The notes beneath the pieces were generated by a model. That model saw only the letters and a program-made list of their open reading frames with translations, was not told the DNA's origin and ran no database searches. Shown here piece by piece: positions 1 through 32,008 of a stretch of 32,008 bases of DNA; the first letter of the stretch is position 1, and each line of letters begins with the position of its first letter. Made by a program: the position numbers and the translations under genes. The stretch covers positions 1 to 32,008 of the forward strand of contig JAPLCU010000026.1 in NCBI GenBank assembly GCA_026392045.1, given 5' to 3'. The stretch comes from Armatimonadota bacterium. Its GTDB lineage: Bacteria > Armatimonadota > UBA5829.

Positions 1-232
1 AGCGATCGTCTGCGCCCAGCTCGACCAGGGTCTCAATCAACACAGCGGTCTGGATGGTCATGTGCAGAGAACCCATGATCCTCGCGCCGGCAAGCGGCTT
101 CGAATGACCGTATTTCTCCCTGGTCGCCATCAAGCCCGGCATCTCTTTCTCCGCAATATTGATCTCCTTGCGCCCGAACTCGGCAAGACTGATGTCTTTG
201 ACGACATAGTCCACGGTCTGTATAGAACTCAT
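1..232 (-). CDS. ahcY: Adenosylhomocysteinase, N-terminal part (runs off the window edge)
   Basis: The enzyme reversibly hydrolyses S-adenosylhomocysteine to adenosine and homocysteine, clearing the product inhibitor of methyltransferases in the cytoplasm. The 77 visible residues begin [13 protein letters not shown] and contain [43 protein letters not shown] and [10 protein letters not shown]. These match the N-terminal substrate-binding segment of the family almost word for word. The start at 232 has an upstream AAAGGG ribosome-binding site and its own promoter at 314-342. The rest of the gene lies before position 1. It is on the same strand as the epimerase at 572-1318 but separated by about 340 bases of repeats, so it is probably transcribed independently. 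Confidence 0.95.
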
Positions 233-313
233 ATCAGATTATCCCTTTCACATATTACAGGCAACACGAGAAGCCGTATTAGCCGATTCTTAATCTTCTA
301 ATAACCAGACAAT

Positions 314-342
314 ACTATACCTTACTTGCGCTCTCTTATCAA
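314..342 (-). promoter_or_regulatory. Sigma-70-type promoter for ahcY
   Basis: On the minus strand TTGATA (342-337) and TATAGT (319-314) are separated by exactly 17 bases. Transcription would start near 307, giving a leader of about 75 bases before ahcY. I found no recognisable SAH or SAM riboswitch in that leader. Confidence 0.65.
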
Positions 343-350
343 CTGTCCCG

Positions 351-444
351 AGATCGCAGGGGAAATCCGTTCCCTTGTGCACGTTTCGCGAGATCGCAGG
401 GGAAATCCGTTCCCCTGCGCACGTTTCTCCCGATTAAATCGGGA
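351..444. repeat. Two tandem 40-bp hairpin repeats plus a 17-bp palindrome
   Basis: Units start at 351 and 391, each opening with AGATCGCAGGGG and ending in GCACGTTTC. In the second unit GCAGGGGAA pairs perfectly with TTCCCCTGC around the loop ATCCG. In the first, the right arm has changed to TTCCCTTGT but still pairs mostly through wobbles. The palindrome TCCCGATTAAATCGGGA follows at 428-444. Its reverse complement recurs at 29592-29608, and the same orientation recurs at 21448-21464. Confidence 0.8.
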
Positions 445-494
445 CGATGCTTCCACCAAGGCTTTACTGGCGGAATGGATTTCCGTAATATCTG

Positions 495-522
495 CGCCCT
501 GGAACAGATTTCCAGGGCGATC
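495..522. repeat. Hairpin repeat, 10-bp perfect stem, CAGAT loop
   Basis: CGCCCTGGAA (495-504) pairs with TTCCAGGGCG (510-519) around CAGAT, and CGATC follows the right arm. It has the same layout as the other family members but a different stem sequence. It lies downstream of the epimerase and upstream of ahcY; there is no T-run, so it is not a canonical terminator. Confidence 0.8.
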
Positions 523-571
523 AGCACTTTCGCGTTTTCGCTAATTTCGCCATTTCGCGATTTAATCCCGA

Positions 572-1318
572 TCAGGCAACCAGCTGCCGCAAAACGTTCC
601 AGCAACCATCAAGCCCTTCTTTCAGGCCTGCGCCGCTTTCTTCGTCTGCGGACACCCAGCCATCGTAGCCTATCTCGCGAACAGCGGCGAACACGGGGAT
701 GAAGTCTATTTCGCCTGTGCCAAGGACCGCGAACTGGTTGTTTATGATGTCCTTTATATGGAAATTATCGATCACGCCTGCAAACCGGCGAATATAGCCT
801 GCCACATCCAGCACGCCGGATTTCACCAGGTGCGCGGTATCGACGGTCAGCCCGACGGCGTTATCTTCCACTGCGTCAAAGAAAATCCGTGTATCCTCTG
901 GCAGCATCACGGGCAGGTTGTGGTGGTTATGAATCGATATTCGCAGGCCCTTGTCTTTCGCTTTTTTGCCGAATTCCGAACATTGCTTCGCGTATTTGCG
1001 CAGAATATCGGGAGTGAGACCCTCACGCGTGGCATTGTGGCAATAAACTATAACTTCCGTGCCGATCTTTGAACCGAGCTCAATTGTCTTGTGAAGCAGC
1101 GCTTGCCCATCATCATCCAGCGCACACCAGGCAATCATCCCCGATCCTGCATTGGGATAAGCGCCCCAATCTTCAATGAACTTTTCCGGTTGGTCGAAAT
1201 AAGGCGAATATTGGCCGGGTTTGAGCTGAAGCCCTTCATAGCCATAATCTCGAAAAGTGGTAATTAGCTCCCTGGTTTCGTCGGCGTTAGCAGTTGGTTT
1301 CGAAAATGCCAGTTTCAT
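572..1318 (-). CDS. Sugar phosphate isomerase/epimerase, AP-endonuclease-2-like TIM barrel
   Basis: This 248-residue cytoplasmic protein has the pattern of the xylose-isomerase-like TIM-barrel superfamily (isomerases, epimerases and dehydratases of sugars and inositols). The likely metal and catalytic residues lie in strand ends: HNHH (130-133), VDTAH (159-163), HIKD (187-190) and DEE (225-227). The exact substrate cannot be read from sequence. Its ATG overlaps the stop of the upstream oxidoreductase in an ATGA, so the two are translationally coupled and probably act in one sugar or inositol pathway. The C-terminus ends RQLVA, and the TGA stop falls in the GATCGGGATTAAATC remnant of a hairpin repeat, which suggests the original end was altered or trimmed by the repeat. 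Confidence 0.85.
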   Translation of the reverse strand: MKLAFSKPTANADETRELITTFRDYGYEGLQLKPGQYSPYFDQPEKFIEDWGAYPNAGSGMIAWCALDDDGQALLHKTIELGSKIGTEVIVYCHNATREGLTPDILRKYAKQCSEFGKKAKDKGLRISIHNHHNLPVMLPEDTRIFFDAVEDNAVGLTVDTAHLVKSGVLDVAGYIRRFAGVIDNFHIKDIINNQFAVLGTGEIDFIPVFAAVREIGYDGWVSADEESGAGLKEGLDGCWNVLRQLVA

Positions 1319-2316
1319 TTTATCTCCTCAATTTTGACCACGCGGTTTTCTGCAAACGACCGATACGCGGCTTCCATGATGCGCAAACTATTGACGTTAT
1401 CCTGGACGGCTGTCTCAGGCTGGCGGCCTTCTTCGACCGCGTTCAGTAAATCGTCCAGCACAACATACGTCGCCTGGGCCTTGTTGTGCGGGTTATCAAA
1501 GCTCTGTTTTTGCCTCTGGGCATCGACCGTCTCGATCTGCTTGTAGCCCATGATCAGGCCGCCGCGCTCGCAGTCGCAGAAGAGAGCGCCGTCCCAATTG
1601 CCTGTGAAGCTGGAGAAGCTTTCCGAAAGGCAAACTATAGTCCCCTTGGTAAACTCCATGATCAATGAAACCGCGGTGTCCTCGCCGCCGGGTGTGGCGG
1701 GGGAATTGACGCCTTTCACATAGATCGATATCGGCTCATCATCCAATAGGAAACGATAGCCATCGAACCAGTGAATGGACATCACAGACATTGCATAGCG
1801 CTTTCTATCCAACCTCCAGCCAGCATCCTGCCGCAAGCCCATAGCCTTTTGCACTATATGAAGAGGCTTGCTAAAATCGTTTTTCGCAAGGAGATCGCGG
1901 CCCATGGCGAATGTGAAATGCCGTCTGAAGTTCTGATTAACCGCCACCGGCACGCCATACTTGTTCGCAGCATCAGCAATAGCTTTCGCCTCAGAATAGG
2001 TTTCAGCCAATGGTTTTTCGCACAGAATTGGAATGCCCACCTGCATAAGCGGCTCAAGGACTTCAAGGCGAAGCTGAGTGGGGGTGCACACAATCACGGC
2101 ATCCATCCCGCTCGCGATGAACTCCGGCATACTGGTGAACCGCGCCTTAATCCCGAACTCATCGCCGGTCTTATCGAGGTTTTCGATGTTCGGGTCACAC
2201 AGCGCCGCGCAAACCGCGCGCTCAGCATGTTCCGCCAGCCCCTCAAGATGAAGCCTGGAAATATTCCCAGCGCCAACAATACCAATCCGCGCTGGTCGAG
2301 AAAGTTCTTTAGCCAT
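1315..2316 (-). CDS. Gfo/Idh/MocA family NAD(P)-dependent oxidoreductase
   Basis: This 333-residue cytoplasmic dehydrogenase is of the glucose-fructose oxidoreductase/inositol dehydrogenase family. An N-terminal Rossmann fold carries GIVGAGNIS (12-20) for dinucleotide binding. The family EKP motif is in CEKPL (99-103), whose lysine is normally catalytic. The C-terminal half is the expected alpha/beta substrate domain. A GAGGAG ribosome-binding site lies 7 bases before the ATG at 2316. It is first in a two-gene operon with the TIM-barrel epimerase, a very common pairing in sugar and inositol catabolism, and diverges from the GH51 gene. The substrate is unknown. Confidence 0.9.
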   Translation of the reverse strand: MAKELSRPARIGIVGAGNISRLHLEGLAEHAERAVCAALCDPNIENLDKTGDEFGIKARFTSMPEFIASGMDAVIVCTPTQLRLEVLEPLMQVGIPILCEKPLAETYSEAKAIADAANKYGVPVAVNQNFRRHFTFAMGRDLLAKNDFSKPLHIVQKAMGLRQDAGWRLDRKRYAMSVMSIHWFDGYRFLLDDEPISIYVKGVNSPATPGGEDTAVSLIMEFTKGTIVCLSESFSSFTGNWDGALFCDCERGGLIMGYKQIETVDAQRQKQSFDNPHNKAQATYVVLDDLLNAVEEGRQPETAVQDNVNSLRIMEAAYRSFAENRVVKIEEIK

Positions 2317-2335
2317 TATTTGTCTCCTCTATGTT

Positions 2336-2359
2336 CGTCGAGATTTGCAATCTCGGACG
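2336..2359. repeat. Hairpin repeat with GATTTGCAATC centre
   Basis: GAGATT (40-45 of this line of sequence, i.e. 2340-2345) pairs with AATCTC around TGC, with outer CGTC/GACG and one bulged G. It belongs to the same group as the GATTTGCAAATC palindromes at 8805, 21399 and 23367. On the minus strand it would lie in the leader of the oxidoreductase gene. Confidence 0.6.
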
Positions 2360-2451
2360 CCCCCGCCGACAACCATATATTCCCAACATTTACTTCTACT
2401 TCTTCCACAGCCAACTTTCCTTCTCCAATTCGGCGCATTGTGAATTCGGAC

Positions 2452-4029
<1,578 letters not shown>

Positions 4030-4060
4030 GGTTGATGGTCTGATAGGCATGATGATCTTT

Positions 4061-4312
4061 GATCGTCCGGCAAATCTGTTGCCGGATGCCGTTCTTGATC
4101 GTCCGGCAAATCTGTTGCCGGACGCCATTCTTGATCGTTCGGCAAATCTGTTGCCGGATGCCGTTCCTGATCGTCCGGCAAATCTGTTGCCGGACGCCGT
4201 TCCTGATCGTCCGGCAAATCTGTTGCCGGATGCCGTTCTTGATCGTTCGGCAAATCTGTTGCCGGACACCGTTCTTGATCGTCCGGCAAATCTGTTGCCG
4301 GACGCCGTTCCC
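4061..4312. repeat. Seven tandem 36-bp repeats, each containing a hairpin
   Basis: Units start at 4061, 4097, 4133, 4169, 4205, 4241 and 4277 with no spacer. Each runs GATCG, arm TCCGGCAA, loop ATCTG, arm TTGCCGGA, then a 10-12-base tail ending GTTCTT, GTTCCT, ATTCTT or GTTCCC. Every difference among the seven is a C-to-T or G-to-A type change. Some fall in the arms (TCCGG or TTCGG; GGACG, GGATG or GGACA), and pairing is largely kept by wobbles. The unit is the same hairpin found singly, in the opposite orientation, at 6893-6920. Confidence 0.95.
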
Positions 4313-4455
4313 GGATATCTAATCCGCAGACGAACGCGTGCATCCCGGACGATCACCAACAAGTTTCCCGAAAAACCGAATAGAATAACACAATAACGCG
4401 CGTGAGTCGATGCCCAAACGTCAACAAGTTGCACAGACCCCGCTCGCAATTCCTC

Positions 4456-4484
4456 TTGCGGCATGCCTTAATAAGATGTAAAAT
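4456..4484 (+). promoter_or_regulatory. Promoter of the DUF488-DUF488-DuOB operon
   Basis: TTGCGG (4456-4461) and TAAAAT (4479-4484) are separated by 17 bases. The predicted start near 4491 leaves a short leader of about 20 bases. Confidence 0.6.
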
Positions 4485-4512
4485 ATCTCAATAAGGCGGA
4501 TGGGATGAACAC

Positions 4513-4986
4513 ATGACACAAATCCTCACCATAGGACATAGCAATCTCGACATCCTTGCGTTTCTAGAAATCCTCCGGGCGCACGGCGTTCAGGCGCTGG
4601 TGGATATTCGCAGCGACCCATACAGCCGTTATGCTCCCCAATTCAACAAGAACGATTTTCAGCATAATGTGACCAATGCGGGTCTGGAATATCGTTATTC
4701 CGGTTCATCTATCGGTGGCAAGCCCAAGGACCCTGCGCTCCAAACTTCAGCCGGAATCACCGACTATGACAAACTCGCCGCCGCGCAATCATTTCAAGAC
4801 GAGCTCAAAGCTATTGTTGAACTGGCGAAAAGCAAGTGTGTTGTTCTTATGTGCAGCGAAGGCGACCCGATGAGCTGCCACCGCGAGCGGATAATCGCTC
4901 AAGTATTACGAAGTTGGGGCGTTGAAGTGCGCCATATCCAACCAGACGGAACCATCCAGGCAGTGGCTCAGCAAGGTCTCTTTTGA
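4513..4986 (+). CDS. DUF488 family protein (first of two)
   Basis: This 157-residue protein is of the DUF488 family, whose biochemical function is not established as far as I know. Diagnostic features are the N-terminal ILTIGHSN, the VDIRSDPYSRYAPQFN segment (D31, R33) and the C-terminal CSEGDPMSCHR with C114, C122, H123 and R124. A conserved Asp-Arg pair and Cys/His cluster suggest an enzyme active site, but this is inference. It is 21 bases upstream of a second DUF488 gene and in one operon with a DuOB-like gene. A promoter lies at 4456-4484. There is no signal peptide, so it is cytoplasmic. Confidence 0.9.
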   Translation: MTQILTIGHSNLDILAFLEILRAHGVQALVDIRSDPYSRYAPQFNKNDFQHNVTNAGLEYRYSGSSIGGKPKDPALQTSAGITDYDKLAAAQSFQDELKAIVELAKSKCVVLMCSEGDPMSCHRERIIAQVLRSWGVEVRHIQPDGTIQAVAQQGLF

Positions 4987-5007
4987 TTTCGAACAAGAGG
5001 TCGTAAA

Positions 5008-5457
5008 ATGGTCATTTATACAATCGGTTACACAAAGAAGAGCCTGGAAGATTTTATCGGTTTGCTTCGCGGCGCTGGTGTCGATTGCGTGATAGATATT
5101 CGCCTCAACAACACCTCCCAGCTCGCCGGTTTTTCTAAAAAGAACGACCTTGCGTTCCTTCTTAAAAAAGGCTTTGCCATCGATTACATACATATCCCCG
5201 ATCTCGCGCCCTCCGAAGAGATTTTGACCGAATACAAATCATCCAAAGACTGGGCCCTATATCAAGATCGCTATCTCGAGCTTGCCAAAGAACGCGGGAT
5301 GGTCGATATTCTGCGAGACGCCATCCAATCCGGCGGTTGGAAAGCGCCTTGCTTGCTATGCGCCGAACCTACATCCGACTGCTGCCACCGCCGCCTTCTC
5401 GCCGAGAAGTTCTGCGATAGCATTCAATGCTCGGAGGTGGTTCACCTTGGAATCTGA
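5008..5457 (+). CDS. DUF488 family protein (second of two)
   Basis: This 149-residue paralogue of the preceding gene shares YTIGYTKKS, VIDIR (D30, R32) and CAEPTSDCCHRR (C118, C126, H127, R128). The two copies are clearly diverged, including in the middle region (LAGFSKKNDLAFLLKK here; APQFNKNDF in the first), so they probably have distinct roles rather than being a recent duplication. An AGAGG ribosome-binding site precedes the ATG. The last codons overlap the TTG start of the downstream DuOB-like gene, indicating translational coupling. Confidence 0.9.
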   Translation: MVIYTIGYTKKSLEDFIGLLRGAGVDCVIDIRLNNTSQLAGFSKKNDLAFLLKKGFAIDYIHIPDLAPSEEILTEYKSSKDWALYQDRYLELAKERGMVDILRDAIQSGGWKAPCLLCAEPTSDCCHRRLLAEKFCDSIQCSEVVHLGI

Positions 5458-6124
5458 ACCGATTGTTGTGCTTGCGGTGACAAAGATGCTGAGTGGGGTG
5501 TGTACCGGTGGGATTAGCATGATTACGGAAAAATGGGTGCGGCCCGTCAAAGAATTCGGCACGGTGCTGATCGGGGACCTTACCTATCGCGACAGGAGCT
5601 TGATACGCCCGTTTGATATAGTCAAATTCGGGCTTATCCAACCGCGTCCGAAACCACCTCACATTGAAGATTGGACTTGCGATTTCGTTCACACAAGGCC
5701 GGAGCTTACCGGCAGGCTGGATCAGAGATTATGGTTCCTGGAACAGCATTCCAAGCCTGATGCGGCGGAGCAAATTCTCCAGGTGCAGAGATCGCTTGCG
5801 TTGATAGAGCCCTCATCAATCGAGGCGCAGTTTGTGCAAGACAGCTATTCTGGCAAATATGATGCAAGGCTGAAAATTCCCGAAATGGGAGAGCGGCCGC
5901 TGCCTGTTACGGATATCAAATGGCGAGCCCTCGGAAGGCAGCTCCTTGGCTCCAGCGAATGCCTCGTTCTGCAAACATCTGATATCCAGGATCGCCTGGG
6001 AGCAAATCGCATTTTTGTTGCCTTGGGGCTAAGCAGATTTCACGAAGGCAAACACTGGCCGCTGGTGATCGGAGTGCACACGTGGCCGGATTATGACGCC
6101 CAAATCGATATTCACAACTTATAA
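5447..6124 (+). CDS. Probable dual-OB (DuOB) domain protein
   Basis: This is a 225-residue protein if translation starts at the TTG at 5447, which has GGAGG (5433-5437) 9 bases upstream and overlaps the end of the DUF488 gene by 11 bases. A longer frame back to 5282 lies inside that gene and looks spurious. The N-terminus reads VVLAVTKMLSGVCTGG, then EKWVRPV, a G-rich turn and FDIVKFGLIQPRPKPPHIEDW. This resembles what I recall as the dual OB-containing domain (LAxSxKxGGxCVAG...G.WVRPV...). No enzymatic motif is obvious; the OB-like architecture suggests nucleic-acid or nucleotide binding. The family name is from memory and should be confirmed. The coupling to two DUF488 genes suggests a functional unit. 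Confidence 0.6.
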   Translation: MESEPIVVLAVTKMLSGVCTGGISMITEKWVRPVKEFGTVLIGDLTYRDRSLIRPFDIVKFGLIQPRPKPPHIEDWTCDFVHTRPELTGRLDQRLWFLEQHSKPDAAEQILQVQRSLALIEPSSIEAQFVQDSYSGKYDARLKIPEMGERPLPVTDIKWRALGRQLLGSSECLVLQTSDIQDRLGANRIFVALGLSRFHEGKHWPLVIGVHTWPDYDAQIDIHNL

Positions 6125-6188
6125 TGCCCCCGCCCACACGTTTCATTCCCTCCTTGAACGGTAATAACCAAGTGTCAGCAGGCAAGGT

Positions 6189-6218
6189 TTCGGGCCGATG
6201 GTTATCGGCCTGCCCGAA
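6189..6218 (+). promoter_or_regulatory. Stable hairpin in the leader of the outer-membrane protein gene
   Basis: TTCGGGC (6189-6195) can pair with GCCCGAA (6212-6218). Alternatively GGCCGAT (6193-6199) pairs with ATCGGCC (6204-6210) around GGTT. The structure ends 4 bases before the AAGGAG ribosome-binding site (6223-6228), so it could influence translation. There is no T-run. Confidence 0.45.
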
Positions 6219-6236
6219 TTGAAAGGAGCAAAGAAA

Positions 6237-6776
6237 ATGAAAGGGTGGCTATTCTATACATTGATCGCGGCGCTTGTGTTTACGCCAATATGCTTGTGGG
6301 CGGAAGATATTATTGTCCCCGAAGATACCGGCACAGGATATTCGTTCACAGCGGGAGTGATGTTTGCTATCAACAGTAATTTGCCAAACAATACCGCCCG
6401 TCCTTTGGTCGGTATTGCGTGGTTTGGGCCGGCTGGTGAAACATTTGGCGATAACAGCGCCATCGGGCTCTCGGCAGAATGGATTAACTACGAGAAGGCC
6501 GACGGAGATTCGGTAAGCCTCTTTCCGCTACTTCTCAATCTCAAAATCTATGGGGCGGCATCAGGCTGGCGGCTTTTCACCACGCTGGGTGCAGGAATAT
6601 TGGCAACTTCAGACGAAATTCCCGAGTTGGGACTCAATAATGGTGGCAACTTCGGCTGGACAGGCAAATTAGGAATAGACTTTACCAACGAATTCTTCGT
6701 GCAGGCCAATTTCATAGCCAGCAGCGACCCCAGCAGAGACGGATTCGCGGGCGTTCAACTGGGCTACAGGTTCTGA
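6237..6776 (+). CDS. Small outer-membrane beta-barrel-like protein
   Basis: This 179-residue exported protein has a signal peptide (MKGWLFYTLIAALVFTPICLWA, cleavage probably before ED). Alternating-hydrophobic strands follow, such as YSFTAGVMFAINSN, IGLSAEWINY, NLKIYGAASGWRLFTTLGAGIL, WTGKLGIDFT and FFVQANFIAS. The C-terminus is GVQLGYRF, ending in phenylalanine as outer-membrane barrels do for BAM recognition. The ATG at 6237 has AAGGAG 8 bases upstream; an upstream ATG at 6198 is inside the leader hairpin and unlikely. I do not recognise a specific family. Its function could be a porin-like or structural barrel. Confidence 0.7.
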   Translation: MKGWLFYTLIAALVFTPICLWAEDIIVPEDTGTGYSFTAGVMFAINSNLPNNTARPLVGIAWFGPAGETFGDNSAIGLSAEWINYEKADGDSVSLFPLLLNLKIYGAASGWRLFTTLGAGILATSDEIPELGLNNGGNFGWTGKLGIDFTNEFFVQANFIASSDPSRDGFAGVQLGYRF

Positions 6777-6788
6777 GGAGTTGTAATT

Positions 6789-6945
6789 GTAGATCGCCCC
6801 GGAAATCTTGTAGATCGCCCCGAAAATCTTGTAGATCGCCCCGGAAATCTGTTCCGGGGCGTGGTCTTGCGGATCGGATATCCGCCACACAGCGTCCGGC
6901 AACAGATTTGCCGGACGATCAGGGCAACAGATTTGCCGGACGATC
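6789..6945. repeat. Cluster of hairpin repeats, half-repeats and inverted copies
   Basis: Three 21-bp tandem units begin at 6789, 6810 and 6831, each GTAGATCGCCCC followed by a GGAAATCTT-like end. Only the third continues into a right arm, giving stem CGCCCCGGAA (6837-6846)/TTCCGGGGCG (6852-6861) around ATCTG. GCGGAT/ATCCGC with loop CGGAT follows at 6869-6885. Then CGTCCGGCAA (6893-6902)/TTGCCGGACG (6908-6917) around CAGAT is the reverse complement of the 4061 array unit. A last copy at 6923-6945 has lost part of its left arm. Confidence 0.85.
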
Positions 6946-7003
6946 GGTCTTTGAAACCTGTTTCCTACAACCTGTCCCCTACTTCTGCTATACTATTAAT
7001 ATC

Positions 7004-8728
7004 ATGACTTATGACGGCTTCACGCTTGCGGCGGTAATCGCCGAGTTGCAACACAGATTGGTGGGCGGCAAGGTCCAAAAAATCCGCCAGCATAATGACA
7101 CGGATATAACAATGGAAATCCGAGGCCCCGGTCACACCTATATGCTGTTCTTTTCGGTGGATGCCAAGTTCTCGCGTGTTTACCTCACCGCGTCGCTCGA
7201 TCCAGTTCCGCCGGAGCCGCCAAACTTCTGCATGCTCATGCGCAAACATTTGCAGGGGGGATATCTGACGGGCATTGAGCAGGTTGGCATGGATCGCGTC
7301 ATGAAGCTCAATTTCGAGTATCCCGACCACACCCGCTTAACACTCATTCTTGAGCTGATGGGCAAACACTCAAACTTAATTCTCACAGACTCAACGAACA
7401 AAATACTCGGCGCGGTGAAGCATGTCGGCTCATCTATCAGCCGCTACAGGCAGGTGCTTCCCGGTAGAGACTACGTCATCCCGCCTGGCGAGCCCAAGAT
7501 AGACCCCCGCACTTTGAGCTTGTCTGCTATCAGCCGCGTCTGGCCCTCCAGTTTCAGCGAGCGGCCTGATACTGATACCGTGCGCGGCTGGCTAATGAGC
7601 GCTTTCAGCGGCATCGGCCCATTCCTGGCAGATGAGATCATAGCCCGAGCCCAAGATGACGGCGCCGTTCCTCGCGAAAGCATGCAGGAAGAGCTGCTGC
7701 AACTCGGTGAGATGGTGCGCGAAGGCCAGTTTGTGCCGGTGCTTATCACCGACGAGCGCGGCAAAAGCCTCGTGGTCTATCCTATGCCTTCCGTGCAGTT
7801 CCCTGCCGACCGTCAGCACCCGCGCGCGTCCATAAACGAGGCGCTGGATATCCTCTTCCGCACGGTTGTCACCCGAGACCTGATCGAATCCGAGCGCACG
7901 CAGACCCTGACAGCCATCCGCCGCGCGCATACTGCCCGCAAGCAGGTAATAAAATCCATCGAGCGAACCATCGCTGAGTCCAAAAATGCCGAGCGATATC
8001 GCCAAACCGGCGAACTGCTCCTTGCAAATTTGCAAGCATTCGAGACCGGCGCAAAATCCATTACTCTGGTGAATTATTTCGACCCCGAACTGGCCGAGAC
8101 TACTATTGAACTGGATGAAAAGCTCACGCCCCAGAAAAACGCCGAGCGCTACTTCAAACGCTTCCAAAAAGCGCGCGATGCCGCCTCAATGGCTTCCCAG
8201 CGAAAGGCAAACGTCGCCCGTGAGCTCGATTTGCTGGAAAAAGCATCCAAAGACGCCGAAGGCGCCCGCACCGTAGATGCCCTTAAGGACCTTCGCAGAT
8301 CACTTACGGAGCAGGACCTGCTGCGCCAGGAGGTTGTCCACGGTGAAAAGCAAGAATCCGAATTCGGCGGAGAGCGCGTTCGACGCTACCTCACCCCCGA
8401 GGGTTGGGAAATACTCTACGGAGAAAGCGCCAAGGCCAACGACTACCTCACCCAGCGCGTAGCCAAACCCAACGATGTATGGCTGCACGCCCGCCAGACC
8501 ACGGGCGCGCATGTAGTAATCAGAACCGCAGGCCACTCCGGCGAGGTGCCGAGGCCGGTCTTAATGCAGGCATCGAAAATCGCAGCGCAAAACTCAGACG
8601 CCAAGCACTCGTCATTAGTCCCGATAGACCACACTTTCAAGAAATTTGTCCGCAAACCCCGCGGATCAGCGCCTGGACTCGTGACCTACCGCAACGAAAA
8701 AACGATAGACATCAACCCGAAGGCGTAG
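7004..8728 (+). CDS. rqcH: RqcH/NFACT family ribosome-rescue protein
   Basis: This 574-residue protein is of the NFACT family (bacterial RqcH, relative of eukaryotic Rqc2/NEMF). In Bacillus RqcH binds obstructed 50S subunits with peptidyl-tRNA and drives C-terminal alanine tailing that marks the stalled peptide for degradation. The N-terminal NFACT-N domain reads MTYDGFTLAAVIAEL...GGKVQKIRQ and carries D97-R98 in VGMDRVM, at the position of the Asp-Arg pair essential in Bacillus RqcH. A coiled-coil region rich in E, K and R lies around 310-460. The C-terminal NFACT-R (DUF814) domain from about 491 reads DVWLHARQTTGAHVVI, then AAQNSDAKHSSLVPID and PGLVTYRNEKTI. The true start is the ATG at 7004; the frame is open further upstream only through the hairpin repeats. 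Confidence 0.92.
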   Translation: MTYDGFTLAAVIAELQHRLVGGKVQKIRQHNDTDITMEIRGPGHTYMLFFSVDAKFSRVYLTASLDPVPPEPPNFCMLMRKHLQGGYLTGIEQVGMDRVMKLNFEYPDHTRLTLILELMGKHSNLILTDSTNKILGAVKHVGSSISRYRQVLPGRDYVIPPGEPKIDPRTLSLSAISRVWPSSFSERPDTDTVRGWLMSAFSGIGPFLADEIIARAQDDGAVPRESMQEELLQLGEMVREGQFVPVLITDERGKSLVVYPMPSVQFPADRQHPRASINEALDILFRTVVTRDLIESERTQTLTAIRRAHTARKQVIKSIERTIAESKNAERYRQTGELLLANLQAFETGAKSITLVNYFDPELAETTIELDEKLTPQKNAERYFKRFQKARDAASMASQRKANVARELDLLEKASKDAEGARTVDALKDLRRSLTEQDLLRQEVVHGEKQESEFGGERVRRYLTPEGWEILYGESAKANDYLTQRVAKPNDVWLHARQTTGAHVVIRTAGHSGEVPRPVLMQASKIAAQNSDAKHSSLVPIDHTFKKFVRKPRGSAPGLVTYRNEKTIDINPKA

Positions 8729-8729
8729 A

Positions 8730-8764
8730 TAGGTGTTAGGTTTTGGGTTTTAGGTGTTAGAAGG
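8730..8764. repeat. Heptamer tandem array (TAGGTGT type)
   Basis: Five consecutive 7-base units (TAGGTGT, TAGGTTT, TGGGTTT, TAGGTGT, TAGAAGG) start two bases after the rqcH stop codon. They are the same type as the arrays at 14571 and 21355. Confidence 0.8.
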
Positions 8765-8804
8765 GAAGGGAGCTTTTGCCGTCGATATGCTTTGTTTTTC
8801 ACTG

Positions 8805-8828
8805 CGGGCCGGATTGCAAATCCGCCCG
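8805..8828. repeat. Hairpin repeat with GGATTGCAAATCC centre
   Basis: CGGGC and GGATT pair with AATCC and GCCCG with one bulged C. It lies between the convergent rqcH and BON-like genes. No T-run follows, so a terminator role is possible but not shown. Confidence 0.65.
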
Positions 8829-8932
8829 AACAAATGAGCGAATCCATTCAGGCACAAGAAAAACCCACAGCTATATGCTCTCCAACAAGCTAAGGCTGCG
8901 GGCTCTCTTACCTTCCTATTCAATATTCTAAA

Positions 8933-9238
8933 TTATCTATATATAGAGTGGCGTGTCTTTGGGTGACGTACTCGCTCTGTTATAGACAAACCGCCATAAT
9001 CCACTTCGCACACAACGTCACGGATGCCCTGCTTCTGCCTGAGAAGCTTTGTAAGCACGTTCATTTCGCTGTGGAGGTCGATATCATCGTAGTAACCTCG
9101 AATCTTATCGATCTTACCACGAAGGTAAATTACCCCGTGCATCACGCTGACATTGAGGTCGCTTATATCAAGCGGCCGTTTCGATATATCCCTAAGAATC
9201 TCTCTGGTCATCGCTGAATCTGCAAGTGACATCTCCAT
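8933..9238 (-). CDS. BON-domain-like small protein
   Basis: This 101-residue protein has a core DISDLNVSVMHGVIYLRG, then a helical stretch and GIRDVVCEVDYGG. That is the strand-strand-helix-strand order of BON (bacterial OsmY and nodulation) domains, which bind phospholipids or interact in the envelope. No signal peptide is visible from the chosen ATG at 9238, so a cytoplasmic location is likely. That ATG has AAAGGA 9 bases upstream; a longer frame to 9316 would lie across the promoter. A strong promoter precedes it at 9305-9332. The C-terminal tail RVRHPKTRHSIYR is basic. Confidence 0.65.
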   Translation of the reverse strand: MEMSLADSAMTREILRDISKRPLDISDLNVSVMHGVIYLRGKIDKIRGYYDDIDLHSEMNVLTKLLRQKQGIRDVVCEVDYGGLSITERVRHPKTRHSIYR

Positions 9239-9304
9239 CGCCCCCTTTCCTTTACCAATACTACTATTTATCGTGAAGCCACGAAACACTTGAGCTAATA
9301 ATCC

Positions 9305-9332
9305 AGTATACCACAAAATAACTATTTGTCAA
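9305..9332 (-). promoter_or_regulatory. Strong sigma-70-type promoter for the BON-like gene
   Basis: On the minus strand a perfect TTGACA (9332-9327) and TATACT (9310-9305) are separated by 16 bases. The leader to the ATG at 9238 is about 60 bases. Confidence 0.8.
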
Positions 9333-9435
9333 CCCTGTTAGTAATACCAGTTTATTATTTTTTTATTAGACAGAAGAACTACATGCGCGTAATCCTAAGT
9401 TAGTAGCCTCCGGGCGTTAAGTTCGGCCCATATTG

Positions 9436-12342
9436 CTATTTCAATACCTTGATATCCCCCTGCACCCTCGGAAGAATCGCTCTGTATAGCGCACCTGAAA
9501 CCAACTCACAGGTGCTGATGCCGGTAACGGTAACGATTGCGCCGATGGCCGGTTGTGTGAGCGAACCAGACTTGACCCTGATTGCGATGGTTGGTTTGCT
9601 CTCTATATAGAAATATCCGCTTCCCTGAGATATCACCTTGCCCCAGGTCTTCACGAGTAATCCGATGTTATTTACCCCTCGCGCGCCTGTTATACCCGGA
9701 GTTTGCGCATTTAGAGCGCCTCCTCCCAGCCAATCTCCTCGGATTCCCAACGGCTTGAGGGCATATCCGGCAGTGCCCATCGCTATTGCTTCGCCAGCAT
9801 TGATTTGGCGTTCTCCATCTACTATAGAGACTGTGCCGATCACATCCTCCAGGTTTCCGACTGCCGTGCCAGCACTCGATACAACCTTTATGCCGCTGGC
9901 TCTATTGAGCTCTTGCATATAGAAGTAGCCGGGGAATACCGCGCTGACCACTTTGTCTGACAGCACGATCAAACTGCCTGCGGCAAGCTCTTTCGCCGCC
10001 GCAATCGAGGCCACTTCCTGAATCCCTCTGTCCTCTAACGTAGTGCACATTACTGAATTGGAGTAATTGACATAATCCACGAAGAAAAGCGCTCCAAAAC
10101 CGCCTGACATGAACAAGAATGGCCTGAGCTGCGGCGCCACATCCGAAACCAGCGCCGTCTCCGGATAACTCGTGACAACTCCGGCTGAGCTCACTGTAGT
10201 TATATAAATATCGCCGTTCGTGGCAGCGCTCGAGCCATAATCTTCCCAAACCAGCTGATACTTTTGACCATCCCAGCAAGCGCTCGGAGATTGCCTGGTC
10301 TTGCTTATGGTGTTTATGGCTATGCCCATAGAATCTATCAGGACACCGGCTGTGCTGAGTCGGCAAGCTGAGATCTTGGTGGATTCAGACCAAATCACGA
10401 AATAACTGCCGTTCCCATAGCATAAATTGGGGGCGTTCTGGCTGGATGTTGTCGTGGGGAATGCTATGCCGCTTGCATCTTGCACCGACCCGGCAGACGT
10501 AATCCTTGTCCCGCGGATGACCGGGGTTGCCCCTCGGTAATCTTCCCAGACAACCATATAATTGGCGCCATCGGTCGCTGCTTTCGGCAAGTTCTGATTC
10601 CCGACCGCCATCGAGATTGCCGTGGTAATTTGGGTGACTGTGCCTGTGGAGCTCACCATAGCGCCATAGAGATCATTGTAGTAATTCGGCGACAGGGCAT
10701 TTCGGCTGTCTTGCCAAACCACCAGGAAGTTAGTCTTGTTCGAGGCGACCGTAGGTCTGGATTGTTCCTCTGAAGCCGCAGATATTACTATCGGCGTGGT
10801 TCCTATCGGCATCATGTTGGCATCAAGAAATCGCCCGCGAATGTCCAAATCAGTGGTAATATATGCTTCGCTGCCGCGCCATGTTAGTAGATATTTGGAT
10901 CCGTTCCAGGCTATTGCCGGCTGAGTTTGGTTCCCTGATATGCCGCTTGTGAGATTTATGGGGGAAGCCGTCAAAACCTGTCCGGATTTGGAGACCCGCG
11001 CGCCCATAATATCCTGGCTGCTATTCACTATCTGCGACCATACAACCGCATACTCTGTGCCGTTATCTATCACAGCATAATCTTGCTGGCTATCGATTGC
11101 AGAAGAAATAAGCGTTCCGTTTGTATTTTGCGCCACGCCGGCATCCGTGACGGGGCTGAGCATTGCATCTGCTGAAGTTGCATTTAGCGTGCTCCAACAG
11201 ACAACGAAGCTGTTATTGGCGCCTGAGACCGCGTTTCCGGTTGCGTTTGCTGCGCCTGCGGATATGTATATCCCATTTGTATCCAAAATGCCGCCATTTG
11301 TGGTAAGACGGGCCCCTTTGATACGTCGATCAGAGCCATTGCGCCAGCAGACAAGTATTTTGCTGCCGTTATAACCGATGGACGGTGATTCCTGGTCGCC
11401 GGTCACCTTGCAGAGCGCTATTCCACCCTTATCTTGGACGCTTCCAGTTGAGCTGACTCTTGCAGCATAAATGTCGGGGTGCAGTGAATCGTTCCTGAAG
11501 TCTTCCCAAGTCACTGCCCACGAACTCCCGAACGCGCATATCCTGGGGATATGCTGTTTCCTTGCTGCGCCGGTTACGCCGTCTGTGGCATTGGATATCA
11601 AAATATCCGAGCCTGTGCGAACACCGCTCTTCGAAACACGCACGCCGTAAATGTCCGTATCGGTGGACACCATATTTCGGTAATCGCGCCATACCACCAA
11701 GTGGGTTGAGCCGTTATATGCCACATCCGGCATCTCTTCATTGTCTGCGCGTGTAGCGATGCCGTAGGCCTTGCCGACAGATCCATCCGCGCCTACTTTG
11801 CAGCCATAGATATCCGGTGATGCTCCGCGAGAATCTTGCCATACCACCAGAGCGCCCGCGCCGTCGCCTGCTAGGCGCGGATAGGTTTGGCCTCCTGTAG
11901 CGCCGGAAACCAATATGCCTTGCGGTTCCAAAACTTCACCGGCGGTTGTAACTCTGCAGGCATATATATGCTGCAGAGGCCCGCGCCTGTCCCCCCAAAC
12001 GACCATATACTTTTGACCGTCCCATGCCACGGCTGGCGTGACCTGATCACTGGCGTATGTACATATCGGAATTCCGGCGAGGTCCATAATCTGGCCGGTC
12101 AGGCTTATTCTGCATCCGTAGATATCGGCGCCGTTGGTTCCTCGGGTATCCTGCCAAACGGCAAAATAGCCGGTAGGGCTTGCTGCTAACGATATATATT
12201 CTTGAGATCCGATAGCCGAGCCAAACGTTGGGTTGATTGCGATCTGAGGCCCAACTGTAGCCGCCAACACCTCGCACCCCATGATTAAAAGCCCGACAAT
12301 CAGCATCGCTGCCCGACGGGCGCTTGCACACATTTTCATCAT
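9436..12342 (-). CDS. Large secreted repeat protein with C-terminal OB-like modules
   Basis: This 968-residue exported protein has a signal peptide (basic MMKMCASARRAA, hydrophobic MLIVGLLIMGCEVLAA). Most of the protein is about a dozen degenerate repeats of roughly 50-60 residues, each with a core such as YMVVWEDYRG, a DIYGARVSSAG turn and a P.VAWNGSKYLVVW strand. This suggests a beta-propeller or stacked-sheet fold. The last 200 residues hold two similar modules (GYFYMQELNRASGIKV...GTVS and GYFYIESKPTIAIRV...VTVTGIS) resembling OB folds seen in secreted proteins of this kind. No catalytic motif is visible; surface binding or adhesion is possible. The ATG at 12342 has AGGAGG 9 bases upstream. 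Confidence 0.75.
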   Translation of the reverse strand: MMKMCASARRAAMLIVGLLIMGCEVLAATVGPQIAINPTFGSAIGSQEYISLAASPTGYFAVWQDTRGTNGADIYGCRISLTGQIMDLAGIPICTYASDQVTPAVAWDGQKYMVVWGDRRGPLQHIYACRVTTAGEVLEPQGILVSGATGGQTYPRLAGDGAGALVVWQDSRGASPDIYGCKVGADGSVGKAYGIATRADNEEMPDVAYNGSTHLVVWRDYRNMVSTDTDIYGVRVSKSGVRTGSDILISNATDGVTGAARKQHIPRICAFGSSWAVTWEDFRNDSLHPDIYAARVSSTGSVQDKGGIALCKVTGDQESPSIGYNGSKILVCWRNGSDRRIKGARLTTNGGILDTNGIYISAGAANATGNAVSGANNSFVVCWSTLNATSADAMLSPVTDAGVAQNTNGTLISSAIDSQQDYAVIDNGTEYAVVWSQIVNSSQDIMGARVSKSGQVLTASPINLTSGISGNQTQPAIAWNGSKYLLTWRGSEAYITTDLDIRGRFLDANMMPIGTTPIVISAASEEQSRPTVASNKTNFLVVWQDSRNALSPNYYNDLYGAMVSSTGTVTQITTAISMAVGNQNLPKAATDGANYMVVWEDYRGATPVIRGTRITSAGSVQDASGIAFPTTTSSQNAPNLCYGNGSYFVIWSESTKISACRLSTAGVLIDSMGIAINTISKTRQSPSACWDGQKYQLVWEDYGSSAATNGDIYITTVSSAGVVTSYPETALVSDVAPQLRPFLFMSGGFGALFFVDYVNYSNSVMCTTLEDRGIQEVASIAAAKELAAGSLIVLSDKVVSAVFPGYFYMQELNRASGIKVVSSAGTAVGNLEDVIGTVSIVDGERQINAGEAIAMGTAGYALKPLGIRGDWLGGGALNAQTPGITGARGVNNIGLLVKTWGKVISQGSGYFYIESKPTIAIRVKSGSLTQPAIGAIVTVTGISTCELVSGALYRAILPRVQGDIKVLK

Positions 12343-12408
12343 AAAGATAGCCCTCCTGAATATTCTGCTAAAGCTTAGGGTATAGGCTCACTCTTGGTGA
12401 GGATTATT

Positions 12409-12475
12409 GTCACCCTGAACTTGTTTCAGGGTCTGCACTTCGATAAATTGATGCGCAATCAAGTTCAGCATGACA
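12409..12475. repeat. Composite inverted repeat (CCCTGAACTTGTTTCAGGG type)
   Basis: Outer arms TGTCACCCTGAACTTG (12409-12424) and CAAGTTCAGCATGACA (12460-12475) pair at 14 of 16 positions. An inner hairpin CCCTGAA/TTCAGGG (12413-12431) competes with the left arm. I recall similar words as dispersed repeats in several unrelated bacteria; this cannot be checked here. Confidence 0.75.
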
Positions 12476-12524
12476 TTGTACGCACTATTTGTGAGCTATT
12501 ACTATTAGCTAGCTTGCTTGCTTT

Positions 12525-12587
12525 CTGTAACAGAGTTATACCCGCTTGCCCGCCATGGAAACCCAACATTTGAATTATTTGTTACAG
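12525..12587. promoter_or_regulatory. Pair of inverted CTGTAACA sites, candidate activator binding sites
   Basis: CTGTAACAG (12525-12533) and TGTTACAG (12580-12587) are inverted copies centred roughly 160 and 105 bases before the predicted sigma-54 start. That is the distance at which enhancer-binding activators of sigma-54 usually act. Assignment to an activator is inference. Confidence 0.4.
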
Positions 12588-12659
12588 CAGGGCTACACCT
12601 CTACTGTGCAAAAATATTGCATAATTTAGCACGCTCAATGGCCTTATCTCAGGCGGAAA

Positions 12660-12676
12660 CTGGCACGTATCTTGCA
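12660..12676 (+). promoter_or_regulatory. Sigma-54 (RpoN) promoter of the PEP-CTERM gene
   Basis: CTGGCACGTATCTTGCA matches the YTGGCACGrNNNTTGCW consensus at all fixed positions except the single R. The GG (12662-12663) and GC (12674-12675) are in the required -24/-12 spacing. Transcription would start near 12687, about 96 bases before the PEP-CTERM start codon. Confidence 0.8.
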
Positions 12677-12782
12677 CCTACTGGTCAAGTGGCAACGAAA
12701 GTGTGACAGATGAGATAACTTATTGATGGGCTAGCATTGCAGAACAAATTCCCAATACAGCAAGCAAGGAGGCAGAAATTAA

Positions 12783-13307
12783 ATGCGCATACTACTAACA
12801 GCCATCGCGGTTCTCAGCGCAACCGCATGTGTCTCAAAAATGGCCTCGTGCCAGACAGGTATTCAGCCATACAGCGCGATGTTTATTGGTAATCAGGTAA
12901 ATGGCACGAACCTATGGAACTACACGCTTATAAATACAAGCGAGAGCAATGTATATACCGTGATCCTCGTGCAGTTAGAGGTGGACGAGCTGACACAAAT
13001 AATAGAAGCTCCGAATGTGGCAGGATGGTATGTAGACCCAACCGTTCCAAATTTCGTGACTTGGGCAAGCAAGGACGATGGACTCATGGCAGGTCAGTCT
13101 GTGACTGATTTTGCCATAGAGTTCTCTAAGAAACCCGAGTTTCAGAACTGGACTGCAATGTTCAACAATATCGACGATCCTGGCGAATGCCCATCAGATA
13201 GCGGGGTTGTGCTCAATGCGAGCGCTGTCCCCGAACCTACCGGATTGGCTTCGTTTGCGGTCGGCCTGATATCGTTTTTTGGAATTCTGAAAAGAAGACG
13301 CGCCTGA
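12783..13307 (+). CDS. PEP-CTERM sorting-domain protein
   Basis: This 174-residue exported protein has an N-terminal signal peptide (MRILLTAIAVLSATACVSKMASC) and a C-terminal sorting signal: VPEP at 149-152, hydrophobic helix GLASFAVGLISFFGIL, then KRRR. PEP-CTERM proteins are processed by an exosortase in Gram-negative bacteria and are often linked to exopolysaccharide and flocs. The 120-residue middle (LWNYTLINTSESNVYTVILVQLE...) is beta-rich and of unknown function. AAGGAGG (12766-12772) is 10 bases upstream of the ATG. A sigma-54 promoter precedes it, consistent with the RpoN-dependent control known for several PEP-CTERM genes. No exosortase gene is in this window. Confidence 0.88.
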   Translation: MRILLTAIAVLSATACVSKMASCQTGIQPYSAMFIGNQVNGTNLWNYTLINTSESNVYTVILVQLEVDELTQIIEAPNVAGWYVDPTVPNFVTWASKDDGLMAGQSVTDFAIEFSKKPEFQNWTAMFNNIDDPGECPSDSGVVLNASAVPEPTGLASFAVGLISFFGILKRRRA

Positions 13308-13325
13308 TTAAGCGAGGGGTAGAAT

Positions 13326-13350
13326 GGGTGGTGATAAAATATCGCCACCC
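13326..13350. terminator. Hairpin after the PEP-CTERM gene, possible terminator
   Basis: GGGTGGTGATA (13326-13336) pairs with TATCGCCACCC (13340-13350) around AAA, with one wobble. It begins 19 bases after the stop codon. An A-run rather than a T-run follows on the plus strand, so intrinsic termination is doubtful. Confidence 0.4.
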
Positions 13351-13385
13351 AAAAAACCAACTTTTCAATTCCCTCCATTTGTGGG

Positions 13386-13391
13386 TATAAT
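13386..13391 (+). promoter_or_regulatory. TATAAT -10 box for the flavoprotein gene
   Basis: A perfect TATAAT lies 32 bases before the ATG at 13424. The best -35 candidate is TTTTCA (13362-13367) at 18 bases, which is weak. Confidence 0.45.
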
Positions 13392-13423
13392 AGCTCAGCA
13401 TTAGAGACCGGTTGGAGGGAGCT

Positions 13424-14587
13424 ATGGCAGATTACAAATACTTGATAATAGGCGGCGGTATGAGCGCCGCTGCCGCAGCCAGGGGCATAAGGCAGATAGA
13501 CGCTGATGGTTCGATAGGTTTGATTGGCAACGATATAAACCCACCCTACAAAAGACCGCTGCTCACAAAAGGCCTCTGGACAGGCAAACCGGAGGATAGC
13601 ATCTGGCTTAAAATTGAGGAAGCGAATGTCGACGCGCATTATGGAAGAACTGCCGTTTTGCTGAATGCGGACGCGCATAGCGTGATAGATGACAAAGCCG
13701 CGCAACACACATTCGAAAAGCTTCTTCTTGCCACCGGAGGCTCTCCCCGACGGTTTCCATTCGATGCCGGCGATGATGTGATCTATTTCCGTACTTATGC
13801 AGACTACAAAAAACTGCGCGCCCTGGCGGATACGGGTGAGAGCTTTATTGTTATTGGCGGCGGTTTCATAGGTTCAGAAATAGCTGCAGCGCTCGCTATG
13901 AATGACAAGAAAGTCACCTTAGTTTTTCCTGAAGCTTACATCGGAGCCAATATTTACCCGCCCGATCTGGGAGCTTTTCTTAACGGCTACTACCGCGAGC
14001 GCGGCGTTGATGTTATTACCGAGGCTACCGTGGCAAGTGTAGGGACTTCTAACGGCAAAAAAACGGCCATTCTAAGCACAGGTCAGGAACTAATCGCGGA
14101 TGGTATCATCGCGGGGCTGGGCATCACACCAAACCTCGCCTTAGCCCAAGCGGCAGGTTTGAAAGTGACCAATGGCATCCATGTGAATGATCTCTGCCAG
14201 ACAAGCCACCCGGATATTTTCGCGTGCGGAGATGTTGCGGATTTCTATAACTTTAGCCTTTCTACGCACATGCGCGTTGAACATGAAGACAACGCTTTGA
14301 CAATGGGCAACTATGCGGGAATGGCCATGGCGGGCGCTGGGCAACCTTACCATCACTTGCCATATTTCTATTCAGACCTTTTCGACCTTGGCTATGAGGC
14401 TGTGGGGCAGGTGAGCTCAAAGCTGGAGGCTATAGAAGACTGGAAAGAGCCGTTCAAAGAGGGCGTGGTCTATTACATGCAAGATGGCAAGGTGCGCGGT
14501 GTGCTGCTTTGGAACGTCTGGGATAAAGTCCCCGCCGCCCGCGAGCTGATTGCGGAGAATGGGCAGGCCTTAGGTCTTAGGTTTTAG
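13424..14587 (+). CDS. FAD-dependent NAD(P)H oxidoreductase (ferredoxin/rubredoxin reductase type)
   Basis: This 387-residue cytoplasmic flavoprotein of the pyridine nucleotide-disulfide oxidoreductase superfamily lacks the redox-active CxxxxC. It resembles the AIF and ferredoxin/rubredoxin reductase group. FAD binding is at IIGGGMSAAAAARG (8-21), followed by PYKRPLLTKGLW (41-52). NAD(P)H binding is at VIGGGFIGSEIA (143-154), and FACGDVADF is the second FAD contact. It probably moves electrons from NAD(P)H to a small iron-sulfur or rubredoxin partner, which is not encoded next to it. GGAGG (13414-13418) is 5 bases before the ATG. The last residues, LGLRF and the TAG stop, are encoded by the heptamer array that begins at 14571. 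Confidence 0.88.
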   Translation: MADYKYLIIGGGMSAAAAARGIRQIDADGSIGLIGNDINPPYKRPLLTKGLWTGKPEDSIWLKIEEANVDAHYGRTAVLLNADAHSVIDDKAAQHTFEKLLLATGGSPRRFPFDAGDDVIYFRTYADYKKLRALADTGESFIVIGGGFIGSEIAAALAMNDKKVTLVFPEAYIGANIYPPDLGAFLNGYYRERGVDVITEATVASVGTSNGKKTAILSTGQELIADGIIAGLGITPNLALAQAAGLKVTNGIHVNDLCQTSHPDIFACGDVADFYNFSLSTHMRVEHEDNALTMGNYAGMAMAGAGQPYHHLPYFYSDLFDLGYEAVGQVSSKLEAIEDWKEPFKEGVVYYMQDGKVRGVLLWNVWDKVPAARELIAENGQALGLRF

Positions 14588-14625
14588 ATGTTGGGTGTTG
14601 GGTGTTGGGTGTTGGGTGTTGGGCC
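14571..14625. repeat. Heptamer tandem array (TAGGTCT to TGGGTGT)
   Basis: Seven units in phase read TAGGTCT, TAGGTTT, TAGATGT and then four exact TGGGTGT, with a partial eighth (TGGGCC). The first two and a half units form the end of the flavoprotein reading frame. Confidence 0.9.
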
Positions 14626-14679
14626 ATCGTGCGTGACAGGACACGATCACGGCGCCCGCAGGACAGTCCCTTCCCTTCA

Positions 14680-14707
14680 TTCATAATTCAGCATTCAAAA
14701 TTCATAA
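14680..14707. repeat. Heptamer tandem array (TTCATAA type)
   Basis: Four 7-base units (TTCATAA, TTCAGCA, TTCAAAA, TTCATAA) have a sequence unrelated to the neighbouring TGGGTGT array but the same period. Confidence 0.75.
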
Positions 14708-14767
14708 CTCCCTAACACCTCCCTCCCCCGTTTCCCCCTTTCTGCGGCAGGGTATCACTTCTTCATA

Positions 14768-15496
14768 ATGGAGAAGCGTCTCAGCATCGAAAACGAAGCC
14801 CTATATATTAAAGCGCTCACGGCGCTGCGCGATGCCGGCGTAAATTATATGCTTGGCGGCGCGCTGGCTGTATATTACTACACCAATTGGTGGCGGAACA
14901 CTCATGATGTTGATGTCTACGTGGTTCATGAAGACCTGGACCTTGCAATGGACGCTCTTGCCAGGGCTGGATTCCACGACCTGGGGGAGCAGGCTGTCGG
15001 TGACAGCGAATGGATTTACCATGCGGGGCGCGAGTCGATTATTGTCGATGTGATATGGCGGTTCGCTAATCTGGCGAACTATGTATCGTTGGATTGGCTC
15101 GAACGCGCGCCTGATTGCAGATTCCTGGGAATAGATGCTAAGGTGTTGCCGCCGGAAGAGGTGGTCTGGATAAAGGCATTCGTGATCAATCGCCACCGAT
15201 GCGATTGGCCCGATGTGATGCGGTTGATCAAGAACCAGTGCGATAATATCAACTGGGACCGCTTACTGGATATGCTCGGAGAGCATTGGCTTCTGCTGGC
15301 GGGATTGGTGGATGTGTTCGATTGGCAAAATCCGCAATCGGTCAATTGCATCCCGCGTCATATTCGTGAAGAAATTGCCCGACGTCGGAAAGACTATTGG
15401 GACAATCCGCCGCCGCTCGCCGAAGGGCGTGAGCGGCTATTGGACCCATGGATACATCAAAGGGCGGATAGATATGCAACTTGGTGCGATGAATAA
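14768..15496 (+). CDS. Nucleotidyltransferase-fold protein
   Basis: This 242-residue protein has the polymerase-beta-type nucleotidyltransferase core. LGGALAVYYY contains the GG of the first helix (30-31), NTHDVDVYV gives the D47-x-D49 metal pair, and IIVDVIW gives a third acidic residue, D94. This resembles the minimal nucleotidyltransferase group that includes AbiEii-like and DUF6036-like proteins; NMP or CMP transfer to a target would be the predicted reaction. No antitoxin-like gene lies upstream, so a toxin-antitoxin reading is not supported. The C-terminal part ends RADRYATWCDE and overlaps the next gene by 23 bases. The ribosome-binding site before the ATG is weak. Confidence 0.72.
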   Translation: MEKRLSIENEALYIKALTALRDAGVNYMLGGALAVYYYTNWWRNTHDVDVYVVHEDLDLAMDALARAGFHDLGEQAVGDSEWIYHAGRESIIVDVIWRFANLANYVSLDWLERAPDCRFLGIDAKVLPPEEVVWIKAFVINRHRCDWPDVMRLIKNQCDNINWDRLLDMLGEHWLLLAGLVDVFDWQNPQSVNCIPRHIREEIARRRKDYWDNPPPLAEGRERLLDPWIHQRADRYATWCDE

Positions 15497-16259
15497 TCCA
15501 ATGGTGGATATTGTTGAGGAGATAGAGCTTATTGCTGACCTTGGATTTAGCTTTATCGATCTTACAATGGAACCCGAGCAAACCTACTCGGCAACGGTGG
15601 ACATCAAACGAATTGCTCAGGCGCTTGAGCGCAATAATCTGAGCGCGGTCGGGCATACGGCTTGGTATTTACCGGTGGCGTCGCCATTTCCTGAATTCAG
15701 GCAACTGGCTCTTAAAGAACTCGGCAGATGTGTGCGGATGTTCCATGAGTTGGGTGTGACGAAAATGAATATGCACCCATGTATGAAAGCGCCGTTGCAT
15801 GATGAGGATTGGGCGATTGCTGCCAACATCGAGGCTTTGGCGAGCCTGGTGGAGACTGCAAAAACCTTTGGAATAACCATTATGCTTGAGAATATGCCCG
15901 GATTCAGCAGAGTTTCGTTGTTAAAGCCCATTCTCGAAGCGGTGCCTGATGCGAAATTGCTGCTGGATGTAGGCCACGCGAACCTCGACACGCCTCACAA
16001 CTATAGCGAGGAACTCCTCGCCAATTTTGGTCACCGGTTGGCGCATGTGCACGTATCGGACAACCGCGGAGGGCACGACGACATGCATCTGCCGTTGGGA
16101 GTTGGCAATATAAAATGGGTCAAAATAGTGCGCGCGCTCAAGAATGTCGGATATGATGGCGCCATCACTATCGAGGTCTTCGGGGATGATGACGACTATC
16201 TTTTACTGAGTCGAGAAAAGCTTCAGAGGCTTTGGGATATGACGGAGCCGGGCGGTTGA
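15474..16259 (+). CDS. Sugar phosphate isomerase/epimerase, TIM barrel
   Basis: This 261-residue cytoplasmic protein is of the xylose-isomerase-like/AP-endonuclease-2 superfamily. Predicted metal ligands sit at strand ends: E139 in MLENMPG, D165 and H168 in LLDVGHANLD, H193 in HVHVSDN, and E234 in ITIEVFG. It is a distant relative of the protein at 572-1318, with different residues at the fourth strand. The ATG at 15474 (MQLGAMNNPMVDIVEE) fits the family N-terminus, with AGGGCGGA just upstream. A second ATG at 15489 is possible; the open frame back to 15312 lies inside the nucleotidyltransferase gene. The overlap implies cotranslation with that gene. The substrate is unknown. Confidence 0.82.
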   Translation: MQLGAMNNPMVDIVEEIELIADLGFSFIDLTMEPEQTYSATVDIKRIAQALERNNLSAVGHTAWYLPVASPFPEFRQLALKELGRCVRMFHELGVTKMNMHPCMKAPLHDEDWAIAANIEALASLVETAKTFGITIMLENMPGFSRVSLLKPILEAVPDAKLLLDVGHANLDTPHNYSEELLANFGHRLAHVHVSDNRGGHDDMHLPLGVGNIKWVKIVRALKNVGYDGAITIEVFGDDDDYLLLSREKLQRLWDMTEPGG

Positions 16260-16391
16260 TGGGAAGGCTATTCTTACTCGTGGATTTATGAAAAAAAGAT
16301 TTTGCGCACAGGGAGGTAATTGCGTTATCGGCGAAGAAGTCTAACGTACGTCCCTCGAATGGATTCTAATGGGACAAAATGGAGGTATCTT

Positions 16392-17084
16392 ATGAATACC
16401 CAGAAGAAACGCGGTTTTTCGCTCATAGAATTGCTGGTTGTTATTGGCATTATTGCGATACTGGCAGCTATATTGTTCCCAATGCTTCTTATAGCTAGAG
16501 CGAGCGCAAGAACTTCAAAATGCATCGAAAACCAGAAACAGCTATCTAAGGCTTGTATTATGTACGCTGCTGATTACCAGGGCCTGGGCATACCATACCC
16601 AGGATGGGGTGACAATACATACTCCAGTGATCTCAGCCAATCCTGCCTGTGGAAGTATATGAAGAGCGGCGTCAACAGCGGCGAAATAACTTGTTGCCCT
16701 TCAGATGATCGTAAATCCAATCCTAATACACCGGGCAATAAACGGAAATGGAGCATAACCTTTAATGGATACCTGACTAAGGATGCTATATGGGGATACG
16801 GTGGCACATTCTGCAAACACCCTGGAATGGACGGCACACGTTATGATTTGCTCAAAGCTCCTGTGAGGCTGCCAATGTGGATATGCGAGACCACTGATCC
16901 TTCTGATACCTGGTCGCCGGTAAATGACTGCAACTTCTGTAATCACGATGGAACCAGCAGCCGGCATAATGGGTATGCCACGGTTTCATTCGTTGATGGT
17001 CACATCGGCAAATTGAAAGGTAAACTCTATTGGGATACTGCAAAATATCCTGATGGCGTGTATATATTCACTCCTGATCCATAG
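16392..17084 (+). CDS. Type II secretion-type pseudopilin, H-X9-DG class
   Basis: This 230-residue envelope protein has a class III leader, MNTQKKRG, cleaved before [22 protein letters not shown], with the conserved glutamate at mature position 5. The hydrophobic helix anchors the protein or packs it in a pseudopilus. The C-terminal half has the processing-associated H-X9-DG motif (H, nine residues, DG in VSFVDGHIGKL). Proteins of this kind are numerous in Armatimonadota and Planctomycetota. GGAGG (16381-16385) is 6 bases before the ATG. The gene stands alone and ends at a strong terminator. It is related to the two pseudopilins at 30310 and 31225. Confidence 0.92.
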   Translation: MNTQKKRGFSLIELLVVIGIIAILAAILFPMLLIARASARTSKCIENQKQLSKACIMYAADYQGLGIPYPGWGDNTYSSDLSQSCLWKYMKSGVNSGEITCCPSDDRKSNPNTPGNKRKWSITFNGYLTKDAIWGYGGTFCKHPGMDGTRYDLLKAPVRLPMWICETTDPSDTWSPVNDCNFCNHDGTSSRHNGYATVSFVDGHIGKLKGKLYWDTAKYPDGVYIFTPDP

Positions 17085-17109
17085 GTGTGTTGAATCATCA
17101 GCTTATAAT

Positions 17110-17153
17110 GTCCCTCCCAATATTCACATACCGGGAGGGACTTTTGCTTTTCT
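17110..17153 (+). terminator. Rho-independent terminator of the pseudopilin gene
   Basis: GTCCCTCCC (17110-17118) pairs perfectly with GGGAGGGAC (17133-17141), followed by TTTTGCTTTT. The T-run reaches into the last codons of convergent rbsD. Confidence 0.9.
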
Positions 17154-17571
17154 ACGGCTTTTCAACGTACCATCTATCTCCTGCGCCGGAGACAAGCAGC
17201 ACATTTGAATAAGCAGTAAAATCACCCGTTCGGATAACTGCCTTTACGCTGTGGCTTCTTTCTTTGAACTTCGTGTGGGGCATGAGTTCCACGGGCAGAT
17301 CGCTTCCCAGAAGATTGCATATAGCGGCGTATCTGGTAGGGCTGACGTTCTTCGTCTCCTGCGCCATTATGATCTTTTCGGTGGAAAAATGCTTCTTCAG
17401 TTCCTCAAGCAGCTCCAGCACAGTCGGTTTGTTCTCGGCGAGAGATATATCCACGGTGAACACTTCCGCGGGAATCGGGAACCCGGCGTCCGCTATGATC
17501 AGCTCGTCCATATGCCCCAGCATTGAGAGCGCGTCTGAAATAGCTCTGTTCAAAAATCCAGTTTCTTTCAT
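17152..17571 (-). CDS. rbsD: D-ribose pyranase, RbsD/FucU family
   Basis: This 139-residue cytoplasmic enzyme interconverts pyranose and furanose forms of ribose (or related pentoses and fucose), feeding ribokinase. Family signatures are KETGFLNRAISDALSMLGH with H20, IIADAGFPIP with D28, and RTGDFTAYSNVLLVSG near the C-terminus. Length matches RbsD (about 139). GAGGAA lies 5 bases before the ATG. It follows an outer-membrane protein gene by 15 bases on the same strand and is probably cotranscribed. No ribose transporter or kinase is adjacent, so the link to ribose here is only by family. Confidence 0.88.
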   Translation of the reverse strand: MKETGFLNRAISDALSMLGHMDELIIADAGFPIPAEVFTVDISLAENKPTVLELLEELKKHFSTEKIIMAQETKNVSPTRYAAICNLLGSDLPVELMPHTKFKERSHSVKAVIRTGDFTAYSNVLLVSGAGDRWYVEKP

Positions 17572-17586
17572 GTTAATTCCTCGTTG

Positions 17587-18363
17587 TTACTTACTGAAGC
17601 TGTAGTCTATGCCATAAATCGGCTGATGGTTGAATGAATTTGTTTCAGCTTTGACACTGACGTTCTTCCTTACCGGGCAGTGCAAAGCGAAGGTGGAAAC
17701 GGCCCCATAGTCGTTAACCTGCGGTTCATATTCGGCTGTTAACGTTGCGCCATTGTGGAATTCAAAATCCAGGCTAGTATAAGGTCGGAATGATGATGCA
17801 TTCACGCTCTCTTTAACACCATGAACATTATAGCTAGCGCGACCTGCCCCATAGTAAGCTCCGAGGGTTCCAATCACTTCGACTCCACTGGAAGCTTTCT
17901 TAAGAACACGGCTAGCTGCGCCGTACAGACCGTAGCTGTAATAATGCATTCCGTAGCTGCGAGATAAATCATTGTCGATTGAGCGACGATAAGTGACACC
18001 AATAGCGGTCTTTAATCCATTCTTTTGAGCAAATGACTTCTTAGCATTGATTCCCCATGTGCCTTGCGTGTGGTGAGCGCCAGTTGTGTGGTCCACACTC
18101 TTGGCAGAATCATACACCAACCCGATCTCGGTGTCCTTTGTGATGCCATAGAGTAAATGTGTGTTGTCTGAGCTAGTCTCTGTTTCCTCATTGCCGTGTG
18201 CATTCTGAACGTCGTGAGTAAGTTCGAATTTTCCCTGACCCACGACATCTGCATTCGGCAGACCAGCTCCGCCTGTAGGCCCCATCGAACTTGAATAGGC
18301 CATTGCCGAGCTTGCGCTTGCCAATATGGCAAGTAGTGACACCGCTAATACTGTTCTTTTCAT
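17587..18363 (-). CDS. Outer-membrane beta-barrel-like protein
   Basis: This 258-residue exported protein has a clear signal peptide (MKRTVLAVSLLAILASASSAMA, probably cut before YSSSMG). The mature N-terminus has MGPTGGAGLPNADVVGQGKFEL, a motif I associate with conserved outer-membrane proteins of this bacterial group. Amphipathic strands follow (THLLYGITKDTEIGLVYDS, KTAIGVTYRRS, VEVIGTLGAYYGAGRASYNV, SLDFEFHNGATLTAEYEPQ, YGIDYSFSK). Function is unknown; a barrel in the outer membrane is the best inference. An extended -10 promoter lies at 18411-18419. Confidence 0.7.
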   Translation of the reverse strand: MKRTVLAVSLLAILASASSAMAYSSSMGPTGGAGLPNADVVGQGKFELTHDVQNAHGNEETETSSDNTHLLYGITKDTEIGLVYDSAKSVDHTTGAHHTQGTWGINAKKSFAQKNGLKTAIGVTYRRSIDNDLSRSYGMHYYSYGLYGAASRVLKKASSGVEVIGTLGAYYGAGRASYNVHGVKESVNASSFRPYTSLDFEFHNGATLTAEYEPQVNDYGAVSTFALHCPVRKNVSVKAETNSFNHQPIYGIDYSFSK

Positions 18364-18410
18364 ATTCCCTTTTGTTGTTCCTTCCGTGATGTAGTAGCGC
18401 TAAACGCATA

Positions 18411-18419
18411 ATTATATCA
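18411..18419 (-). promoter_or_regulatory. Extended -10 promoter for the outer-membrane protein gene
   Basis: The minus strand reads TGATATAAT (18419-18411), an extended -10 box of the TGnTATAAT type, about 48 bases before the ATG. There is no clear -35. Confidence 0.5.
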
Positions 18420-18449
18420 TACAGGCTCATATATAGGTGTGCTTTTAGC

Positions 18450-18478
18450 TGGACTCCGAACTCCGCTTTTGGTAGAAT
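18450..18478 (+). promoter_or_regulatory. Promoter of the dehydrogenase-GH130 operon
   Basis: TGGACT (18450-18455) and TAGAAT (18473-18478) are 17 bases apart, giving a leader of about 27 bases. Confidence 0.45.
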
Positions 18479-18511
18479 ACGGAGGTCTGAAGGCGTGCAG
18501 GGAGTTATTTG

Positions 18512-20257
18512 ATGAGCGATATAATTGACGACTACAAGAAGCTTAAGTTTGCCCTTCCGGAAAAGAACCTTGCGTGGCGGATGCGCGAGGCGGGGGTCGA
18601 GTATTTCGGTAGAACGGGCAAGCCTGATGAGCTTCTAATGCCCAAACCCAACCGCGACCAATTGCTGCTGCGCGTAGACGCTATCGGGATTTGCTTTTCT
18701 GATGTTAAACTCATCACCCAAGGCTCAACTCACCCTCGAATAACTGGCCGCGACCTCGCCAAGAACCCTGTCATCCCCGGTCATGAGGTCTCGCTGACCG
18801 TCATCGAAGCTGGCGACGATTGGAAAGAGAAATATAAGCCCGGGAAGAGATATATCGTGCAGGCGGATGTGTATTTCAACGGCGTGAATGTCGCATTCGG
18901 CTATGTATTGCCGGGCGGGATGCAGCAATTCGTGCTGGTTGGCGAGCAGATTTTGCATGGCGACGAAGGCTCCTATCTCATCCCCGTAAACTCTGATATC
19001 AGCTACGCCGAGGCTGCCCTGGTTGAACCCTGGACGTGCGTGGTTGCAGCTTACAGAATTCACCCTCGAAAGCACATAAAGCCCGGCGGATATACGCTGG
19101 TGGTCGGCATGGGTGGGGGAGGTTTTACCTTCGACGGCGCCATCTGCGCAGACGGCGCTCCCAGAAAACTTGTTTTGGCCGGGGTGAGCGAGTCTGTAAA
19201 ATCGGGCATCTGCACCTGCGAAGAATGCAGCGTGGAGGTAATCGAGATCGGCAAGCTCAAGCCCGAAGATGTGAAACCGCTTATGCAGGAACGCACCGGC
19301 GCAAGAGGTTTCGATGATATCATCGTGCTCGGCGCTCCCGATGCAGACCTTATAGAAGCGCTCGGTGAGGCGTTGGCGAAGAACGCTGTTATGGCAATCG
19401 TCGCAAATGAGCCGATGAGCAGACCCGTGCAGGTGGATGTTGGCCGCGTTCACTACGATTATATAGATTATATAGGCGCAAACACCGGCAGCGTGACCGA
19501 TGCCTACGTCAAGAGCCGCGATAGCGAGCTTATCCCTAATGGTACCGCCTGGTTCATTGGAGCCGCCGGGCCGATGGGGCAGATGCACGTTTTGCGCGCG
19601 GCCAAAATGAAAAACGGCCCTAAGAAAATGCTTTGCACCGATGTGGACAACACCCGATTGGAATACCTCAAGGCCGGGATCGCCGATGACATATCCGCAA
19701 GCGGCATAGAAGTGATTTTCTTAAACCCTATCGAATCAGGGACCAACGCACTAAAGAGCGCTATTCACGGCCTCACTGGTGGCAAAGGTTTTGATGACAT
19801 AATCGTGCTTGCGCCGGTTGCGGCGCTGATTGCGGGCGCGGTCGAGTATTTGGCTGATGGCGGCCTGATGAATATTTTCGCAGGAATCCCGCGCGGAACC
19901 ATGGCAAATATGGACCTCAGCGCCACGTATATGAAAGGCAATCGCTTCGTGGGTTCCAGCGGCTCCAGACCGCAAGATATGGTGGATACGCTCGCATATA
20001 CGCAATCCGGTGAGCTTCCCACGCGAAACTCCATGGCGGCGGTTGGCGGGATAGACGCGATGGCCGAAGGTGTGCGAGCGGTTAAAGATGCCCGCTTCCC
20101 CGGCAAAATAGTAATATTCCCGCAGATAAAAATGTCGCTCACAGCCCTAACCGACCTGAAAGAAACAATGCCGAACGTCCATGCCAAGCTCAAGGACGGC
20201 ACGTTCTGGACGAAAGAAGCTGAGGATGAGCTTCTATCTAGCAAACTGGAGTTGTGA
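18512..20257 (+). CDS. Zinc-type alcohol/polyol dehydrogenase with duplicated cofactor domain
   Basis: This 581-residue cytoplasmic MDR-type dehydrogenase is much longer than the usual 340-360. The N-terminal catalytic domain shows C61 with SD (GICFSDVKL), GHE at 90-92 and E172 (ALVEPWTC), the expected catalytic zinc region. The four-cysteine structural zinc loop is absent. Two Rossmann-like halves follow: VVGMGGGGFTFDGA (197-210) with GARGFDDIIVLGAP (263-276), and FIGAAGPMGQMHVLRAA (348-364) with GGKGFDDIIVLAP (423-435). The near-identical FDDIIVL segments show an internal duplication. AGGGAG lies 7 bases before the ATG. It is transcribed with the GH130 gene 30 bases downstream, so a mannose- or polyol-type sugar is a likely substrate. 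Confidence 0.8.
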   Translation: MSDIIDDYKKLKFALPEKNLAWRMREAGVEYFGRTGKPDELLMPKPNRDQLLLRVDAIGICFSDVKLITQGSTHPRITGRDLAKNPVIPGHEVSLTVIEAGDDWKEKYKPGKRYIVQADVYFNGVNVAFGYVLPGGMQQFVLVGEQILHGDEGSYLIPVNSDISYAEAALVEPWTCVVAAYRIHPRKHIKPGGYTLVVGMGGGGFTFDGAICADGAPRKLVLAGVSESVKSGICTCEECSVEVIEIGKLKPEDVKPLMQERTGARGFDDIIVLGAPDADLIEALGEALAKNAVMAIVANEPMSRPVQVDVGRVHYDYIDYIGANTGSVTDAYVKSRDSELIPNGTAWFIGAAGPMGQMHVLRAAKMKNGPKKMLCTDVDNTRLEYLKAGIADDISASGIEVIFLNPIESGTNALKSAIHGLTGGKGFDDIIVLAPVAALIAGAVEYLADGGLMNIFAGIPRGTMANMDLSATYMKGNRFVGSSGSRPQDMVDTLAYTQSGELPTRNSMAAVGGIDAMAEGVRAVKDARFPGKIVIFPQIKMSLTALTDLKETMPNVHAKLKDGTFWTKEAEDELLSSKLEL

Positions 20258-20287
20258 ATGGAATTTAATTCAAATCGGAGGATATAA

Positions 20288-21352
20288 TTGCGAGTAAATA
20301 GATACCCTGAAAATCCGCTGGTTACGCCCAAGGATGTGAAGCCATCTATGGACGGTTATGAAGTGGTTTGCGCGTTCAATGCCGGTGTTATTGAGCATAA
20401 TGGCGAGATTTTGATGCTGATGCGCGTGGCCGAAAGGCCGATTAACCATAAGAAAGACATGGTGTTGGTCCCGATAGTTGATTTCGAAGCAGGCACGGCA
20501 AAGCAGAAAATCCTCAGCTTTAGCTCGACCACTGAGGGAATCAACCTCTCAGACCCGCGTATAGCCCTGTTTCCGGGCCAGGTTTATCTGACCTCTATCT
20601 CGCATTTCAGAATCGCGCGAAGCAAAGATGGCCACAGTTTTACCGTTGATGATCATCCTGCAATGTACCCTGATCAAGAATACGAGTCTTACGGCATCGA
20701 GGATCCGCGCATTACCAAAATAGATGACACCTACTGGGTGGTCTATAAGGGCGTCGCGGCGACGGGCATCACTCAATGCCTGGCATCGACCAAGGATTTC
20801 GTCAACTGGAAGAAGCACGGCATCATCCTTGCGCCAGAGAATATGGATGGCATACTTTTTCCCGAAAAGATCAATGGCCGTTACGCCTTGCTCCATCGGC
20901 CTTACCCGCATTTCATCGGCAGCCCCAATATGTGGGTGGCATATTCCAATAACCTCACAGAATGGGGCGACCACAAGTTTATGCTCGGCTGCGCTGCCGG
21001 AACATGGGAAGGCAGCCGTATAGGCGGCGGTGCGGTGCCGTTCCTGACTGACCGCGGCTGGCTCGAAATCTACCACGCAGCAACCGCTGACCACCGCTAT
21101 TGCCTCGGCGCGGCGCTGCTGGAAAAAGACCGACCCGAAAAAGTAATAGCCAAAAGCTCCGCGCCGATTCTCGAACCCGAAGCGCCTTATGAAGTGGATG
21201 GATTCATGAAAAACGTAGTCTTCACCTGCGGCGCAATTGTAAAGGGCAACACCGTAACCATCTACTACGGCGCTGCCGACGAAAGCATGTGCGCGGCCGA
21301 TTTGAGCTTGAGCGAGATTATGGATGGGCTTGAGGCGGTTTGTACGATATAG
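20288..21352 (+). CDS. Glycoside hydrolase family 130-like mannoside phosphorylase
   Basis: This 354-residue cytoplasmic protein has the five-bladed propeller pattern of GH130, whose members phosphorolyse beta-mannosides to mannose 1-phosphate (some act as hydrolases). Recognisable pieces are NPLVTP, FNAGVIEHNGEILMLMRVAE, YGIEDPRIT (D139 at the family proton-shuttle position), GRYALLHRP (R204), TWEGSRIGGGAVP, TDRGWLEIYHAA (H263) and VFTCGAIVKG. Whether phosphate-binding residues are all kept cannot be judged here. The start is TTG at 20288 with GGAGG (20277-20281) 6 bases upstream. It forms an operon with the preceding dehydrogenase. Heptamer repeats begin 2 bases after its stop codon. Confidence 0.85.
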   Translation: MRVNRYPENPLVTPKDVKPSMDGYEVVCAFNAGVIEHNGEILMLMRVAERPINHKKDMVLVPIVDFEAGTAKQKILSFSSTTEGINLSDPRIALFPGQVYLTSISHFRIARSKDGHSFTVDDHPAMYPDQEYESYGIEDPRITKIDDTYWVVYKGVAATGITQCLASTKDFVNWKKHGIILAPENMDGILFPEKINGRYALLHRPYPHFIGSPNMWVAYSNNLTEWGDHKFMLGCAAGTWEGSRIGGGAVPFLTDRGWLEIYHAATADHRYCLGAALLEKDRPEKVIAKSSAPILEPEAPYEVDGFMKNVVFTCGAIVKGNTVTIYYGAADESMCAADLSLSEIMDGLEAVCTI

Positions 21353-21354
21353 GC

Positions 21355-21388
21355 AGGTGTTGGGTGTTAGGCGCTGGGTGTTGGATTA
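21355..21388. repeat. Heptamer tandem array (TGGGTGT type)
   Basis: AGGTGT, TGGGTGT, TAGGCGC, TGGGTGT and TGGATTA follow in phase right after the GH130 stop codon, like the arrays after rqcH and the flavoprotein gene. Confidence 0.8.
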
Positions 21389-21398
21389 GCTTAAACAC

Positions 21399-21553
21399 GA
21401 TGGTCGGGGATTTGCAAATCCAGGACGATCAAGTTACGGGTGGATCATCCCGATTAAATCGGGACGCCCGAACAAGTGTCTTTGGCGCGGCGCGACTCTC
21501 CCCAACCGCCAACTCCCCAACTGCCAACCGCCAACATCTCCCTTCCCCAATTT
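21399..21553 (+). repeat. Left direct repeat flanking the restriction-modification cassette
   Basis: Two blocks, 21399-21432 (34 bp, with the palindrome GGATTTGCAAATCC) and 21490-21553 (64 bp, with a heptamer-like CCAACNN array), are each identical to the single contiguous block at 23367-23464. In this left copy they are separated by 57 extra bases that contain the palindrome TCCCGATTAAATCGGGA (21448-21464). Confidence 0.95.
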
Positions 21554-21558
21554 AGTTG

Positions 21559-21567
21559 TGTTATAAT
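21559..21567 (+). promoter_or_regulatory. Extended -10 promoter of the methyltransferase gene
   Basis: TGTTATAAT (21559-21567) is a TGnTATAAT extended -10 that begins 6 bases after the end of the left direct repeat. The predicted start near 21574 almost coincides with the ATG at 21575, so the mRNA may be leaderless. Confidence 0.6.
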
Positions 21568-21574
21568 GGTAACT

Positions 21575-22603
21575 ATGGAAAGAGAGGCAGTCGAACATAA
21601 TATGATTTCAGACTTGGCAAACTGCACAACACAGCGAGCGCCGAGAAACAGGACGATAAGCCTGGGTGATAATCAGGTTTGTCGTCTGACCGACCGTTTG
21701 ATAAAGGACATACCGCCTAGTCGGTTGGTAATACCACCCATTGGTACCGTAATGGGCAACTGCATTGAATGGGCTAAGATGCTGCCGTTGGCATTTGTTG
21801 ACCTGATTATCCTTGATCCACCTTATAACCTTGATAAGACATTCAACGGACAGAGATTCGCAAAAATGAGTGTTGAGGATTATGCTATTTGGTTTGATAA
21901 CGTGGTTCAGGTTCTTAAGCCAATGCTCAAGGCAGATGCATCGATATATGTATGTTGTGATTGGATAACATCGCAGTCTGTATATTCAGTATTAGTGCGG
22001 CACTTTCGTGTGCAAAATCGAATCACGTGGGAGCGTGAAAAGGGGAGAGGCGCAAAACACAATTGGAAGAATGCCTGTGAAGATATCTGGTTCTGCACAA
22101 TGTCTAATGACTATACTTACAACGTGGATGCCGTTAAGATGCGCCGTAAGGTGATTGCGCCATATAAAGATGAAAGTGGAAAGCCAAAGGACTGGATGCG
22201 AACGCAAGAAGGTAACTTTCGTGATACTCACCCTTCAAACTTTTGGACGGACATAACAATCCCTTTCTGGTCTATGCCCGAAAACACCGATCATCCCACA
22301 CAGAAGAGTGAGAAGTTAATTGCTAAGCTCATTCTCGCCAGTTCTAATAAAGGAGACTTCGTGCTTGATCCATTCCTCGGAAGCGGAACTACCTCTGTAG
22401 TTGCAAAGAAATTGGAGCGCCGTTATCTGGGTATCGAAGTGGAAGAGCAGTATTGCCTTTGGGCCGAGTATAGGCTTGAGCAAGCCGAGAGAGATCGCTG
22501 CATACAAGGCTATGCAGACGGCGTGTTTTGGGAGCGAAATAGCGCTCCAAATTACAGGAATCTGCCAAATGCTGAACAGCCATCACTTTTGGAATTGTTG
22601 TGA
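21575..22603 (+). CDS. DNA (N6-adenine or N4-cytosine) methyltransferase, beta-class
   Basis: This 342-residue type II methyltransferase protects host DNA by methylating the site cut by its partner nuclease. The catalytic DPPY (81-84, LDPPYN) precedes the AdoMet-binding motif DPFLGSGTTSVVAKKL (265-280) in the chain, the motif order of the beta class. DPPY favours N6-adenine over cytosine N4, which usually has SPPY. HPTQKSEKL lies between them. Upstream in-frame ATGs at 21566 and the downstream 21602 are alternatives; no good ribosome-binding site precedes any of them. The restriction endonuclease gene follows by 66 bases. By eye the gene is more A+T-rich than its neighbours, in line with transfer. 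Confidence 0.9.
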   Translation: MEREAVEHNMISDLANCTTQRAPRNRTISLGDNQVCRLTDRLIKDIPPSRLVIPPIGTVMGNCIEWAKMLPLAFVDLIILDPPYNLDKTFNGQRFAKMSVEDYAIWFDNVVQVLKPMLKADASIYVCCDWITSQSVYSVLVRHFRVQNRITWEREKGRGAKHNWKNACEDIWFCTMSNDYTYNVDAVKMRRKVIAPYKDESGKPKDWMRTQEGNFRDTHPSNFWTDITIPFWSMPENTDHPTQKSEKLIAKLILASSNKGDFVLDPFLGSGTTSVVAKKLERRYLGIEVEEQYCLWAEYRLEQAERDRCIQGYADGVFWERNSAPNYRNLPNAEQPSLLELL

Positions 22604-22638
22604 CTAGGCTACAAACAACGTATCTGAGATGCGATTCG

Positions 22639-22644
22639 TATAAT
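22639..22644 (+). promoter_or_regulatory. Possible -10 box of the restriction gene
   Basis: A perfect TATAAT lies in the 66-base gap between the methyltransferase and nuclease genes, 25 bases before the TTG start. There is no convincing -35. A separate promoter would allow the nuclease to be expressed apart from the methyltransferase. Confidence 0.35.
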
Positions 22645-22669
22645 TGTTGCATAACACAAGGGGGCTCTT

Positions 22670-23332
22670 TTGTTTAGTGTTCTGTTTGATACCGATAGGT
22701 TCAAGAAAGTCGAGCTAGAAATTCAATCTTTCCTAAATAGCCGTGACGACTTCCTATCAGAAAACACAGTAAAAAGCACTCGGGCGGTTGGAGATGCTAT
22801 ACAAGATATTCTGGCAGAGCACTGCGAGAATATCCTCGGTAAGGAAGTGTGCTGCAATTACACTGCCGCGTTTGCTCGTCGTGCTATGGCCGACTTGGCG
22901 TTTGAAGATTGTAATGGCTGTTACTATGTGATAGATGTCAAAACCCATCGGGAAAGCACAAAATTCAATATGCCCAACCTTACATCCGTAGAACGTTTGG
23001 CTCGCTTTTACGAAGATACCAAGAACTACTTCGTTATCTTGATGGTAACTTACGATGTAGTTGGAGTGCGTGCTGAGATATCAAAGGTTAGTTTTGTGCC
23101 TATTGAATTTCTTGATTGGGGCTGCCTTACTGTTGGCGCCTTAGGTTGGGGACAAATTCAGATTGCTAATTCCAACAATGTGACTATAAATCCCGGCTAT
23201 TCGCGAAAGAAGTGGATGCTCGAGTTATGCGATACGCTTCTTGAATTCTATCCTCGCGAAATCGTAAAAGCCCATAAGCGTGTTGAATACTTTGAAGAGA
23301 TTCGTGCTCATTGGCAGGCTATGCCGGATTGA
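22670..23332 (+). CDS. Probable type II restriction endonuclease, PD-(D/E)XK fold
   Basis: This 220-residue protein sits directly after the methyltransferase, so it is the likely cognate nuclease. The catalytic core reads MADLAFEDCNGCYYVIDVKTHRE, giving D75, D89 and K91 in the D-X13-DxK arrangement of the PD-(D/E)XK fold, close in numbering to EcoRV (D74, D90, K92). A GWGQIQIANSNNVTINP segment follows. The start is TTG at 22670 with AAGGGGG (22658-22664) 5 bases upstream. No HTH or C-protein gene is present. Recognition sequence cannot be read from the protein. The right direct repeat begins 34 bases after the stop. Confidence 0.8.
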   Translation: MFSVLFDTDRFKKVELEIQSFLNSRDDFLSENTVKSTRAVGDAIQDILAEHCENILGKEVCCNYTAAFARRAMADLAFEDCNGCYYVIDVKTHRESTKFNMPNLTSVERLARFYEDTKNYFVILMVTYDVVGVRAEISKVSFVPIEFLDWGCLTVGALGWGQIQIANSNNVTINPGYSRKKWMLELCDTLLEFYPREIVKAHKRVEYFEEIRAHWQAMPD

Positions 23333-23366
23333 TATTGTTTAGCTCGCTTTAATGAGTTGTTTCTCT

Positions 23367-23464
23367 GATGGTCGGGGATTTGCAAATCCAGGACGATCAA
23401 GCGCGACTCTCCCCAACCGCCAACTCCCCAACTGCCAACCGCCAACATCTCCCTTCCCCAATTT
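23367..23464 (+). repeat. Right direct repeat flanking the restriction-modification cassette
   Basis: This 98-bp block is identical to the two parts of the left copy (21399-21432 and 21490-21553) joined without the 57-base insert. It lies directly upstream of the scpA promoter. Confidence 0.95.
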
Positions 23465-23482
23465 CCTACTTGTTCATTGTAA

Positions 23483-23491
23483 TGCTATAAT
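23483..23491 (+). promoter_or_regulatory. Extended -10 promoter of the scpA operon
   Basis: TGCTATAAT (23483-23491) is a TGnTATAAT extended -10 lying 43 bases before the scpA ATG, with no clear -35. The promoter is just outside the direct repeat and so was not duplicated. Confidence 0.55.
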
Positions 23492-23533
23492 ATATACGAG
23501 AAAACGAGAGCTTTGACGGATGATGGAGAAACC

Positions 23534-24289
23534 ATGAACTTCGTGCAGACAGAAGATAGCCCATATAAAGTTATACTGGGGGTCTTCGAGGGGCCGCTGG
23601 ATTTATTGCTGCACCTCATTCGCGAGCATGAAATCGATATATACAATATTCCCATCGCGCAGATTACCGAGCAGTATCTTGGTTATCTGACGATGATGGA
23701 GGCTATGAACCTTGAAGTTGCTGGTGAGTGGCTTGTGATGGCGGCGACGCTTGTTGAGATCAAATCCCGCATGCTTCTGCCGGATGAGCCTAAGGACGAA
23801 GAATCTGACGATGAGCAACTTGATCCCAGGCTGGAGCTTGTTGAGCGGCTTATCGAATATGAAAAGTTTAAGAGCGCGGCGGAGATTTTCAAAGAGCGCG
23901 AGGAGCATCGGGCCAAGATTTTCGGGCGAGGCGCGGTGGAGCATGATTTTGACCTCAAGCTGACCTTTGTGCTGGAAAATATCACCGCTGATGACCTTCT
24001 GGGAGCGCTCAATAAAATACTCTCGGACGTCGGCGATGAACCAATTACCAGTATTCAACGCCGTAAGATTACCGTGCGAATGAGAATGCGCGAAATTCAG
24101 CGCAAAATTATCGAGGCCGCCGGTAAGATGGTCTTCGAGGATCTTTTCGAGGACGCGCTGACGAGGGTGGATGTAGTAATGACATTCCTGGCGCTGCTGG
24201 AACTGCTGAAGTCTCGGCTGGTCAAAGTAAGGCAGGCGAAAGCATTTGCGCCAATTCAGATTATTCCGATGATGGAGACAAATGGATAA
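23534..24289 (+). CDS. scpA: Segregation and condensation protein A
   Basis: This 251-residue kleisin subunit bridges the Smc heads in the Smc-ScpA-ScpB condensin that compacts and segregates chromosomes in the cytoplasm. The N-terminal signature is VFEGPLDLLLHLIREHEIDIYNIPIAQITEQYL. LVMAATLVEIKSRMLLP follows, and the C-terminal winged-helix region ends VVMTFLALLELLKSRLVKVRQ. The ATG at 23534 has GGAG 5 bases upstream (23525-23528). A TTG at 23513 is an alternative that adds 7 residues. The last 8 bases overlap the scpB start, so they are translated together. Confidence 0.95.
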   Translation: MNFVQTEDSPYKVILGVFEGPLDLLLHLIREHEIDIYNIPIAQITEQYLGYLTMMEAMNLEVAGEWLVMAATLVEIKSRMLLPDEPKDEESDDEQLDPRLELVERLIEYEKFKSAAEIFKEREEHRAKIFGRGAVEHDFDLKLTFVLENITADDLLGALNKILSDVGDEPITSIQRRKITVRMRMREIQRKIIEAAGKMVFEDLFEDALTRVDVVMTFLALLELLKSRLVKVRQAKAFAPIQIIPMMETNG

Positions 24290-25208
24290 TAAAGACGAAA
24301 TGAACAACGGGCAGCAGCCCGAAATAACAGATGTTGTTTCCATGGAACCCATCGAGCAGGCTCCTCTGGCTTCAGTGGCTGAGGCGGTGGAGGAGCAGGT
24401 GGTTATTTCAAAGCCCAAGAAAGGCCTCGGGCTTGCGGCATTTTTCTCTCGTGGGAAGCATAGCGAAGTGGCAGAGCAGATGTATGACGCTTCGTATGCT
24501 GATATTAACGACGCCGGGCCGGTGCAGTCCACTGTAGCGCAAGTGCCTTCGCAAGACATCGATTACTCTACCGATGCTCCCGAGTGCTTCGAATTATTTG
24601 ATAACGATGATACATCTCTGCCAGCGCACAAAAATGGGCAGCTTATGAGCGTGCTTGAATGCATGCTCTTTGTTTCGGATGGGCCGCTTACATCGCAGCA
24701 GGCGGCTAACATGCTGGACACTGACTTATGCGAAATCGAGGACGCGCTTACTGAGCTTGAGGCGCACCTTGAAAACCGCGGCGGTATTCGTCTTATGCGG
24801 CTTGCCGGCGGTTATCAGCTTTGCACCGATCCTGATTACGCCGAATATTGCACTATGCTTCTCCAACCCGGTAAAAAGAGGCTTTCCAAGGCTGCGCTGG
24901 AGACCTTGGCGGTGGTAGCGTATCGGCAGCCATGCACTCTGCCCGAGGTTGAGGCTGTGCGCGGAGTTGCTGTGGACGGCGTTATGAGAACTCTCTCAGA
25001 ACGAGGTCTGGTGAAGGAAGCCGGGCGCAAACAGACACCAGGCCGCCCGATTCTCTACGCCACCACCCCGGAGTTTCTTGAATATTTCGGTCTGAATGAT
25101 CTTTCCGAACTGCCGGATATCGATCTGCTGGCAGTTGAGGAAGTAAAGATTCTGGAAGCCCGGCGAGACATGTTCGCGGGTGATGCTCAAGAACCCGAAG
25201 AAGAATAA
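24282..25208 (+). CDS. scpB: Segregation and condensation protein B with long acidic N-terminal extension
   Basis: This 308-residue partner of ScpA in the condensin complex has its ScpB core from about residue 121. There it reads LMSVLECMLFVSDGPLTSQQAANMLD, then GGYQLCTDPDYAEY and KKRLSKAALETLAVVAYRQPCTLPEVEAVRGV with the winged-helix GRPILYATTPEFLEYFGL. Usual ScpB is about 190-200 residues; the first 120 residues here are acidic and probably disordered (rich in E, D, A and Q). Position 24645 (M122) could be an internal start, but the upstream ATG overlapping scpA by 8 bases is normal for the pair. Confidence 0.93.
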   Translation: MDNKDEMNNGQQPEITDVVSMEPIEQAPLASVAEAVEEQVVISKPKKGLGLAAFFSRGKHSEVAEQMYDASYADINDAGPVQSTVAQVPSQDIDYSTDAPECFELFDNDDTSLPAHKNGQLMSVLECMLFVSDGPLTSQQAANMLDTDLCEIEDALTELEAHLENRGGIRLMRLAGGYQLCTDPDYAEYCTMLLQPGKKRLSKAALETLAVVAYRQPCTLPEVEAVRGVAVDGVMRTLSERGLVKEAGRKQTPGRPILYATTPEFLEYFGLNDLSELPDIDLLAVEEVKILEARRDMFAGDAQEPEEE

Positions 25209-25231
25209 TCTTTAGTTTGGTAGAATAGTTC

Positions 25232-25256
25232 GTTTCGGGAACAAATTTCCCGAAAC
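25232..25256. repeat. Hairpin repeat between scpB and the carboxypeptidase gene
   Basis: GTTTCGGGAA (25232-25241) pairs perfectly with TTCCCGAAAC (25247-25256) around CAAAT. It keeps the AA-pentamer-TT layout of the family with yet another stem sequence. No T-run follows. Confidence 0.8.
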
Positions 25257-25282
25257 ACCTGAGTCTGCGAAGGAATAGACCA

Positions 25283-26614
25283 TTGATTAAGCAATTCATT
25301 TTTACCGGTGCATTGATGTTTTTGCTTGGTGTAGCGGCGCTTGCGGCGGATACTACCATTACGCTCACCTTGGAAGACAATACACCAGCGGTTGTGGCTC
25401 CGAGTGAGTCTGGCCTGCTTTCGAGCATTCAGATTGAGCCGACTAGCGCTAAACCCGCGCCGCCTCCTGTTGTTAATGGCGCGAGCGCGGTGTTGATGGA
25501 TATGGAGACCGGTCAGGTTCTATTTGCCAAGGCCCCGCATTCCAGGCGGTCGCCTGCAAGCACAACGAAGATCATGACCGGTATTCTATTGATCGAGCGC
25601 TGTAAGATGGACGATATTATTTCGGCGAGCAAGAAAGCGTCTGAGACACCGTTCACATCGCTGCATTTGAAGCCTGGCGAGAAGATATCGGCTTTGGACC
25701 TTCTGACCGGTATGATGGTAAGATCGGCCAACGACGCTGCCGTGGCGGCGGCTGAGCACGTCGCGGGCAGCGTGCCGAAATTTGTCGCCATGATGAATAA
25801 AAAGGCAGCTGAAATTGGTTGCAAGAATACTCATTTCGTCACTCCTAATGGCCTTTATAATAAGAACCACTATTCATCGGCTTATGATATGTGCTTGATG
25901 GCGAGATATGGGCTGAAATACTCTTTGTTCAACGACGTGGTCAATACCAGAAAATACACACTGGCGAGCAGGACCTTGAACAAAGCTGATCTGGTGGTCT
26001 TTGCCAAAAACAATTTTCTAAAAAATTACCCCGGTGCGGACGGGGTAAAATCCGGCTATCTAAAGCAGTCGAAGTCCTGTTATGTTGGCAGCGCGACCAG
26101 AAACGGATGGCGGCTGGTGTCGACGGTGCTCGGCAGCGAGAACTCGGCGAACGATACCACCGCTCTTATGGACTATGGTTTCGCGAATTTCCAATCTGTG
26201 GAAGTGGCAAGCAGCCGGTCTGAGAACATAAAGGTAAAGGTCAAGGGAGGCACAGTGGACAGAGTTGCGGCTGTGCCTGCTCATGACCTTCGCGTGATTG
26301 TGCCGAAGGTTGGCGCGCAGATTACCACGCAAATTGAAATGAGTGAGCCCACGGCCCCCATAATCAAGGGCGCTAAGGTCGGAAAAATGTACGCATCTGT
26401 GAACGGCAGCCGAGTAGCTGAAGTTGATCTTAAGGCGGTCGAAGACGTGGATGTCAGCATTGCGCGCAGGGCGTGGGGAATTACAAAGGTTTGCGGCATT
26501 TTGGCAGCTTGCCTTTTTATGGGAGGCAAATATGGAACAACGCTTACAAAAGGTTCTCGCCGCCGCAGGCGTCGGTTCTCGCCGCTTTTGCGAGACTTTG
26601 ATCACTTCCGGTAG
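25283..26614 (+). CDS. D-alanyl-D-alanine carboxypeptidase (S11 penicillin-binding protein)
   Basis: This 443-residue exported enzyme removes the terminal D-Ala from peptidoglycan stem peptides. The signal peptide is MIKQFIFTGALMFLLGVAALA. The active-site motifs are S93-T-T-K96, S148-A-N150 and K256-S-G258 (KSG in place of the more usual KTG). A PBP5-like C-terminal domain follows. The last part has a hydrophobic stretch (WGITKVCGILAACLFMGG) that could anchor the protein, then a basic tail TKGSRRRRRRF. That tail is encoded inside rluB in another frame. The start is TTG at 25283 with AAGGA 8 bases upstream; the second ATG at 25316 would shorten the signal peptide. Confidence 0.92.
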   Translation: MIKQFIFTGALMFLLGVAALAADTTITLTLEDNTPAVVAPSESGLLSSIQIEPTSAKPAPPPVVNGASAVLMDMETGQVLFAKAPHSRRSPASTTKIMTGILLIERCKMDDIISASKKASETPFTSLHLKPGEKISALDLLTGMMVRSANDAAVAAAEHVAGSVPKFVAMMNKKAAEIGCKNTHFVTPNGLYNKNHYSSAYDMCLMARYGLKYSLFNDVVNTRKYTLASRTLNKADLVVFAKNNFLKNYPGADGVKSGYLKQSKSCYVGSATRNGWRLVSTVLGSENSANDTTALMDYGFANFQSVEVASSRSENIKVKVKGGTVDRVAAVPAHDLRVIVPKVGAQITTQIEMSEPTAPIIKGAKVGKMYASVNGSRVAEVDLKAVEDVDVSIARRAWGITKVCGILAACLFMGGKYGTTLTKGSRRRRRRFSPLLRDFDHFR

Positions 26615-27314
26615 AATCGCGGTTGATGGGAAAGTAGTCACCGAACTCGGCGCCAAGGTTATCCCAGGTAAGGCTAAGCTTACTTATGACGGCCAGCCCG
26701 TGCAGATGGTTCGCGAAAAGATATATATTTTGCTCAACAAGCCTGTCGGTTACACCAGCACTCGCTCTGATCCGCATGCCAAGCATACGGTATTGGAATT
26801 GCTCAAAGGCATAGATGCTTATCTTTACCCTGTGGGTCGGCTGGATTTAGACACATCCGGGCTGCTGCTCCTGACAAACGATGGCGACTTCACCAAGCTT
26901 CTGACGCACCCATCTCACCAGGTGAACAAGACTTATGTTGCGGTGGTCGAAGGCCGAATTACCGCGGCAAACCTGAACAGGCTCGAGCGCGGTGTCAAGA
27001 TGGAAGACGGAGTGACCGCGCCTGCTAAAGCTCGCTTGTTGACCTATTCTCCGTCTGAAGGCGCCAGCACGGTGGAGATTACGATTCACGAGGGTCGAAA
27101 GCGCCAGGTGCGGCGAATGTTCGAATCTATGGGCCATGAGGTATATAAGCTCTCGCGAACCAAGCTCGGGTTCCTGGACCTTACAGGTCTGAGCGAAGGC
27201 AAATACAGAAATCTGGCTCCAAAAGAGGTAGCTGAGTTGAAAAAGCTTGCTTCGCCGCCAAAAGCTGCTGCGCCAAGGCCTGGGCGCACACCTGCCAGGC
27301 GAAAAACGGGTTAA
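26532..27314 (+). CDS. rluB: RluB/RsuA-family rRNA pseudouridine synthase
   Basis: This 260-residue protein isomerises a uridine in 23S (RluB-like) or 16S (RsuA-like) rRNA to pseudouridine. An N-terminal S4 RNA-binding domain (RLQKVLAAAGVGSRRFCETLI to about 50) is followed by the catalytic domain with VGRLDLDTSGLLLLTNDG, where D105 is the expected nucleophile. GRKRQVRRMFESMGHEVYKLSR is the usual C-terminal motif. A basic tail (PPKAAAPRPGRTPARRKTG) ends it. The ATG at 26532 has GGGAGG 5 bases upstream, inside the end of the carboxypeptidase gene, with an 83-base overlap. The exact target uridine cannot be read. Confidence 0.92.
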   Translation: MEQRLQKVLAAAGVGSRRFCETLITSGRIAVDGKVVTELGAKVIPGKAKLTYDGQPVQMVREKIYILLNKPVGYTSTRSDPHAKHTVLELLKGIDAYLYPVGRLDLDTSGLLLLTNDGDFTKLLTHPSHQVNKTYVAVVEGRITAANLNRLERGVKMEDGVTAPAKARLLTYSPSEGASTVEITIHEGRKRQVRRMFESMGHEVYKLSRTKLGFLDLTGLSEGKYRNLAPKEVAELKKLASPPKAAAPRPGRTPARRKTG

Positions 27315-27327
27315 ACAGGAATAATAT

Positions 27328-28194
27328 ATGCTTGGAAAACTAAAATTGGCGACGATTTTTGTGATTGCCACGTTGATATGCCAGAGTTCGTTTGCGGCTG
27401 GTTACCCTTTGAAGTTGCGGGACGCAAGGGGCAAGCAAATAGTGATTAAGGCCAGGCCGACTCGGATAGTGTCGCTTGCGCCGAATATCACCGAGATTCT
27501 ATATGCGTTGGGCGCGGGAAACCAGGTGGTGGGGGTCACGAAATACTGTAATTATCCCCCAGAAGCCGCGAAAAAGGCTAAGGTTGGCGATATGCGCACC
27601 AGCGCCGAGGCCGTGCTCGCTCTGCGGCCGGACTTGGTCTTAGGGCATGCGTTCGTCAATGATGCGATTATCGCACGGCTCGAAAGTCTTCATAAGACCG
27701 TATTCGCCATGGATCCCAAAACCATCGAGCAGACTGTGAAGGACATCAAATCGATCGGCATTATAGTTGGGCAGCCCAAAAAGGCAGATGCTATAATCAA
27801 AAAAATGCAGGCCGAAATGGCGGTTGTCAAAGCTCAAAGGGCGAAAAAGAAGCCGAAATCTGTGCTGATGGTGATTCAGGCGAATCCGCTGTGGGCTGCG
27901 GGACCCAATACCTTTGTGGATGAGATGCTTAAGATCGCGAACGCTAAGAATGTTGCGCGAGATGCTCGACTGGGTTTTGTGCCATTTTCAAAAGAACTGG
28001 CTATTTCGCGAAACCCAGATGTGATAATCGTTGGCGCCAGGGCAGATAAAGATTTCTTCCTCACAAGCCCTGCCTGGAAAACTACACGCGCATCGAAAAC
28101 AGGACACGTAGTAGTGATAAACCCTGACCTGCTGGTGAGACCAGGCCCGAGGCTTGCCGAGGGTTTGAAGGCGATTGTTAAGAGCCTGAATTAA
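27328..28194 (+). CDS. BtuF-like periplasmic cobalamin/siderophore-binding protein
   Basis: This 288-residue exported protein has a signal peptide (MLGKLKLATIFVIATLICQSSFAA) and the two-lobed helical-backbone fold of class III substrate-binding proteins. Recognisable parts are RIVSLAPNITEILYALGAGNQVVGVTKYC, LRPDLVLG, the long linker helix (KKADAIIKKMQAEMAVVKAQR) and NPLWAAGPNTFVDEML. It would deliver vitamin B12 or a chelated metal to an inner-membrane ABC importer. No permease or ATPase gene is adjacent, so it is an orphan here. AGGA (27317-27320) is 7 bases before the ATG. It converges with cdsA, and the two stop codons share the palindrome TTAA at 28191-28194. Confidence 0.85.
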   Translation: MLGKLKLATIFVIATLICQSSFAAGYPLKLRDARGKQIVIKARPTRIVSLAPNITEILYALGAGNQVVGVTKYCNYPPEAAKKAKVGDMRTSAEAVLALRPDLVLGHAFVNDAIIARLESLHKTVFAMDPKTIEQTVKDIKSIGIIVGQPKKADAIIKKMQAEMAVVKAQRAKKKPKSVLMVIQANPLWAAGPNTFVDEMLKIANAKNVARDARLGFVPFSKELAISRNPDVIIVGARADKDFFLTSPAWKTTRASKTGHVVVINPDLLVRPGPRLAEGLKAIVKSLN

Positions 28195-29057
28195 CCTTTC
28201 CAATTCATTAAGAACAGCGCCACATAATAATACATAGCAGGGCCGGTGAAAAGCATGCTGTCCATTCTATCCAGCACACCGCCATGCCCCGGCAGCGCCT
28301 TGCCGAAATCTTTAATGCCGATCTCGCGCTTGATCGCTGATTCTGAGAGGTCTCCGAGTTGGCACAAAACGCCCATCAGAACCCCGAGCGCCAGCGCATG
28401 ATGCAGGGGCAATCGAATAATATACCCCACAATTAGCGCCGATATAATAGCTCCGGCAAAGCCGCCAATGCAGCCTTCAAGGGTCTTATTTGGGCTGAGA
28501 TTGGGGGCTATTTTCTTTTTGCCGAAGAACTTACCAATAAAAAACGCGCCGGTGTCGCTTGCCCATGTGCAGATGAAAGCCATCATCACAAGCCATGCGG
28601 TTGCATCATTGCTATAACCGCCTACAATGATCTTACCATGAACGTCGCCGAGCCCGTGGGTGCTTCTAAGAACTACGAGGTGCATTATTAGCCACCCGAC
28701 GTAGATTGAGCCAAATACGGTTGCGCCGACGTTCACCAGAGGCGCGCGGTTTTTCCTCACAAGTTCCACACAAAATGATATAATAAACAGCAAAGTGAGG
28801 ACAGCTGGGAATATGGCGCTGATGGTCTTGATTTCGTAGTTTCGCGCCGATACAACAAACATGGCCACAGCCAACAGCCCCAGCAGCTCTACCGGATTAG
28901 CCCCCAGCTTGCGAACGCCCGTATAAAACTCATGCGCACACCAGATTGCTATGATGCCAATCGCAATAGCGAACGGTAATCCGCCGGGCCAAAATATGAG
29001 GAGTACTGAAATCGGGATCATGACGACCGCCGATAAGACTCGTTTGAGGACTTCCAT
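28191..29057 (-). CDS. cdsA: Phosphatidate cytidylyltransferase
   Basis: This 288-residue inner-membrane enzyme makes CDP-diacylglycerol from phosphatidic acid and CTP, the branch point of phospholipid synthesis. It has about eight membrane segments. The diagnostic signature lies at about 238-267: SESAIKREIGIKDFGKALPG then HGGVLDRMDS. DTGAFFIGKFFGKKKIAP and SPNKTLEG precede it. I chose the ATG at 29057 (MEVLKRVLSAVVMIP), with AGGAGA 7 bases upstream; an upstream ATG at 29081 would add 8 residues and consume that ribosome-binding site. It converges with the BtuF-like gene, sharing TTAA at the stops. Confidence 0.95.
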   Translation of the reverse strand: MEVLKRVLSAVVMIPISVLLIFWPGGLPFAIAIGIIAIWCAHEFYTGVRKLGANPVELLGLLAVAMFVVSARNYEIKTISAIFPAVLTLLFIISFCVELVRKNRAPLVNVGATVFGSIYVGWLIMHLVVLRSTHGLGDVHGKIIVGGYSNDATAWLVMMAFICTWASDTGAFFIGKFFGKKKIAPNLSPNKTLEGCIGGFAGAIISALIVGYIIRLPLHHALALGVLMGVLCQLGDLSESAIKREIGIKDFGKALPGHGGVLDRMDSMLFTGPAMYYYVALFLMNWKG

Positions 29058-29187
29058 TCCACTCTCTCCTACCGCATGCATATCAGCTTGCGATAGGGAA
29101 TTATATCATTAGGCAGGCAGTATGGCAAATCGGAACAGTCTTCGAAGTTTGATGAGCTTGCCTGTGAGGTAAACAAGGAGCTTTGTT

Positions 29188-29213
29188 GTATCGGGACACC
29201 CCTGTCCCGATAC
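29188..29213. repeat. Perfect 11-bp hairpin (TATCGGGACA type)
   Basis: GTATCGGGACA (29188-29198) pairs with TGTCCCGATAC (29203-29213) around CCCC. A partial copy of the right arm, TGTCCCGA, occurs again near 29245. It lies between the divergent cdsA and HTH-MBL genes. Confidence 0.8.
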
Positions 29214-29258
29214 CGCCGCATGCACAGAGATTTAGGAACAAGGCTGTCCCGAATAACA

Positions 29259-29293
29259 AACTTAAAACTCAGAACTCAAAACTCAAAACTCTT
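29259..29293. repeat. Heptamer tandem array (AACTCAA type)
   Basis: Five 7-base units in phase: AACTTAA, AACTCAG, AACTCAA, AACTCAA, AACTCTT. Confidence 0.85.
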
Positions 29294-29326
29294 CCTGCGT
29301 TATATGCGCCTGTTCCCTAATGGGGG

Positions 29327-29332
29327 TATAAT
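29327..29332 (+). promoter_or_regulatory. TATAAT -10 box for the HTH-MBL gene
   Basis: A perfect TATAAT in the context GGGTATAATAG, the same context as at 13386, 20 bases before the ATG. There is no good -35. Confidence 0.45.
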
Positions 29333-29351
29333 AGTGTCTGGAGGCGGTGAA

Positions 29352-30245
29352 ATGACTATTCTTGAAGATGAGTTTGGGGACATTGTGAGCAAGGCTAGGG
29401 TCGGAAATGGCCTTTCTGTTGAGCAACTCGCCCAAGCTGCGGGCCTAAGCGCGTCGGATATCGAGAGCATCGAATCCTACAAACTTCGGCCCAGCCCAGA
29501 TATTGCAGAGGTGTTGGCGAAGGCATTGAGTTTGGATCCGAACAAACTTACTGATTCATTGACCGAAGCATGGAGCCCGGCGGCGGCGGTGTCCCGATTT
29601 AATCGGGATGGGATGATGGTTGAGCAGATAGCTGTGCCTTATGGAAACTACAGCGAAAATGCTTACATTTTGGGCTGCGCCAATACAAAAGTTGGCGCCG
29701 TGATTGATCCCGGAGGATCGGATGAAGAAATATCTGCGCGGCTTGATGCGCTGGGGCTGAAGCTGGACTCCATAATCATAACTCATGCACATGCGGACCA
29801 CATAGGCGGAATTAAGGCGCTGATTGCCGATTGGCAAGATGTCAGAATTATAAGCCATCAACTGGAGCGAGATTCCATTATGTATGGGCTAAGTAATCGT
29901 TGGGAACCGGCTAAAGACGGAGTCATGTTCAGTTTGGGGAAGCTTGAAGTCGTTCCAATCTCCACACCCGGTCACACGCCCGGATCGGTCTGTTATCGGG
30001 CGGGCAATGTGTGTTTTGTTGGCGATACGCTGTTTGCCGGCTCGATTGGTCGAGGGGCAAGCCCTCAAGCTTACCGCGCAATGCTGCAATCGATTCGCTG
30101 CTGCGTGTTGTCTCTGCCCGATGAGACGGTCATCCTCCCAGGCCACGGCCCCGCCACTACGGTAGCGCAGGAGTGGGCTCATAACCCGTTTTTCTGTCTT
30201 GAATTACGACGATATTGTCCTCTTGCAAACTCGGTTGATCGGTGA
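29352..30245 (+). CDS. HTH (XRE-like) domain fused to metallo-beta-lactamase-fold hydrolase
   Basis: This 297-residue cytoplasmic protein starts with a helix-turn-helix domain (1-70: GLSVEQLAQAAGLSASDIESIESYKLRPSPDIAEVLAKAL). A binuclear-zinc metallo-beta-lactamase fold follows from about 90. Metal-binding pieces are THAHADHIGG (HxHxDH), TPGHTPGS, FVGDTLF and LPGHGP, as in hydroxyacylglutathione-hydrolase-like enzymes. The linker residues SRFNRD (81-86) are encoded by the dispersed palindrome TCCCGATTTAATCGGGA (29592-29608). GGAGG (29340-29344) is 7 bases before the ATG. A thiol-ester hydrolase under or with DNA-binding control is a possible role; the DNA target and substrate are unknown. Confidence 0.85.
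   Translation: MTILEDEFGDIVSKARVGNGLSVEQLAQAAGLSASDIESIESYKLRPSPDIAEVLAKALSLDPNKLTDSLTEAWSPAAAVSRFNRDGMMVEQIAVPYGNYSENAYILGCANTKVGAVIDPGGSDEEISARLDALGLKLDSIIITHAHADHIGGIKALIADWQDVRIISHQLERDSIMYGLSNRWEPAKDGVMFSLGKLEVVPISTPGHTPGSVCYRAGNVCFVGDTLFAGSIGRGASPQAYRAMLQSIRCCVLSLPDETVILPGHGPATTVAQEWAHNPFFCLELRRYCPLANSVDR
29592..29608. repeat. Dispersed palindrome inside the HTH-MBL gene
   Basis: TCCCGATTTAATCGGGA is a 17-base palindrome and the exact reverse complement of the copies at 428-444 and 21448-21464. It lies in frame in the linker between the two domains and encodes SRFNR plus the start of D. Confidence 0.9.
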
Positions 30246-30251
30246 TATACT
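30223..30251 (+). promoter_or_regulatory. Promoter of the first tandem pseudopilin gene
   Basis: TTGCAA (30223-30228) and TATACT (30246-30251) are separated by 17 bases, overlapping the end of the HTH-MBL gene. The start would be near 30258. Confidence 0.65.
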
Positions 30252-30265
30252 CAAAAAAGCGGTTA

Positions 30266-30302
30266 GGGAGGGCGAAGCTCCCGCTGAGCCGGGGGGGGGG
30301 GG
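30266..30302 (+). repeat. GEAPAEP-type repeat fragment and G12 tract in the pseudopilin leader
   Basis: GGGAGGGCGAAGCTCCC (30266-30282) is a small hairpin, continuing as GCTGAGCC and an uninterrupted run of 12 G (30291-30302). In one frame it reads REGEAPAEPGG, a peptide I recall as the translation of a dispersed repeat in several related phyla. The G-run lies 7 bases before the ATG at 30310, where a ribosome-binding site should be. Confidence 0.65.
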
Positions 30303-30309
30303 CGATTAT

Positions 30310-31050
30310 ATGTCAAAAAGAAAAGGTTTCTCACTCATTGAGCTTTTGGTAGTGATCGGGATTATTGCCATTCTTGCTGCTATACTGTTTCCGATGCTGA
30401 CAAAAGTCCAGGATAGGGGTAAGCAGACAAAGTGCCTCAGCAATATGCGTCAGTTGTCACTTGCTATTACCAACTATGTGCAGGATGCTATTGGAGCTCT
30501 TCCGGATGCATGGACTTCAGGCGATTGGCATTCAGGAACCTGGAGAGAGAGACTCCATCCATATTTGAAAAGCAAAAAGATTTTTGATTGTGCGACGCCG
30601 ACTTATGATTGGAGAGATAAGCTAATGAGCAAGTTTAGCCATTATGGGTTGGCTGTCGGCCTGACACACGTTGGTATGTCCAATCCAGGTTTCCTGGTAC
30701 CGACAAACGGACCATTTGGCTATACTTACCTATCTAAGATTCAGCAGCCGAGCAAAACAATAATGGTCGCAGAGAACAAAGATGGTGACTGGTCCGCAGA
30801 ACCAATGACAAGCTATGGGGGACATTGGGACAGCGGCGCGGGTGATCCTGGCGGTTTTTATCCTTATCACCTCAGACAAACCAGCAATGCAGTTGACTAC
30901 ACAGGTGGAGGCAATTTCATATTTTGCGATACTCATGTAAGGTTTATGTTCGTGAATGAGGCTGAGGGTTACGATCCGGTAACGAAAAAGCGCAGCTTCT
31001 CCTACTGGGTGGCAGACAAGTCATATAATCTACTGCCAAAGCAAGAGTAG
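30310..31050 (+). CDS. Type II secretion-type pseudopilin (first of tandem pair)
   Basis: This 246-residue envelope protein has a class III leader, MSKRKG, cut before [22 protein letters not shown] with glutamate at mature position 5. The shared [18 protein letters not shown] helix follows. The C-terminal processing motif is degenerate here: GGGNFIFCDTHVRFM has DTH where the related proteins have DGH. The ATG at 30310 is preceded by the G12 run. It is a paralogue of the next gene and a more distant one of 16392-17084. It probably assembles into a pseudopilus or remains membrane-anchored; no secretion ATPase is in the window. Confidence 0.92.
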   Translation: MSKRKGFSLIELLVVIGIIAILAAILFPMLTKVQDRGKQTKCLSNMRQLSLAITNYVQDAIGALPDAWTSGDWHSGTWRERLHPYLKSKKIFDCATPTYDWRDKLMSKFSHYGLAVGLTHVGMSNPGFLVPTNGPFGYTYLSKIQQPSKTIMVAENKDGDWSAEPMTSYGGHWDSGAGDPGGFYPYHLRQTSNAVDYTGGGNFIFCDTHVRFMFVNEAEGYDPVTKKRSFSYWVADKSYNLLPKQE

Positions 31051-31095
31051 ATTTGCCAAGCTCGGTTTGGACTGAAAAGGTGATGGTTATGTGCA

Positions 31096-31116
31096 ATTTG
31101 CGCGAATCGCGCAAAT
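31096..31116. repeat. Hairpin between the two pseudopilin genes
   Basis: ATTTGCGC (31096-31103) pairs with GCGCAAAT (31109-31116) around GAATC. No T-run follows directly, so it is at most a weak terminator. Confidence 0.5.
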
Positions 31117-31153
31117 ATAAGCGCTGATTTGTATATATTTGCCGGCTAAATCG

Positions 31154-31182
31154 TTGACTGCGCGCCAAACGCATGATATACT
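31154..31182 (+). promoter_or_regulatory. Promoter of the second tandem pseudopilin gene
   Basis: TTGACT (31154-31159) and TATACT (31177-31182) are separated by 17 bases, a near-consensus sigma-70 promoter with a 5' leader of about 35 bases. Confidence 0.75.
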
Positions 31183-31224
31183 GCGAGTGTTATATCGTCG
31201 CTATATTGTTTTGGAGGGACACCA

Positions 31225-31974
31225 ATGTCAAAGCGAAAAGGCTTCTCACTCATTGAGCTCTTGGTAGTAATCGCGATTATTGCGATTCTTGCTGCCATTC
31301 TGTTTCCTATGCTTACAAAAGCGCGGGACAGGGCTAACCAAACTAGGTGCTTCAGCAATATGCGTCAACTTTCGCTTGCCATACTAAATTATGCACAAGA
31401 TAATAACAATACTTTCCCAATGCCGTTTAACATTGCTAACATGAGGTGGTGGGTAATAAATACGGGCCAGAAATATAGTGATGGAACGTGGAGAGAGCGC
31501 ATCACGCCATATGTTAGGAGTGACAAGGTTTTTAATTGCTCAGTTCCCAACTTCAGAAAACAAGATGCAGCTTTTGTTGGCGATCACTTGCTGAAAAACA
31601 AATTCTGCCACTATGCAATGAATTGGGGCTTGACCAGCGCTAGCCAAGGCGCAGTAAATATTGCCTATGGTTTAGGCTATATGTCGGTTAGTAAGGTTCA
31701 GGCAGCTTCACAGACATTTTTAGTTGGTGAGAATTCGGATGGCGACTGGAACTTAGAACCGGTGGATGATGTTAGCAATGTTACTGGCGACGACGGCGTT
31801 ATTTATCCATATCATCTCATAACGTCTGTTGACCCGGCTACTAGAAGAGCGAGTGGCGGTGGCGGAAATTTCTCTTATTGTGATGGCCATTGCAGGTTCT
31901 TGAGCATAAAACAAACTCAGGTAAATGATTACTACCTTTGGAAAGCGGACAAGTCAATAAAGTATGGCCCCTAG
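31225..31974 (+). CDS. Type II secretion-type pseudopilin (second of tandem pair)
   Basis: This 249-residue envelope protein has the leader MSKRKG and then [22 protein letters not shown], with cleavage after glycine 6. [19 protein letters not shown] follows and the C-terminal [16 protein letters not shown] carries the DGH part of the H-X9-DG module. It closely resembles the preceding protein in the first 60 residues and in layout afterwards, so the pair arose by duplication and then diverged in the body. GGAGG (31213-31217) is 7 bases before the ATG, and it has its own strong promoter. The last 34 bases of the window after it hold nothing recognisable. Confidence 0.92.
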
Positions 31975-32008
31975 CAGGGCACGGATAAAGTCACAAAGAT
32001 ATACTTCG

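Follow-up and report, generated by a model that had tools for sequence, protein, structure and literature searches.

Two DUF488 genes and a DuOB gene in an Armatimonadota genome: a putative diverged member of the candidate phage-defence system PDC-M45

In the window, by which we mean the whole stretch of 32,008 nucleotides analysed here, three genes follow one another head to tail on the forward strand. They encode a DUF488 protein of type B (P0002, 4513..4986, 157 amino acid residues, ATG start), a DUF488 protein of type C (P0003, 5008..5457, 149 residues, ATG start) and DuOB, a dual OB-fold protein (5447..6124, 225 residues, TTG start). Hereafter DuOB and the two DUF488 proteins are called A, B and C after the PADLOC models PDC-M45A/B/C, and the gene order in the window is B-C-A. 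The coordinates of the open reading frames agree with the spacing of 21 bases between the genes for types B and C and the overlap of 11 bases between those for type C and DuOB that had been given in the original prediction. The predicted families are also found: the Pfam family DUF488 (PF04343) is matched with 78.1 bits (1.1e-21) by type B and with 76.2 bits (4.5e-21) by type C, the curated cut-off being 22.2, and the third protein matches DuOB (PF22557) with 68.1 bits (1.5e-18), the cut-off being 27. Type C matches in addition the model DUF488-N3a (2.1e-8). A likely source of the names DUF488-N3 and DuOB is the work of Burroughs and Aravind in 2020 on the rhodanese-phosphatase superfamily. 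Both motifs expected of the DUF488 copies, DIR and C(S/A)E...CHR, can be read in the window proteins, as VDIRSDPYS and CSEGDPMSCHR in type B and as IDIRLNNTSQ and CAEPTSDCCHR in type C, and no further DUF488 gene was found in the genome. The single promoter proposed for the three genes is not borne out by a scan of positions 4000-6950 for the sigma-70-like consensus, which gave no site on the forward strand upstream of 4513 and, in total, four sites against a mean of 2.8 in shuffled sequences, that is, no excess.

The trio is flanked by palindromic repeats. Upstream, a 36-base unit containing the palindromic 18-mer CGGCAAATCTGTTGCCGG is present in seven copies on the forward strand (4059..4310), and downstream, copies of the palindromic unit lie in the opposite orientation (6896..6945, reverse strand); the window holds 8 of the genome's 14 exact copies of the 18-mer. 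These repeats could be REP-like or the trace of an insertion. The same downstream intergenic stretch contains three copies of a 21-base repeat (TTGTAGATCGCCCCGGAAATC) at 6787-6850. It is followed by an NFACT/RqcH-like gene (7001-8728), which has a homologue in all 15 genomes of the family and probably starts near 7001, not at the TTG at 6908 inside the palindromic repeat. On the other side lies a gene for alpha-L-arabinofuranosidase (2482-4029), and since this gene occurs in only 3 of the 15 family genomes, the trio adjoins an accessory gene. Farther away, the product of 12783-13307 has a possible PEP-CTERM sorting signal (TIGR02595, 8.6e-4, 20 bits with a cut-off of 16).

When the window proteins were compared with PADLOC-DB 2.0.0, all three parts of the candidate phage-defence system PDC-M45 were matched by the adjacent genes (A, 6.3e-11; B, 4.6e-45; C, 3.1e-44). 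DuOB is a diverged form, with 6e-11 against the M45A model compared with 2e-88 in Agrobacterium. Judged by these profile matches, the set in the window is a diverged member of PDC-M45. The set had been proposed to be undescribed, but PADLOC-DB 2.0.0 already contains the trio as PDC-M45A/B/C. A search of the literature for DUF488, DuOB and PDC-M45 gave no function for the trio. According to the accessible part of PMC12988326, such candidate systems derive from guilt-by-embedding and most of them still await testing.

The three genes recur together far beyond the window, as the original prediction had anticipated. In the phylum of the window, DuOB is present in 33 of 291 genomes and DUF488 in 138. 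By profiles, A is accompanied by both B and C in 26 of the 33 loci with DuOB, and in three others (L052, L053 and L054) it lies with two DUF488 genes whose type is less clear, so that two DUF488 genes share the locus in 29 of the 33; the remaining loci are L040, L065, L067 and L039, the last of which is situated at the start of a contig. Moreover, a scan of named genomes with the C-type profile confirmed at least 552 relatives, the best 80 of which were kept as a set of loci whose make-up depends on the search query. Within these best 80 of at least 552, the trio is complete in 68 loci, and in two more (L101 and L142) A and B are fused into one protein of 421-422 residues followed by C, so that all three parts are present in 70 of the 80. 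Five of the ten incomplete loci are cut by a nearby contig end (L079, L087, L092, L124 and L128), and the other five (L078, L108, L115, L127 and L129) lack partners although the contig leaves space for them on one side or both. Wider profiles again gave 68 of the best 80, with L101 and L142 gained and L103 and L119 lost. The arrangement A-B-C is found in 48 of the same best 80 loci, and that of the window, B-C-A, in 18. By record title, their hosts include Acidobacteria, Planctomycetes, Proteobacteria, Cyanobacteria, Ktedonobacterales, Actinobacteria, Verrucomicrobia and the archaeal Methanolliviera, some of the higher groups being those that we presume from the organism names.

Furthermore, the trees built for the three proteins from 94 complete loci agree with one another (Mantel rho 0.67, 0.61 and 0.75; the largest value in 500 permutations was 0.23). 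The nearest relatives of the window in every tree include, beside members of its own order, loci from Ktedonobacterales and Acidobacteria (L071, L072 and L075), and the trio therefore appears to move between phyla as a set. The recurrence of the same three families elsewhere places their adjacency far beyond chance, and the three genes are a real unit, which co-occurs and co-evolves. A housekeeping pair with an unrelated neighbour is ruled out by the co-occurrence and the agreement of the trees. A search through 618 flank genes for a constant fourth member gave no family that occurs in more than 7 of 68 loci.

The residues conserved in the two DUF488 types are closely alike. In an alignment of 68 sequences of type B, D31, R33, Y60, C114, E116, C122, H123, R124 and H141 are invariant, and in one of 76 sequences of type C, D30, R32, Y60, C118, E120, C126, H127, R128 and H146; both types thus have the same constellation of D.R, Y, C.E, C-H-R and a late H. 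Because this pattern is invariant in both, it speaks for B and C being two active enzymes, and the pair of putative enzymes beside a dual-OB protein that had been predicted is in keeping with the families found. One DUF488 protein as a dead paralogue was considered and rejected, since both keep the motif and both window proteins stay below the cut-off set for the 'inactive' model N3i. In the predicted structure of type C (pLDDT 92.6), C118 closes the strand 114-118 and R128 is among the first residues of the helix that follows (127-138). The catalytic loop of tyrosine phosphatases occupies this same place, between a strand and the helix after it. The best structural matches of the type C model are dual-specificity and tyrosine phosphatases, with Z scores of 9.1 to 8.0, among them laforin (9.1) and SsoPTP (8.7), and tetrapyrrole methylases score nearly equally (the methyltransferase CbiL, 8.6). 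The predicted fold of C is thus like that of these phosphatases at middling Z scores, but their signature CX5R is missing in B and C, both window proteins having C-X9-R instead (C114-R124 in P0002 and C118-R128 in P0003). Foldseek gave nothing for the type C model at E <= 0.001, and a sequence search of the PDB gave only two ATP synthase subunits for type C (E about 0.4) and no matches for type B or DuOB.

The structure predicted for DuOB (pLDDT 95.5) has top matches that are nearly all OB folds, including RPA, telomere-end proteins and PriB, with Z scores of at most 7.2. Some of the matches span both halves of the protein, as with RPA70 (1jmc, residues 1-213, Z 5.9). DuOB is therefore predicted to have the two-OB arrangement of RPA and other tandem-OB proteins that bind single-stranded DNA, although no sequence similarity to them was found in the PDB and Foldseek returned nothing for the model at E <= 0.001. 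In several relatives DuOB is joined to a helicase. The fusion in L125 has 966 residues and consists of RecQ with zinc, RQC and HRDC domains followed by DuOB; that in L073 has the same three domains and is cut by the contig end, as is that in L052, where DuOB comes first. A RecQ-family helicase also directly adjoins the set in L036, L037, L038, L041, L071, L074 and L079 and lies about 1 kb from it in L039. In total, RecQ is adjacent, near or fused in 11 of 128 DUF488/DuOB loci (the window and L033-L159) and in none of 20 control regions; in the subclade of the window (the window, L033-L038, L071, L072, L074 and L075) it adjoins 5 of 11. The window itself contains no RecQ, the nearest homologue in the genome being on another contig (C102, 54% identity). 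In the order of the window, a RecQ homologue is present in all 7 genomes with DuOB against 3 of 12 without it, an association that kinship may explain. Another extension of DuOB was seen in a single genus (L009-L011 and L013), where the reading frame continues without a stop into further sequence (534-586 residues), which in L011 we take, by reading, to be DapB-like; a functional DuOB-DapB fusion was not accepted, since it is confined to that genus (g44) and was taken as incidental.

The flanks of many trio loci are rich in defence genes. They were scanned with PADLOC at 1e-15, and the tallies are of families, not proteins. Near the named trios (best 80 of at least 552 loci), 122 of 194 genes gave 88 PADLOC families, including BREX PglX, BrxD, Hma, Argonaute and HerA, and near the phylum trio loci, 116 of 136 genes gave 69, including DISARM, Hma and a BREX helicase; in the control set A3 (20 regions in genomes of the phylum set), 119 of 226 genes gave 7, this control matching the phylum set only and not the named-genome set. 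Since several families can match one protein, and the DpdF and PsyrT models match RecQ, these figures overstate the number of systems. Particular cases are CBASS genes and an integrase beside the set on an Agrobacterium plasmid, type III CRISPR genes on an Allochromatium plasmid and NotI restriction-modification on a Klebsiella plasmid. The enrichment in defence genes, for which a survey had been proposed, thus holds for both sets of loci but not for the window, whose near flanks contain metabolic genes and no defence gene. Ten further window proteins compared with PADLOC gave only a weak match to PDC-M70B (5e-10) and, at a distance of 15 kb, a solitary N6/N4 DNA methylase (21476-22603).

B is not the only partner of the other two genes. 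On small plasmids of Acinetobacter, Leclercia and Klebsiella, DuOB and DUF488-C are followed by a gene for a DUF4326 protein, which takes the place of DUF488-B; an mSLOG domain was found in the one such plasmid protein that was scanned. The 38 loci found on viral contigs with the C profile comprise 10 of A-B-C, 24 of A-C-DUF4326, 2 of C-DUF4326, 1 of C and 1 of B-C, and in none of the 168 loci tallied do B and DUF4326 occur together. The window agrees with this in having type B and no DUF4326. Partial matches to the DuOB-DUF488-DUF4326 cassette were obtained in 14 of 5426 genomes of E. coli, none of them over 80% of the query, and three loci that were examined carry all three genes. One of these cassettes lies next to an integrase and mcrA at icd, presumably, by reading, in an e14-like element, and the other two lie with integrases at ffs. 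The RecQ fusions and the DUF4326 variant fall outside the PDC-M45 models as far as tested, and the DUF4326 protein of L155 had no match in PADLOC at 1e-5. When profiles are compared, the end of DUF4326 (C.CKP..CHGD..A.YLN) is in register with CSE.P..CHRRLVAEYL, but the alignment of its Cys-His motifs with those of C is weak (hhalign probability 10.5%) and homology is not established; for B the probability is 0.2%. In its available text, PMC9503650 places DUF4326 in the rhodanese-phosphatase superfamily and predicts it to take phosphate off ADP-ribose or off compounds arising from the breakdown of ADP-ribose. Searches for DuOB gave no match among plasmids (tblastn with the window protein) or among phage records (two different queries). 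A lone DUF488-like gene was observed beside an integrase and a repressor in Gordonia phages (L159, 3974-4426).

Single members of the trio also occur outside it. C-type DUF488 sequences match 136 plasmid records. In two formaldehyde-response cassettes on plasmids, which were examined, a C-type DUF488 gene (PDC-M45C, 9e-68) stands beside uvrB or uvrA together with frmR and formaldehyde dehydrogenase genes, fghA being part of this cassette type, whereas DuOB and DUF488-B are absent; the uvrA-DUF488-frmR block is at least 80% present in 82 plasmid records. B is alone in two sister genomes of the window's family (G241 and G242, loci L060 and L061), where we take it, by reading, to follow greA and an isochorismatase-like gene. 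A sister genome (locus L033) has B at the same place, followed by a HicBA-like toxin-antitoxin pair (8238-8653) and then C and A. Another insertion, of a gene for a 661-residue protein without Pfam match, lies between B and C in L036 (7080-9065). Lone C and lone B are both unexpected for a dedicated anti-phage trio. Of all the observations, the lone C in the formaldehyde cassettes hints most strongly at an action of C on damaged or modified nucleic acid, and it also weighs most heavily against a role in phage defence alone.

On balance we hold it probable that PDC-M45 is a horizontally mobile module for single-strand-directed nucleic-acid processing used in defence. DuOB, with its predicted RPA-like fold, would bind nucleic acid made single-stranded by a RecQ-type helicase or in the course of phage replication, and would bring to it two cysteine enzymes of phosphatase/rhodanese-like fold. 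C would be the constant catalytic core, and B, or the mSLOG-DUF4326 protein instead, would be interchangeable and carry out a related or supporting step. The enzymes may alter or strip chemical groups on the nucleic acid or on freed nucleotides and so block mobile elements. The same genes could alternatively form a module for repair of DNA damage, chiefly of aldehyde-type or bulky adducts, which travels as cargo of variable islands and whose main role is not against phages; DuOB and RecQ would make the lesion accessible, and its reversal would fall to the DUF488 enzymes. This would fit the plasmid C-type genes beside uvrA or uvrB, frmR and formaldehyde dehydrogenase genes with their 82 records, the RecQ-DuOB fusions with zinc, RQC and HRDC domains (L125 and L073) and the position of the window copy among metabolic genes, but we consider it somewhat unlikely in view of the enrichment of defence genes in the flanks of both sets over the control, the carriage of the trio or its variant by prophage-like and integrative elements, and the lack of DuOB and B in the two formaldehyde cassettes. 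A more far-reaching scheme, which we regard as unlikely, would be a constant core of DuOB and C to which optional RecQ and a third enzyme open to exchange (DUF488-B or mSLOG-DUF4326) are added, the whole being a machine directed at single strands that either reverses or installs a DNA adduct derived from a nucleotide or an aldehyde, one chemistry serving phage defence in the trio and adduct repair where C stands alone with UvrA or UvrB.

The substrate might also be soluble. If the enzymes acted on a signal or toxic product derived from NAD+ or ADP-ribose, with DuOB as an adaptor, the replacement of DUF488-B by mSLOG-DUF4326 would be readily understood given the dephosphorylation of ADP-ribose or its breakdown products predicted for DUF4326 in the available text of PMC9503650. 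DuOB, however, resembles folds that bind single-stranded DNA, its fusions join it to a helicase rather than to a signal synthase, and none of the families among the flank genes recurs beside the trio in more than 7 of 68 loci, all of which makes a soluble substrate quite improbable. It is very improbable that the trio is a toxin-antitoxin-like set made up of one toxic DUF488 protein held in check by its partners. The small size and overlap of the genes, their presence on mobile elements and the HicBA-like pair inserted into the trio of a relative would suit such a set, but both DUF488 types are equally conserved, and a bound toxin would not be expected to persist by itself, as B does in G241 and G242 and C on many plasmids.

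The preferred reading, of a mobile module that processes single-stranded nucleic acid in defence, bears on a widespread system, as at least 552 C-type relatives were found in one scan of named genomes. New here are the DuOB fusions, the exchange of B for mSLOG-DUF4326 and the link of type C to formaldehyde and Uvr genes, none of which is reported in the accessible parts of the literature searched (including PMC12988326, PMC11514479, PMC12704722, PMC9674854, PMC9503650, PMC12255303 and PMC7824862). The fusions, the exchange and the lone C in formaldehyde cassettes are testable clues to the role of the DUF488 enzymes, and the E. coli DuOB-DUF488-DUF4326 cassette is a ready test object.

Follow-up and report, generated by a model that had tools for sequence, protein, structure and literature searches.

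Is the PEP-CTERM gene in this window (the whole stretch of DNA analysed, 32,008 nt) under sigma-54 control, and if so, through which activator? In Proteobacteria, control of PEP-CTERM genes by PrsK/PrsR together with RpoN has been proposed (Haft 2006, PMC1569441; PMC9850573), and pepA is RpoN-dependent (PMC9850573). An earlier note on this DNA suggested the same circuit here, with two inverted dyads upstream of the gene as candidate binding sites for the activator.

A sigma-54 promoter and the regulon to which it belongs

The sequence CTGGCACGTATCTTGCA spans positions 12660-12676 of the plus strand and holds, inside the pattern TGGCACGN4TTGCW, the GG-N10-GC spacing of a -24/-12 element. This pattern has one exact match in the window and nine in the 3.55 Mb genome, against one match in the genome for the reversed control pattern. 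The site ends 107 nt upstream of the gene, which starts with the ATG at 12783. Orthologs of the gene were found in five relatives of the same family (34-44% protein identity). In four of them (G002, G007, G013 and G010) the promoter is kept 128-130 nt ahead of the ATG in the form TGGCACG[TC]ATCTTGCAC, and in the G011 ortholog it is degraded to TGGCATCTATCTTGCAC. The window protein ends in VPEPTGLASFAVGLISFFGILKRRRA, and its residues 149-173, with a C-terminal PEP motif, a transmembrane segment and a basic motif, score 20.0 bits with TIGR02595 (cut-off 16). The description of the site as a textbook -24/-12 element before a PEP-CTERM gene is thus upheld by the exact consensus, the orthologs and the domain model. 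Because the element recurs at the same distance in orthologs and before other PEP-CTERM genes, it is, on sequence grounds, a real sigma-54 promoter, far beyond chance. Within the ortholog group, the predicted leader also shares two elements, TGTGACAG at 12702-12709 and TTATTGATGGGC.AGCA at 12720-12736.

Table 1. Coordinates of the features discussed (window positions unless a contig or locus is named).
Feature	Position	Strand	Remarks
Sigma-54 (-24/-12) promoter TGGCACG-TATC-TTGCA	12661-12676	+	Exact consensus; predicted transcription start ~12687
PEP-CTERM protein gene, 174 aa, predicted target of the promoter	12783-13307	+	TIGR02595 above cut-off; orthologs in five same-family genomes
PEP-CTERM sorting signal VPEPTGLASFAVGLISFFGILKRRR	13227-13301	+	Residues 149-173
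Predicted 5' leader with conserved TGTGACAG (12702-12709) and TTATTGATGGGCTAGCA (12720-12736)	12687-12782	+	Alignment of six orthologous regions
CTCAGGCG immediately 5' of the -24 element	12648-12655	+	Conserved within the window-gene ortholog group
Left dyad CTGTAACA	12525-12532	.	Judged chance
Right dyad TGTTACAG	12580-12587	.	Judged chance
Conserved block GAGTTATACCCG...GCC..GGAAACC between the dyads	12533-12564	-	ATACCC invariant in six species
Small-RNA gene	G000:C123:69620-69487	-	Sigma-54 site, anti-Shine-Dalgarno core, intrinsic terminator
Conserved CACAACAC-hairpin-Shine-Dalgarno leader	L335, L344, L350, L355, L358; L336-L338, L340, L348, L351-L353		Mostly PEP-CTERM mRNAs without sigma-54 promoters

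Seven of the genome's nine exact sites lie before PEP-CTERM genes, six of which are complete (contigs C87, C95, C102, C111, C135 and C142) and one of which is a paralog cut by a contig end (C173); the remaining two lie before a small-RNA gene (C123) and inside a gene (C176). The genome encodes about 30 PEP-CTERM genes and one exosortase (C81, 177 bits), which has a fused EpsI-like domain and is located in an exopolysaccharide locus. Across 28 genomes of the class, exact sites sum to 174 and control sites to 21. A rough, automatic classification of 76 sites of relatives placed 31 before PEP-CTERM genes (at least one of these, L210, looks like a small-RNA gene) and called 21 small-RNA-like, 6 flagellar-type and 18 other or in-gene. 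Sites and sigma factor disappear together: G004, G005, G009, G012 and G024 have no RpoN above the cut-off and zero exact sites and, with the exception of G005, no exosortase either. G025 (69% complete), with four sites and no RpoN found, is an exception to this co-occurrence. In other classes of the phylum, exact sites are mostly in-gene or chance-like, apart from G030. Judged by these sequence comparisons, the site is part of a class-wide sigma-54 regulon that comprises PEP-CTERM and small-RNA genes and also, in several genomes, the gene of a receiver-PilZ regulator. RpoN-type control of PEP-CTERM genes, as the earlier note had supposed, is accordingly supported here in the form of a predicted regulon conserved across the class.

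Two RpoN paralogs and an activator without a DNA-binding domain

Both rpoN and exosortase, for which the earlier note had recommended a search, are present, the former in two copies; since the genome is in 206 contigs, other genes may be missing from the assembly. A tree separates RpoN1 from RpoN2, and RpoN1 is the only kind in the single-RpoN genomes G017-G021 and G023. RpoN2 sits with flgB, flgC, fliE, fliF and fliG or with chemotaxis genes (neighbours recognised by eye), and sites ahead of flgB end in AATTGCT. Among the classified sites of relatives, TTGCA is found in 31/31 PEP sites and in 0/6 flagellar-type sites, the latter row being partly circular because flagellar-type was defined by the AATTGCT ending. 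Independently of this classification, the share of TTGCT sites is lower in single-RpoN genomes (3/58) than in double-RpoN genomes (14/45; p = 8e-4). The distinction between promoters is not absolute, as a PEP-CTERM site of this genome (C102) carries TTGCT. RpoN2 would then be the flagellar factor, having a separate activator and promoters that can be told apart (AATTGCT versus mostly TTGCA). Paralogous RpoNs elsewhere have similar promoter splits near -12 (PMC3162934). For example, Rhodobacter sphaeroides RpoN1/RpoN2 are likewise two sigma-54 factors with promoters differing near the -12 element (PMC3162934), whereas the split here appears to run between exosortase substrates and flagella, in an unrelated lineage.

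The genome encodes two canonical sigma-54 activators, A1 (receiver, AAA+ and Fis HTH domains) and A2 (receiver and AAA+ domains, no HTH). Orthologs of A1 occur in exactly the 16 class genomes with two RpoNs and are usually beside RpoN2. In this genome A1 is on the same contig as RpoN1, 11 kb away. All class genomes with RpoN1 have A2, as does G025, and in the single-RpoN genomes G018, G019, G020, G021 and G023 no other sigma-54 activator was detected. From this co-occurrence we infer that A2 serves RpoN1. None of 15 A2 proteins has an HTH or other DNA-binding domain (0/15), the A2 motif is GSFTGA rather than GAFTGA, and in most loci read A2 adjoins a large GAF histidine kinase. Sigma-54 sites were seen directly 5' of receiver-PilZ genes at G000:C88:9973 (L030, L076), L180 and L323, and a similar receiver-PilZ gene follows A2 in G020, G022, G026 and G027; a link to c-di-GMP is therefore suggested. 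As a separate observation, L077:3362-5302(-) encodes a fusion of a sigma-54 AAA+ domain with a Schlafen AlbA_2 domain, adjoining a 1496-aa protein.

Activators of this build are known. FlgR of Helicobacter and CtcC of Chlamydia are AtoC-like proteins with receiver and AAA+ domains and no DNA-binding domain (PMC3162934, PMC7482065), and FlgR works without an enhancer according to PMC3162934, which refers for this to its reference B179. Unlike them, A2 is predicted to serve exosortase substrates and is associated with a large GAF kinase, in some genomes also with the receiver-PilZ gene, and here another RpoN-activator pair appears to run the flagella. Since A2 has no DNA-binding domain, enhancer sites are not expected.

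The upstream regions are consistent with this expectation. The two inverted dyads reported in the earlier note are present, the left one lying about 160 and the right one about 105 bases ahead of the predicted transcription start, at distances of 258 and 203 bases from the ATG. An inverted pair of 8-mers spaced in this way, however, arises in 433/5000 shuffles of the region and in 79/531 windows of equal length. The CTGTAACA dyads were found in none of the orthologous or homologous upstream regions compared, and none was found in the 250 bases upstream of the eight further sigma-54 sites of this genome that were compared, so that their expected recurrence before other PEP-CTERM genes failed to appear. 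Being at chance level and missing from orthologs and from these eight promoters, the dyads are unsupported as activator sites. TGTNACA was also rejected as a shared site: its three copies in the window cluster near the promoter and none lies within 250 bases upstream of the other sigma-54 promoters examined. Shared 7-mers in the upstream regions of the nine sites show no excess over shuffles, and TTTACA, with which the PrsR motif ends (Haft 2006, PMC1569441), was not found upstream of the nine sites. An activator of the FlgR/CtcC build would account for the failure to find a common upstream element.

Two readings with a DNA-bound activator have to be weighed against activation by A2. In the classical one, a Fis-type response regulator would bind the CTGTAACA dyads as an enhancer and activate RpoN at 12661, as proposed for proteobacterial PEP-CTERM genes (PMC1569441, PMC9850573), and A1, a Fis-type activator with a kinase, could be its candidate. 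Yet no protein reaches the cut-off of either curated model. With the PrsR model (TIGR02915, cut-off 502.6), under which the best protein in the genome stays below the cut-off, A1 scores 414.2 and A2 369.8; with the PrsK model (TIGR02916, cut-off 300), the two activator-linked kinases, the only ones scored, reach 91 and 101 bits. The dyads fare as described above, A1 tracks RpoN2 and the flagellar genes, single-RpoN genomes that have kept the regulon lack A1, and the activator that does track the regulon has no DNA-binding domain. We therefore do not retain the PrsK/PrsR circuit and regard this reading as highly improbable. Alternatively, in genomes with two RpoNs, A1 might activate PEP-CTERM promoters from an upstream site that is degenerate or far away, for example the GTATACCC block at 12533-12564. 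The block is conserved in six species, and A1 and RpoN1 share a contig here. Against this, the block is clear only in the window-gene ortholog group, with a partial copy at C142, no 7-mer is common to the nine upstream regions beyond shuffles, and the regulon is kept in relatives without A1. A divergent gene starts close by in all six species, and the other strand of the block reads, by eye, as GTTTnC-N13-GGGTAT, a -35/-10 pair for that gene. The block is for these reasons most likely the promoter of the divergent gene and less likely a sigma-54 upstream element, and activation through A1 seems improbable. As a general upstream element the GTATACCC block was rejected, having been seen only in the window-gene ortholog group and loosely at C142. 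By eye, the block (minus strand) resembles a SigB-type promoter for the gene at 9436-12342; a search of the divergent gene's leader for known structured RNAs gave no Rfam match.

Activation by A2 without a DNA site is the reading with which we continue. The system resembles the proteobacterial PEP-CTERM/EpsH regulon (PMC1569441, PMC9850573) in that PEP-CTERM genes stand singly, each preceded by a long intergenic region with a -24/-12 promoter, that an exosortase occurs with an exopolysaccharide locus, and that a two-component system is combined with RpoN. It differs in having no PrsK/PrsR by curated models, no TTTACA motif and an activator without a DNA-binding domain, and in its two apparently specialised RpoNs and a putative small-RNA arm.

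A putative small-RNA family and the PEP-CTERM leaders it may pair with

No ORF was found 3' of the C123 site, and a strong terminator follows about 100 nt downstream. The corresponding RNA has two copies in this genome, one of which (C7) has no -12 GC. Homologs of promoter and RNA were found in 10 relatives of the order at E < 1e-4 (G002, G003, G007, G008, G010, G011, G013, G014, G015 and G016); G013 carries two copies and G011 three in tandem. More divergent small RNAs of the same plan occur in G017-G022, in tandem in G020. Other loci of the family are L312, L160, L176, L209 and L210. The common plan begins with a sigma-54 promoter, in most cases followed by a 5' hairpin; then come the core CUUUUUCUCCUUCCUUAAAGUGUUGUGG, a variable hairpin and a terminator in which compensatory changes are seen. 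No match to Rfam was obtained at gathering score, either with one copy or with five loci in a permissive search. Membership in RF00519 (suhB/MmgR, an alphaproteobacterial small RNA) was rejected, as the weak similarity is confined to two G020 copies, at 23 bits against a gathering score of 41. The predicted sigma-54-driven family is apparently undescribed. In plan it is like Qrr of Vibrio, short structured sigma-54-dependent RNAs that can be present in more than one copy, expose a core for pairing and end in an intrinsic terminator. Unlike Qrr, the small RNA here has no Rfam gathering match, and its core, an anti-Shine-Dalgarno stretch, is complementary to the leaders of PEP-CTERM mRNAs.

This complementarity was seen when 583 kb of the genome were scanned for duplexes with the small RNA: PEP-CTERM starts are among the best matches before start codons, the antisense of the small-RNA genes themselves aside. 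The matched mRNAs have no sigma-54 promoter, and their leader consists of CACAACAC, a small hairpin and the Shine-Dalgarno sequence. A CACAACA-type box is found in 11/19 non-sigma-54 PEP-CTERM leaders, 0/8 sigma-54 ones and 5/274 other genes (p = 1e-11), figures to be read with the split into set A and set B having been made after the duplex matches were seen, and with the 11/19 not all independent because the set-B leaders of this genome include several paralogs. On average, the duplexes exceed background in strength by 7.4 kcal/mol (excess -7.4, versus -0.34, sd 0.84, for shuffled cores), and at C88 only the hairpin, exactly looped out, interrupts the pairing. A leader model built on five genes finds the leader in G002, G006, G014 and G017, mostly before PEP-CTERM genes, and also matches small-RNA genes on their antisense strand. 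Covariation supports the leader hairpin (94.7% of cells paired, four two-sided changes, 0/500 shuffles), in an alignment that was fitted to the model. In G019, the small RNA matches the PEP-CTERM leaders of four genes (p = 0.002), which is only suggestive as several non-PEP genes score higher.

The complementarity could be real and have another role, the small RNA activating or stabilising the mRNAs or being a sponge, or the box serving primarily as a protein-binding site. The conserved hairpin loop CCGAAGAGAG would fit such a role, as would G006 and G017, where box and hairpin are conserved and no small RNA with GUGUUGUGG was found. The pairing nevertheless covers the Shine-Dalgarno sequence and is broken, in the best case, only by the looped-out hairpin, which is the usual arrangement for blocking initiation; we consider another role rather unlikely.

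Translational silencing is thus the role we assign to the pairing in the switch that we propose. Phylogenetic profile and domain anatomy suggest that the GAF-domain histidine kinase would phosphorylate its neighbour A2, which would remodel the RpoN1 holoenzyme from solution, with no enhancer required at 12525-12587. Complementarity and conservation suggest that the same activation would yield a small RNA of roughly 80-125 nt. Its core CUCCUUCC...GUGUUGUGG would pair with the Shine-Dalgarno sequence and the CACAACAC box of non-sigma-54 PEP-CTERM mRNAs (predicted pairs GUGUUGUGG/CCACAACAC and CUCCUUCC/GGAAGGAG), looping out the small leader hairpin and blocking translation. Repression rather than activation is expected because the Shine-Dalgarno sequence would be occluded. 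Sigma-54 would directly activate one PEP-CTERM set and repress another through the small RNA, so that a signal would swap one set of surface proteins for another.

We hold with good confidence that the site at 12661-12676 is an RpoN1 promoter of an exosortase-sorted PEP-CTERM protein in a class-wide regulon with A2 activation and a small-RNA arm. With more reserve, we lean towards the fuller reading that this regulon reprogrammes exosortase cargo, with direct promoters on one set, a new sigma-54-dependent, multicopy small-RNA family silencing another by bipartite pairing across a looped-out leader hairpin, and a DNA-site-free activator with a dedicated RpoN paralog as the driver. In the literature searched, sigma-54 control of PEP-CTERM genes is described for Proteobacteria and the PrsK/PrsR pair, and no small RNA acting on exosortase substrates was found. 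Here, another lineage appears to run the same surface-sorting system with a different type of activator, a dedicated RpoN and small RNAs targeting cargo mRNAs. The anatomy gives direct predictions as to which genes should rise, which should fall and which bases should pair.

Related sites elsewhere in the genome and phylum

Near-identical copies of TGGATGAGTTTGGCACGAAATGTGCAAACTGT are found about 190-210 nt before large secreted proteins at L012, L079, L082 and L087 (contigs C27, C101, C132 and C200). These proteins are 1203, 1549 and 1740 aa long, with a shorter one at C27, and TGGATGAGTTTGGCACGAAATGTGCAAACTGT is possibly a variant sigma-54 promoter with GTGCA for TTGCA. Elsewhere in the phylum, in G030 (L128, L199), sigma-54 sites lie before proteins whose ending, PDASTWMLFLSGMPAVL..RRKR, appears to be a C-terminal sorting signal of another kind.
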